Origin: Lactarius indigo
Taxonomy: Eukaryota; Basidiomycota; Agaricomycetes; Russulales; Russulaceae
Assembly (NCBI GenBank): GCA_025766275.1
Contig: JAFKAC010000007.1
Coordinates: forward strand, 1,798,001-1,862,000
Length of the DNA stretch: 64,000 nt
Direction of reading: 5' to 3'
Numbering within the stretch: the stretch's first letter is position 1; each line of letters begins with the position of its first letter. The position numbers were made by a program, and so were the translations under genes. The notes under the pieces are model-generated. The model was not told where the DNA came from. It did no database searches and worked only from the letters and a program-made list of their open reading frames with translations. Below, in pieces: positions 1 through 64,000 of this stretch.

Positions 1-27
1 GACGTGTAATGCTCAGTCTTAGCCGCG

Positions 28-1891
28 ATGTCCGGCCATCATGACTTTTTTGCCACACACCTGTCGGCGCTACGTCTGTCGCGGGCACTAGCTCAGGAAT
101 TCCCAAACACTAGAGCAGTGTGCCTGAACAACAGCTGGAACCCCGTGCTGGCGAACGAGGTCCGTCATTGCCTTCCTTTCCTGTCTCCCGAGTACCTGAT
201 CACCATCACCTACCCTACTATAGCTCGCCGAGGCGGAAGCGCTCTTATCCGATGTCTTGCGTGGGGTCAGCATTCTGCGAAGTCATCTAAGACCATTCAA
301 CCGTCTCCCACCAGAGCTCCTCGCTCACATCTTCTCTTTCCTCGGAGGTGGTGCCTACGTCGTCCCAGCTTCGCACGTATGTCAGCGATGGAGGGACGTC
401 GCGCTGGACACGCCATCGCTCTGGACCACCATCCGCCAAGACGACCATTTCTGCGCCGTGCAGTGTTTCGTGGAGCGCTCGCGGCGCATGAAGCTCGACG
501 TCTCCTTCCCGGTCTACATGCAGCAGGAGGGCATCAAGGGATTCCAGGCTGCCTTTGGGCACCACGCGTCGCGCATCCGGCGCCTGCACGTGGACGTCAA
601 CGGCGACCGCGTTGACGATTTCTATCGCTCGCTCGCCGGGTGCGACCTCGTGATGCCGGCGCTCGAGCACTTCTCGATCATGATGATCGAGTACGGATTC
701 CCCGACGACAGCCACGTCGACGGCCCCCTGAGTTTCTTCGACGAGTCGGAATTGCTCACCGAGCTCACGTTCAAAAGGGCGCTCCCGCTCCAGACCCACC
801 TCTCGCCCGCCATCCGATCTCTCACTCTGGCGGACAGGGTGGTCGACCTGGACGAGCTCCTCGACTGCCTCGGCGCGGCGCCGAACCTGGAGTACCTTGC
901 GCTGTTGGACTCGGTACCGCACACGTTCGACCCGAGAAGAAGACCCGTCGTCGCGCTGGACAAACTCAGAGAGTTCCATTGGTTCCAGGGCCGGGTCTAC
1001 GACAATGTGCTCGGGACCGTGAAGCTCTTCGAGCACGTCGTCCTCCCGAGCCTCGACAGCCCCGAGTTCGTGCTCCTTCTAGACCCTACAAAATACGCCG
1101 TCTCGGACCTATACATGCCCTGCCACCGTTCCACCACACTCTTCCACACTATCACGGAACTGTGTCTCGAGGCGACGCACTATTCGCCCGACAAGCCGGC
1201 GCGCAACAACATCGTCTTCCACGGCCTCCACAAGCACGAGACGCTCTTCAGCGTGCGCGTGCACCGCGCCTCGATCGAATCCGTCTGCGGCGGCACAGCG
1301 TCCTGCGTCGACGGCACCTGCATCGACGACAGCGGCTGGGGCTGGGATGACGGCACGGGCGACGGGCTGCTCCTCGCGTCCTCCGTCCGTGTCGACCTCT
1401 CCCACCTGACGCACCTGACGCTAACCAGCGCGCTGCCCTACAACTGGAGCCGGTTCTTCCGCGGCTCGTGGGGCAGCTTCTTCCACCGGCTGGCCGCGGT
1501 CCGCGTCCTCCGCCTGTACGTCCACCGGCCCGTCGACATCATCACGGCACTCGCGAGCGCAGACTACACCTCCGCACCGCACCTCCCCGCGCTCCGCGTA
1601 TTGCACCTCTTCCGCTGCGGCAGCGGCAACAACGACGGCGCGAATGGCGAAAAGGTCCTCTTGCGGTTCCTGAAGCGCCGTGCGGAGCTCGGAATCCCCA
1701 TAGAGAGCATCGTCTGCTCTGCGCCCGAGGACTCGGACAACGGGAACGACGCAGACGCAGACGCGCTCGTCATGATGCCCGGCGTGCTCTCCCTCGTCGA
1801 TTCTGTCGAGTTTGGCCATCCGGGCAAATGGGCGGACCCCCCTGGATTCCCACGACGCATGGGCGCGCTGCTCGAGGAGCACCTCAACTGA
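28..1891 (+). CDS. F-box protein, two exons
   Basis: Probable substrate-recognition subunit of an SCF ubiquitin ligase. The F-box has the pattern FNRLPPELLAHIFSFL followed by HVCQRWRDVALDTPSLW and is preceded by a short helix (LAEAEALLSDVLRG). About 450 residues of leucine-rich, non-repeat sequence follow, as in the large agaric F-box family. The frame containing the F-box has no ATG before it. I join an exon at 28-159 (MSGHHDFF...) to 224-1891 through a 64-nt intron (GTCCGT...CTATAG) that keeps the frame, giving about 599 aa. The donor is weak, so the 5' exon is uncertain while the long exon is secure. Remnants of the same gene lie at 13351-13775 and, inverted, at 38935-39340. The SKP1 link is family knowledge; the target is unknown. 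Confidence 0.75.
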
Positions 1892-2389
1892 TCGCGCTCG
1901 AATCAGCTGCGTCGTCTTCAAAACAAAACTCGTACAGTACTTCCCCTGCGTTCCAACTCCATTTTTTATTTTATTTTGATTGCATCCGCATGACAGACAT
2001 CGTTCCGGGATTGGCTGTATATATCATATCATGGCTGCACCAACTTTTGATTGCGCAACACTTTGATGGGCATTTTGGAGTTATTTCGTTATTCTTTAGC
2101 GCTTGCATTACCCGTGAGAGTCGGTGGTGCTCCAGGAGAAAAGGTGGGTTTAACATAATTGCAGTTCGTGCCCTGCCAGGGGCATCATCGTACCGCCGCC
2201 CTCTTGCGCTTGGGGAATGCATTTGGTTGTATCATACTTCTTGTGATGCCCGTGATGCCCTTGATGACCGTTAGGCCATTCTTCTTCGAATACCATTATG
2301 CACACCTTGTACAGTACACAAAACGTATCACATTTATTTATGATCCACTCGTATCATTTGTTACAAAGCGAGAGAAATGTTCAACATGT
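1892..2389. repeat. Shared 3' flank of duplicated block (copy 1 of 3)
   Basis: No gene seen. The stretch contains the 3' ends of the convergent F-box gene and copy A. The same sequence recurs at about 13790-14264 and, inverted, at about 38560-38960, recognisable from matching stretches such as GGATTGGCTGTATATAT and CTTGTACAGTACACAAAAC. It marks the F-box/membrane-gene junction as a unit that was duplicated together. Confidence 0.7.
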
Positions 2390-4716
2390 GATTAGCGCCT
2401 GACGGCAGCGTCTGCCTCTGGCGCTGGGGTACCGGCAGTTGTGAACCCGTCATAGAACGGCCCTTCCAACCAGTCCCCAGCCGGGAGGACAATCTGCCCA
2501 TTGCATTCAATTGCGCGGCAACAGCGATAGCGACGTTCTCCACGCCAAGCGCGCTCGCTGTCCGCATCCGCTGACGTTTCGCTGAGCCCTCCGGCGTCTG
2601 GGTCTTGACTTGCCGCTTATTGCTAGCGCTGTTTCCGAGATGCGGGGCGGAGCGGCGGGTACGCGGGCGGCGGTGGGGTGTAGGCGTCGAAGATTTGCTT
2701 GGCGAAAGTAAGGCCGACTTGATGGTGCACTTGGTGTTAGGTTCTCCGGATGGCTTCCGCTTTCGGTATGGGCCGGGAAGGGGAGTTTCTCGGGACTCCA
2801 TGACGGGGGTCCGACTCGGCGCCTCAAGATCTCGCTGGATGACGTTCGTGACTTGTAGGGCCGTCATGGAAGCCAGGACGGTCGGCGTGGAAGGAGAATT
2901 CGGACGATCGACGGCCTCCAGGATAGGCAAGGAAATTGTGATATCTAGTACGGGAAGGCGACTTTCTTCTTCAGCGTTGAAAGGTGCAGCAAAATTCACC
3001 TTGTCCCCAACTCCACGCACAGGTTTTCTCGGCTCAGTTTGTTTAGTGCTGCCATCGAGGACAGGTGCTGTCACTCTCGGCAGTTCGGAAGGATGAGATA
3101 GAAGCTGGTCCCGAGGCTAGATGAGGCTGTCGGCCGGGGCCAATACCTGCGCGGACATTGGGAGTACCACCACCTCCTCTGTCTGCGAAGATATTGAAAA
3201 TTCTGGAGCTAGTAACTACGGGGATGTGTCAAACTCAAAGGTCGATCCAGTCGAGGATGAACTCACCTTCTCTACTAGAGGCGGTGGTGGCGTGAAAAAT
3301 GTCATTTCCTTTGCCAAGGGCGTCCCCATGAAGGTAAAGCCTCAACCTGACCGACTAATAGAGACGCAGGAAATTCGCACTGACGCTCAAAGAATCGCTG
3401 ATGCTACGCCTTCTCGGCGTGAATAGGCGTCGCCAAGTACTCGCGCAAGCGAGGTTCCCACGTTTACATCCTCACACGCGCTGCTGGTGGGTGGTACTTT
3501 TCGGCGAGGGGTTCTCAGGAAATGTCCTGGGCGGACTTCAATCTCCTTGCGCATGCTGCAAAGACCGCCGCATGGGAATCAGGGCACAAAAGATGAAAGT
3601 GGGCGATGTACCTTCCGTCGGCCCTCCGGCCCGCGAGTCACTTTACACTCAAGCGTTAAAACCATCCGTGCGAGAGAAACATCAGCGGAACCAACACTGC
3701 TCACGACTACGGCCTGGTCTGGCTCTGGTCGTTCGGGTGACGGGCTCCCCGGGAGGAATCCAGGCGCGAGTACTTGGATACCGTCCAACTTGTATCGTCT
3801 GCGTCCGCTGTAGGATCTTTCTGATGAGGACAAATGAGTGCCACCGGCTTGGTTTTCATCAGGTTCTTGATTGGAGATGGTGTTGTCGATGTTCGTGACG
3901 GAGCCATGATGGAGGGATCTCGCATTGGGTGGTTTGGTTTTACGGTCTTCAGCAGGAGGCACAGAAAGAGGGATTGGGGGGGCGGAACCTGGTTTGTTCG
4001 CGTTATAGGGCCTCGCATTGAAATAGTAACGAACGACAGCGTAGAGCCATGGCTGAAAGATGCTGTGACTTCATTGGATAGATGGTACTGTGGAGTGAAA
4101 AAGGTAGAATTCAACAGGGGTTCTGAAGATCGTTCGTGGTTGGAGAGCTCTGTAGCACTGTCAAGAGGGCGGGGACAAACGTTTATGATGAGCTCATATA
4201 TAGGGAAAGTGGGTCTTACATATGTCTTGTTTGACGGGTTGCCAGTGCCCAAGCGGTATCAAAGCCGGCTCTGATGGAGCCGAGGTTTCCCAAAAGCGAG
4301 GAGGGGTAATCAATGCGATGCTAGAAGGGTTTTCAGACTTACAATTAGCTTTCGATGCGATGAGATCGAGGCATTCTGAGATACCAAGTATGCTGTCGGC
4401 TAAACGGCTAAAACTCTGGGTGGGACGTGCTAGGAGATGCTGGTCGTCGTCGCTTCATTGGAGCTGGGTCTGGGGTAACGCTTTCGTCCACCAAATACTT
4501 GCGCATAAAAACGAGGACGTCCTGGAGGAAGGAGGAAAGGGCATTTGGAGTATAGTTCCACCATCCGAGTCGGCTTCGGACTGGAAAAGACCAAGTATTG
4601 CGAAGACCCGCCGGAATCACTGTTGTCTCTCGAGTAGTTGTCTAGTAGCAAGGGTCTTTCTGAAGAAGGGACAAACGTTCGCTCAGGCGCATAAGATGCC
4701 GATAGAAAGTTGAACC
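2390..4716 (-). pseudogene. Decayed copy A of the membrane-protein gene at 14265-17182
   Basis: Read on the minus strand this matches the intact gene at 14265-17182 over nearly its whole length. The C-terminal block (KRKPSGEP, PHRRPRTRRSAPHLGNSASN, GTGWKGRSMTGSQLPVP) and middle block (LAPGFLPGSPSPER) are recognisable. They now lie in several different frames with stops between them. About 200 bp are missing inside the first exon, between the SQYLVFS and YSKCPF segments, and the 5' end including the first hydrophobic segment is gone. Homology stops abruptly near 4716. The copy inverted at 36-38.6 kb resembles this one more than the intact gene. Confidence 0.8.
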
Positions 4717-5400
4717 TATGAAAGATCGGGTACTTGGTTCTCGGTACGACCTGTCGGTATATCGGATATCTTGTTTCTCCAAACGGAGGACATCTTTGGC
4801 ATAGCAGGTGGGACAGTGTGAATAGATCCGGAAGCTACTTGCCATACGAGCGATGAGAGCGTCGGCTCATGCCATCGTCATATTTTCTTGCAGTAGGGAT
4901 CAAGTAGAATGGGTTGGCACGTACGGAGCGTCGATGTCGTTTCTTTGCAAGACTTGAGGTCAGGCAATTGCGCGACGCCTGGGCCTTCCTTGCGTCTGGC
5001 GCTGGAGCTATATGAGTACAGCATCGTGCTTGACGATGGGTGGGTGCATACTTGATTCAAGAGGAAGGGTTGACCTTGAAATGATGCGGAATAGGCATTT
5101 GACATATGAAGCTATATGGACTTACGAGGTCGAGAGAGGTCAAGCGCCAACCAGACCCTATACTACCTCGAGCAGCGGCCTTGTTGAGCTCGATGTTCCG
5201 GAGTGGGCTCTCCCTCTCCTCGCCCCCGCACTTGGATGACGCATCGCCGCATGCCGGCGCAGGATCAGGAAAGGTGTTAAAATCGAGTTCGAAGTCACAG
5301 GCAGTGTTCATACCAATGCCGATTCATCTGCTCACGGCGCCACCGACCCTGTTGCTACTAGGCCGCGCTATAACAGCAGGGGAGCAGGGGAGATGAAGTC
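4717..5400 (-). pseudogene. Broken coding fragment of unknown family, duplicated at 44.97-45.84 kb
   Basis: Minus-strand segments at 5057-5311 (ACDFELDFNTFPDPAPACGD, ELNKAAARGSIGSG) and 4878-5105 (SNAYSASFQGQPFLLNQV) are nearly identical to segments read on the plus strand at about 45080-45530. A possible donor (GTAAGT near 5125) separates the two segments. I do not recognise the family, and neither copy forms a complete gene. It looks like part of an older gene caught in the duplicated block. Confidence 0.45.
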
Positions 5401-6067
5401 CGGGGACAAGGGGTGGAGATCTGTGAAGTGCAAGGGGCGTGGGGAGGGCGCGTTAATGATGCAAAAAGCGTCTCGAAGTCCGCCTTGTTCAGACTCCGGG
5501 TGCTCGTGAAAAGCCATGTGTAGGACCTCAGCTGGGGTCTTGAACATGTGCTCGCAAGTCAGCGTGGGTTGGCGGTGCTCGGGCTATTTGTAGGCTGTGA
5601 GCTATTGGGCTACCCCATCTGCTTTGCGTGCGCACATGTATGTCTGCAAGGGCTGTAGTCGTCTGGGGGGAATATGACGGGGCAATGACGATGGTGACGA
5701 TGTTGAGTGCTGAGCACACAGACTTTCGTCGACTCTCAAATGGGATCTTTGTGTCGCAACCAGATAGCGGAATGAGCGGAATGCGAAGAAAAAAGGGGAA
5801 CGCGACGCACGAGATCAAACATGACGAGAAGGTGGAGGTTGCAGGCCTGTCAATGATCCAAACATTGTATGGACAAGTGGATGCGCTGTATATCTCAAGC
5901 TGCGGGATAATAATGGCCAGTCCTCGGGTAGACCTAGTTGGGGATTTTGGTGACAGAACTGAGACGTCGATATGACCGAGTTGCATGGTGGCTGCCGCAT
6001 AAGGAAGGCGAACCGTGTGAACCATCGATCGACAACTCTTGCTCCCGCCACTCACTCACTCATTCCA
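5401..6067. promoter_or_regulatory. Upstream region of the GTPase-like gene
   Basis: About 670 bp with no supported gene. It is duplicated in inverted form at about 44290-44970, just upstream of the second GTPase copy. The short open frames on both strands look like chance frames. It presumably holds the promoter; I see no convincing TATA box. Confidence 0.4.
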
Positions 6068-9000
6068 ATGGACACCCAACAACCCACTCGTCGAATTCCA
6101 GATATCAAGTTCCGAGTCCTTATTATAGGAAGGGCGAATGCTGGAAAAACATCTATCTTGCAACGAGTATGCGAGACGACGGACAGCCCCATTATTTACC
6201 GGGGAGGAATGCAGGTACGAGCTCAAACAACATATCTACGGATCTGATCTCACCTCCAACCAGGTTAAACTCGACCCGTCCATAGATGTTAGTGACAATA
6301 GTACTTCTCTTTGGTTGCCTCTAAACCTAAAGCCAGCGAGGCGAGCACCACGTCGACGATGAACTTACGTTCTCCAATCATAAGGGCTACATATTTCACG
6401 ATTCTTGCGGAATCGAGTCTGGAGGCGTAGAGGAACTCTGGGATTTGAAAGAATTCATTCGACGCAGATGTAGAGGAACGCGACTGGAAGACAGATTGCA
6501 TGCGATATGGTTTGGACTCTCAAGGGTTCACGCATTCACGGTTACGACAACTGACGTTCATATTTTCAGGTACTGCGTGCCAATGGACAACCAACGTCCA
6601 CAACTCGATCTCAAATTTTTCAAGGGCATCTGTCCCGACCGGAGTGGTACGACGTTATGGAAATCTGTGACTGTATTTAACAAAATGATTTGCAGTCCCC
6701 GTCATTGCGGTATTTACCAAATACGACCAATTCTTGCGAAATGTCGAAATCCATGTGGAGGATTTCGGAAGCCCAAATGACAACGTACTCGATGTGGCAG
6801 ACAAACAATTTCAAGAGCACTACCTGCGTCTCCTAGGTGACGATGTTAGGTTTGTTCGACTAGAAAGTAGGTTCAGAGGCAAAATACCAGAGTTATGTGC
6901 TAATGGGTGTCGGTAGAAATGCACAGGCAAAACACGCGCTGTGATACGCTTATTGAGACGACGGCCGCAGCTTTGAGTAATGACGCTGTCGCACTGATGC
7001 TCTTGGCTGTGCAAAAGGATAATATAAAACTGAGTGTTAAAACAGCGTTGGACCGGTGAGTGCACCAGTTGAAGGGGCGAAGCGAGCGTTGATCACAGCA
7101 ACCATTGCAGTATCCTCTCCAATACCAGCTGGGACAAGAGCAGCGAAGTTATAGTCGAGGAATGTCTTCTTCATTTTCCATACATCTGGGTAAGTTTTGA
7201 TGGTGTGTTAAATTGTGGTACATGGATCATGATGGTTGATGCCGCTTCACTCATAGTATGTGAGTGCTAACTCTTATTCACGGTTTTCAGATCGACTGAC
7301 CTAACCATGCCGGTGATCTACTCTTCAGTTTGTGAGTGGCTACCGTCCTTCGCTGCACTTCAAGTGTACTGACAGCTCCTATCCTTGACTCTCTAGAACG
7401 TGAGTGGCTGCCGTGGCTCTGCGTTTTAAGTGTATTGACAACGTATGTCCTCTGCTCTCCAGAGTGTGAGTGGCTGTTGTGGCTCGCTGTGTTTCAAGCA
7501 TGCTGACGATGCCTGTCCTCGGCTCTCCAGAGAGTGAGTGGCTGACAGGGCTCGTTATGTTTCAACCCTTCTGACGATGCCTGTCCACGGCTCTCCAGGA
7601 AGTGAGTGGCTGCTGTGGCCCGCAACGTTCCAAGCCTGCTGACGATACCCATCCTCGGCTCTCCAGTATGTGAGTGGCTGCCATGGCTCGCTGTGTTGCA
7701 ACCCTTCTGACGACACCTGTCCTCGGCTCTCCAGGAAGTGAGTGGCTGCTATGGCTCTCTATGTTTCAAACCTTCTGACGATGCCTGTCCACGGCTCTCC
7801 AGGAAGTGAGTGGCTGACATGGCTCGCTGTGTTTCACGCATGCTGATGACACCTCTCCTCGGCTCTCCAGAGAGTGAGTGGTTGCTATGGCCCGCAATGT
7901 TCCAACCCTGCTGACGACACCTGTCCTCGGCTCTCCAGATGGTGAGTGGCTGACATAGCTCGCTGTGTTTCAACCCTTCTGACGACACCTGTCCACGATT
8001 CTCCAGAAAGTGAGTGGTTGCTGTGGCCCGCTATATTTCAACCCTTCTGACGATGCCTGCCCTCGGCTCTCCAGTTGGTGAGTGGCTGACATGGCTCGCT
8101 GTGTTTCAAGCATGCTGATGACACCTGTCCTCGGCTCTCCAGAGAGTGAGTGGTTGCTGTGGCCCGCAACGATCCAAGCCTGCTGACGACACCTGTCCAT
8201 GGCTCTCCAGGAAGTGAGTGGCTGCTGTGGTCCACTATGTTTCAACCCTTCTGACGACACCTGTCTACGGCTCTCCAGTCTGTGAGTGGCTGCTGTGGCC
8301 CTCTATGTTTCAACCCTTCTGACGATGCTTGTCCTCGGCTCTCCAGGAAGTGAGTGGTTGCTGTGGCCCGCAACGTTCCAAGCCTGCTGACGATGCCTGT
8401 CCTCGGCTCTCCAGTTGGTGAGTGGCTGACAGGGCTCGCTGTGTTTCAACCCTTCTGACGATGCCTGTCCTCGGCTCTCCAGCAAGTGAGTGACTTCCAT
8501 GGCTCGCTGTGTTTCAAGCATGCTGATGGCACCTGTCCTCGGCTCTCCAGTATGTGAGTGGTTGCTGTGGCCCGCAACAATCCAAGCCTGCTGACGACAC
8601 CTGTCCACGGCTCTCCAGGAAGTGAGTGGCTGCTGTGGTCCGCTATGTTTCAACCCTTCTGACGATGCCTGTCCACGGCTCTCCAGGAAGTGAGTGGCTG
8701 ACATGGCTCGCTGTGTTTCAACCCTTGTGATGACACCTGTCCTCGGCTCTCCAGAAAGTGAGTGGCTGCTGTGGCCTGTTATGTTTCAACCCTTCTGACG
8801 ATGCCTGTCCTCGGCTCTCCAGTTGGTGAGTGGCTGCCATGGCTTGCTATGTTTCAAGCATGCTGATGGCACCTGTCCTCGGCTCTCCAGTCTGTGAGTG
8901 GTTGGTGTGGCCCACAACGTTCCAACCCTGCTGACGATGCCTGTCCTCGGCTTTCCAGGAAGTGAGTGGCTGCCATGGCTCGCTGTGTTTCAAGCATGCT

Positions 9001-12000
9001 GATGACACCTGTCCTCGGCTCTCCAGTCTGTGAGTGGCTGCTGTGGCCTGTTAGTTTCAACCCTTCTGACGATGCCTGTCCACGGCTCTCCAGTTGGTGA
9101 GTGGCTGCCATGGCTTGCTATGTTTCAAGCATGCTGATGGCACCTGTCCTCGGCTCTCCAGTCTGTGAGTGGTTGGTGTGGCCCACAACGTTCCAACCCT
9201 GCTGACAATGCCTGTCCTCGGCTTTCCAGGAAGTGAGTGGCTGCCATGGGTCGCTGTGTTTCAAGCATGCTGATGACACCTGTCCTCGGCTCACCAGAGA
9301 GTGAGTGGTTGTTGTGGCCCGCAACGTTCCAAGCCTGCTGACGATGCCTGTCCTCGGCTCTCCAGTTGGTGAGTGGCTGACATGGCTCGCTGTGTTTCAA
9401 CTCTTCTGACGACACCTGTCCATGACTCTCCAGAAAGTGAGTGGCTGCTGTGGCCCGCTATGTTTCAACCCTTCTGACGATGCCTGTCCACGGCTCTCCA
9501 GTTGGTGAGTGACTTCCATGGCTCGCTGCATTTCAAGCATGCTGGTGACACCTGTCCTCGGCTCTCCAGGAAGTGAGTGGTTGCTGTGGCCCGCAACAAT
9601 CCAAGCCTGCTGACGATGCCTATCCACGGCTCTCCAGGAAGTGAGTGGCTGACATGGCTCGCTGTGTTTCAACCCTTCTGATGACACCTGTCCACGGCTC
9701 TCCAGAAAGTGAGTGGCTGCTGTGGCCTGCTACATTGCAACCCTTCTGACGATGCCTGTCCTCGGCTCTCCAGTATGTGAGTGGCTGACATGGCTCGCTG
9801 TGTTTCACGCATGCTGATGACACCTGTCCTCGGCTCTCCAGGAAGTGAGTGGCTGCTGTGGCCCGCAACGTTCCAAGCCTGCTGACGATGCCTGTCCTCG
9901 GCTCTCCAGTTGGTGAGTGGCTGCCATGGCTCGCTGTGTTTCAACCCTTCTGATGACACCTGTCCACGATTCTCCAGAACGTGAGTGGCTGCTGTGGCCT
10001 GTTATGTTTCAACCCTTCTGACGATGCCTGTCATCGGCTCTCCAGCAAGTGAGTGGCTGACATGGCTCGCTGTGTTTCACGCATGCTGATGGCACCTGTC
10101 CTCGGCTCACCAGAGAGTGAGTGGCTGCTGTGGCCCACAACGTTCCAACCCTGCTGACGACACCTGTCCATGGCTCTCCAGTTGGTGAGTGGCTGCCATG
10201 GCTCGCTGTGTTTCAAGCATGCTGATGACACCTGTCCATGGCTCTCCAGGAGGTGAGTGGCTGCTGTGGCCCGCTATATTTCAACCCTTCTGACGATGCC
10301 TGTCCACGGCTCTCCAGTTGGTGAGTGGCTGCCATGGCTCGCTGTGTTTCAAGCATGCTGATGACACCTGTTCTCGGCTCTCCAGTCTGTGAGTGGTTGG
10401 TGTGGCCCACAACGTTCCAACCCTGCTGACGATGCCTGTCCTCGGCTCTCCAGTTGGTGAGTGGCTGCCATGGCTCGCTGTGTTTCACGCATGCTGATGA
10501 CACCTCTGCTCGGCTCTCCAGAGAGTGAGTGGCTGCTGTGGCCCGCAACATTCCAACCCTGCTGACGATGCCTGTCCTCGGCTCTCCAGGTGGTGAGTGG
10601 CTGACATGGCTCGCTGTGTTTCAACCCTTGTGATGACACCTGTCCTCGGCTCTCCAGGGAGTGAGTGGCTGCTGTGGCCTGTTATGTTTCAACTCTTCTG
10701 ACGATGCCTGTCCACGGCTCTCCAGTTGGTGAGTGGCTGCCATGGCTTGCTATGTTTCAAGCATGCTGATGGCACCTATCCTCGGCTCTCCAGTCTGTGA
10801 GTGGTTGGTGTGGCCCACAACGTTCCAACCCTGCTGACGATGCCTGTCCTCGGCTTTCCAGTTGGTGAGTGGCTGCCATGGCTCGCTGTGTTTCAAGCAT
10901 GTTGATGACACCTGTCCTCGGCTCTCCAGAGAGTGAGTGGTTGCTGTAGCCTGCAACGTTCCAAGCCTGCTGACGATGCCTGTCCTCGGCTCTCCAGGTT
11001 GTGAGTGGCTGCCATGGCTCGCTGTGTTTCACGCATGCTGATGACACCTCTCCTCGGCTCTCCAGGAAGTGAGTGGCTGCTGTGGCCCGCTATGTTTCAA
11101 ACCTTCTGACGATGCCTGACCTCGGCTCTCCAGGAAGTGCGTGGCTGCTGTGTCCCGCTATGTTTCAACGCTTCTTACGACACCTGTCCATGGCTCTCCA
11201 GAGAGTGAGTGGCTGCCATGGCTCGCTGTGTTTCAAGCATGCTGATGACACCTGTCCTCTGCTCTCCAGTCTGTGAGTGGTTGCTGTGGCCCGCAACGTT
11301 CCAAGCCTGCTGACGACACCTGTTCTCGGCTCTCCAGAGAGTGAGTGGCTGCCATTGCTCGCTGTGTTTCAAGCATGCTGACAACGCCTGTCCTTGACTC
11401 TCCAGTTGGTGAGTGGCTGCCATGGCTCGCTGTGTTTCAAGCATGCTGACGATGCCTGTCCTCGGCTCTCCAGAGAGTGAGCGGCTGCCATGGCTCGCTG
11501 TGTTTCAAGCATGCTGACGATGCCTGTCCTCGGCTCTCCAGAGAGTGAGTGGCTGCCATGTCTCACTGTGTTTCAAGCATGCTGATGATACCTGTCCTCG
11601 ACTCTCCAGTCTGTAAGTGGCTTCTGTGGCCCGCAACATTCCAACCCTTCTGACGATGCCTGCCCTCGGCTCTCCAGGTGGTGAGTGGCTGCCATGGCTC
11701 GCTGTGTTTCAAGCATGCTGACGACACCTGTTCTCGGCTCTCCAGTATGTGAGTGGCTGGTGTGGCCCGCTATGTTTCAACCCTTCTGACGATGCCTGCC
11801 CTCGGCTCTTCAGTATGTGAGTGGCTGCCATGGGTCGCTGTGTTTCAAGCATGCTGATGACACCTGTCCTCGGCTCTCCAGTCTGTGAGTGGTTGCTGTG
11901 GCCCGCAACGTTCCAAGCCTGCTGACGACACCTCTCCTCGGCTCACCAGAGAGTGAGTGGCTGCTGTGGCCCTCTATGTTCCAACCCTTCTGACGATGTC

Positions 12001-12521
12001 TGTCCTCAACTCTCCAGAACGTGAGTGGTTGCTGTGGCTCACCACATTTCAAGTGTGCTGACGCCGCTTGTTCTCGACTCTCCAGTTTGTGAGTTGCTGC
12101 CATACTTCACTCCATTCTAAGCGTGCTAACGACGTCTGTCTTGACTATTCAGGATGTTAGTTGCTGTCTGACTTACTGCATTTTTTGCCTGCTCAATACG
12201 TCTGTCTTTTACTCTCCATTGATTGTACTAATCCCTGGCCAACTAGTCTGTGCGTGCAAGCTCCCCTTTCTAGTCTGCTGATGGTATTCACCTTTCGTTC
12301 CCCAGCTTGTAAGTTGTCTTCATATGTTTACTAAAACATACATCTCACTTCATTAGGTGAAGCTGATTGTGTCACTTCCGACCATTCAAAATGTGTCCTC
12401 TTTTTATTACGGTCATTTGTCCGAACTTATGATATTTATCTCTTTAGCTCACCCCCACCAGTCTTGGCGGTTATCATTTAATCTTTGGTATTTCACTTCA
12501 TCATTTTTAGGCTATATTTAA
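6068..12521 (+). CDS. P-loop GTPase-like protein with about 75 single-codon exons in its 3' half
   Basis: Putative small-GTPase-like P-loop NTPase of a family common in Agaricomycetes. It has a Walker A motif GRANAGKT (residues 21-28), a DxxG-like switch (HDSCG) and a TKYD motif standing for NKxD. Seven ordinary exons join in frame with GT-AG introns: 6068-6214, 6264-6287, 6337-6509, 6570-6646, 6696-6866, 6917-7055 and 7111-7189, about 270 codons ending FPYIW in phase 0. Then come about 75 exons of exactly 3 nt, each between CAG and GTGAGT, from TAT at 7257-7259 to CTT at 12306-12308. A last 55-codon exon (12357-12521) ends in TAA. Predicted length with every microexon included is about 399 aa. 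The first two microexons (Tyr, Phe) and the last (Asp, Ser, Leu) are shared with the copy at 39670-44287. The ordinary exons are secure; use of the microexons is inferred from sequence only. Confidence 0.7.
7257..12308 (+). repeat. Tandem array of 68-bp intron-plus-codon units (about 70 regular units)
   Basis: Each unit reads GTGAGTGGCTG..., then CTGAC or CTGAT about 24 nt before the end, then CTCTCCAG, then three variable bases, and GTGAGT again. The intron-like part is 65 nt and the spacer 3 nt. Deviant units still keep usable donors: GTGCGT at 11137, GTAAGT at 11613, GTGAGC at 11477. Acceptors vary only to forms such as CTTTCCAG or CTCTTCAG. Edge units (7190-7330 and 12060-12356) are more diverged in sequence and length but keep donor, branch-like and acceptor motifs, so the array seems to have grown from ordinary introns of this gene. 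The unit length is not a multiple of 3, which explains the repeated antisense frames. Confidence 0.93.
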
Positions 12522-12863
12522 CTTTTGTCGAAGCTGTTATCCTCATCTTGAAGCACGCCACTTTTTTAGAGCTCTCAAAAATGTCGCCAGAATCGTCTTT
12601 AGCCCACGCGGAGGTAGACTATCGGGAAGCGAATATTAACTCAAGGATTCGACAATACCTTGTTACACATTCTCAAGAACAGTCTAGCGAGTTATTTGCG
12701 GGTTTTATTATGACTACTGATATAACATGCACGCACATATTAACATAGGTGTTTCGGGCAAGTTTGAGATAGATTACATTGTGAAATCAATGTACTTCAC
12801 TGTAGAATGTATTTAGCCAACCGGATTGAGTCGACGACAACCATCCATCAGAGCCAGTCCAAA
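12522..12863. repeat. 3' flank of the GTPase gene, duplicated at 39.35-39.67 kb
   Basis: The 3' flank continues the homology with the inverted copy, for example AAGCACGCCACTTTTTTAG and the stretch through GCCAACCGGATTGAG. A short open frame here and its counterpart in the other copy are similar (MSPESSLAHAEVDYREANI versus MSQGSALAHADVDYREANI). A small downstream coding fragment therefore cannot be excluded. Confidence 0.55.
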
Positions 12864-13272
12864 ACAAGGTTTCCACAAGTTCAAGTTGACACCGGTGTGT
12901 GACTTGAACTTGACTCGGAAATTATGGAACTTGTAGTAACTTGCACTGCCAAGCTACACACTGGCGTGGCTTGCAAGTCATTGGTAGAAACTTTTCCACA
13001 TGCTTCAACCCGTATTTGGACATATCTATCTTTAATAATACTTAAAATACATGTCTGATAACTCCCAATGCACATGATGACTTTTATCATATTTACCGTG
13101 AGGAGTTTTACTGCGAGAAATCAAAATTTGCATTGTTTCCATTGGCTATGGAAACAGCAACTCAGAAGCCCCGAAGTTTCAAGTTACATCGGTGTCAGCT
13201 TGGCGGTGCAAGTTGAAACCAAGTTACCAACTTGAGTCGGCCTCCATTGGCATGCGGAAACACTAGTCCAAA
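12856..13272. mobile_element. hAT-like MITE, about 401 bp, with 8-bp target-site duplication
   Basis: The direct repeat AGTCCAAA at 12856-12863 and 13265-13272 flanks an element at 12864-13264. Its ends are imperfect inverted repeats sharing GTTTCCRCA (12869-12877, and inverted near the right end). Sub-terminal sequence carries related CAAGTT and ACCGGTGT/ATCGGTGT motifs. There is no coding capacity. The inverted duplicate (around 39.34 kb) lacks the element, although that copy also carries a local deletion. Eight-bp duplications are typical of hAT transposons; the superfamily assignment is inference. Confidence 0.7.
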
Positions 13273-13350
13273 TGATATGCGTTCCAGCCGTCTTCCTTTC
13301 CCACCTAGCGAGTACTGTACCTGAACGCCGTCATGTCACACCTGCTGTAG

Positions 13351-13775
13351 CTCGCCGAGGCGGAAGCGCTGTTAGCCGATGCTCCTGCGTGGAGTCAGCA
13401 CTCTGAGAAAGTCATCTGCGACCTTTCAGCCGTCTCCCGTCCGAGCTCCTTGCCCACGATTCCAGTTTTCTCGGAAGTGGTGCCTACGTCGTCCCGGCTT
13501 CGCACGTTGTGTCTGCGATTCGCGCTTGGAACGTCGTCGCTCTCCGCTAAGACGACCATTTCTGCGTCGTCCAGCTTGGCGTTCAGTCTTTCGTGGAACG
13601 CTCTCAGCGCATGAAGCTCGGCGTCTCCTTCCCGGTCTACATGCACCAGGAGGGCATCAAGAAATTCCAGGCCGCCTTCACACACCACGCCTCGCACATT
13701 CTGCGCCTGCAACGTCAACAGCGACTGCGTTTACGATTTCTATCGCTCTCGCTGAATGCGATGTGACCTCGTGAT
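13351..13775 (+). pseudogene. F-box gene remnant
   Basis: Matches the start of the F-box gene at 28-1891: CTCGCCGAGGCGGAAGCGCT, the F-box region around GAGCTCCTTGCCCACGATTC, and the stretch encoding ERSQRMKLGVSFPVYM-like sequence in shifted frames. Small deletions and frameshifts break it, and it stops after about 140 codons. It joins directly to the shared 3' flank at 13790, so most of the gene body was deleted. Confidence 0.8.
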
Positions 13776-13789
13776 GCCGGCGCATGAGC

Positions 13790-14264
13790 ATTTCTCGATC
13801 ATGACCATCCTCGTTCCGGGATTGGCCGTATATATTATATCGTGACTGCACCAACATTTGATAATGCAACACTTTGATGGCCATTTTGGAGCTATTTCGT
13901 TATTATTTAGTGCGTGCATTACCCGTGAGAGACGGTGTTACTCCAGGAGAAAAGGTGGGTTAACTGTAACATGACTGCCGTTAATTCGTGCCCTACTAGG
14001 GGCGTCATCGTACCGCCTCTTAGGCTTGGGAAATGCATTTGCTTGTACCATACTTCCTGTAATGTCCGTGATGCCCTTGATGACTGCTGAGCTATTCATC
14101 TTCGAATACCATTATCCACACCTTGTACAGTACACAAAACCTATCACATTTATTTATGGTCTACTCGTATCACTCATTACAAACCGAGAGAAATATTCAG
14201 GTCGTGATATGGAAAGAATGGCATATACTTCACGCGTATGTGGTACGCCTGACGGCAGCGTCTG
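13790..14264. repeat. Shared 3' flank of duplicated block (copy 2 of 3)
   Basis: No gene. Homologous to 1980-2389 and, inverted, to 38560-38960. It lies between the F-box remnant and the stop codon of the membrane-protein gene on the opposite strand. Confidence 0.65.
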
Positions 14265-17182
14265 TTACCTCTGGCGCTGGGGAACTGGCAGTTGTGACCC
14301 CGTCATAGAACGGCCCTTCCAACCCGTCCCAGCCGGGAGGACGATCTGCCCGTTGCGGTCAACCGCCGCAGCAACCGCGATAGCGATGTTCTCCACGCCG
14401 AGCGCGCTCGCTGTCCGCATCCGCCGACGTTTCGCGGAGCCCTCCGGTGTCTGCGTCTTGATTTGTCGCTTATTGCTAGCGCTGTTTCCGAGATGCGGGG
14501 CGGAGCGGCGGGTGCGCGGGCGGCGGTGGGGTGCAGGCGTCGGAGATTCGCTTAGCGAAAGTGAGGCCGACTTGATGGTGCACTGGGTGCTAGGCTCGCC
14601 AGATGGCTTCCTCTTTCGGTATGGACTCGGAAGGGGGGTTTCTCGAGACTCCATGACGGGGGTCCGACTCGGTGCCTCAAGATCTCGCTGGATGATGTTC
14701 ACGACTTGTAGGGCCGTCATGGAAGCCAGGACAGTCGGGGTGGAAGGAGGATTCGGACGATCGGCGGCCTTTGGGACGGGCAAGGGAGTTGTGATATCTC
14801 GTAAGGGAAGGCGACTTTCTTCTTCCGCGTTGAACGATGCAATTGACTTGTCCCCTGCTGGACGCGCAGTATTGCTTGACTTGGTTTGTTCAGGACTGTC
14901 ATAGGAGACAGGTTCTGCAACTCTCTCGGCACACTCGAGTTCAGAAAAACGAGATGGAAGTTGGTCCCCTGGCCGGACCAGAGTGTTTCGGTCGTTAACC
15001 AGCACCAACGCCTGTGCGGATATTGGAGAAACTATTGTCCCCGTCTGTGAGGGTGTTAAACATTTTGCAGCCGGTAGCTTTGACGATGTGTCAAACTCAT
15101 AGGTCGATCCAGTCGGGGATGGACTCACTTTCTCTGCTGGAGACGGAGGCGGCACTGGCGTAAAAGGGGCATTTCCTTTTCCCAGTGACGCTTCCACGAC
15201 GGTCAAGCTCCAGTTTGGCCGACGCCAGTTGTTGGATAGAGATCCAGGAGAGTCGCACTGGTGTCCACTGGCAAAGAATCGCTGATGCACGCTCATCGGC
15301 GTGATTGGTGCATGCAGAGATGAAGGAGGCGTCGCCAAGTACTCGCGCAAGTGCGGTTCCCATGTTAACGTCCTCACACGCGCTGCTGGTGGGCGGTATT
15401 TTTCGGCGAGGGGTTCTCTCAAGATATGTCCTGGGCGGACTTTAATCTCCTTCCGCATACTGCAAAGGCTGCCACATTAGAATCAGTGCAGAAAAAATGA
15501 AAGTGCGCAACGTACCTTCCGTCGGCCCTCTGGCTCGCAGGCACCATCATTTTTCCCTCAGGTGTCAGAACCATCCCCGCGAGAGTAGCGTCAACGGAGC
15601 CAACGCTGCCCGCGGCCCCAGTCCGGTCCGGCTCTGATCTGATGACGCGTTCGAGTGACGAGCTTCCGGGGAGGAATCCAGGAGTGAGTACTTGCTTCTC
15701 AAATACTACGCCTCCCTTTTCGTCATGTTGCATAGCACTCTTCCAAAACGCGCAGGTTCCGTTTACTTTTGCTGGGTCGGGTGGCGCGGCAGAGTCCCCG
15801 AGGTGACAGCGGGCGGAGCGAACTTGGATACCGTCCGACTTGTATCGTCTGCGCCTGCTGTGGGATCTTTCTGACGAGGACGAATGAAGCCCATCGACTT
15901 GGCTTTCATCAAGTTCTGGATTGAAGATGGTACCATTGATGCTGGTAATGGAGCCGTGATCGGGGGACGCGCCGGATATCGCATCAGGAAGTTTGGCTTC
16001 ACGGTCTTCAGCAGGAGGCGCGGAAAGAGGGATTAGGGTGGAACCTGGTTTGTTCGCGTTATACAGATCCCGCATTGAAATATTAACGAATGACGGCGTA
16101 GGACCATGGCTGAGAGATGCTGCGACCTCATCGGTGCCTGATAGATCGGCCTTAGAGCTTGATGTGCTGGCACCTGTGTATTTAGAATTCTGGTTTGCGG
16201 CCCTTGTGGCGATAGACGATGTTGTAGAGTGAAAAAGGTGGCGTTCAACAGGAGTTCTGAGGACATCTGAAGATCGATCGTGGTTGGAGAGCTCTGCGAC
16301 ATTACCAAGAGGGCGCGAACAAACGTTCGTGCTTGACCCATATGTAGGAAGAGTATGTTTCACATGCGTGTCTTGTTTGTTGATGGAAAGAGGGTCGACG
16401 GTTTGCCCAAGCGGTATCGAAGCCGGCTCTGGCGGAGCCGAGGTTTCCCTAGAGCGAGGGGGAGTAATCAACGCGATGCTAGAAGAATTTTCAGACAAGC
16501 GATTAGCCTCTTTCGATGCGATGAGATCGAGGCCTTCCGAGGTACTGAGTATGCTATCGGCTAAAACACCGAGTGGGACGTGCTGGGAGATGTTGGCCGC
16601 CGTGGTTGGATCCAGGTCCGAGGTGATGCTGTCATCCATCCAATACTTGTGGACACAAATGAGGACGTCCTGGAGGAAGGAGGAAAGGGCGACTTTCGGA
16701 GTATAATGCCAACATATAAAGAGTGCAGTGCAGAAGCGTTCAAGGAGCGTAGAAAGAGAACGACGAGAGAGGAAGGTAGCGGCGAAGAGAAACGAGAGCG
16801 CCATGACCACCATAGCTTCTACGAGCTGGTACAGAAGTTGTGCGCCTATAATCAACCAGATGGATGTTTGAGGATAATTCAACTCTAGCTTCTCTGTGAA
16901 CGACATGTAGGCAAGTACGTCCGAGTCGGCTTCGTAGTTGGGGATGGAAAAGACCAAGTATTGCGATGACTCGCCAGAATCACTGCTGTCTCTCGAGTAG
17001 CTGTTGCCTAGTAGCAAAGGTGTTTCTGAGGAAGGGACGAACGCTCGCTCAGGCGCATAAGAAGCCGATAGAAAGTTGAACCTTGGGAGGTGGAGGGCTC
17101 TGTGCAAGCTAGAAGGCAGAAATGGTATACCAATAGCAATAATTAAGGCGAGAATGAAGGGAAACATGAGGCGAGTTGACAA
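14265..17182 (-). CDS. Intact hypothetical membrane-anchored protein (copy B), two exons
   Basis: I do not recognise the family. Exon 1 is 17182-15516, intron 15515-15460 (56 nt, GTACGT...TTTGCAG), exon 2 15459-14265. The join is in frame and gives about 953 aa. The N-terminus has a hydrophobic anchor (FILALIIAIGIPFLP, about residues 8-22), and a longer hydrophobic stretch around residues 105-140 (SIWLIIGAQLLYQL, VVMALSFLFAA) probably forms one or two membrane segments. The rest is polar, Ser/Pro-rich and likely disordered, ending in a basic tract (PHRRPRTRRSAP). This is the only complete copy; two decayed copies lie at 2390-4716 and, in two pieces, at 36232-38560 and 45838-46015. It diverges from the gene starting at 17755. 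Confidence 0.75.
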
Positions 17183-17754
17183 TGGGAGAACTTGAAGGAG
17201 CGGTCAAGCCACGGCGGTCGTACACGAATACAAACTTGTTTGGCTCAGACCAAACAACGGACGCGTCTCGGTCCCGTGGCACGTGCTCGAGGTCTTATTG
17301 TTCTTTTACGGCAAGAACAACAAAAACGCAAGGACCCATACACGTACACACGCTTCCTTTCCGTTGTTGTTCATGGCTTCTGATGAGAGAACCGACGGCA
17401 GCGTTCTTGTTCTTGTGCAAGCCGGAAGTTGACTCTATTGTTCCATTTTTATGCAGTAGCGCCCTCTTGGTGACGGCTCGGAGTGTCGCTGGCTCGTATA
17501 AGTACCGGAGTTGCTTTCACTAGCCTCCGCAGCATCTCTTCCTGTGTTTCCCGGTTTGTGGCGTCGTGGATCGACCTCACAGCTATCCTACCCTCCTCTC
17601 ACTTAAGTTCCTCTATTTTTGCTTGTTCCTCTCTACGACCAACTGCAATCACTACTAGGTGCGTTTTACACCATACCGCCCCGCTGCTCTCTTACAATTT
17701 TGTTCCTTCATCACGACTCTAGATACGAATCCTATATTACCATTAATCAATATC
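17183..17754. promoter_or_regulatory. Divergent promoter region
   Basis: A 570-bp region between two divergently transcribed genes. For the plus-strand gene there is a TATA-like GTATAAGTA near 17496. A possible 5'-UTR intron (GTGCGT near 17659 to CTCTAG near 17722) lies before the ATG. Pyrimidine-rich stretches at 17540-17640 fit a fungal core promoter. Confidence 0.4.
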
Positions 17755-20429
17755 ATGTATCACGACCAACAAGACGCTGGCACCTCCACTCTTCTGAGGC
17801 CCCTCAGCATCGACGTTGCTAGTCTGGGACAGCCTGATACTAGCCCCAGGTCTTTTGAAAACGGAGAAGATGCCCATCGCCACCGGGACGAAGACCAAGA
17901 CGTCGGCACCTTTCAAGTTCCAGTACCAGGCGGCGCGTCGATCTTGATGAAAGACTCGGCCGGAACTTCTATGACCTTGAACCTAGGTATCGACCCGAGC
18001 TCTGGGACACCCATTCTTTCTGGACGGGCAATCGACGCCCATGGATGTGTTCTCGACGTCCATCCCTGCAGCTGCAACGATCCGGTTTCCCTACGCCACA
18101 ACTTCCCAGGAACCCCTGAGAATCCCCGTGGTGGAGCGTATCTCCGAGAACACAGTCACTTGTACCCATCTCCAAAGTCACCATTTGGCGTGCATCGGCG
18201 ACCAGTGACCACCCTAACGCCCCTGGTCGTGGTGCAGACACTAATGACGTCCTCACCCTCACCCTCTCATCCTGAACCTCAGGGTAGCGAATCCGAGGCG
18301 CCGGTTCCAGAGACATCCGTTGAGGCTTTGAAAAGCCCATTCACCCCGACTCCTGCTTCTATGCGGCAGCGTTCTCAAAGCCCTGGCAGCGACACACACG
18401 ACACGTTTCACACGCCACCATTGGGCCCCGAAGACGCGACAAACCCTTCCAACACGATCCCGCCTCCTCCGTCCTCGCCCAATCCGCCATCGTTCCCCAG
18501 CAAAGTGAGGCTGAACATTATCCCTGAGCAAATACTATTCGGTTCCGAGTTAGGTACTCCACTCGTTCAGTCACCCACGTCAGAAGGTGGATGTTCGGAT
18601 ATCTCGGGCCCTAGTGCTCTCGGTCCGCTGCCCTCACTTCCCAGTTCGCCCGCTTACACTGGCTCGGAGCGCAGCACTCAGACTGTGGTCCCACACTCTC
18701 ATCCCGCGCCCGATGTCCAACCAGACTTCCAAGAGCAGCCGAACGCCGAGTCTAGTCCTCTTTTGCATGGTGGCGCATTCTCCCAAGGAAGTATGGTGTA
18801 TACTGCGGCCGATCCAGACCCTCTTGGTCTCTCGGAAGGTCTCATCCATCCCGCCAATGTCGTCACCCTCGGTCATGACGGACTTACAATGGCCGACGTT
18901 CATGCCGCCAGTCGCCAAGGGAGCGTGGTCGATTCAGCATCGGACCTCTACACCGACCGCGTTATAGCAGCTCCAGTGCCATCAATGCCCGTAGCCATTG
19001 GGCTAGACGGTCAAGAATTGCGGTATAACTTGGCGCCCCAGCCCCGTTTCGAACCCACGGAGGTATACATTCGTTTCCCGAATTTTGTTGCCCTAGCTAA
19101 CGGACACCTACAGGAACCCACGAAGTCACCCGTAATACGCTCAGGCAATTTCGAAGGGACATGGGTGGCGAATATACACCAGGACAGGATGGCGCTCACA
19201 CTCGACCTCTCTCTTGAAGGGCTTGGCATGCATAACCTGTCTCTATCCGTACCTCCCCGCATCCCCTCGTCGAACCGAGCTCCCACACCAGAGGTTCGGC
19301 AGGAGTCCACACGACTCTGGGAGCCACCCGTGGCGATGGAAAGGGCAGATTACTGGGAGGTCGCAAGCGAGTCGTCGCACTCCGTTGGGACGATTGGGAG
19401 CAGCCCGTCTATCGCACCACCATTGAGCGACCTCCCGCTGACGCCAATTCCCGAGCTTCTCCAAACGCCCACGGGCCACAGCATGCCCACGACCGGAGCC
19501 GGCGTGCCGGAACGGCCATCCCCGCGCGCTACCGCATTTCTCAGCGAGCGGCGACACCCTCAGTCCAAGCTCCCGGGTCCGCTTGACAGCGCCCCGATCA
19601 TCGAGCAGCTCGCGCACGGCGAGACCCACGTGAGCATAATCCGTAGCGTACGTATCTCCGCGCCATTGTAATCCGCTTCGTATACGGAATGCTGACCCCG
19701 CACACGAGCAGGCTATGCACAAGATCGCCCGTTCCTGGCAGAATATCACAGTGATGCCCGACGGTGTCGCGCTGAGCGTCATCGACGATGACTGTGCGAT
19801 GCTTTACCAAGCGCTCTCGGATCTTGCACCCGTCGTCACGCTCACGTGGCCCCTGGTACGCCAGCCGTCGCTTGGTACCGAAGGTGGGCAGCCGTTCCCG
19901 GCTGAGTTTCAGCTGCACCTGCAGCACATGAGCGACGCGGAGCGCAAGTGGTACCTCAAGCAACACGAGTTCACTACCTCTCTCCAGCGGTAGGCGCCCT
20001 CCTCCCTTTCGTTTTTTGTTTTTGACTGATTTCACGCATGGATACAGGAATCTCACACGCCTCGCGCTCCTTGCACAGCGTGTACGCGAAGACCCGGATG
20101 CCGCGTACAGGAGCAACGTCCACGAACGCATCTCGCAGTTCGTGGGCAAGTTCGAGGATATCGCCCTGCGTCTCAAGGTACGCATAGAATACCTCCTCTT
20201 TCCTGACCCTGCATACTTAAACGCGCTCCTTAAGCTCGCTTACCACATCCGGATCGAACAAAAGTACCGCGTGCGCGTGCGTCATACCGCGCGGCGTCTC
20301 GTCGCTTCGCCAGAACAGGCAGCAGCGCACGAATATAACAAGGCCCGTCTCGTCTCAGTCCGGGGAGAAATCGAAGGGATCAAGCGCACGCTACTCGCCT
20401 TGTGCGACCCTCGGCCATACCCTTTGTGA
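17755..20429 (+). CDS. Hypothetical protein with disordered N-terminus and helical C-terminus
   Basis: Not recognised. Exons 17755-19647, 19712-19989 and 20048-20429 join in frame. A further 57-nt segment (20178-20234) has GTACGC, CTGAC and TTAAG and may be a frame-neutral intron, giving 831 aa if removed or 850 aa if kept. Residues 1 to about 480 are Pro/Ser/Thr-rich and probably disordered. The C-terminal 220 residues are likely helical (QHMSDAERKWYLKQHEF, QFVGKFEDIALRLK, VRHTARRLVASPEQAAAHEY). Fragments of this gene recur at 23930-24550 and 27215-27350, each followed by a hydrophobin gene on the other strand, so gene and hydrophobin were duplicated as a module. The start is the ATG after the possible 5'-UTR intron. 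Confidence 0.7.
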
Positions 20430-21191
20430 TGACTCTCCGTTCCTCACGATATATTTACGATACTCACGACCGTACCAAACTCGTCTCTCGGGTTTGTGTG
20501 CCACGCAAACCGCAATCATTGTAGCATAGCTCTTGCATATCCTTAGTCGAATCAACCAATTTGATAGTACACTAATTATCGGAATACGCTCACGAGTCAC
20601 AAAGCAACTAGCCCGTCAGAGGGCATGTCAATGCCCAACGAATGGCAAGGACATCGAAAGGAGGGAACGCCCTTCAATCTGAAGTCTATAGATGATAGTA
20701 TGAACGAGTGCGACTATCAGGGATACAAACCGTTGTGAGCCTTAGTGTACTAGTTCCAAAGAGCCACGACTCCCACCTAGAAGTCGAACTCAAATGGACC
20801 GTCACCGTCACCATTAGCGGGCGTGAAAGACCGGTATATCCGGGTTCAGTTCTCGATTACTCCCTTATCATGCGGAAAGTTATGAACGCCATCCCATGGG
20901 AAGGGTGCCCGCAAATACCACCTACCAATCGGATGGTGATACTGAAGGTACACCCAGTACCTCCGCATACAGTTGTATGAGAGTCTAATAATAGCCCTCG
21001 CGTCAAACGACGATTCAGACTCTAGCGCCTGGTAGACGATTACAACTAATTATATTTATAGAAGTGGTAGTATGTTACGCCGACAGGAACAACCGGGTTA
21101 CAAAGGCATATGTGCGTGTACAAAAGAGTGGCAACGAATAGAGAGAATTGTCCCCACATGAAACACACACAGAGCGAAGTAGAATACCCGA
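20430..21191. other. Intergenic region between convergent genes
   Basis: No gene seen. Sequence around 20640-21030 resembles 24610-24910 and in part 28440-28600, further evidence for duplication of the module. It contains the 3'-UTR motif of the minus-strand gene (about 21117-21132). Confidence 0.5.
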
Positions 21192-22232
21192 TTAGACGCC
21201 GATGCTAGCAGGGATGTTCCCGGTGACACTCGAGACAATGTCGTTAGTCTCAAGAGCGTTCTTGAACATATCATTGGGATTGCTGCCGGACTTGTCATAC
21301 GATTTGGGATCCTTGTCGTCGTACGGTTTGTAGTCCTTGTTATCGTACGACTTGTGATCCTTCCCGTCGTAGTCCGCCTTGCCGTCCTTGCCGCCCTCTG
21401 ACTTGTGGTCCTTGGCGTCGTTCGGCGCGTAATCCTTGCCCTTGTCGTTGTCCGACTTGTGATCCTTATTGTCGTCTGACTTGTGGTCATTATTAACGTC
21501 CGGCTTGATGTCCTGGCCCTTGACGTTGTCCGACTTGTGATCCTTATCGTCTACCGGCTTGGGGTTCTGGTCGTTGTCCGACTTGTGCTCCTGGTTGTCG
21601 TCCGACTTGTGCTCCTTGTTGTCGTCCGACTTGACGTCCTTCGCCTTGTCATCGTCCGACTTGTGATCCTTATTGTCTTCCGGCTTGACTTCCTTCGCCT
21701 TGTCGTCGTCCGATTTATGGTCCTTATTTTCGTCCGACTTGAAGTCCTTCCCCTTATTGTCGTCCGACTTGTGATCCTTGTATTCGTCGGACTTGGGGTC
21801 CTTTCCCTTGTCGCTCGACGGGTCGGGATACTTCTTATCTTCAGAGTAAGGCTGAGGGTAAGGCTTCTCCTCGAAGTACTTCACGTCCTCGGAGTAAGGT
21901 TGAGGATAAGGCTTCTCTTCAGGGTACTTCTTCTCCTCAGTGGCGGGATACGGCTGGTTCGCCTCAGGATACTGCTTCTTCTCCTCGGGGGAAGGATACG
22001 GCTTATCCTCGTCGAGACCGTAAGCCCTATACTTGTGATCATAAGACTTGTAATAAGGTCTGTCCTTAGAGTACTTGTGATGAGGCGAGTAAGATTGAGG
22101 GTAGTATTTGCCCGGATGGCGGGACTTCGGTTCGTCATAGTAGTCAGGTTGCGGCCCCATAGGTACCGCGGCCGCGGAGATGACCAGACCGGCGATGACG
22201 TAGACGAGCAAAGCAGAGAAACGCGAAAGCAT
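21192..22232 (-). CDS. Secreted repeat protein, cysteine-free relative of the neighbouring hydrophobins
   Basis: About 346 aa from the ATG of MLSRFSALLVYVIAGL, the start shared by the family; another in-frame ATG lies 7 codons upstream. Signal peptide with probable cleavage after SAAA. The first part is Tyr/Pro/Lys/Glu-rich (YPQPYSEDVKYFEEKPYP), then a long Asp/Lys/Ser/His repeat (DHKSDDNK and variants). Unlike its paralogues it has no cysteine after the signal region and ends MFKNALETNDIVSSV...ASIGV. Promoter, signal peptide, linker style and 3'-UTR match the intact hydrophobins at 25076-25910 and 28786-30368, so I infer that the hydrophobin domain was lost or replaced. Probably exported to the wall; function unknown. 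Confidence 0.75.
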   Translation of the reverse strand: MLSRFSALLVYVIAGLVISAAAVPMGPQPDYYDEPKSRHPGKYYPQSYSPHHKYSKDRPYYKSYDHKYRAYGLDEDKPYPSPEEKKQYPEANQPYPATEEKKYPEEKPYPQPYSEDVKYFEEKPYPQPYSEDKKYPDPSSDKGKDPKSDEYKDHKSDDNKGKDFKSDENKDHKSDDDKAKEVKPEDNKDHKSDDDKAKDVKSDDNKEHKSDDNQEHKSDNDQNPKPVDDKDHKSDNVKGQDIKPDVNNDHKSDDNKDHKSDNDKGKDYAPNDAKDHKSEGGKDGKADYDGKDHKSYDNKDYKPYDDKDPKSYDKSGSNPNDMFKNALETNDIVSSVTGNIPASIGV

Positions 22233-22325
22233 GATGGAAAGCAAGAATAGCAATGAGAAGAAAGTGGGAGAACCGTCGCAGGAGGACCGCTGGGGGACTG
22301 ATGAACCGGAGCGGTTGAACGCCTA

Positions 22326-22333
22326 CTTTTATA
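22326..22333 (-). promoter_or_regulatory. TATA box (TATAAAAG)
   Basis: TATAAAAG on the minus strand about 95 bp upstream of the chosen ATG, within a block (GAGCGTATAAAAG) shared with the paralogues at 26000 and 30458. Confidence 0.65.
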
Positions 22334-22399
22334 CGCTCTCGATGTTCACATTCCTGTAACCAGTTTGGGCGCAACGAAACACGAGACGTCAGCCAAGAT

Positions 22400-23929
22400 T
22401 CCAAAGTAAAACGCAGTAAAGCAAGATGAAAGTATGGCGTGATTAGCGTATGCCATGTTTTACTGTCAAGATTCCAGCCCGTATTCTAGTTAATCTAGAT
22501 CCGGTCACGCCAGGTAGCGTTCATACAGTAATAGATTCGAGGTGACGCCGCGAGCGGTGGGTGGACCCCGGGGAAAGTCGATGAAGGCCAAGTATGCATC
22601 ACCATAGCAGTTGCTGAGTGCGGCAGGCGGGAAAAAGAAAAAAATTATGTCATTTGTGGTTTGACGGACGAGCGAGTGCACGCAAGAAGGCAGGCACGTG
22701 CCGCGTCATCCGTTCTCTCGAGGATTACATTTACTCCGCCCTCATAACAGCAATAATTCTAATTTTACGTGTTCCTGTGCCGAGTTTTCACTAACCTGAG
22801 GGTTCTTTTCTACCTCACCCTGGGTAACCCATCCACCAGCACTACCCGGCACTGATTGGCGTCGCACTCGGCACTTACGGTCGTCAATCGTCAGAACCGC
22901 ATTCGCACTCGCGTTTATTGGGTCACTCCACTGAACACGCTCTCACCCACTTCCGTTCAGACTAGTCAGCACCAACCTCTCACGCTCGGCACCCGCAGTC
23001 AGGATAAGAGGGACGAAGTAGCCGGGGCCGAGGGTACGCCGCGGCTAGTGGGGAGGCGAAGGTGCCACATCTAGGAGGCGACAATGGAAGCGACAAGCGA
23101 TGGGTACGACGACGCATATGAGGAGAACGAGAAGGTTAGCGAGTGATGGTAGCCAAGCTGCAGCGAGGGTGAAGGAGTGGGCGAAGGACCTAGCGACGAG
23201 AGTGAGAAAGCAGTGGAGAGGCGAGGGTGGGGGCGCCAGAAATGAAGCCGAGCCACAGAGTGTGAGGGATAAATGAGACAATAATATTTGAATTTAGGCA
23301 AGCCGCAGGTGAAAAGTGGGAGGGAGGGAGTGTCGACGAGAGTGAAGAAGTAGAGGAGAGGAGTGCGAGAAAGTGCGAGTGACGAAGCCTAACACTAACA
23401 TACGAGGCAGTATGCGTACGAACTGTGTGAGCTAGGAGTAGAGGTGAGTTAGAGTGGAAGGCAGGGGAGCGATACAGCCAAGTTACAGAGTGCGAGAAGT
23501 GGGGGTTGGGCATAAGGGGACGAGAGATGGAGCTGAGATCTTACTCAATATCCTCTCCAAGGCTACCGTGTCGCAGCTACTCCAGGACTTTGGTCTACGC
23601 GGCGACTCGGGATCCAAATGGAATGGGCTGAGTATGGCTTCCTCGTTTGACGAGGTTACTAGTGGCGTCGTCCAGACAGACTTCAATCGGTACTGGCAGG
23701 TATTTCACAAAGATGGCCCCGCACCTGGCGCATCAGGGATTATAAATGGTCGGGTGACGTTCCACTTGTCTGTCCGCTCCCACCTGTAATGTGCGTTTGC
23801 CGATGGTTGGATTACTCCCAGAGAAGACCTCCCTACTCTCCTGTCGTCGAACGAAGTCACTGCGAAAGAGGAACTACAAGAGTCCGTGCAACAACGTAAC
23901 TATGGGAGCCACCTGGGGCGGCGGAAAGG
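22400..23929. other. Intergenic region with purine-rich tract
   Basis: No supported gene. About 23060-23480 is strongly G/A-rich on the plus strand (runs such as GTGCGAGAAAGTGCGAG); a similar tract occurs at about 26560-26870 in the next module. The open frames across it are low-complexity and not convincing. The stretch 23540-23790 carries a short frame (DFGLRGDSGSKWNGLSMASS) that I cannot assign. Confidence 0.45.
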
Positions 23930-24550
23930 GTAGGGCGCGGGTCACTGGGAGGTCGTAAGCGAGCCATCCTGACATTTAGTCCCCGACCCGAGTTTCTTCT
24001 CACGTACCCAACAAATCGCACCACAACTCACTTCCGGCGCCCGTGTGCCGAAACGGCCATCCCCGCGCACTTCTGCACTCCTCAGCGAGTGACGGCACTC
24101 TCGGTCCAAGCTCCCGGGCCTGGTGAGCCGACCCTCGAGCGGCTCGCAGATGACGAGGGCGACATGAGCACGAGCCACACGCGTTTCCGGGCCAATATAA
24201 CCTCACCCCCTTTGGTGCCCTTGTACACCGCGTGCTGGCCTGCACATGAACATGCCCTGCGCATCCTCGAATAGCAGAACATCACGGCGATGCGCGACGA
24301 TCGTATTGCACGTCACCGAGGACGCCGCCTGTGCGACGCTTACCACGTGCTTGCGGATCTAGCACTCGCCATCACACTCGCGTGGCCATCAACACGGCAG
24401 TCCCCGGGACCCCGCAGCAGAGTTTCAGCTGCAACTGTAGCACTTGGGAGATGCGGAGCACAAAGTAGTACCTCAAGCAACACGGGCTCACCATCCCTGG
24501 CGGCGCATTCGCTGTTCTCGCCGCTCTTCTTTTTATTTTTATTTTTTACC
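23930..24550 (+). pseudogene. Fragment of the 17755-20429 gene
   Basis: Decayed match to about 19340-20000: CACTGGGAGGTCGTAAGCGA, the stretch around CCCCGCGCACTTCTGCA, CGGTCCAAGCTCCCGGG, a copy of the exon 2 region, and CTGCAACTGTAGCACTTGGG. Frameshifts and stops prevent coding. It occupies the same position relative to the next hydrophobin as the intact gene does to the first family member. Confidence 0.7.
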
Positions 24551-25075
24551 TCCGGCACTGTGCACTTTGCATGGCTAAATACGCTTCCACATCTCACTCA
24601 TCGCGCAAAGTATGTCAATGCACAAGGTGTGATAAGAATATTGATAGGACGTTCCCGATGTCCTTGAAGCCCAGACGATTGTCTGAGAATGTGTACGACT
24701 ACCAGGACTGGTCGCTGTAAACCACGACTAATTCCAATGGGCCTTGAATGTGATACGGTCCCCACCACCCACAGTTTGCGACTCAGACTGGAGTGGGCGG
24801 TTATGAACACTATCCTGTGCGAAAGGGACTCACAAATATGGGGTTGTGAGTGAGTCCAATTGCAGATATTAACCCTCATTTCAAGAAGACGATTCAGATT
24901 TCAAACTAAATCTAAACCCGAAATAGAAGATTATGACGAATTAGATTTGTAGAAAAGTGTGGTACGATAGGAACAACCGCGTTACAAGGCGCGTCCGCGT
25001 GTACAAAAGAGTGGAAATGAATAGAGAGAATTGTCCTCATCACGAAGCACAGGGAGTGTGAAGTAGGAGACTCCA
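24551..25075. other. Intergenic, 3' flank of hydrophobin 2
   Basis: No gene. Sequence from about 24610 on is a diverged copy of 20640-21060. The conserved family 3'-UTR motif (GTGTACAAAAGAGTGG) lies at about 25000. Confidence 0.5.
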
Positions 25076-25910
25076 TTAGAGATTGATGTTCGTGCAGCCA
25101 ATGGCAATGGCACCATACTGGTGTTGCCGAGTTCAGCCAGAAGGACGGAACGGGAAGAATAATAATACGCACAAACTCGGCATTGCTGCAACACACGGTT
25201 TGCGCGGTGCAGGATTTTGCACCACCGTAATTAATATAAGGGGAGCAGTTTGTGTGTGCATTGCCGGTAAGACCTATCAAGGTCAAAATGTTGGGAATAC
25301 CCGCTCTTCTTACTTGTTTGATCTAAAAAGGTGGATCAGCAACATATTGATAGAGCCAATCGTGTCTTACGCTATCAATCGAGTCGCAGCAGTGCTGGTC
25401 TTCCACTGCGCACTGGCCAGACTTGCCGTCCTTGTCGCTATACTCTGACTTGTGGCCCTTTTCGTCCGACTTGCGAATCTTTCCCTTGTCATCGCTCGAC
25501 GAGTCGGGATGTTTCTTGTCTTCGGGGTGGGGTTTCTCCTCGAGATACTTCTTGTCTTCAGGGTGGGGCTTCTCCTCGAGATACTTCTTGTCTCTGGGGT
25601 ACTTCTTCTCGGGATACTTCTTCTCCTCAGGGTATTTATTCGCCTCAGGATACTTCTTCTCCTCAGGATATGGCTTGTAATACGGCTTATCCTCGCCGAG
25701 AGCGTACGGCTTGTACGTGTGGTCATAGGGCTTGGAATAAGGTTTCTCTTGGTACTTGTGATGAGGGGAGTAAGAATGAGGGTGGTACGGGGCCGGGCGG
25801 TACTTCGGTTCGTCATTGTAGTCAGCCGACTGTCCCGTAGGTGTCGCGGCCGCGGAGATGACCAGACCGGCAACGATGTAGACGAGCAAGGCAGAGAAAC
25901 GAGACAGCAT
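25076..25910 (-). CDS. Class I hydrophobin with charged N-terminal linker
   Basis: Small secreted amphipathic protein expected to self-assemble at air-water or wall surfaces. Exons 25910-25371, 25322-25173 and 25117-25076 join in phase 0; about 243 aa (250 if the ATG at 25931 is used). Signal peptide MLSRFSALLVYIVAGLVISA, then about 140 residues of Lys/Tyr/Pro/Glu-rich linker (EEKKYPE, EEKPHPEDKKY repeats), then a full hydrophobin domain. The cysteine pattern is C-x6-CC-x30-C-x11-C-x5-CC-x12-C-x5, ending GCTNINL. Both introns sit inside the cysteine domain. The spacing fits class I. The linker is unusually long for a hydrophobin of normally about 100-120 aa. Confidence 0.9.
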
Positions 25911-25999
25911 GATGGAAAGCAAGACTAGCAATGGGAGGTGGGCGAACGAACCGTAGGAGAACCGCTAGGCACTGATGAATTGGGGCGGTTGAACGCCTC

Positions 26000-26007
26000 C
26001 TTTTATA
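26000..26007 (-). promoter_or_regulatory. TATA box (TATAAAAG)
   Basis: TATAAAAG on the minus strand, about 90 bp upstream of the hydrophobin ATG, in the family promoter block GAGCGTATAAAAGGAGGCG. Confidence 0.65.
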
Positions 26008-27600
26008 CGCTCTCGACGTTCACATTCCTTTCCCTATTTTTGGCGCAACGAAACACGAGGCGTTAGCCAAGATTCCAAAGTGAAACGCAGTGAAGCCGTC
26101 AACACGAGCAAGACGAATCACCATGAGAATTGCGCTCCCAGAAAGGAAGATGCCAAAAGGTCGCGGACTCCCGACTAGCATTTAAACTCAGATTTTAGTA
26201 TTTATGGTAGCCATCAAAGGTAAATCCGTTCTCTTTTCAAAAAGGAGTCTTTTTTCTGACAGTAATCGGCCTTGACTAGAAGAAGAAAGTGTAATTTATT
26301 GATTTATTGGAAAACAAGATCTCTTTGTCTAAGTCATTCGGAATCTGAAGGTGACGTAAGGCGGGGCTGGCAAAGGGGTACCGCGAGCAAGCGGGATAAC
26401 AGCGTGAAGTAGCATGCGGATGGGCGCGTAAACTGGGACGCTGAACGTACTTCCTACCCCCCTTTGCGCGCAAACGAGAGCATCTACCCTGTTCTGCACT
26501 TTTGGCGCGGAAAGAATGGTGTAACGACACAGCGCAACGAAGGAGTGTGGGGTGAGCTGATTGTGAAGCACGAGTGGCGAATCCGAAATGCGTAAAACAC
26601 AAGTGAGAGAGAGGGAAGAGTGTGCTGATGACGGCAAGCTGAGGGCGTGTGACGTTGAGGGGGAAGGTAGAGGAGCCACGGGGGAGCGGTAATCGAGAGT
26701 GTGCGAGCGAGAGGCGAGCGAAATGAGTAAGCGCCAGGAGTGAGAGGCAGAGGAAGCTAGTGAGAGGGCAAGAGCAACGAAGGCGATCTACGACATACAA
26801 CATGCGAGAGCAGAGAGGGGCGTGACAGAAACCCCGAGGGAGTGTGGCACTCACCCGCGGTTTTTGAGTTCAGGATGTGAGCGGCGAGATTTTCGAGTCG
26901 CATGAAGCTAGGTGGCCGCGTTCGCTACCCAGAACATGTCTCTAAAAGTAGTCTCGGTTATGGCCGGCCTGCGCCCATTGATACGCATCGCGGGATAAAA
27001 ATGGTTCAAAAAAAAAGAACCACGTTCGAGATCAAATGGTGGGAGCGACAAGCGTGAGGACGCATATGAGAGGCGGGGAGCTGCAGCGCTTGGAATGCGG
27101 TGACGATGTCGGAAGCGACGACCAATGAATACGAGGACGGATATGACAGGTAAAGGGAAAGCCCAAGAGCAGATGAGAGCGGATGTTCAACGGGGTCTGT
27201 GACATTCACCATACGCTACCCGTAGCGGTTGAAAGGGCAGATCATTGGGAGGTCGCAAGCGAGTTGTCCAAGTCGCAGTCCATTGAGACATTCGAAATCC
27301 CCGCCGACGCCGGTCCCCGAACTTCTCCATCCGCTGAGTCACAGCGCCTACTACTGGCGCCGGCTGTCGGCATACTGAATCCCCCATCCCTGCATACATG
27401 GTTGCTGGCGTATGATGTGAGTACACACGAGAATGTGTCAGTGGACTTGAGTACTAGACCTGTTGGTGGGCCTGGGTTTCATGTGTACAGATGTTGGGAT
27501 GGGAAGCTCCCATGCGTACGACCCCGACCAATCTGACCTAATCCGGACCGCCACCATCAGGTCCATCACGCTACCACTGAGCGCAAGATGAAGACGGTTA
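26008..27600. other. Intergenic region with purine-rich tract and gene remnants
   Basis: About 26560-26870 is G/A-rich like 23060-23480. A fragment at about 27215-27350 (VERADHWEVASELSKSQSIE) matches MERADYWEVASESSHS of the gene at 17755-20429, out of context and incomplete. An A-run after TGGTTC at about 27003-27022 (ATGGTTCAAAAAAAAAG) resembles the tails of the poly(A) elements at 35.8 kb. No intact gene. Confidence 0.5.
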
Positions 27601-28120
27601 CCCTGATGAGCGAGCCATGAACAATGATGACACGAGTGGAACGGCGACGCGATAACCGCAACAACGAGGATAACGAGACAACCGCAAGTACCATGGCCAC
27701 GACAATCACGATGGCAGTGACCACGACGACGAACACGATACTGCAACAAGACGGCGACGACTACGACCCCGACGATGATGGATCCGATGTCAACAACCTC
27801 GATAACGTCTTCGAAAACGACCACGACAATAGCGACAACGACAACGAATACGAAGACAACGAAGACGACGACGCAACACTTACAACGGCAACGACGACAG
27901 CGAGGCAATCGCGACTGTGATGATGACGACCACGACGACGACAACCCTAACGATGACAACCCCGATGACCCATTGACCTCGGCAGACCTCGGCAACAACC
28001 CCAACAACGATAACGATGCAACGACGACCCGGCAACAACAGCCCCGACGACAACGACTCCATTAACGACAACCCTGATGACCCCGACAATGACTACGACA
28101 CCGATGGCAGTGGCGACGGG
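27600..28120. repeat. Low-complexity (GAC/AAC)n-like tract
   Basis: About 500 bp of irregular ACG/AAC/GAT triplets that would encode Asp/Asn/Thr-rich peptides on the plus strand. There is no start context, domain or splice pattern that I trust. It is probably a degenerate microsatellite, or the remains of an expanded repeat linker like those of the neighbouring genes. It is followed at about 28140-28310 by a CTAG-rich stretch. Confidence 0.5.
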
Positions 28121-28785
28121 TAATGTGAGCAGAAAACTGGGATAATTAGAAAATTGAATGATATTATCAAATCTACGCTATGCTACTGGTGTAACTAGGT
28201 CAACTAGGATTCTGCCTACCATTCTACTAACTATGAAAATGGTGGCACTAGCATGACTAGAACACGACTAGCACTAGTACTGCTAGTTAAACTAGTCACG
28301 CCAGGTGTTTCTAGCAGATTTGGTCTTACTGACTCAAGCCGTAGACCTTGCCGTAGACTGGGGTCGACAGAGAACAATTGTTATGGAACCACAGCTGTAA
28401 CCCGCCAGGGCCGCCACACGACAGCGTGTCAATACACCAGTGGATACAAATCCACTGGTCAGACGACGATACAGGTCACACTGACCGATGATGCACCCAG
28501 CACCCGCACGGACGAATCAGAGTTGTGTGTAAGCCCAATCGGAGGTATCCCTCACGCTAAATGACGATTCAGATATTCAGACTCCAAGCCTTGCTCCAAG
28601 CTAAGTCTAAATCCTAATGCGCCAGATAGAAGATTATGACGAATTAGATTTGTAGAAAAGTATGATACGATAGGAACAACCGCGCTACAAAGGCGCGCGC
28701 ATGTGTACAAAAGAGTGGCAATAAATAGAGAGAATTGTCCTCATCACGAAGCACAGAGACTCGGAGTATGAAGTAGGAAACTCCA

Positions 28786-30368
28786 TTAGAGGTTGAAGTT
28801 CGTGCAGCCAACGGCAAGGAGGCCATACTAGTATCGCCGAGTTGTTTAGCAAAGGACGGAAATGAAGGGAGAGTAATAATACGCACAAACTTGGCGTCCT
28901 TGCAGCACACGGTCTGCGCGGTGCAGGATTTTGCACCAGCAGCATTATAATATGGGGAGCAGTTTGTGTGGGCATTGCCGGTAAACTCCGTCAAAGAGGT
29001 CATGCCCATGAATGAGAGAAGACCTAAGTCTCTTGCTTCCTCGACCTAAAAAGGTAGATCAGCAACATATTGACTGAGATGATCATGTCTTACGCTATCG
29101 ACAGAGTTGCAGCATTTCTGGTGTTCCACTGCGCACTCGCCAGACTGGTACTGGTGGTCCTCGTCGTCGTAGTCCGACTTGCGATCCTTGTCGTCTTCTG
29201 ACTTGCGATCCTTGTCGTCCAACTTGTGACTCTTGTCATCTTCCGACATGCGATTCTTGTAGTCGTCCGACTTGTGGTCCTTGTCGTCGTCCGACTTGCG
29301 ATCCTTCCCTTTGTCGTCGCTCGACTTGTTAGGATACACCTTGTCTTCAGAGTAAGGCTTAGACGGCTTCTCCTCAGAGTACTTCTTTTCTTCGTACTTC
29401 TTCTCCTCAGGCTTCTTCTCCTCGGGGTACTTCTTCTCCTCATACTTCTTCGCCTCGGGGTACTTCTTCTCCTCGTACTTCTTCGCCTCGGGGTACTTCT
29501 TCTCCTCAGGATACTTTTTCTCCTCGTACTTCTTCTCCTCAGAGTACTTCTTCTCCTCGGGATACTTTTTCTCCTCGTACTTCTTCTCCTCAGGGTACTT
29601 CTTCTCCTGAAGATACTTCTTCTCCTCGTACTTCTTCTCCTCAGGATACTTCTTCTCCTCAGGGTACTTCTTGTCTTCGTACTTCTTCTCCTCAGGATAC
29701 TTCTTCTCCTCAGGGTACTTCTTCTCTTCGACCTTCTTCTCCTCGGGATATTTCTTCTCCTCAGGGTACTTCTTCTCTTCGACCTTCTTCTCCTCAGGAT
29801 ATTTCTTCTCCTCGGGGTACTTCTTCTCCTCGTACTTCTTCTCCTCGTACTTCTCCTCAGGGTACTTCTTCTCCTCGGGCTTCTTCTCCTCAGGATACTT
29901 CTTCTCCTCAGGGTACTTCTTCGCCTCGGGGTAATTCTTCGCCTCAGGGTACTTCTTCTCCTCAGGGTACTTCTTCTCCTCGTACTTCTTCGCCTCGGGG
30001 TACTTTTTCTCCTCAGGGTACTTCTTCTCCTCGTACTTCTTCTCCTCGGGGTACTTTTTCTCCTCAGGGTACTTCTTGTCTTCGTACTTCTTCTCCTCAG
30101 GATACTGCTTCTTCTCCTCAGAATAAGGCTTGGGATAGTACGACTTATCCTCGCGGAGAGCGTACGGCTTGTACGTGTGGTCATAAGGCTTGGAATAAGG
30201 TTTCTCTTGGTACTTGTGATGAGGGGAGTAAGAATGAGGGTAGTACGGGGCCGGGCGGTGCTTCGGTTCGTCATTGTAGTCAGGTGGCGGTCCCATAGGT
30301 GTCGCGGCCGCGGAGATGACCAGACCGGCGACGACGTAGATGAGCAAGGCAGAGAAACGCGAAAGCAT
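28786..30368 (-). CDS. Class I hydrophobin with very long KKYPEE-type repeat linker
   Basis: Exons 30368-29094, 29045-28887 and 28827-28786 join in phase 0; about 491 aa (498 from the ATG at 30389). Signal peptide MLSRFSALLIYVVAGLVISA. About 300 residues of tandem EEKKYPEEKKYEEKKYPE-type repeats follow, then a short Asp/Lys/Ser-rich tract (SDDDKDHKSDD), then the hydrophobin domain C-x6-CC-x33-C-x11-C-x5-CC-x12-C-x5 ending GCTNFNL. The repeat is Lys/Glu/Tyr/Pro only and could form a charged, tyrosine-bearing wall tether. That role is inference. The plus strand is also open across the repeat because of its codon pattern and is not a gene. Confidence 0.9.
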
Positions 30369-30457
30369 GATGGAAAGCAAGACTAGCAATGAGAAGGAAG
30401 TTGGAGAACCGTAGGAGAACCGCTGGGCACTGCTGAACTCGAGACCTTGAACGCCTA

Positions 30458-30465
30458 CTTTTATA
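30458..30465 (-). promoter_or_regulatory. TATA box (TATAAAAG)
   Basis: TATAAAAG on the minus strand, about 90 bp upstream of the ATG, in the block shared with the paralogues. Confidence 0.65.
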
Positions 30466-30469
30466 CGCT

Positions 30470-31472
30470 CTCAACGTTCACATTCCTGTCCCCATCTTGG
30501 GGACAACAAAACGCGAGAGGATGGCCAAAATTCCAAAGTAAAACGCAGTGAAGAGATAAGGTGATTATTTCCTTTGAAACGCGAATAAAGATCGTCGAAG
30601 CCAAGCCGCTCGCCCCGAGAAGGGGAAGAAAGAGCGACAAATCTAGACAGTATTCAAACGTATGAGATCTGACCTGGCCTATTTCATCGACCCATTATGA
30701 GTCGCTTTCGGATTCGGAATTTATCGCCCTTCTCTGACACCGAAAGTCGAACACGTCAACGGCGAAGATCCTAGGTTCGAATTCCAGCATGTCGTCCAAG
30801 ACCGCCGGGCGTCGGATGGGACAAAGTAGGACTCTATGGGACCCTTCGAAAAGGTACGAGAAGCACCAAAGTGATCAGCGCTCAGAAATAGTCAAACTTG
30901 ATCTTGTGCGCGTGCGCACAGTGTGGGCGACGAAGAGACCACAAAAGTGTGACAAGAACGCGTGGTACATATTCACCCTTTCGAATTCACGATCTGCACC
31001 AGCATGAGAAGTCAAGAGATCTAAGGGAGATGATTGGCGCTGTGTGGACGTCAGTTTCGCCCTCCAGACATCACATGAGCGATCTGACGCAGATCTGATG
31101 CCCCGACGGTCTGCCTTCAGATGCAGTCCCTACGCGCGAGAATTTATGTGTTGTGACACACAAAAACTCAATGAAAATTAGTGATAATAACGGTAGACGT
31201 TCAAGTCTACTTCATGCACGCGGAGGCCCGATGAGCGAAATAAAGCAGGGTCAACAGCATCGGCAACTCGTATGGCGACATGATCGCAAGAGCCACACGA
31301 TATTATAGGTGAATTTACACTAGGATTAACGCATAATAGGGATCCTAGTGCGCGTACAAAAGAGTGGTAATATATAGGTAGAAGAACTGTCACGATCTGC
31401 ACAACGAAGCACACTCCTAACGCGATTGCAAGCCAATCATGGTTGGTCAGATCTAGAGCTTGAAGGTCAGAT
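30470..31472. other. Intergenic region
   Basis: I see no gene in this 1-kb stretch. The family 3'-UTR motif (CGTACAAAAGAGTGG) occurs at about 31355, downstream of the next hydrophobin. Confidence 0.5.
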
Positions 31473-32064
31473 CTAGAGGTCGACATTGTTGCATCCTATG
31501 GCGAAATAGCCGCTCTGTTAAATCAATGAGTGGAAGGCAGTACTGTTAATTAGAAAGGCGGAACGTACAGCATCAGTGTTCTCGCAGCAGACAGTTTGGC
31601 CCGTGCAAGCCTTGGTCCCGGCATAATTATAACTGGGGGAACATTCGTGACCAATGTTCGCAGTGCCCTCGAACTGATCAAGGACGCCACCAAAAAGGGC
31701 GAATATGGACGAGCCGGCCTCATGATCACTAATCTAAAAGGTGTTTTCAACAACGAGCCAAAATAGAAGACCATTGTGATGAAGTCACCTTGCTCATCGA
31801 GTTGCAACATTGCTGTTTCCCAATTTTACACTGACCCGCGTGAGTGCGATCATACTCTTTATCCTTGGGATGCTTGTACTGTCCCTTCGCATCGCGGGCA
31901 CTGTAATACTTCGGCGGGTTGGGGTGCTCCTGAGTAGAGTTGTTCTTCGACGGCTGCTTCGTGCCATCGCCATAGCCACCAGACTGCCCCATTGGCGTCG
32001 CTACCGCGGAGACGGCCAGGCCAGCGACGAGGTAGACAAAGAGGACAGAGAAGCGCGAAAGCAT
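31473..32064 (-). CDS. Class I hydrophobin, short-linker member
   Basis: Exons 32064-31789, 31733-31569 and 31514-31473 join in phase 0; about 160 aa. Signal peptide MLSRFSVLFVYLVAGLAVSA. The linker is only about 50 residues (GGYGDGTKQPSK, YKHPKDKEYDRTH) and lacks long repeats. The domain is C-x6-CC-x35-C-x11-C-x5-CC-x12-C-x5, ending GCNNVDL. Intron positions match the two longer hydrophobins, so they share an ancestor with that gene structure. Only the MLSRF methionine is conserved upstream, which is why I use it as the start in the whole family. Confidence 0.9.
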
Positions 32065-32136
32065 GGTGGAAAGCCGAAGTAGCAATGAAGGGAAGACGCG
32101 AAAGATTCGGTAGAGCTCTAGGCCGTGGTCGCCCAC

Positions 32137-32143
32137 ATTTATA
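32137..32143 (-). promoter_or_regulatory. TATA box (TATAAAT)
   Basis: TATAAAT on the minus strand about 75 bp upstream of the ATG, in GACACGTATAAATGTGGGCG. Confidence 0.55.
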
Positions 32144-32179
32144 CGTGTCAAGTTTCGTATTCCTAGTTCCAATTTCGTG

Positions 32180-33351
32180 CTTTAGCACAGGAAATCCCCA
32201 GCGGATAGCTTTGGCTTCCAACTTGAAGCCGTTGAAATACGGTCCAGGCCGATCGTATGCTATTTTGAAGACGGACAAATGAGAATGCCACTGCCGATCG
32301 TAGATCTCCCAGACGGTCGATAGGACTTACGAGAAATGCGGTCTTCGAGAGAACTCGAGAGAATATCGCCAGCAAAGTAGCTATCGGTACTTAGATATCG
32401 TCGACTCGTCGGATTTTCGAGTCTCATCTATGTGAATACCGTGACTATGGTTCATGACCGCGACAAAATCCGATGGCATAGTGAAGTGGGGGGGATGAAT
32501 ATTAGTCGTATCGCTTACTTCGGAACCGAAGCCCGATATCGAGTTTACTGTGAATGTAGCTGGAAGAACGCTTGTAAGAACGTATACACCAATCGTTCGA
32601 ATTCAACGAGTCCGATTAGCCATGTACACGCGGTCAGTTCGTGCAGCTAGTTGTGCAGAGCGTGCTCCATGAGATAGAAATCGGATCGCCACGAGGATGA
32701 ATTTGGCAGCCAGTCGCCGTCAGCCACGATGAGCCACTGGTGCATGTATTGTGGTGACTAGAAATTCGGAAAGAGCCGAGAGCACCCGATATCCAACGGC
32801 GGCGGCGGAGCCCACCCGGCCCGAGTGGGGACGCCCCTTGCCAGCGTCTCACCACTGTCTCACCGCGACGCAGCTCAATCTAGATCTAGACGACGAGACA
32901 CAGCACGACCAGACCACTGGATTACACCATACTTCTGCGTCTAGTCGCCGACCACCGTGACGAGATTGCTACGCACAGTGAGCCAGGAGATGATGAGTAC
33001 GACGTGCCCGCTGCCGCGTCGCCGAGCTTGTAATGGAGCAGAAATCAATTGGTTTTCGTTTAAAGAATGGTTGTACTATAGAAGCTGGTATGCCGGTGGC
33101 AAGTGGGTGTATAAAAGAGTGGTACTGTACTAAAGAATGGAACGTCCCCCTCACAAAAAATTAACCCGAGAGTCATAATAGCGCCAGATCCGCCGGCTAT
33201 TTTCACCACACCAGTACGGGCCTCTGTAATCGCATTCAGCGGTCAACATTCGACAATCGGCCGCCAAGAAACCGTTCTTGAACGACGACAGTCAGTCGGG
33301 AACACGGTGCGGGTAAAAAGACACCGAAGAGACACACACGAAATGCCTCTT
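32180..33351. other. Intergenic region and 3' flank of the Pro-rich family member
   Basis: No intact gene. At about 33180-33290 on the minus strand a frame reads NGFLAADCRMLTAEC, in the place of the last hydrophobin exon (YGLLAVGCTNFNL). I read it as a relic of exon 3 beyond the present stop codon. A variant of the family 3'-UTR motif (GTGTATAAAAGAGTGG) is at about 33108-33123. Confidence 0.5.
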
Positions 33352-34511
33352 CTAGGGCCCCGCTGTGCACTCGTCGCCATCAGTGGCATAACCAACACAA
33401 TACCCATCGGTAGGCAGCTCGATCGGGTTTGGTCCGACGAGCGAGTTGGCCTGCGAAGAAAGGCCCAGGCTGTCAAGACGTTCAGGTGTCTGTTTATCGC
33501 CCGTCTGGAGAATTTGTCAGCGAAGGGCACCCAACCGAAATCTCAATTGCGACTCAGAATCACCTTGGTCTCGTGATCCTGGGGCTTCTGCTTCTTACCG
33601 GACTTGCCTTTCTCCTCGAGGGAAGGCCACTTCTGCGGGCGGGACTTCACATCAGGCTTTGGCTTCTCCACAGGTTTGGTCTTCGCCCCGGGCTTAGGCC
33701 TCTCCCCAGACTTGGACATGTCCGTGTAGGGCTGCAAGGGAGGTGGTGGCAACGGTGAGTAGTAGGATTTCACCTCACGCCTGTACTTTCCCTCTTTCGA
33801 TACAGGCAGGGGCAGGGGCATGTGTAAGGGTGATGGAGCGGCGTAAGACTTCTCCTTTGACTTAGGTTTCTCGTCCATCTTTGACCCCTCCGGGTAGGGC
33901 TTCGGGACCGGTGCGTGTGAGCAAGTCTTCTCCTCAGACTTGGCCTCTTCTTCTTTCGGCGGAGGCGAGGCCAGGGGAGCTGTGTAAGGTTTCTCCTCTG
34001 GGTTGGGCTTTGGGACCGGCGGAGGCGGGTAGGACTTTTCCTCAGGTTTGCGCATCTCCTCTGGCTTAGACTTCTCCAAGTAGGGCTTCAGAGCCAGTGC
34101 GGGTGAGTAAGTCTTCTCCTCGGACTTGGACTTTTCCTGTGGAGGCGGCGGGGGATGCGGGGAAGCTGCATAAGGCCTTTCCTCTGGCCTTGGTTTCTCC
34201 GGATTTGATTTCGGAGCTAGTGCAGGGGGGTAAGACTTTTCCTCGGCCTTGGATTTTTCCTCTTTCGGCCCAGACGGCGGGGACGGACTCGGAGAAGTAG
34301 CGTAAGTCTTCAGGGGAGGCGGCGGCGGGGAGTTAGATTTCTCTTCAGGCTTCTCCGCATAAGACTGTTGGGGTGGAAGGGAAAGATAAGGCTGAGTCTT
34401 GTAAGGCATCACCTTAGACTCGTCGTGGCAGGAAAGTGACCCTGTGGGCATTGCCGCGGTGGAGACGGTCAGACCGACAGCGGCGTAAACGGATAGAGCG
34501 TGGAGACGCAT
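33352..34511 (-). CDS. Secreted Pro/Lys/Glu-rich protein with degenerate hydrophobin domain
   Basis: Exons 34511-33564 and 33504-33352 (intron GTGATT...TTCTCCAG with a CTGAC branch site) join in frame; about 366 aa. Signal peptide MRLHALSVYAAVGLTVSTAA. The body is a Pro-rich repeat (YPPALAPKSNPEKPRPEERP-like units with PPPPP runs and EEK spacers). The second exon ends GYCVGYATDGDECTAGP and stops. This C-x9-C-TA segment aligns with NCSPYINYGGAKSCTA of the hydrophobins, so the fourth and fifth cysteines survive. The first three, the CC pair and the last are missing, and an exon 3 relic lies downstream. It is either a truncated hydrophobin or one turned into a linker-only wall protein. Confidence 0.75.
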
Positions 34512-35741
34512 GACGAAGAGTTGGACTAGTAATGAACAGAAGGAGCACAAATGGCGAGTTGATACCTCGGCTGTCTACTTTATTCATTCTGGATTTTCGT
34601 ATTCCTATGCCCAGTTTGGGGTCAACGTGTCAACGTTGTCAACCACGAACAACGGCAGACCGCGCGCTTCTTATGAATATCACATATTCCGTCACGTACG
34701 AAGGGAAACCCTTTCTCTTTTCGGTTTCGCGTTCATGGGGGACTGCCCGGCATATCACCCCCTGGATGATAGTCCTGTAAACTGTGGCAGTTGAGAGCTA
34801 GATTAAGCGTGGAAAGCAAGTCAGGTACAAGACATGGTCGGTTCATATCTAGACGGGCACGGTATCCAAAATGCCTGTGCATTGGAAAGGTGTCGCAATA
34901 CCAGTATATCGTGAATGACGTCACCGGACGTCTGTGTTCTCGCACGAGTGGGGCTCACAACTCCGGTTCCACAACTCAGAAATATTCGGTGTAGACACTA
35001 CTACCACGTAAGATGGACGCTTCAAAACGCGATAGGAGGGAAGATGAGAGGGGATAACAAGTGAGGTACCCAGGCTGGTGAACGAGTCTTAATCTGCATG
35101 TATGTACTTGAGCCATCTGAACATCACAGAGCACAAGTTACAGGTTAAGAGGAAGGACTTGTAGTACGTGATGAGCCAAGGACGCTGTGATCGCGATTTC
35201 CTAAGAAGTCATAAAAACTTCGATCAAAGATAAGAAACGACCGAAGCTAGACCAATTGGCACGATGCCAGCGAGGCATAGTAAGTTGAAAACAAACATTT
35301 ACGGCCAAATATACTTGGAGGGTAAGATAAAGAGGTCGACATAGATCACAAGGTCGCCATTTTCAAAGGGAATGGAAGGGCAGGTTGCCGCCGAGTGTGA
35401 CGCTGGCGTAGATCATAGGTCGATTACCTACAGCGCTTTTCATAACGATAGATACCTTCCATTTTGGATACACAGGCGGACTCCCAAAACCCCAGAGCGG
35501 GGTTCATACTTAAGTCGAGGGAAAACTCTCCGGAAATTGGGTTATCATGCAGTATTGGGGTTATGGAATAAGTTGTCAGCTTTTGCTGGCGTCGCAACAG
35601 ATTTACTTTTTAATTAATATAATGATTTTTATAGTAAGAAAACTCGGCACGGTTGCCGAGGAACCCCACTGTATGTGAAAATTTGTCGCAAGGTATCAAT
35701 CGTTATGAAAACCGCTATAAGTGTCGCAAACACCTAATGCT
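34512..35741. other. Intergenic region
   Basis: About 1.2 kb with no recognisable gene. A TATA-like ATAAAGT at about 34578-34584 (minus strand) could serve the Pro-rich gene. No repeat family recognised until the SINE-like element. Confidence 0.45.
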
Positions 35742-35892
35742 GAACTCTCTTGCGTTCGGTGCACGTGGCTCAGCCTACGTTACTTCTCTCTTAAATTTCG
35801 CTCTGTAGGGAGTCGAAGACCGGTCTTGTATTCTGTACTGTCCCGGAATAAACATGGTTCAAAAAAAAAAAAAAAAAAGAACTCTCTTGCGT
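35742..35892 (+). mobile_element. SINE-like poly(A) element with 14-bp target-site duplication
   Basis: GAACTCTCTTGCGT occurs at 35742-35755 and again at 35879-35892, flanking a 123-bp element that ends in ATGGTTC plus about 18 A. Near its 5' end it has TGGCTCAGCCT, close to a tRNA A box, and about 50 bp later GAGTCGAAGACC, loosely like a B box. Poly(A) tail plus a long direct repeat is the signature of LINE-mediated retroposition. Derivation from a tRNA is tentative. A second A-run (ATGGATTC plus A) follows at about 35929-35946. Confidence 0.7.
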
Positions 35893-35949
35893 GCTACGTA
35901 GGGTAGTAGGCCCTGAGGCGCACGTAAATGGATTCAAAAAAAAAAACAA

Positions 35950-36228
35950 ATCTCAGATGCTCCGGTGTTGGTAGTTTCCAAGGCGAACCAATACTCGAGA
36001 GATCTCGGAAAGACGCCTTTTGTGATCGATCGGGGCCAGTGGAGCGTTCTAGAACGTTCCTTTGAGTGCGATATTATGTTTATGGCACGTTCGGAAGGGC
36101 TCGCGCTTGCACCATGGGGCAGTCTTGGCGGCTGGATGATCCGAACCAATGCAGAGGAGGCACGCAGGCGGGAGAGCGGCGAGGAAGGGCGAATGGTCTT
36201 CCACTCGAACTGGGAACGAAGTGAGGAC
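35950..36228 (+). pseudogene. Aldo-keto reductase, 5' fragment of an interrupted copy
   Basis: Encodes SDAPVLVVSKANQYSRDLGK, then [17 protein letters not shown], matching exon 5 of the intact AKR at 47152-48579 ([34 protein letters not shown]). It begins right after a poly(A) run, so exons 1-4 are missing. It breaks off inside WERSED at 36228. The reading continues 9.8 kb away at 46016 (KEMRLVLQEVTQEVG), in the register expected from the intact gene ([20 protein letters not shown]). Confidence 0.88.
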
Positions 36229-36231
36229 TAC

Positions 36232-38560
36232 TTCCTCCAGGACAACCTCGTTTTTATGCACAAGCATTTGGTGGATGAAAGCGTTACCCCAGACCCAGCT
36301 CCGACGAAGACGACGACCAGCATCTCCCACCACGTCCTACTCAGAGTTTTAGCCGACAGTATACTTGGTATCTCAGAATGCCGAGAACCCTATCGCGTCG
36401 AAAGCTAATTGTTAGTCTAGAAACCCTTCTATCATTGCATTTATTAGTCCCCCTCGCTCTGGGGAAACCTCGGCACCATCAGATCCGGCTTTGATATCAC
36501 TTGGGCACTGGCAACCCGTCAAACAAGAGCTATGTAAGACCCACTTTCTTTACATATGAACCCATCAGAAACGTTTATCCGCGCCCTATTGGCAGTGCTA
36601 CAGAGCTCTCCAAGCACGAACGACCTTCAGAACCCCTGTTGAACGCTACGTTTTTCACTCCACAGCATCATTTAGCGTCACAAGGACCGCAAACCAAACT
36701 CTTACTATACCGGTGCCAGCACCTCTACATCCAATGGACGATCTAGCAGGCACCAATGAAGTCGCAGCATTTTTCAGCCGTGGCTCTATGCCATCTTTCG
36801 TTACTGTTTCAATGCGAGGCCGTATAACGCGAACAAACTAGGTTCCACCCCAATCCTTCTTTCTGCACATCCTGCTGAAGACCGTGAAAACAAACTACCC
36901 AATGCGATATCCCTCGATCACGGCCCCGTTACGAACATCAATAACACCACCTCCGATCAAGAACCTGATGAAAGCCAAGCCGATACCATTCATTCGTCCT
37001 CATCAGAAAGATCCTACAGCGGACGTGGACGATACAAGTCGGTCAGTATCCAAGTTCTCTTCGCCCTCTATCACCTGGGAGAATCTGCAGCGTTACCTGA
37101 CCCAGAAAAGGTAGACGAATGTGTGCTTTTTGGAAGAGCACCATACAACATGACGGAAAAGGGAGGCGGAGTTTTTGAGAAGCAAGTACTCGCCCCTGGA
37201 TTCCTCCCCGGGAGCCCGTCACCCGAACGATCAGAGCCAGATCAAGCCGTTTCCGCGAGCAGCGTTGGTTCCGCTGATGTTTCACTCGCAGGGATGGTTT
37301 TAACGCCTGAGTGTAAAATGACTCGCGAGCCAGAGGGCTGACGGAAGGTATATCGCCTACTTTCATCTTTTGTGTCCTAATTCCAACGCGGCGGTCTTTG
37401 CAGCATGCGCAAGGAGATCAAAATTAAAGTCCGCCCTGGACATTTCTTGAGAGAACCTCTCGCCGAAATCTACCGCCCACCAGCAGTGCGCGTGAGGACG
37501 TAAACGTGGGAACCTCGGTACTTGGCGACGCTTCCTTCATCGCCGCATCCACCATTCACTCCGATGAGCGTGCATTAGTGATTCTTTGGGCGTCAGTGCG
37601 AATCTCCTGCGTCTCTATTCGGTCAGGTTGGGGCTTGACCTTCGTGTGGACGCCACTGGCGAAAGAAAATGACGTTTTAAGCTTCCAGCGCCTCCAGTAG
37701 AGAAGGTGAGTTCATTCTCGACTGGATCGACCTTTGAGTTTAACACATCCCCGAAATTACCAGCTCCAGAGTTTTCGATATCTTCGCAGACGGGGGAGAT
37801 GGTGCCCCTAATGTCTGCGCAGGCATTGGCCCCAGTCGACAGCCTCATCCAACCTCGGGACTAGCTTCTATCTCGTCCTTCCGAACTGCCGAGAGTGACG
37901 GCACCTGTCCTCGATGACAGCACTGAACAAACCGAGCCGAGAAAACATGGGAGTGCAGTCGGGGACAAGGTGAATTTTGCTGCACCTTTCAACGCGGAAG
38001 AAGTCGCCTTCCCGTACTGGATACCACAACTTCCTTGCCTGTCCCGGAGGCCGCCGATCGTCCGAATCCTCCTTCCATGACGGCCCTACAAGTCGCGAAC
38101 GTCATCCAGCAAGATCTTGAGGCGCCGAGTTGGACCCCCGTCGTAGAGTCCCGAGAAACTCCTCATCCGAGCCCATACCGCAAGCGGAAGCCATCCGGAG
38201 AGCCTAACACCTAGTGCGCCATCAAGTCAGCCGTACTTTCGCCAAGCGAATCTGACACCTGCACCCCACCGCCGCCCGCGTACCCGCCGCGACGCCCCCG
38301 CATCTCGGAAACAGCGCTAGCAATAAGTGGCAAGTCAAGACGCAGACACTTGAGGGCTCTGCGAAACGTCGGCGGAAGCGGACGGCGAGCGCGAGAGGCG
38401 TGGAGAACGTCGCTTTCCCCGTTTTTGCGGCGGTTGATCGTAATGGGCAGATCGTCCTCCCGGCTGGGACGGGTTGGAAGGGCCGTTTTATGACGGGGTC
38501 ACAACTGCCAGTGCCCCAGCGCCTGACGGCAGCAGACGCTGCCGTCAGGCGCTACCACAT
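36232..38560 (+). pseudogene. Decayed copy C of the membrane-protein gene, main part
   Basis: Plus-strand copy of the gene at 14265-17182, starting in mid exon 1 (FLQDNLVFMHKHLVDESV) and running to the C-terminal block (TGWKGRFMTGSQLPVPQR). Frameshifts and stops break it into pieces. Shared variants (MGTGNPSNK, LAPGFLPGSPSPER) show it is closer to copy A than to the intact copy B. The missing 5' part of the same copy is at 45838-46015. Confidence 0.8.
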
Positions 38561-38934
38561 ATGCGTGAACTATATACCATTCTTTCCACATCACAAATTG
38601 GATATTTCTCTCACTTTGTGACGAGTGATACGAGTAGACCATAAATAAATGTAATACGTTTTGCGTACTGTACAAGGTGTGCATGATGGTTTTCGAAGAT
38701 GAATAGCCCAGCAGTCATCACCGGCATCACAGGAAGTATGGGTACAAGCAAATGCATTCCTCAAGCCCAAGAGGACGGCGGTACGATGGTCCCCTTGGCA
38801 AGGCACGAACTGCAATCAAGTTACAGTAAACCCACCTTTTCTCCAGGAGCATCACCGTCTCTCACGGGTAATGCACGCGCTAAATAATAACGAAATAACC
38901 TCAAAATGCCCATTAAAGTGTTGCGCTATCAAAA
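38560..38934. repeat. Shared 3' flank of duplicated block (copy 3 of 3, inverted)
   Basis: Reverse complement of about 1990-2389 and 13800-14260. Contains no gene. A short perfect inverted repeat (CGCCTGACGGCAG near 38519-38531, then CTGCCGTCAGGCG) at the pseudogene end is peculiar to this copy. Confidence 0.6.
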
Positions 38935-39340
38935 GTCGGCGCAGCCACGGTATAATATATACGGTCAATCCTAGAACAAGGATGATTCGAGAAATGATCA
39001 AGCGCCGAAATCACGAGGTCGCATTCGACGAACGAGCGATAGAAATCTTTAAGGCGGTCGCTGTTGACGTCCATGTTGCAGGCGCCGGATGTGAGAGGCG
39101 TGGTATGCGAAGGCGGCCAGGAATCCCTAAATGGCATCCTGGAGCGTGTAAATCGGGAAGGAGACGTCGAGCTTCATGCGCTGTGAGAGTTCCATGAAAC
39201 ACTGGACGGAAAGCTGGACGACGCAGAAATGGTCGTCTTAGCGGAGAACCACGGCATGCCAAGCGCGAATCGCAGACACACGTGCGAAGCCGGGACGACG
39301 TAGGCACCACTTCCGAGCAAACTGGAAGCGTGGGGACAGG
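38935..39340 (-). pseudogene. F-box gene remnant (inverted)
   Basis: On the minus strand it matches part of the F-box gene (GSGAYVVPASHVC, then KTTISASS-like shifted frames), as in the remnant at 13351-13775. The F-box 5' part is deleted here, so GAGCCTGTCCCCACG joins directly to TTCCAGTTTGCTCGGAAG. Confidence 0.7.
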
Positions 39341-39669
39341 CTCTGATGGACTTTTGTCGGCTCAATCCGGTTGGCTAAATACATTTTACGGTAAAATACG
39401 TTGATTTCACAATGTAATCTATCTCACACTCGCCGGAAACACCTATGTTACTATGTGCGTGCATGTTATATCAGTAGCCACAATAAAGCCTGCAAATAAC
39501 TCATTAGGCTGCCCTTGAGAAGGCGTAATGAGGTATTGTCGAATCCTTGAGTCAATATTCGCTTCCCGATAGTCAACATCTGCGTGAGCTAAAGCCGATC
39601 CTTGTGACATGTTTGAGAGCCGTAAAAAAGTGGCGTGCTTCAAGATGAGGATAACAGCTTGGACAAAGG
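39341..39669. repeat. Inverted copy of the GTPase 3' flank
   Basis: Reverse complement of 12522-12850, without the MITE present there. No independent gene. Confidence 0.6.
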
Positions 39670-42600
39670 TTAAATATAGCCTGAAGATGATGAAGCGAAA
39701 TACCAAAGATCAAATGGTAACCGCCAAGACTGGTGGGGGTGATCTAAAAAGATAAATATCATAAGTTCGGACGAATGAACGTAATACAAAGGGGGCACAT
39801 TTTGAATGGCGGGGAGTGACACGATCATCTTCACCTGATGAAGAAATGAGACGTTTGGCTTAGTAAGCATATGGAGAGAACTTACAAGCTGGAGAACGAA
39901 AGGTGAACACCATTAGCAGGCTAGAAAGGGGAACTTGCACGCACAGACTAGTTGGCCAGGGATGAGTACAATCAATGGAGAGTAAAAGACAAACGTATTG
40001 AGCAGGCAAAGAATGCGGTAAGTCAGACAGCAACTAACATCCTGAATAGTCAAGACAAACGTCATTAGCACACTTGGAATGGAGTGAAGTATGGCAGCAA
40101 CTCACAAACTGGAGAGTCGAGAACGAGCGTCATCAGCACGCCCGAAATGTGGTGAGCCACTGCAGCCACTCACCAACTGGAGAGTTGAGGACAGGCATCG
40201 TCAGAAGGGGTGAGACATAGCGGGCCACAGCAGCCACTCACTTCCTGGAGAGCCGAGGACAGGTGTCGTCAGAAGGGTTGAAACATAGCGGGCCATAGCA
40301 GCCACTCACTATCTGGAGAGCCGAGGACAGGTGTCGTCAGCAGGCTTGGAACGTTGCGGGCCACAGCAGCCACTCACTTCCTGGAGAGCCGAGGACAGGC
40401 ATCGTCAGAAGGGTTGAAACATAACGGGCCACAGCAGCCACTCACGAACTGGAGAGCCGAGGACAGGTGTCGTCAGCAGGGTTGAAACATAGCGGGCCAC
40501 AGCAGCCACTCACTATCTGGAGAGCCGAGGACAGGTGTCGTCAGAAGGGTTGAAACATAGCGGGCCACAGCAGCCACTCACTTCCTGGAGAGCCGAGGAC
40601 AGGCATCGTCAGAAGGGTTGAAACATAGCGGGCCACAGCAGCCACTCACTTCCTGTAGAGCCGAGGACAGGTGTCGTCAGCAGGCTTGGAACATAGCGGG
40701 CCACAGCAGCCACTCACTCCCTGGAGAACCGAGGACAGGTGTCGTCAGCAGGGTTGAAACATAGCGGGCCACAGCAGCCACTCACTTCCTGGAGAGCCGA
40801 GGACAGGTGTCGTCAGCAGGGTTGAAACATAGCGGGCCACAGCAGCCACTCACTTCCTGGAGAGCCAAGGACAGGTGTCGTCAGAAGGGTTGAAACATAG
40901 CGGGCCACAGCAACCACTCACTTCCTGGAGAGCCGAGGACAGGTGTCATCAGCAGGCTTGGAACGTTGTGGGCCACAGCAGCCACTCACTTCCTGGAGAG
41001 CCGAGGACAGGCATCGTCAGAAGGGTTGAAACATAGCGGGCCACAGCAGCCACTCACATACTGGAGAGCCGAGGACAGGTGTCGTCAGCAGGCTTGGAAC
41101 ATTGCGGCCACAGCAGCCACTCACTATCTGGAGAACCGAGGACAGGTGTCATCAGAAGGGTTGAAACATAGCGAGCCACAGCAGCCACTCACATACTGGA
41201 GAGCCGAGGACAGGTGTCGTCAGCAGGCTTGGAACGTTGCGGGCCACAGCAGCCACTCACATACTGGAGAGCCGAGGACAGGCATCGTCAGAAGGGTTGA
41301 AAAATAGCGGGCCACAGCAGCCACTCACTTGCTGGAGAGCCGAGGACAGGTGTCGTCAGCAGGGTTGAAACATTGCGGCCACAGCAGCCACTCACAGACT
41401 GGAGAGCCAAGGACAGGTGTCGTCAGAAGGGTTGAAACATAGCGGGCCATAGCAGCCACTCACTATCTGGAGAGCCGAGGACAGGTGTCGTCAGCAGGCT
41501 TGGAACGTTGTGGGCCACAGCAGCCACTCACGAACTGGAGAGCCGAAGACAGGTGTCGTCAGAAGGGCTGAAACATAGCGAGCCACAGCAGCCACTCACT
41601 TCCTGGAGAGCCGAGGACAGGTGTCGTCAGCAGGCTTGGAACATTGCGGCCACAGCAGCCACTCACTTCCTGGAGAGCCGAAGACAGGTGTCGTCAGAAG
41701 GGTTGAAACATAGCGGGCCACAGCAGCCACTCACTATCTGGAGAGCCGAGGACAGGTGTCGTCAGCAGGCTTGGAACGTTGCGGGCCACAGCAGCCACTC
41801 ACTCCCTGGAGAACCGAGGACAGGTGTCATCAGAAGGGTTGAAACATAGCGAGCCACAGCAGCCACTCACTTGCTGGAGAGCCGAGGACAGGTGTCGTCA
41901 GCAGGGTTGAAACATAGCGGGCCACAGCAGCCACTCACTTCCTGGAGAGCCAAGGACAGGTGTCGTCAGAAGGGTTGAAACATAGCGGGCCACAGCAACC
42001 ACTCACTTCCTGGAGAGCCGAGGACAGGTGTCGTCAGCAGGCTTGAAACATAGTGCGCCACAGCAGCCACTCACCAACTGGAGAGCCGAGGACAGGTGTC
42101 GTCAGCAGGGTTGAAACATAGCGGGCCACAGCAGCCACTCACTATCTGGAGAGCCGAGGACAGGTGTCGTCAGCAGGCTTGGAACATTGCGGGCCACAGC
42201 AGCCACTCACTTCCTGGAGAACCGAGGACAGGTGTCATCAGAAGGGTTGAAACATAGCGAGCCACAGCAGCCACTCACTTGCTGGAGAGCCGAGGACAGG
42301 TGTCGTCAGCAGGGTTGAAACATAGCGGGCCACAGCAGCCACTCACTTGCTGGAGAGCCGAGGACAGGTGTCGTCAGCAGGCTTGAAACATAGTGCGCCA
42401 CAGCAGCCACTCACTATCTGGAGAGCCGAGGACAGGTGTCGTCAGAAGGGTTGAAACATAGCGGGCCACAGCAGCCACTCACTTCCTGGAGAGCCGAAGA
42501 CAGGTGTCGTCAGAAGGGTTGAAACATAGCAGGCCACAGCAGCCACTCACAGACTGGAGAACCGAGGACAGGTGTCGTCAGCAGGCTTGGAACGTTGTGG

Positions 42601-44287
42601 GCCACAGCAGCCACTCACTCCCTGGAGAGCCGAGGACAGGCATCGTCAGCATGCTTGAAACACAGCGAGCCACAACAGCCACTCACAGACTGGAGAGCCA
42701 AGGACAGGTGTCGTCAGCAGGGTTGAAACATAGCGGGCCACAGCAGCCACTCACTCTCTGGAGAGCCAAGGACAGGCATCGTCAGAAGGGTTGAAACATA
42801 GCGGGCCACAGCAACCACTCACCACCTGGAGAGCCAAGGACAGGCATCGTCAGAAGAGTTGAAACATAGCCGGCCATGGCAGCCACTCACTTCCTGGAGA
42901 GCCGAGGACAGGTGTCGTCAGTACGCTTAAAACAGAGAGCCACGGCAGCCACTCACGTCCTGCAGAGTCAAGGATAGGCGTTGTCAGTACCTTTGAAGTG
43001 CAGCGAAGGACGGTAGCCGCTCACAAACTGGAGAGTAGATTACCGGGATTGTTAGGTCAGTCGATCTGGAAACCGTGAATAAGAGTTGGCACTCACATAC
43101 TATGAGTGAAGCGGCATCAAGCACCATGCTCCATGTACCACAATTAAAGACACCATCAACACTTACCCAGATGTATGGAAAAGGGATAAGACATTCCTTA
43201 ACTATACCATAGCTGCCCTTGTTCCGGCTGGTATTGGAAAGGACACTGCAATGGTTATTGTGATCAACGCTCGCTTCGACCCTTCAACCGGTGCACTCAC
43301 CGGTCCAACGCTGTTTTAACACTCAGTTTTAAATTATCCTTTTGCACAGCCAAGAGCATCAGTGCGACAGCGTCATTACTCAAAGCCGCAGCCGTCGTCT
43401 CAATAAGCATATCACAGCGCGTGTTTTGCCTGTGCATTTCTACCGACACGTATTAGCACGTAACTCTGGTATTTGCCTCTGAACCTACTTTGTAATCGCA
43501 CAAACCTAACATCGTCACCTAGGAGACGCAGGTAGTGCTCTTGAAACTGTTTGTCTGCCACATCGAGTACGTTGTCATTTGGGTTTCCGAAATCTTCCAC
43601 ATGGATTTCGACATTTCGCAGGAATTGGTCGTATTTGGTAAATACCGCAATGACGGGGACTTGAAATCATTCTGTTAAATACAGTCATAAATTTCCATAA
43701 CATCGTACCATTCCAGTAGGGACAAATGTCCTTGAAAAATTTGAGATCGAGTTGTGGACGTTGGTTGTCCATTGGCACGCAGTACCTGAAAGTATGATCG
43801 TCAGTTGTTGTAACCCTGAACGCGTGAACCCTTGAGAGTCCAAACCATATTGCATGCAATCTAGCCCCCAGTCCCGTTTCTCTACACTTGCGTTGAATGA
43901 ATTCTCTCAAAGTCCAGAGTTCCTCTATGCCTCCAGACTCGATTCCACAAGAATCGTGAAATATGTAGCCCTCATGATTGGAGAACGTAAGTTCATCGTC
44001 GATGTCGTGCTCTCCTCTCTGGCTCTAAGTTTAGAGGCAACCAAAGAGAAGTACTATTGGCACAAACATCAATGGACGGGTCGAGTGTAACCTGGTTGGA
44101 GGTGAGATCAGACCCGCAGATATGTTGTTTGAGCTCGTACCTGCTTTCCTCCTCGGTAAATAATGGGGCTGTCCGTCGTCTCGCATACTCGTTGCAAGAT
44201 AGACGTCTTTCCAGCATTCGCCCTTCCTATAATAAGGACTCGGAACTTGATCTTTGGAATTTGACGAGTGGGTTGTTGGGTGTCCAT
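39670..44287 (-). CDS. Second P-loop GTPase-like gene with about 48 single-codon exons
   Basis: Paralogue of the gene at 6068-12521 with the same structure. Walker A GRANAGKT, HDSCG and TKYD motifs are present. The ordinary exons run from MDTQQPTRQIPKIKF at 44287 to ECLIPFPYIW near 43171. Then follow about 48 exons of 3 nt (TAT, TTT, GAC, GAA, GTG, ... GAT, TCT, CTT), and a final exon beginning VKMIVSLPAIQNV and ending in TAA at 39670-39672. I see no frameshift in the ordinary exons. Predicted length is roughly 370 aa if every microexon is used. It lies inside the insertion that split the AKR gene, so it moved as a complete gene with its flanks. Confidence 0.68.
40085..43099 (-). repeat. Second array of 68-bp intron-plus-codon units (about 43 regular units)
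   Basis: On the minus strand the units read GTGAGTGGCTGCTGTGGCC... CTGAC ... GGCTCTCCAG followed by three bases. Most units are 68 bp, a few 67. The units are more uniform than in the first array. The codon set differs: GAA, ATA, CAA, TTC, GGA and TAT dominate here; TTG, AGA, TCT and GAA in the first array. No triplet is a stop codon. One acceptor is CTCTACAG (about 40650) and one donor is GTGAGC (about 43020), both still usable. Confidence 0.93.
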
Positions 44288-45837
44288 TGGAATGAGTGAG
44301 TGAGTGGGGGAAGCAAGAGTTGTCGATCGATTTGACCCCGTCCTCGATCGATGGTTCACACAGTTCGCCTTCCTTATGCGGCAGCCACCATGCAACTCGG
44401 TCATATCGACGTCTCAGTTCTGTCGTCAAAATGCCCAACTAAGTCCGCCCGTGGACTGGGCATTATCCTGCAGCTTGAGATATCGTCGTCTCCACCTAGG
44501 GTACATACAGTACATCTACCTGCCCATACAATGTTTGGGTCACTGACAGGCCTACAATCTCCACCTTCTCGTCATGTTTGATCGCGTGCGTAGCGTTCTC
44601 CTTTTTTCTTCGCATTCCGCTCATTCCGCTATCTGGTTGCGATACCAGGATCCCATTTGAGAGTTGACGAAAGTTAGCGTGCTCAGCGCTCAACAGTATC
44701 ACCATCATCATGGTCTCGTCATATTTCCTCCAGACGACTACAGCCCTTGCAGACATACATGTGCGCACTCAAAACAGATGGGGTAGCCCAATAGCTCACA
44801 GCCTGCAAATATCCTGAGCACCACCAGCCCACGCTGACCTGCGAGCACATGTTCACGATCCCAGCTGCGGTCCTACACACGGCTTTTCACGAACACCCCT
44901 CTGAACAAGGTGGACTTCGAAACGCTCTTTGCATCATTAATGTGCCCTCCCCCCGCCCCTTGCACTTCACAGATCTCCACCCCTTGTCCCCGGTCTTCGT
45001 CTCCCCAGCTCCCCTGCTAGTAGCAAGAGGGTCGGTGGCGGCGTAAACAGAGTTGTTATCAACACTGTCTGTGGCTTCGAACTCGATTTCAACTCCTTTT
45101 CTGATCCTGCACCGATTTGCGGCGATGCGTCATCCAAGTGCAGGAGCGAGGAGAGGGAGAGCCCACTCCGGAGCACCGAGCTCAACAAGGCCGCTACTCG
45201 GGGTAGTATAGGGTCTGGTTTGCGCTTGACCTCTCTAGACCTCGTAAGTTCACAAAGCTTCATATGTCAAATGCCTATTCCGCATCATTTGAAGGTCAAC
45301 CCCTCCTCTTGAATCAAGTGTGCACCCACCCATCGTCAAGCAGGATGCGGTGCTCATATCTCTCCAGCGCTGGACGCAAGGAAGGCCCGGGCGTCCCGCA
45401 ATTTCCCGATCTCAAGTCCTGCAAACAAACGACATCGACGCTCCGTTTGTACCAACCCATTCTGTTTGATCCCTACCGCAAGTATGACGATGGCATGAGC
45501 CGACGCTCTCATCGCTCATATGGCAAGTAGCTTCCGCATAGATGCACAGTGTCCCACCTGCTATGCCAAAGGCGCCTTTCGTTGGGAGAATCAAGACGAA
45601 GGTGCGAAGAGGTGCAGAGCGCGAGGCGGAGGGAAAGCGGTTATTGCTCGCCGATCCCTCCGACCTCGTCACCTGACCGGCTACGACTTGGCCGGTCTTC
45701 CTTACCCGACCTTTTCATTTATCCATTTATATCCCGGGATACATATCTGAAATATAAATGGATCAAAAAAGAAAAAGCGCACATATCCGAGTTATAGACC
45801 GGTCGTATCGAGAACCAAGTACCCGACCTTTCATAGG
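44288..45837. repeat. Inverted copy of the 4.7-6.07 kb flank, with one extra insertion
   Basis: Reverse complement of about 4717-6067, including the unidentified coding fragment (SNAYSASFEGQPLLLNQV at 45264). About 190 bp at roughly 45597-45783 are absent from the other copy. They end in ATGGATC plus an A-rich run, a possible poly(A)-type element. No intact gene. Confidence 0.6.
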
Positions 45838-46015
45838 TTCAACTTTCTATCAGCTTCTTATGCGCCTGAGCGAGCGTTTGTCCCTTCTTCAGAAAGGCCC
45901 TTGCGAATAGACAACTACTCGAGAGACAACAGTAATTCTGGCGGGTCTCGCAATACTTGGCCTTTTCCAGTCCGAGACCGACTCGGAAGGTGGAACTATA
46001 CTCCGAACGCCCTTT
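45838..46015 (+). pseudogene. 5' piece of decayed membrane-protein copy C
   Basis: Matches, in broken frame, the start of copy A (4537-4716 inverted) and the exon 1 region of the intact gene around SYAPERAFVPSSETPLLL. It carries the same internal deletion as copy A. Together with 36232-38560 it accounts for one gene copy cut in mid exon. Confidence 0.75.
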
Positions 46016-46423
46016 AAAAGGAGATGAGACTTGTATTGCAGGAGGTCACTCAAGAAGTTGGTATTGAGGGCATCGCAGCTGGTGCGCAGTTCTCTCATTT
46101 ATTGTCTAATTGTGGAAAGAGTGACTTCTAATGTAATATGCGATAGTCGCGATTGTATACCACCTTCTCCGTATGTAATCCCCATCATCGGCTGCCGCAA
46201 GGTCGAGCATTTGCAGGAGAACCTGAAGGCGCTGGACGTCACCCTGACTCAGGAGCAGACTCAGAAGATCGAAGATGCAACAACGTTTGAGATTGGCTTC
46301 CCATTCAAAACCTTCGTGAGTCGAATTTGTGCTTTGCCTCTTGAACATCACCAAATGGATTCCCAGGGAACCGGCGTGACTCCTTTCGGTGTCACGACCA
46401 AGTACCTCTGCCGCAAGCCATGA
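46016..46423 (+). pseudogene. Aldo-keto reductase, 3' fragment of the interrupted copy
   Basis: Continues the fragment at 35950-36228: KEMRLVLQEVTQEVGIEGIA, an intron (GTGCGC...CGATAG), then VAI-YHL, PYVIPIIGCRKVEHLQENLK, LDVTLTQEQTQKIED, and after another intron GTGVTPFGVTTKYLCRKP with a stop. A small deletion after YHL breaks the frame. The C-terminus is the canonical one of the family, unlike that of the intact neighbour at 47152. Confidence 0.88.
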
Positions 46424-47151
46424 GACCATCGAAAGATTGACTAATGTGTGTAAAATATCAATGACAGTGTATAATCGTATATCCGCGGGCAGCGTTGATC
46501 CGTCGAAGTTGCAAACGTGTGATTAAGTCCCTCGGGGACGGAGATGTCCCACACACATTCAAGATTTTACATATAGGGCCCTGACTCTTTCGTCTCGTGC
46601 CCGCCACTGGTCTCCGTCCCCTGTTGGGTTGATCATGTAATATCGACTATACCCAACGACTGGCACAATACTCCCATGTACTAAGAAAGTTACAAATGCG
46701 CATCCGAGTCTCTAGAGGCCGCTCATGAAAACAATATACTTAAATAATTCAGGGTACTGGTGATCGTGCACTAAAGTATCGCTACATGAAGTGAGAAGTG
46801 ACGCTATTTTGTGATAGAATGGTGCTGGTGCCCTGACAACGCTTCGGCGGTGACCCCGCTGAACTGAACCCGGCCCGGGCAACTTTCTAGTGACTTACTG
46901 GTCACTTCTTGGGTCTCTTCGAGTTCCCGACCACGACCCGGTCTATCCATGGGGCATATATCCGACTTTTCCTTCACGGGGAAGGTCACGAAAGCGCTCA
47001 GGTTGAGATTTTGATGGGAAGTGGCCGTGGAGCGCAATCCATCTACCCTGTGGTGGCTTGAGGAATAACCATTTGAGGACATCGTCGTGATAGGTTTGCA
47101 ACACCTTGCGCAGTCTTACGGCGCTTACACCTCCTCTCTGCCTTTCTAGCC
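46424..47151. other. Intergenic region upstream of the AKR gene
   Basis: No gene seen in about 730 bp. It should contain the promoter of the AKR gene. Antisense frames here are not convincing. Confidence 0.45.
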
Positions 47152-48579
47152 ATGTCGAAGCCGCTTTGGACCATCCCGCCGCCCCCAGCATCTAAACTCG
47201 CCCGCTACCGCACCCTCTCTCCTCGTGCAGGTGTGCGGGTGTCGCCTATTTGTCTTGGAGGGATGAGCATAGGAGACAAATGGCACGAAGTCGGTTTGGG
47301 CGCCATGGATAAGGAAAGCTCGTTCAGGCTCCTTGACGCGTACTTTGATCTTGGCGTGAGTCGTCATTTGGAGACTAGGACCTTCCGTATCTGACGCTCG
47401 ACGGCTTGTCCAGGGCAACTTTATCGATACCGCCAACAGTTAGTACGTGTTCTTCGACTCTTGTTGAGCAGTTTTCAGGGGGATTGATGGGGCTTTCAGT
47501 CAGGATGGGACTTCCGAGGAGTTCATCGGTGAATGGGCCGAAAAGCGCGGCATTCGCGATCAGTTAGTTATCGCCACCAAGGTACGCGCGCGATTTGTTG
47601 CTCTTCTCCATTGTGTTGATATCGATATCTACCTCAAGTACACGATGTATTATATACGAGATCAAAGCGACATCTCTCAAAGGGTGAACTACGTTGGCAA
47701 CCACGCAAAGTCGCTGCACCTCTCTTTCCGCGATTCGCTCAAAAAACTACGCACGTCGTACGTTGACATTCTCTACGTGCATTTTTGGGAGTACACCACG
47801 TCCGTCGAGGAGGTCATGGACGCTCTTCACACGCTCGTCGTCCAAGGAAAGGTCCTCTACCTGGTGCGTTCCGCCCGTCTCACCCCCCGCAGTCCCTTTC
47901 CGTTCTTGATAGCGTTCTGCAGGGGATCACCGGGGCACCGGCGTGGGTGGTGGTCAAAGCAAACCAATACGCGAAATACCATGGAAAGTCGCCCTTTGTG
48001 ATCTATCAAGGCCGGTGGTGTGTCTTCGATCGCTCTCTCGAGCGCGAGATCATCCCGATGGCGCGTTCAGAGGGACTCGCGATCGCCCCGTGGGGCGTCC
48101 TTGGCGGCGGAAAGGTCAGAACCGACGCGGAGGAAGAACGAAGGAGGGTGAGCGGCGAAAAGGGCTCCACGCTGTTTGGCCAGAGCTGGGAGCGCACCGA
48201 GGAGGAGAGGAAGGTGTGCCTCGTGTTGGAAGAGATCGCGAAGGAAGTCGGGGTGGCTAGCATCACCGCAGGTAAACGAATCTCTCGCACGACTGATTGT
48301 GGCACCGAGTTGGCGCATCCACTGACCTGATTTGCGATACTAGTGGCGATCGCATACCACCTTCTCAAGACCCCGTATGTATTTCCGATCATTGGCGGGC
48401 GCAAGGTTGAACAGCTACGGGAGAACTTGCAAGCGCTCGATATCTCGCTCACGCCCGAGCAGATAACCAGGATAGAGAGCACGAAACCGTTTGAACCGGA
48501 CTTTGCGCACAGAATCTTTGTAACCTTTATCTGCTTCCTTGCCTTGTGCAGTCCATTAACCGGTTGCATAGATAAATAG
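47152..48579 (+). CDS. Aryl-alcohol dehydrogenase-like aldo-keto reductase
   Basis: NADPH-dependent aldehyde/ketone reductase of the AKR superfamily, close to fungal aryl-alcohol dehydrogenases. Six exons join in frame: 47152-47355, 47414-47442, 47500-47581, 47639-47863, 47923-48271 and 48344-48579; about 374 aa. Catalytic tetrad candidates are Asp (NFIDTA), Tyr (NSYQDG), Lys (IATKY) and His (YVHFWEY). NADP-binding elements are seen in [15 protein letters not shown] and [11 protein letters not shown]. The C-terminus after PFEPDF ([15 protein letters not shown]) departs from the usual family end and may be mutated or misread. A possible 32-nt intron there is too short to trust. Likely acts in lignin-derived aromatic metabolism (family knowledge). 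Tandem duplicate of the interrupted copy upstream. Confidence 0.85.
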
Positions 48580-50183
48580 TTTGGTCGATCCCTGGACTAT
48601 CACGTCGGCAGCTCACATGGACCGTGTTCCCCACCAACAAGCCATCAGACCGTCTAGCGAAGCCTCTTGATGTGCGTTTCGAAATTTTAAAGGCGATGGA
48701 GTTTAAGAATTGCAATTGGTATGCCCATGCTAACCATCGTTCCAACAACCATTAACGCCTCCCAAGGTCGTAACACGCGTTGGTTCTAGCGTGAATGCTT
48801 CTTCGGAACCTTTCACGTGAAGAATCTGAATGCGCTGAAGTGTACTAGTATATGACATCTCCGGTGTTACCAAAAAAACATATTGTGTTTTACGAATAAT
48901 TAGCGTTCGCGTCCTGGAACTTTTCACTCTTAGCTTGGGCCTCGGCTTTCTCCTGCTACCCGAAAGGTCGTGGCCTTAGTCAGCTGCTCCCTGGCGATGC
49001 GGTCTATACCGGTACTGAACCTTACCGCAATCGCTAAACGTCGCCTGCTATGCGCCGCGTCGCTGGTGAGTATGACAGGAGGCTCGACGCGAATAGGTAC
49101 GATTGATCACCCGGTCGTCCACTCGAAGCATGAACGGTGTACGTTTTTCAATCGCTCGCTCTGAGCCCGACCCTCGTCCCCGATAAACCAACAGCGGTGT
49201 TGTTCAGCACGTGTTGCCGTGCTGCCGTACTCCTATACGAGTAGGTTAGCGCATGCTCTGAGTTGTTCTGAGGAATGTTCTTGCCGGACCTTCAATATCG
49301 TGCTTTCTGGCGGTGATAATGACCGAAAGAACAGTGGTGAATTGCGTACCGGCTCCTCAAAATGGAGGAGAGCAACACCAACACCCTCAGGCTACGCACT
49401 GGTATGGCTGATCACCCTGACCCCAGGGCAGATCAAGGGTCGAGGACGTGGAACAATAATAATTTCAAATCGGGGTATCTGGATCATTTCAATTCAACAA
49501 GTACGTTCCGGATCCCGTGTTGTCTCTCTTATTACTGATCCCCTGATTTTCGTAAGGCACCGACATGTGCAACGTTACGTTTGCCCACTCACGACGACCG
49601 TGCACTGACACGCCCTGGTGACCGGAGCCTAATCCCTCTCTTACATGTAATTTTCACACAAATGGGGGTATCTGAACCAACGGAAAACCATTCATGTGAC
49701 GAGCGGATCATTGGAACAGGTGTTACGTCAGTTTGTTAGAGAGGAGACAGCTACGTATTGTAATATGGTACGATACGGTACGGTACGGTATGTATACGGG
49801 AGAGGTACGCAAGCAACGAGTGAAACGAGGCGAGGCGACGGGGAAAGAGAAGGGCATATGTATGGTTATGGCAACACGATCTGACACAAATCTTTAAAAG
49901 AAAAAAAAAGGAAGAGGGATGACGGCGAAGGGGAAAGGGAATAACGATATTCGATAGATATGGAGAACGGAAAGAACCAACACACTCTCTCCTTTAAAGC
50001 GAGCCTGGAGAAGACAAACTAGGCAGGCAGCGCTCTCCATTTACACCGTCCACCGACTGATCCAACTCCGCGTGAGCTACGGGTGTGTCGAGTGTATATA
50101 CGTTTTCAGTCCTAAACAAGTCAGGCAGACAACATGATAGGGGGGGGTATCATAGAAGACCAGGAAATTTGCTGCACAAGCGC
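48580..50183. other. Intergenic region
   Basis: About 1.6 kb between the AKR and the MRN1-like gene without a recognisable gene. A short TACGG repeat lies at about 49770-49790. The part from about 50040 should be the 3' UTR of the MRN1-like gene. Confidence 0.45.
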
Positions 50184-52465
50184 TTATACCTCCGCGGGGG
50201 GATCAATCAGCTCGGGGTTGACCTCGCCAGAAAGATCAACGTCATTCATACTAGCGCCGTCTACCGGGACCTGGAATAGTTCCTGGTCGTCGGACACGGG
50301 CACAGCAGAAATGGGGCCATTCCCCGATGCCGAGCGTCGCATGGCACCACCACCTTGCGAGCCGGACCTGGGCGGGTTGGCACAACGGTCCTTGCCATGG
50401 GCGATTCTGAGATTGGCGTAGTCAGGTTTACTCTTGACGCCCTCGATGGCCTTGATGGCATTGTTGATGTTCGTAAAGTTGACGAACGCGCAGTTTTTCT
50501 CTTTGAGGAAGTTGACGAGTTCGATATCGCCGTATTCGCCAAAGTCGCGCTTCAACTTGTCCTCTGAGAACGTCTCAAAGTCTTCCACGTTGCCAATGTA
50601 CACGTTCCGCGTCGCCCCCGAGTGTACAGCCAATGCGAGTGGGGGAGGAAGCGGACCGGCGTTCTTGCCCCATCCAAGCTTGAGCCGACGGTTGTTGAGT
50701 GTCAATCCCTGATAGGAGGCGGCATGGAAAAAGGTGAGGGCCGCAGCAGGGTCGATGAACGTCACAAACTAATGAATGATAATGAGCCACTACAATAAAA
50801 ATAATCCGAAAAAGAAAACACACCGCAATGTGTTTGTCCTGCATGTACCGTATGCTTTGTAGCACCCCTCCGCGAATGGCATTGCACAAGTCCTCCGTTG
50901 TGGTCTCGGGATGAATATTGCCAAGGTATACGGTCCGATTCGCGCTCCCAGCAACCCCGAATCCCTCGGGCGTGAATGGCGAATAAGGTCCGAACGCTCC
51001 AAAGCCTCCAACACTAGTATTGATTGGACTGAGGGAAGCTGCTGCGGATTGCGCCACAAGGGATTGAGCCGCCACAGCCTGGGCCGCCTGCGCAGCCGCT
51101 TGCTGAGACTTGGGAATGTACGCGCAACGGTCCTTTCCGTAGTTGACACGCTTCCCGGCCCATGCGGGTTCCGTGGGCAGCGTGTTCACAACCTTGAAAA
51201 AGAAAAAAAATTGAATGAATGGGCTGGAACGCGCGCAACAAGAGAAAAAAACTACCTTTGTCGCAACGGAGATGCTGAGGAAGTGGACAAATCCAATGTT
51301 CTTGTCACGGACGATCTTGACCTGGTCAATGAGACCAAAGCGACTGAGGTCATCGCGGAGTTGCTCCTCGGTCGTACCTTCATCAAGTCCACCGAGATAG
51401 ACGTTACGGCTCGCATTGCTCTGACTGATAGCGAGGGCGACCTGGCTCGGAACTGGGGAGGGCTTTCCCCAACCAATCTTGAGTTCCTGGCCGTGCAGAG
51501 AAAGTTTTTTGATAGTCGCATCAGCGTGGAACGCGCCAGCGGTAGAGCCATCGAGGAAGGAGAGGAAGACGCAAGACTTTTCGGGGAGGACTCGGATGGA
51601 CTCGAGGGGGCCAAAGTGAACAAGGTTCAGGAGTTCGTCAACGGATGCGGTTGCGGGTAGGTTGCCAACGTAGACGGTGCGACCGGTAGCGTTATTAGAG
51701 GCAGTAAGAGCGGCAGTAAGGGCCGCTCCCGAGTAGTTGCCAGGAGACGCGAGTCCGAGCGAGGGAGTTCGGGGAGCATTGAAACCCTGTTATTGTGGAT
51801 ACGATGTATTTATGTGAGCGTATTCGAACGAATTGGGAAAGACAATAAGGGCGTACACCGGTAAAACTGGCGACTTGGTTACCGTAAGGGAAACCGCCTA
51901 GCATGCCAACGCTAGGGAGACCCATTCCGAGCATACCGTACCCTCCAAAGCCGTAGCCTGCGTTACCGTTAAGCTGCTGCTGCTGCTGTTGAGCCTGTTG
52001 CTGTTGTTGGACCTGTTGTTGTTGCTGCTGCTGCTGCTGGGCCTGTTGCTGGGCAAAGGCATTCGCGGTGCTAGGGCTGAGCTGGCCGGCCATGTTTCCG
52101 TTGGACGAGTTGATGGAGGTGGAATAGAGGGGTCCAGAAAAGCCGGAAGGTGGAGAACCATTGGAGAAAGACTGAGGGATGCCCGCCTGGGAGCCATAAC
52201 CGTAGTTTGCAAACGCATCACGGGAGGTGGGGGTAACGAGACCGTTTGAGGTGGGAGCACCAAACGAGTTGGGAGACCATCGCGCCTTTTTGGCGTCAGG
52301 ACCACCAACGGTATCCATGGGACGCTGAATGGATCGATTGGATCAGTCAATCGGAGCGGTGAGGAGAACGGAGGGGGGGCAGAGAAAGAGATGAACCTTC
52401 ATCATGTCAAGATCAAAGCCGTAAGGAGGATACTGAGTTGCAAAAGCGGTCTGTGTGTCGTCCAT
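50184..52465 (-). CDS. MRN1: MRN1/Nrd1-like RNA-binding protein with four RRMs
   Basis: Post-transcriptional regulator related to budding yeast Mrn1 and fission yeast Nrd1. Five exons join in phase 0: 52465-52397, 52324-51857, 51786-51256, 51192-50824 and 50768-50184; about 673 aa. The N-terminus has a Gln-rich tract (about residues 95-125). Four RRMs follow with RNP2-like starts RTVYVGNL, RNVYLGGL, RTVYLGNI and RNVYIGNV, and RNP1-like CVFLSF, IGFVHF, IAFVTF and CAFVNF. The GKDRCAY and GKDRCANPP motifs after RRM2 and RRM4 are typical of this family. An Ala-rich linker (KSQQAAAQAAQAVAAQ) separates RRM2 and RRM3. Cytoplasmic mRNA binding is family knowledge. Confidence 0.9.
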
Positions 52466-52902
52466 GGTGAAGGAAAGAGCGGGAGAGAGGGTTGGAGAGA
52501 AAGAGAGTGGTGTGAGAGACAAAAAGGAAAAGAAAAGCCGAGTTAGAGGAGGAGGGTATGTGAGAGAGATAGAGAGAGAGAGAGAGAACGAGCGTGGTAG
52601 AGTTGGTAGATGGATTAAGAGAATAGGAAAAGGAAAGAAAAAAAGAACACGCACGAAAACAAAAAAGAGAGGAGTGCGGTGTACTTTTATAGATAGATAA
52701 AGCTGAAAAGCTTAAAGGTTCGCCTACGCTTGCAACAAGGAAAAAGCGAGCGCAAGACAGAAGGGAAAAAAGGAGAGAGAGAGAGAGAGATAGAGAGAGT
52801 GCGAGAGTGCAACGCGAGACAAGAGTCACCACCAGAGACCAACCATAACAGGCGAGCACAAACAACCACACACTCCATTCACGCGCGTCTACTCCTACTC
52901 TA
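52466..52902. promoter_or_regulatory. GA-rich upstream region of the MRN1-like gene
   Basis: A 437-bp gap upstream of the MRN1-like ATG, full of GAGAGA runs (52565-52590 and 52775-52800), which read as CT-rich leader on the transcribed strand. CT-rich leaders are common in fungal promoters and 5' UTRs. Confidence 0.5.
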
Positions 52903-55561
52903 CTAATTCCATTTGGCCTCCGCAAACACTCCCAGCACTTCATTCAGCAGTATTGGCGTGTATGACTTTATATCTGCGCTCGTGTACACCTTGGCCGTCT
53001 GGAGCTTATTCAGCACCTGCACCACCTGGCTCCCAATAAAGTCCACGAAAACCAGATCAATCGCCGTGTCATTCCCACCCGCGGGTGGCGTCGACCCAAT
53101 AAACGCTGGCGACCCGAAGAACGGCAGCGGCGTGTGCAATGTGTCATCACCCACTCCCGGGCAAGCCTTGAAACGATAGATTAGCTTCTGTGCGCGGGAA
53201 GAGGGGGGGGAGACCCTACGTCTTTGGTCACGTATCCAAGTGTTAGGTTCTGCGCCGCACGGCGTTCGGGTCCCGCCCGCGCGTGCATCTCCTCGAGCCA
53301 GAGTCTGTATCGTGTCTCCACGTCGCCGCGTGCATAGCGCTCAGCTGCCTCAGCAAGCTCGCGACGGCCATTCGCGCCCTCGCCGTTCAACGCGGGCAGC
53401 ACCGCACTTGCGACAGTCAGGGGGACGTCCGCGATGAATACGAATGCGTCGGTGAACGGGGACGCGGTCAGCTGGTCGTTTTTCGTGAACGGCCCAGCGT
53501 AGATGTCGAATCGCAAGCCTCCCGAGTTGGTAATGATGATATTGGGAATGTTTGCCCGTGTGTTGTTCACCGTCAGCGCCGTCGGCAGTACCTGGTCCGC
53601 GATCAGGCTCAGCAGCGAGCCATTTGATGGGAACGGGTCCCGCGAGAGCGTGTAGTCTTGTGGCGCCGTGCCGAACTTGAAGTCGAGGTCGAATTGCGCA
53701 GCCAGCGCTTTAAGCCCTTTGGTGATCTTTCGGCCTAGGGATGTATCGAACGACGAATCGCGGCTATTTGTGTGGTACTGGCGAGTGATAGGTTTAGGAA
53801 ACGATGCCAATGGAGATCTATTCCATACCTCGTAGGTGACACGGTTTGGGTCAAGGTAACGGCGGTTCACAGTGAGGTTCCGCGTACTGCCACGGTGGTC
53901 GAGATCCACGCCTGGAAAGAGACTCTGTCATTGTCTCGTGCAACAGATGGGATGACAAGCCACCCACTCAAGAAGCCTGTCCAAGTATTAGACTATGGCG
54001 GCAACCAGTAACGTCAATTCCTCACCCAAGGTTTCCATGTACCGGCCGCTCTCGAGAGCAATCGAACGCCCATCAAACTGCACTAAGTAGCGCATAAGTG
54101 ACATACGAACAACAACGCGCACGCTCGCGATGCTTACAGCAGTCTCGGATATGCGTGTGCCCGCCGAGAATCAGAATCGGCGTCGTCGGGTGTGCAGCCC
54201 GGACGGCGTTGAAGACGAGAGGCCCTGAAAACAGCGCTTCAATGTACATCACGTGTCAAAACATCACCAGGCCCACAGTTGTCACGTGCTATCGGCATAT
54301 GGCTTCGATTCGACGACGTTCAATCGCGGGCGATGGGAGGCAGGCTACAGGGACGTACCCAACAAGAAGGAAAAAGTCGGGCTCATCCTTGATTGCATCC
54401 GCAAACTGGACAGACGTAAGTGCGAGTCCATGAGAGCCCGGTACAATAAAACTCACCCAAGCTTCCTTCACCATGTCCTCCACCTTTTGCACAGTGGTAT
54501 TATGATCGTTTCCAGTAAAGTCGTACAGGACGCCAAGAGACGTGACCTTGCGGCCCCTACACGATATAAGTCATTGCTAGCGCCATACTGAGGTATGCGA
54601 CTCACTTTCGCGTCTTGAACTTGGCGAAGCGACCTGCGAATAAGATATACAATCAGAAAGTGGCACTTGTAACCAAGTTGCAACTGACTTCCGACTGGGA
54701 CGCTGACCGGGGAGCCGTTCGGGCCCGGAACGGTGATATTGACATTTGAAGAGAGGTACCGGCCGGGAAATTTGGGGGCAAAGTTCTGATGCATGTCGAG
54801 CGCATTCGCGTAGATATACAGCTCGTGGCTGGATGCGGGAGACATGGGTCAGCTCTGCGTGAAGGAGAATTCTTTTTTTAGAAAGGCGTACTTTCCGATC
54901 GCGAGGACGTCATAGGGCAGTTGGGAGAAAAACTGGTTGGACTGTGCGCAGTCAAACTCAAGCTCTGGACGCAATGAGGTAAGGGATACGTACATCATGT
55001 GCGTCGATGCCGCCAGGCGGGAATCCGTCCGAGAGGCCGGTGCCTATTCGTATAGTCAGTCCAGAGTGGAAGGAGAGGGAGACGCGTCGCGTACCATCGT
55101 GGAGGTCACCAGAGTCGACCAATAACAAGTCGACGTCCTTTTCCTAACGCCACGCAATGTCAGCGTATCAGAAAGACAAAAGTGAAAAACAAGCGCACAT
55201 CTGCAATTTTCGTCATGTGTGCCACGAAGGACGCAAAGTCACCGAAATCCCCACTTTTTTTTTAGAAAAACGCATGGCGTCAATGGGTGATAGGGGGAAC
55301 TACAATGTAGCACATGCACCTGAAGTTAGGTTCTGGGAAGGACGGCTTTTGGTGCCCGAGAAGCCAGCCGTGGCTATCCGTGGTATGGATGATGTTGACG
55401 TCCCCCCATACGAGTGGACGCGAGGGCCGGGTAAGCGGGGCTTGGGGCACGGCGCGGCGCGCGTGTTCGTGAGTGTGGTCACCGTCTGGGCATGCCCTGG
55501 TTGGGCCCACGGAGAAGGCAAGGGCGGCCCCGAGTCCAAGAGCAAGGGTGATGGCGCGCAT
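52903..55561 (-). CDS. Secreted/vacuolar metallophosphoesterase of the 5'-nucleotidase family
   Basis: Calcineurin-type phosphoesterase joined to a 5'-nucleotidase C-terminal domain, similar in plan to yeast YHR202W. Signal peptide MRAITLALGLGAALAFSV, with probable cleavage before the Cys/His-rich stretch. Metal-binding motifs in order: DVNIIHTTDSHGW, DSGDLHDG, AIGNHEL, GHMPIARDN and GGHTHIRD. About a dozen short exons join in frame, for example 55561-55320, 55253-55199, 55143-55095, 55043-54994 and 54941-54892. The 3' part includes NVTYEV-like and NIPNIIITNSGGLRFDIY sequence of the nucleotidase domain, then a conserved Cys (ACPGVGDDT), and ends at 52903. Intron positions in the middle are by-eye. 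Expected to cleave phosphate from extracellular or vacuolar nucleotides (family knowledge). Confidence 0.85.
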
Positions 55562-56711
55562 GCGTGTTACTCTAGTGGAGTGGGAAAGTTCTCGGTCTCC
55601 CAACGAGTGTTGTCGGAGATGGAGAAGGAGAACGGCGAGTTTGTCGGGTTATATACTAAGTTGGCCATCTTCTTTTGATAACGAACGTGTACAGAGTAGA
55701 AGGGAAGTTTGAATTAAGAACCACTCTTACCCCGGGCACTGCATGATACTATAGCTCCCATGTCATTTCCGGCGTTACCGCTGAAACCCGGGCGCCAAAA
55801 AGAGTCTTGTGTTCCCTCCCTTCGACCAAATGGTTCTCCGAGAATGTGGAAGGCCTGAGATCTGAAGCCTGAGGGATAGATGCGAGGTGAGACGAGGTCA
55901 CAATCAAGAACCATGTACGCACCACACTAGTGAGCGTGGCTGAGACTTGCAGGGATGAGGCTGCCAATTCTACACGGGCACACACAGACAGTTCCTGAGC
56001 ATACTCCGATTCTCCCCAACATTTCTCTCTCTCATTGGCCCAAGATAGGTATCCACGTGCGTGCCCGCATGGTGTTTGTACCATACGGTCCCTACCATGT
56101 TGCTAGGAGAAAGGCGCGGTTCCCACAGTGGTGCCTGCATGGTATATAGTCCCATACAGTACTTAGGGAACACCTGATGCCGGCAAGTTCACCTATACGA
56201 GCCGCCGACTAGGGGTGCTACTCCAGAAAACTGACGTTGCGAATATTACCTGTGACCATAATCCGGTCATGGTCAAAACGAAGATGTCATTGAGATGCAG
56301 CGGTAATGATTACTGTACTTACAATTTACATCGTCAATAACTAATTTCCTATGTTCCACACTCTATTTTTACATCCGTCTATCGGAGAACTGGTAATGCC
56401 CTGCTTTTGACTGGCATCGTCGTAAATAGGAACAAGATAGGGTACCAATGAACCAAGTGGTGGGGAGCCGCCAATGAATGCACAGGGCCACATAAACAGT
56501 TCCTGAGCGTCCTACTCCGACCCTCCCCTCTCTCTCAAGGCGGATATCCACGTGTGTGCCCGCGTGGGGTTTACAGTATACCGCAATACAACACCTCGTG
56601 TTGGCAAGTTTGCTCGCTCGGACCATAAAGGGTGCTTTACTTACGTAAGATAACCTGACTAGACTCGTCGGCATTCACCGGTCTATCGCGCTTCCTCTCC
56701 AAATCGACACA
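55562..56711. other. Intergenic region with a duplicated 130-bp segment
   Basis: No gene. Segments at about 55960-56095 and 56470-56585 are similar: CAGTTCCTGAGC, CTCCGA, CCTCTCTCTC, then ATCCACGTGNGTGCCCGC and GTGGGGTTT/ATGGTGTTT followed by a TATAC/CCATAC stretch. Both copies contain CACGTG. It should include the eIF3b promoter; the second copy lies about 130-240 bp before the ATG. Confidence 0.55.
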
Positions 56712-59375
56712 ATGGCAATCCCACACGAACTCGACGAGGACATTGACTTTTCAGATATCGAAGAAAAGTGCGTAGCTGGACGGCTAATCCGGCGATAGGG
56801 ACATCAGCCGACAAGTTTTCACGACAGATATAAGGTCCGCCTGGAAGAGGGCTTTGATCACATTTTAGTCGTCGACGGTGTTCCCGTCATCGACAAGTCA
56901 AAACTTGAGAAGCTTTTGGCAAAAATCGCAAAGGAATTCACTCGAAAAGGCGCTGCAATAAAGCCTGATGATATCTCCGTGCCATGGAACGAAAAGACGG
57001 GGAAAAGCAACGGGTAAGAGCCCTCCCAGTCGCATATATGCCATCGTTTTGAATCCGCATAGATATGCATTCATCGAATTCCGAAACGCTGATGCGGCCA
57101 CGTATGCTCTCAACGAGCTGAACGGACATCCATTCGACGCAAAACATACCTTCCTCGTCAATCGTTTCACCGATATCGAGAAGTTTGCCGATCTGGATGA
57201 GACTTATGTGGAACCGCAGCGCGAGGAGTACCTCACCAAGGTGCGTCGCTAACGTCCCTCTGCGATATTGAAAACTCCTCTAATACATGTCGCAGGAGCA
57301 TCTGCGAGCTTGGCTGGCTGATTCTCAAGGCCGCGATCAGTATGTGACATATCGTGGAGATGAAGTTTCAATACGTTGGCACGGTCGTCCTTCACAATGT
57401 GAAGTAGCCTTTGAGGACAATGTGCGTCTCATCACTGCATTCAGAGACGTCACTTTTTACTCACCGCGCCGCCCGTAGCAAAATCTACGAACTGAATTAT
57501 ACGTTTCGTGGTCGCCGCTCGGTACATATATCGCGGCTCTTTACCGGCAGGGAATTCGATTATACGGCGGCCCTTCTTTCCAGCTTCAAGCCCGCTTCTT
57601 CCACCCCTTTGTCCGACTGATTGACTTTTCGCCCTGCGAACAGTATCTCGTCACTTGGTCGCACGAGCCGATCGTAGTAGCAGAGAACATCCCCAAGGGC
57701 CCACGCTCTTTCTCTGCTGAAGACGAGGGCAACAACATCGCAATCTGGGACATCAAGACGGGCCATCTCCTGCGCACGTTTCCTTCTATCCTCCCTGAGG
57801 GCGAGGGTGCGAAGAAGCAGATGGCATGGCCTGCCCTCAAGTGGAGCCCAGACGACAAGTACACCGCGAGGCTGACGCCAGGTCAACAAATCAGCGTATA
57901 CGAGTTGCCAAGCATGGGCTTGCAAGGGAAGAAGAGCCTCAAGATCGAGGGTGTCGTCGATTTTGAGTGGTGCCCGCATGGAGAAAAAGAACGAGAAGAT
58001 GCCGCCAAGGCGTCCAAGAAGCCCACAGAAAACATGCTGGCATATTGGACGCCCGAAGTCGCCAACCAACCTGCACGTGTCACGCTGCTCGATTTTCCGG
58101 GTCGAACGGTTCTCCGCCAGAAAAATTTGTTCAATGTCTCGGAGGTAGGACTGCACAAGCTCATTCATAGACGGGACGATGGTGCTTATTCCCCTAATCC
58201 TTCTAGTGTAAGCTGTATTGGCAAAATCAAGGCGATTTTCTCTGTGTACGTGTCGACCGCCATACCAAAACGAAAAAGTCGATTTTCTGCAACCTTGAGA
58301 TTTTCCGTGTGCGTGAGAAGGACTTTCCGGTCGAAGTTGTCGAACTCAAGGGTTCGTCGCGAGTTCCTTGTATCTTCCTCTAAAATGCGACGCAGCACGC
58401 AGATACCGTCACGGACTTTTCCTGGGAGCCCAAAGGCGAGCGCTTTGCCATCGTCTCGAGCAGCGATCCCAATTTGGGTAACCCGGGGCCGGGTGTTACC
58501 ATCAAGACGGACGTCAGCTTCTACCAGCTCGATCGCAGCAAGAACGACTTTAAACTCTTACGTAAGTCACGTTCCCAGCTTTGTTGAGCGTTGATGCCGA
58601 GCCCACCGCAGGCACACTCGCGGGCCGCACCACGAACACCATCCGGTGGTCTCCGCGCGGACGCCACGTCGTGCTCGCGACCGTCGGTTCGACGTCGAAG
58701 TCGGAGCTCGAGTTCTGGGACCTCGACTTCAATTCGGACGACGTGGTCAAGAAGGACCCGCCAAAGGAAGAATGGAGCTCGGGCATCCAGCAACTCGGCG
58801 TGGCGGACCATTATGGCGTGACGGACGTCGAGTGGGACCCGAGCGGGCGGTACCTCGCCACCGCCGCGAGCGCCTGGACCCACACGGTACGTAAAGCGCG
58901 ATCCGTCATGTCATAACCCCAGAGCACGCTTGACTCAAAAAAAAAAAATTCACAAAAATAGATCGAAAATGGGTACGCGATATGGGACTTCCGCGGACAG
59001 GAGATCGAGAAGCGGTTGCTGGACCGGTTCAAGCAGTTCTTGTGGCGGCCGCGCGCACCGTCGTTGCTGACGAAGGAGCAGAAGCGGACGATACGGCGGA
59101 ATCTGAAGGAGTATGCGCGCGCGTTTGATGAGGCGGACGCGGCGGAGGAGACGTCGGTGAGTGCGGAACTCGTCGCACAGCGGAAGCGGGCCGTGGACGA
59201 GTGGAACGCGTGGCGCGTGCGCGTCGCGGAGGATATTGCGGAGCTACGGCCCGGGCGCGAGCCGCGTGGCGGCGCGGCGCCTGCTCGTAAGGAAAAGGGG
59301 GAGGAAGAGGAGAAGGAAGAGATCGAGGTGTGGATCGACGAAGTGATCGAGCAGTTTGAGGAAGTTGTCGAGTAG
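56712..59375 (+). CDS. PRT1: Eukaryotic translation initiation factor 3 subunit B
   Basis: Scaffold subunit of eIF3 that bridges other subunits and the 40S ribosome. Nine exons join in frame: 56712-56767, 56828-57013, 57063-57240, 57296-57421, 57479-58144, 58207-58351, 58403-58561, 58612-58886 and 58962-59375; about 734 aa. An N-terminal acidic start ([15 protein letters not shown]) precedes an RRM ([28 protein letters not shown]). A WD-type beta-propeller follows ([54 protein letters not shown]). The conserved C-terminal helix is [20 protein letters not shown], then an acidic tail. Length and order match fungal eIF3b. Cytoplasmic. Confidence 0.95.
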
Positions 59376-59716
59376 TCGAGAACACCATACATACACACAC
59401 GCTGCATCGGTCGAGATGTTTTTGGCTTGTTCAAAAAAGAACTCGTCGGACATTACACACTGCGACAGTATAGCGTAGGAAGAGACGAAAAAGGTAGGCA
59501 TAATGTGAGACAAGAAAAAGGCATATAAGAGCATAAGGCGGTAGGCATATGTGGTGATAAATGGAGAGTGCATATGATGGATGGTACTAGTACACGTCGA
59601 ATCAAGCTGTTACTTTCCTTTCCTTAGCGCGTTGTGAATCGAAAAAATTAACAAGAGGAGGGTTAGAAGAGGGCTAGGCATGTGCTGTGGCGTAGGTATG
59701 TGCCGGGAATGTCGAC
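59376..59716. other. Intergenic region between convergent genes
   Basis: 340 bp between the stop of eIF3b and the stop of the membrane protein on the other strand. It holds the two 3' UTRs; nothing else seen. Confidence 0.5.
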
Positions 59717-60676
59717 TCAGAACGAGCGCGTGCGCGCATGCTCGGGCAGGGCGAGGAGAAACTCGCGCGCCCAGCGCACGACAGCCGCGAGTGCGAGCGC
59801 GGCGGCAGCGAGCATGTCGAACGTGCCGGGGACGAGGGACACGAGCCACGCGAGTGCGCAGAGCGAGACGAGGCGGTTGAAGTACCACGCGGGGTCGTCC
59901 GCGAGCGCGCGGCGCTGATATTTAAGCTCGTGGGCCCATGTGCCGAGCTCTTCGTGTTTGTACTCGTCCGTCTCTTTTGGTGAGACTGTAAAGTAAAGTA
60001 AGTAAGAGAGAGAGAGGGAGTAGAGCGTGTGTGTGTGTGGGGGGGGGTCTTACAGATGAGGAACATGTTGTTTTGGCGGCCGTAGGTGAGGTTGTGTATT
60101 GCGGCGGCTGAGATCGTTTTGCGATCGCGTGGGTGGAAGACCTTCCAGCTGAATGGCTCGAGTGGCTAAACAAATCGTTTATGAGAAGGGAAAAAATAAC
60201 GCGCGAGGAGGATAAAAAAAAATAAAACGTACCAGACAGGTCCGGATGCCCCACCAGAGCTTGACGCGGTGAAAGTCGAGATCGCCGGACGGCGAGAGCG
60301 GGACGTCGATCTCGTCGTCGATGACCGCGTCATCCCCATTCTCCTGCCTGCTCGAGAACAGCTTTAGCCGGATGCACCTGCGTGTCGCGTAGGAGGGAGG
60401 CGTTCAGTAGCGGTTTCAGAAGTCATACGAAATCGAGCGAGAGGATTTTTGGGAGGAAGAACGGACGCACCCAGGAGTTGCGCGACGGAATCCGGCGCCT
60501 GTGCGGCGGATGGGGGTGCCGAAAAAGTACATGCGCGCGACCCGGATGTACTCGGGGATCGAGTTGTTGTATCGCCTGACGAACGAGATGAGCTTGTCGG
60601 CGTCGTCGATGAGGGTGCTGGCGATCTCGGGTTGCTCAATCACAATCTCCATATTTCTGGCAGAGACGAGAGACAT
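59717..60676 (-). CDS. Small membrane protein, unknown family
   Basis: Not recognised. Exons 60676-60471, 60377-60233, 60165-60054 and 59985-59717 join in frame; about 243 aa. The N-terminal half is soluble (MEIVIEQPEIASTLIDDADK, RVARMYFFGTPIRR). A middle conserved-looking block follows (HRVKLWWGIRTCL, PFSWKVFHPRDRKTISAAA, LTYGRQNNMFLI). The C-terminus has two adjacent hydrophobic segments (LVSLCALAWLVSLV and MLAAAALALAAVV), probably a hairpin anchored in the membrane. The start at 60676 is the first ATG of this frame, about 80 bp after TATAAAC. An alternative upstream exon (MALINFMGFAKSP) does not splice in frame. Confidence 0.7.
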
Positions 60677-61206
60677 TCAGAGGTAGGGTCGGGGTCGGGA
60701 AAGAAGAGGGCAAAGAGGCACTCTCTTGAGGGGACTCTTAGCAAAGCCCATGAAGTTTATAAGAGCCATGCCACTAAACGACAAGGGTCGCGGATTGTGG
60801 ACAACGTGCAGAGAGAAACAAGACGCCTGAAAGAACAAGGTTGCGAGTGGGTTGTGAGCAAGAACGTCTGGCTGATAGCCCAGACCCTTGTTTTGAAGAA
60901 ACATCGATTTCCAAATCAGGAATCATGGTTTCCATTTTAGGAACTGGAAACTTTGTCAAAGCGAATCAGTCATTATTACAACGCGCACAACATTTCATCC
61001 GTAGTTGGTTGAAAAGGGTTTGTTGTTGGATAAAACATAGTGTATGAGGAAGACCAGCCCGAATATTACAAGAACCTCCATAGTGATGAGAATGCATGGA
61101 TCAACGGCGCCCCGCGGATGCAGTTGCTGCTGCTGTTCTAATGAGACAATCCCCTCCAAATATAAACAGAAAAACAAAGTCATACTCAGATTAAACTATG
61201 CCAAGG
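60677..61206. other. Intergenic region
   Basis: About 530 bp between two minus-strand genes. A TATA-like TATAAAC lies at about 60756-60762 (minus strand). No gene. Confidence 0.45.
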
Positions 61207-62400
61207 CTATATAAGGCCGTTGATCAGAGCGACACAATCGAAGGATTGAAAAGCGCTCACCGAATAATGGGCAGTGCGATCGTATACGGCAAATTCTACG
61301 TTCAATTCCTGACAAAACTTCTCTAAAGAAGCCAAGACCCCATCTGGGGCTTGGCGCGTCACACTGACGAGAGCCAAATCGGGCAGGTCCTTCAAGGCCG
61401 TAGTCAAGTACCCCGTTTCGTCCATGCTTCTAGAATCGCCCCCTTCGTCCCCCATACCTCTGGTATGTGGGACGACCGGGTCGAGTGGACGAGGGCGCTG
61501 CCGGGCCGGGCCCTTAGAGTGATACCTGACACGCTTTACGGTGCGCGGGAGTTGGAATGGTGCACTGGGGAGCTCGCAGAAGGCAAACTCATTCAACACA
61601 GTCAGCGAGTCTAGGAGGCTCTGCGGGGGGAATTTATCGACCGTTAACACGTGTAAGGTAGGCGCGTGTGCCTGGATATCCTTCAGCGCCCGGGATGACA
61701 GGAGGCCGCTCTCAAAGTGGAGCTCGCGAAGCGGCTGTTCGTCACCGGTGGGGATAAGCCACGTCATGAAGCCTTCGGATAGCTCGTCACGCATGCAAAG
61801 GTTGCGCAGTGAAGGTGGGCGTTGATCCTCCGGCGGTGGGTCGAAGTAAAGGTTGTCAATGCGGAGATTGCGGATAGATGGCCATAGTGCGAGGAACAAG
61901 TATAGGACGGAGGAGGATGGACGGCCTTCCCAGTTCAAGGTGTGTAGGTGACGGAGGTGGACGGAAACGAGCTTGGAGATATCTACGGAGTCGAGTTCGT
62001 CGTCGATGTCGATGGTCAGCCGGGCGAGGTTGGGAGCGTGGGTGAGGATGATGATGAAGTCGGCGACCATTTGGCGAAATCGCTCGGAAACTTTAACTTG
62101 GAGCGGGTCGCGGCCCCAGGGAGCTGGGGGGCTGGATATCTCTATTCCAAACGAGCGAATGTGTCGGCCGAGGTCGGGGCGTTGGGTGAGAGAGCGGATG
62201 AGCAGGGAACGCCGGCGATGACATAAGGAAATGGGGACGTCACGGAACAGCAGCGCCTGGGCGGGCGTATTCCATGCCTTGCAAACGCGAGAACAGACCG
62301 CGAGCGTTCTAGAGTCGGCAGTGGCTTTTTGAGGCTCGAATTTGGCCCAAGCGAGAATCATGTCCACCAGCTCGAGCGGTAGCGACGCGAGACGGGTCAT
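61207..62400 (-). CDS. F-box protein, single exon
   Basis: 397 aa without introns. The N-terminal F-box-like motif is RLASLPLELVDMILAW...VCSRVCKAWNTPAQALLFRDV. Leucine-rich segments follow (LARLTIDIDDELDSVDISKL, SLRNLCMRDELSEGFM, LRELHFESGLLSSRAL), probably a degenerate LRR-like substrate-binding region. Likely an SCF substrate receptor as for other agaric F-box proteins; target unknown. It is not closely related to the F-box gene at 28-1891. Confidence 0.85.
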   Translation of the reverse strand: MTRLASLPLELVDMILAWAKFEPQKATADSRTLAVCSRVCKAWNTPAQALLFRDVPISLCHRRRSLLIRSLTQRPDLGRHIRSFGIEISSPPAPWGRDPLQVKVSERFRQMVADFIIILTHAPNLARLTIDIDDELDSVDISKLVSVHLRHLHTLNWEGRPSSSVLYLFLALWPSIRNLRIDNLYFDPPPEDQRPPSLRNLCMRDELSEGFMTWLIPTGDEQPLRELHFESGLLSSRALKDIQAHAPTLHVLTVDKFPPQSLLDSLTVLNEFAFCELPSAPFQLPRTVKRVRYHSKGPARQRPRPLDPVVPHTRGMGDEGGDSRSMDETGYLTTALKDLPDLALVSVTRQAPDGVLASLEKFCQELNVEFAVYDRTAHYSVSAFQSFDCVALINGLI

Positions 62401-62880
62401 AGCTGTCGTTGAGTGTCAAAGGGAGAAGTGGAAGCAGTAAGAGTGCATATATGCACGTGCATACCTTGAGGAAAACCGAATATAAACGGTGAGGTTCTCT
62501 AGCAGGTGGGGTTGAGGACGTGATGCATACGTGGCGAAGAGAGAAATTGGGCGGGCTAAAGTGGAGTGGGATTATATGCGTTGGTGTCGAGAGCGAGCTG
62601 GAGGGACCCCACGATGTACTCCAGCAGTAGGTTTTATGTACAAACGGGCGCCAGGGAAGGAGAGGGTGGTTTTTACGTGTCGGGTTACCAAATAAATCAT
62701 GGGCCGACTGACCGAGAGACGCATGTGCTGGCACGTTGTGATGTCGCTAACCACTCAGGTACATTCAGGCTGTGCTCAACCTCGATAACCCTTATCACAC
62801 ACAAACCAATAATATTTCTCACAGTTGCACGTGAGATTCGACGCCACGCCCACAACGTCTCTTGACACGCAGCAACCACT
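62401..62880. promoter_or_regulatory. Shared divergent promoter of F-box and BOS1 genes
   Basis: 480 bp between divergent start codons. No clear TATA box for either gene. It must contain both promoters. Confidence 0.45.
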
Positions 62881-63835
62881 ATGAACTCCCTTTACACTCT
62901 CGGCGTGCGCCAATCAAGCTCTATACAGGCAGATTTGGAGCGTCTGCGTGGCGGGGATGTCTCTGCGTCGCTACTAGGTCTCTTTTTATCCATCCATTTT
63001 GTCCCCTTAGCTGACTCCTGACATACGTTTCGGTCAGGGCAGATATCCGCTTCCCTCGCAGGGATGAGTCGAACGATCGACGACTATGACTCTATGGCAC
63101 GGAGGGAGATCATCAAGGCAAAGCAGGAAAAGGCAACGTCGTACGTGCGACGCAAGCCGCATTTATCTCATCTGACGCAAACGTCCCCTAGGCGAGTGCA
63201 AAAGTTCAAGAGCGACTATGCCGAGTTTCGCAAAGAATTTGAGCGCATAAAGGAAGACGTGCGTATCCCCCTGGTCCCTCCCTTGCCTCCCCTGACTTTA
63301 TCTATGGTCGTACCAGCACACTGCGGCACAACGCACCGAGCTCTTCTCCACGAGCACCGGCACGCCTCTCACACCTGGTGCTGGAAGACGGCGCTTCGCC
63401 ACGGGACCATCGACATCGACGCAGTCAGACACGGCGCCCGAAAACCCTTTCCGTCCTAACAACAGCGGCGCGCACGCGTACCTAGGTGCGAGCCGGGAGG
63501 CGCACGCGCTGCACGAGCACGAGTTTATACGTGGCGCGGAAACGCGGCTGGATGAGTTCTTGGCGCAGGGGCGGGAGGTGCTCGATAACCTCGTCGACCA
63601 GCGCGCGATGCTCAAGGGCACGCAGCGCCGCCTGCGAGACGCGGCGAACACGCTTGGGCTCAGTCGTGACGTCGTTAGCTGGATCGAGCGTAGAAGGTGC
63701 GCGGTTTTTCTATTACTCCACGACGATCTTTTTTGACGCTGGTGAACTTGCAGCACGCAGGACATGTACATCTTCTGGGCCGGTGCCGTGTTTACGTTCT
63801 TCTGCTTCTATCTGATATGGAGATATCTTGGCTGA
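62881..63835 (+). CDS. BOS1: Protein transport protein Bos1 (Golgi/ER Qb-SNARE)
   Basis: v-SNARE of ER-Golgi vesicle fusion, orthologue of yeast Bos1 and metazoan membrin (GOSR2). Five exons join in frame: 62881-62977, 63038-63140, 63192-63258, 63317-63696 and 63754-63835; 242 aa, the expected size. The N-terminus MNSLYTLGVRQSSSIQADLE is diagnostic. The SNARE helix spans EHEFIRGAETRLDEFLAQGR to LKGTQRRLRDAANTLGLSRD. A C-terminal anchor follows (MYIFWAGAVFTFFCFYLIW, then RYLG). The protein is tail-anchored in ER/Golgi membranes. Confidence 0.95.
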
Positions 63836-64000
63836 GCCATCATGCCATGCCGTACTATGTCGTTTTATTTTATTTTGGACTTTTGATGGCGCCCACATGC
63901 CACCACGTTGCTATGTGTCATTGTAATTCTTTCCATGTTTTCTATCTCGCTAATGGTACGTGGCTCATACCCTGCATTAAACGCTACACGCCATACATTG
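63836..64000. other. 3' flank of BOS1 at the window edge
   Basis: 165 bp of AT-rich 3' UTR-like sequence. No other feature. Confidence 0.4.

Follow-up and report, generated by a model that had tools for sequence, protein, structure and literature searches.

Can a gene be read through dozens of consecutive exons, each of a single codon? The question is raised by a tandem repeat within a GTPase gene of a mushroom, very likely Lactarius indigo. The window analysed here is a 64-kb stretch (C259:1798001-1862000) of a 90.3-Mb, 291-contig assembly, the whole of which was searched. A first-pass annotation of the window had described 68-bp units that each carry a splice donor and an acceptor with 3 nt between them, and had read the units as introns separated by one-codon exons. 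Below, we describe the array and its gene, similar arrays elsewhere in the genome, the proteins of relatives and the evolution of the units, and weigh the explanations that can be offered.

The array and the gene that contains it

TRF reports a tandem repeat of period 68 in the 64-kb window at 7332-12101 (70.2 copies), and also gives a period of 136, with 83% matches. A unit parse places the array (W1) at 7257..12308 on the + strand and resolves it into 75 consecutive units of acceptor, 3 nt and donor, just as the first-pass annotation had described them. The triplets run from TAT (7257-7259) to CTT (12306-12308) and none is a stop. The introns are mostly of 65 nt, and the unit spacing is 68 nt in 68 of the 74 intervals, the others being 72, 66, 67, 67, 94 and 59 nt; the donors are mainly GTGAGT and rarely GTGCGT, GTGAGC, GTAAGT or GTTAGT. 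Read at one codon per unit, the predicted array peptide is YFNSREYEERMKLRESELQYEEKLSESLSERLKLEEKYELNQRLELSLRVGLSLRVEERSRLRRSVYYSRNFDSL, which starts YFNSREYEERMKLRESELQYEEKLSE and ends RNFDSL; with every unit included the tail, of ~225 nt, is predicted to open with YFNSREYEERMK. An unspliced open reading frame through the array was also considered, and is ruled out by reasoning from the 68-nt period and from the TGA in both donor and branch site.

Upstream of the array there are, as had been claimed, seven ordinary exons with a joined length of 810 nt, all on the + strand and defined by exon joining: 6068..6214, 6264..6287, 6337..6509, 6570..6646, 6696..6866, 6917..7055 and 7111..7189. The first, also placed by family match, encodes the P-loop GRANAGKT of a GTPase and the fifth the FTKYD motif; the seventh, also supported by homologues, ends with FPYIW in phase 0. 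The ordinary introns of this gene are of about 46-60 nt. Both GRANAGKT (Walker A) and FTKYD are present in the W1 protein, as in a P-loop (TRAFAC-type) GTPase, the motifs of which we take to be Walker A GxxxxGK[ST] and TKxD. A Pfam scan of the 270-aa part returned six P-loop/GTPase-like models, the best being MMR_HSR1 at 18.3 bits, under the 21.9 cut-off, and no match to NACHT or ankyrin. The AlphaFold2 model of a relative, P0149, consists of a GTPase part, helices, a tail of low-to-medium confidence and a confident helical C-terminal domain. A PDB fold search with a model of pLDDT 71.6 gave generic GTPases and, as one weak hit (E 8.8e-4, TM 0.23), a dynamin-like protein; as these matches are generic or weak, we draw no functional inference from the fold.

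Downstream, the first-pass annotation had placed a last exon, open to a stop, at 12357-12521, which applies to the unspliced reading only. Homologues instead give a phase-0 exon at 12357..12392 on the + strand (VKLIVSLPTIQN, conserved as TK.I..LHTIQN in P0129-P0134), followed on the same strand by two more predicted exons, namely LTPTSLGGYHLIF plus 1 nt at 12448..12487, which matches P0103 and P0121-P0127, and the exon of the C-terminal domain, (A)VILILKHATFLELS...FIMTTD, at 12534..about 12721, which is supported by homologues and by dN/dS. The VKLIVSLPTIQN exon and the two further predicted exons lead into AVILILKHATFL. The C-terminal exon is under purifying selection (dN 0.16, dS 0.46, dN/dS about 0.34), as measured on 66 paralogue pairs from the 12 copies of equal length among those extracted from 16 arrays.

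Distribution in the genome

The window holds a second gene of the same kind on the - strand. Its P-loop exon, found by a search of the genome contigs, is at 44129..44287 (C259:1842129-1842287); its stop-free array (W2; TRF and unit parse), of 48 predicted one-codon exons with the peptide YFDEVRSGSEIQQEILEEQGIEEFISQYYIYEEEEGEEIFEIELFDSL, is at 39886..43099; and its C-terminal domain exon is at 39470..39658 (C259:1837470-1837658). A pattern of three donors, GTGAGT-N48..72-AG-NNN-GTGAGT-N48..72-AG-NNN-GTGAGT, has 1489 matches genome-wide (522 + 967) and none in a reversed control, so the array is not a product of chance. We parsed 32 arrays of 15-77 units each, haplotype copies included: the two of the window and 30 in fetched loci that had been chosen for matching the window array or its GTPase. 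Seven of the 37 fetched loci (L009-L045) have no array. Of these, L041 and L042 are short upstream pieces, L038 looks truncated, L037, L044 and L045 contain only recognisable gene fragments, and L040 has no motif; because these loci are fragmentary or truncated, a clean comparison with an array-less paralogue was not found.

The genome contains 49 copies of the C-terminal exon, and for 43 of the 49 a P-loop exon lies upstream on the same strand, 2.4-10.5 kb away, although three of the 43 pairings (C6 and the second C-terminal copies on C268 and C223) are doubtful. This distance is space enough for an array. One array, L036 on C91, stands apart. It has 23-24 triplets and a unit intron of 67 nt, and adjoins a more distant P-loop exon; its unit intron differs from that of the window in the first two thirds and is alike near the branch site. 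L036 may represent a second origin of the architecture or may share common descent with the arrays of the window.

Evidence that the triplets are exons and the spacers introns

None of the 1356 triplets of the 32 arrays is a stop, where about 164 would be expected with independent positions, and none of the 387 distinct array-triplet pairs is, where about 34 would be expected; it should be noted that these expectations are too generous, since the triplets are correlated through duplication and haplotype copies are included. Among 114 rare triplets that are one step from a common one there are again no stops (8.7 expected), with 20 synonymous changes (20 expected) and 94 non-synonymous. NAG triplets are scarce as a class (AAG 0, CAG 1, GAG 9), so that TAG may be kept out as a competing acceptor, which partly confounds the avoidance of stops. 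TAA and TGA triplets would create upstream donors, yet TAT, which produces GTATGT, is present 55 times. When no exon length was imposed (donors GTRAGY, acceptor no more than 14 nt away), 3 nt was the length of 1266 of the 1269 scorable exons, the others having 6, 4 and 1 nt; a further 41 donors had no scorable acceptor. The array exons thus fall within the usual limit for microexons (30 nt or less). Irregular units are few and comprise GTCAGT or GC donors, one 4-nt exon (L014) and one dead acceptor (L027).

The spacers, for their part, have the features of U2-type introns, with GT-AG ends, a branch site and lengths of 54-73 nt (eight arrays). The branch site claimed for the units of the window is borne out across the parsed arrays: the motif CTNAY, scored 12-42 nt from the 3' end, is present in 1218 of 1274 array introns as against 210.6 after shuffling of the intron interiors.

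In the old arrays L035, L039 and L043 intron identity averages 66-71% and intron lengths fall in all classes modulo 3, and the parsed exons are still of 3 nt, barring irregular units such as one with a GC donor. L035 (mean intron identity 0.66 in 60 sampled pairs) is the first half of an array on C1 that is completed by L046. In full, it has 83 one-codon exons, no stops, introns whose lengths (55-73 nt) represent all three classes modulo 3, and the branch motif in 73 of 81 introns; a 158-nt gap probably hides one further unit. Its peptide includes a hydrophobic Cys-rich stretch, SVLLVCCLCCFCPICIPCCLCNCF, and none of 1000 shuffles of the order attains its best hydrophobic window of 19 residues, each from an exon of its own. 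This stretch may owe something to local duplication of a Cys unit. When local hydrophobic clustering was tested in the 32 arrays and in the C1 array as completed, C1 alone had fewer than 50 of 1000 shuffles exceeding it. No clear hydrophobic heptad periodicity was found in the array peptides (|z| at most 2.6).

Proteins of relatives

Twenty ORFs on short contigs (source jgi, one lgn), picked by judgement among 239 retrieved proteins, span the position of the array without interruption, with tails of 28-61 residues as cut by hand, including about three conserved end residues. Their continuous frames run from the GTPase through a hypervariable tail to the C-terminal domain. Because introns are missing and the frames are continuous, the short jgi contigs are very likely spliced RNA, and their ORFs would derive from genes with one-codon arrays. 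It is from these ORFs only that we infer the inclusion of array microexons in mRNA. In amino acid composition the relatives' tails and the triplets are correlated at r 0.75, as compared with r 0.56 between the triplets and the GTPase part. The tails can differ sharply between otherwise similar proteins: the N-terminal flanks of P0134 and P0148 have 108 of 112 residues in common, their aligned tails only 16 of 34. A dip at lag 2 (z -4.8) suggests that the relatives' tails are partly helical.

In P0179, P0056, P0092 and P0169 the tail stops after 3, 4, 11 and 18 residues, respectively, and passes into a VSGC-like reading of a retained array-type intron. An intron-like reading of this kind is found in 19 of the 112 homologues with an FPYIW-like motif, at least one of them (P0038) by a loose match. 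Automatic models of other Lactarius species end near FPYIW or run into an array intron, which makes it very likely that arrays occur in those species, namely L. vividus, L. hatsudake, L. sanguifluus, L. quietus and L. tabidus; two Lactarius models, P0103 and P0142, place the C-terminal exon straight after FPYIW or almost so, which counts against full inclusion of the array. The genome model P0177 from L. quietus has a 42-residue tail with a hydrophobic stretch, the clustering of which is beaten by 34 of 1000 shuffles. The automatic models show that public annotations omit the tail that the array would encode.

Variable codons between uniform introns

Triplet diversity is near saturation where the introns are 93% identical. 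In eight recent arrays (W1, W2, L009, L010, L012, L015, L024 and L031), pairwise diversity is 0.45-0.76 at the triplet positions as against 0.07-0.21 in the intron interior; in the old L035 (11 units of 68 nt), the values are 0.64-0.76 and 0.39. Contig C218 looks like the second haplotype of C259, and the haplotypes differ by whole units of intron plus codon (75 versus 77 and 48 versus 60), the ends of the arrays being common to both and the middle not. In the copy pairs L031/L033, L030/L032 and L011/L015, divergence is about 4-7% for introns and 49-72% for triplets, figures for which the alignment register is uncertain as the introns are homogenised. Between L016 and L018 one codon of 33 differs (GAA to TCT), and in L020, L027 and L028 the triplets diverge at about the rate of the introns (14/345 versus 318/5639 sites), so that strong purifying selection per codon is not supported between these close copies. 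Unlike the GTPase exons, the arrays use nearly one codon per amino acid (GAA for 238 of 247 Glu; AGA for 170 of 187 Arg), a bias that is easier to reconcile with reshuffled copies of a few founder units than with point mutation.

A proposed mechanism and its alternatives

Taken together, the stop-free triplets, the 3-nt exon length, the branch motifs, the frame into a conserved domain and the ORFs of relatives strongly support splicing into a continuous tail. The array in the GTPase gene is, on this sequence evidence, very probably spliced as about 75 consecutive 3-nt exons that yield one uninterrupted C-terminal tail. One-codon exons between real spliceosomal introns, the reading put forward in the first-pass annotation, is also the best reading here, and gains further backing from an old array with diverged introns and from intronless ORFs with hypervariable tails.

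What such an arrangement might achieve can be proposed as follows. Every residue of the tail would be given its own exon, with ordinary short introns between, so that each codon is flanked by near-identical introns of about 65 bp. Since the codons sit between near-identical introns, unequal exchange or gene conversion could edit single codons, adding, deleting or swapping them with the frame unbroken, and selection would purge stops and preserve the splice signals. As codons differ sharply between gene copies, the tail could be altered one residue at a time. There are good grounds in the sequence comparisons for regarding recombination as the probable editor of the tail. The tail itself would be the variable sensing or targeting part of the GTPase, most likely for recognition of nonself or of a partner, a function suggested by analogy with fungal NLRs only. 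The fullest form of the proposal is a codon-shuffling gene, in which one exon per residue amid homologous introns lets recombination and splicing together rewrite a receptor tail residue by residue with the frame intact, in which dozens of such genes form a hypervariable recognition repertoire, and which arose independently of the truffle case discussed below, perhaps twice in this genome (given L036 and its different unit intron); this we put forward tentatively, at slightly less than even chances. It poses two testable questions, namely how 75-83 exons of 3 nt in succession are handled by the spliceosome, and whether introns serve as homology spacers that enable a protein to be edited residue by residue.

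Alternatively, the array might be spliced mainly as a generator of isoforms, with exons skipped in many combinations and a subset retained in each transcript, which is a serious possibility, if not a probable one, and is compatible with splicing into a continuous tail. Since all the array exons are of 3 nt and in phase 0, any skip preserves the frame, and with splice sites so alike a donor could pair with any of the acceptors. The partly spliced products in relatives point the same way, as do the relatives' tails, which at 28-61 residues are on the short side for arrays of 15-83 units, and the truffle precedent, described as alternative splicing of codon-sized microexons. Against it, isoform pairs of one gene were not seen in a protein database that is clustered at 90% identity and carries no read counts.

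It is very unlikely that 7190-12356 is one giant intron in which the units are splice-like decoys and the triplets never enter mRNA. Removal of the whole array would keep the frame, from phase 0 to phase 0, and P0103 and P0142 join the flanks in just this manner or nearly so; yet this leaves unexplained the absence of stops and the 3-nt exon length, both of which hold in the old array too, as well as the tails in relatives' ORFs, and the other introns of the same gene are of about 46-60 nt. Introners multiply introns in some fungi, and insertion of such an element between each codon of an ordinary exon would explain uniform introns and diverse codons. It would require insertion every 3 nt, in phase 0, at dozens of sites, for which we know of no mechanism, and it sits badly with alleles that differ by whole units of intron plus codon and with the use of almost one codon per amino acid in the arrays but not in the GTPase exons; we regard it as highly improbable. 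A non-coding minisatellite with fossil splice signals, which the tandem repetition and the higher-order period of 136 might suggest, is hardly credible in view of the stop-free triplets, the signals retained in diverged arrays, the conserved downstream domain and the tails of relatives.

Comparison with known systems

The schistosome micro-exon genes and the aphid bicycle genes encode proteins from many very small in-phase exons, which are mostly longer than one codon and are not near-identical tandem units. The Lactarius arrays share with them the many tiny in-phase exons and differ in consisting of one-codon, near-identical units. The sensor repeats of fungal NLRs have high internal conservation. 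They resemble the Lactarius arrays in being uniform repeats in tandem, the variable positions of which recombination reshuffles; the shuffling of conserved repeats is described in PMC10197012. In the NLRs the repeat is protein, whereas in Lactarius it is the intron that is conserved, and the exon consists of the variable codon alone. Isolated microexons of 3 bp or 1 nt occur in Drosophila homothorax (PMC7392893) and in plants (PMC8831610), and two 3-nt exons are given for the fungal lipS gene (PMC5639578). These cases show that splicing, or at least annotation, extends to exons as small as 1-3 nt, which there stand in isolation, unlike the arrays of Lactarius. A Phanerochaete P450 paper also mentions microexons.

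The closest parallel is in the truffle Tuber melanosporum, in which an expanded NACHT-ankyrin (nank) family is diversified through tens of 3-bp microexons that are alternatively spliced (PMC3689799, PMC4986451 and PMC10197012, citing Iotti et al. 2012). The statement in the first-pass annotation that no gene with dozens of tandem single-codon exons had been described must therefore be withdrawn, and the kind of array is a known one. Both cases involve tens of tandem codon-sized exons, an expanded and fast-evolving family, an ectomycorrhizal fungus and an NTP-binding domain, and in both, if the analogy is sound, it would be the sensing region that is diversified. The Lactarius arrays differ in phylum and in protein family, being those of a basidiomycete and of GTPases without NACHT or ankyrin matches; in addition, they precede a separate conserved domain, and reshuffling of intron plus codon between haplotypes is seen. 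Among the literature matches listed, a codon-sized exon array in a basidiomycete or in a GTPase was absent. Set beside the truffle family, what is new here is the occurrence of codon-sized exon arrays in another phylum and another protein family. The truffle architecture, found again in an unrelated family of another phylum, would point to convergence in fungal recognition genes.

Variation among the arrays

The third last intron of the window array, at 12156-12246, is similar between paralogues and lies at an equivalent place in many arrays of predicted one-codon exons, in many of which it measures 91-92 nt and is longer than the other array introns; it may contain a decayed unit of one intron and one codon. 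Irregular units occur at other loci of the assembly: one exon is of 4 nt instead of 3 in the L014 array and one of 6 nt in that of L012, one acceptor is dead in L027 (intact in its copies L020 and L028), and L039 has one GC donor. GTCAGT donors are found in several arrays other than these four.

The array of L035 and L046 (C1:1970900-1978500) comprises 83 predicted one-codon exons with diverged introns, and its predicted peptide includes a Cys-rich hydrophobic stretch that could span a membrane. The L036 array (C91:53900-57500; 23-24 predicted one-codon exons) adjoins a more distant GTPase and has a unit intron different from that of the window array; it is possibly of independent origin.

Other features of the window and the gene family

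Further tandem repeats at 21294-21986, 25513-25670 and 29166-30131 have periods that are mostly multiples of 3 (18, 24, 33, 51, 54, 78) and look like repetitive coding sequence, one example being Lys/Glu/Tyr/Pro-rich on the minus strand. Several Lactarius indigo models homologous to the window GTPase (P0022, P0032, P0043 and others) carry an extra N-terminal region of approximately 140 residues upstream of the P-loop, which the window gene model lacks.
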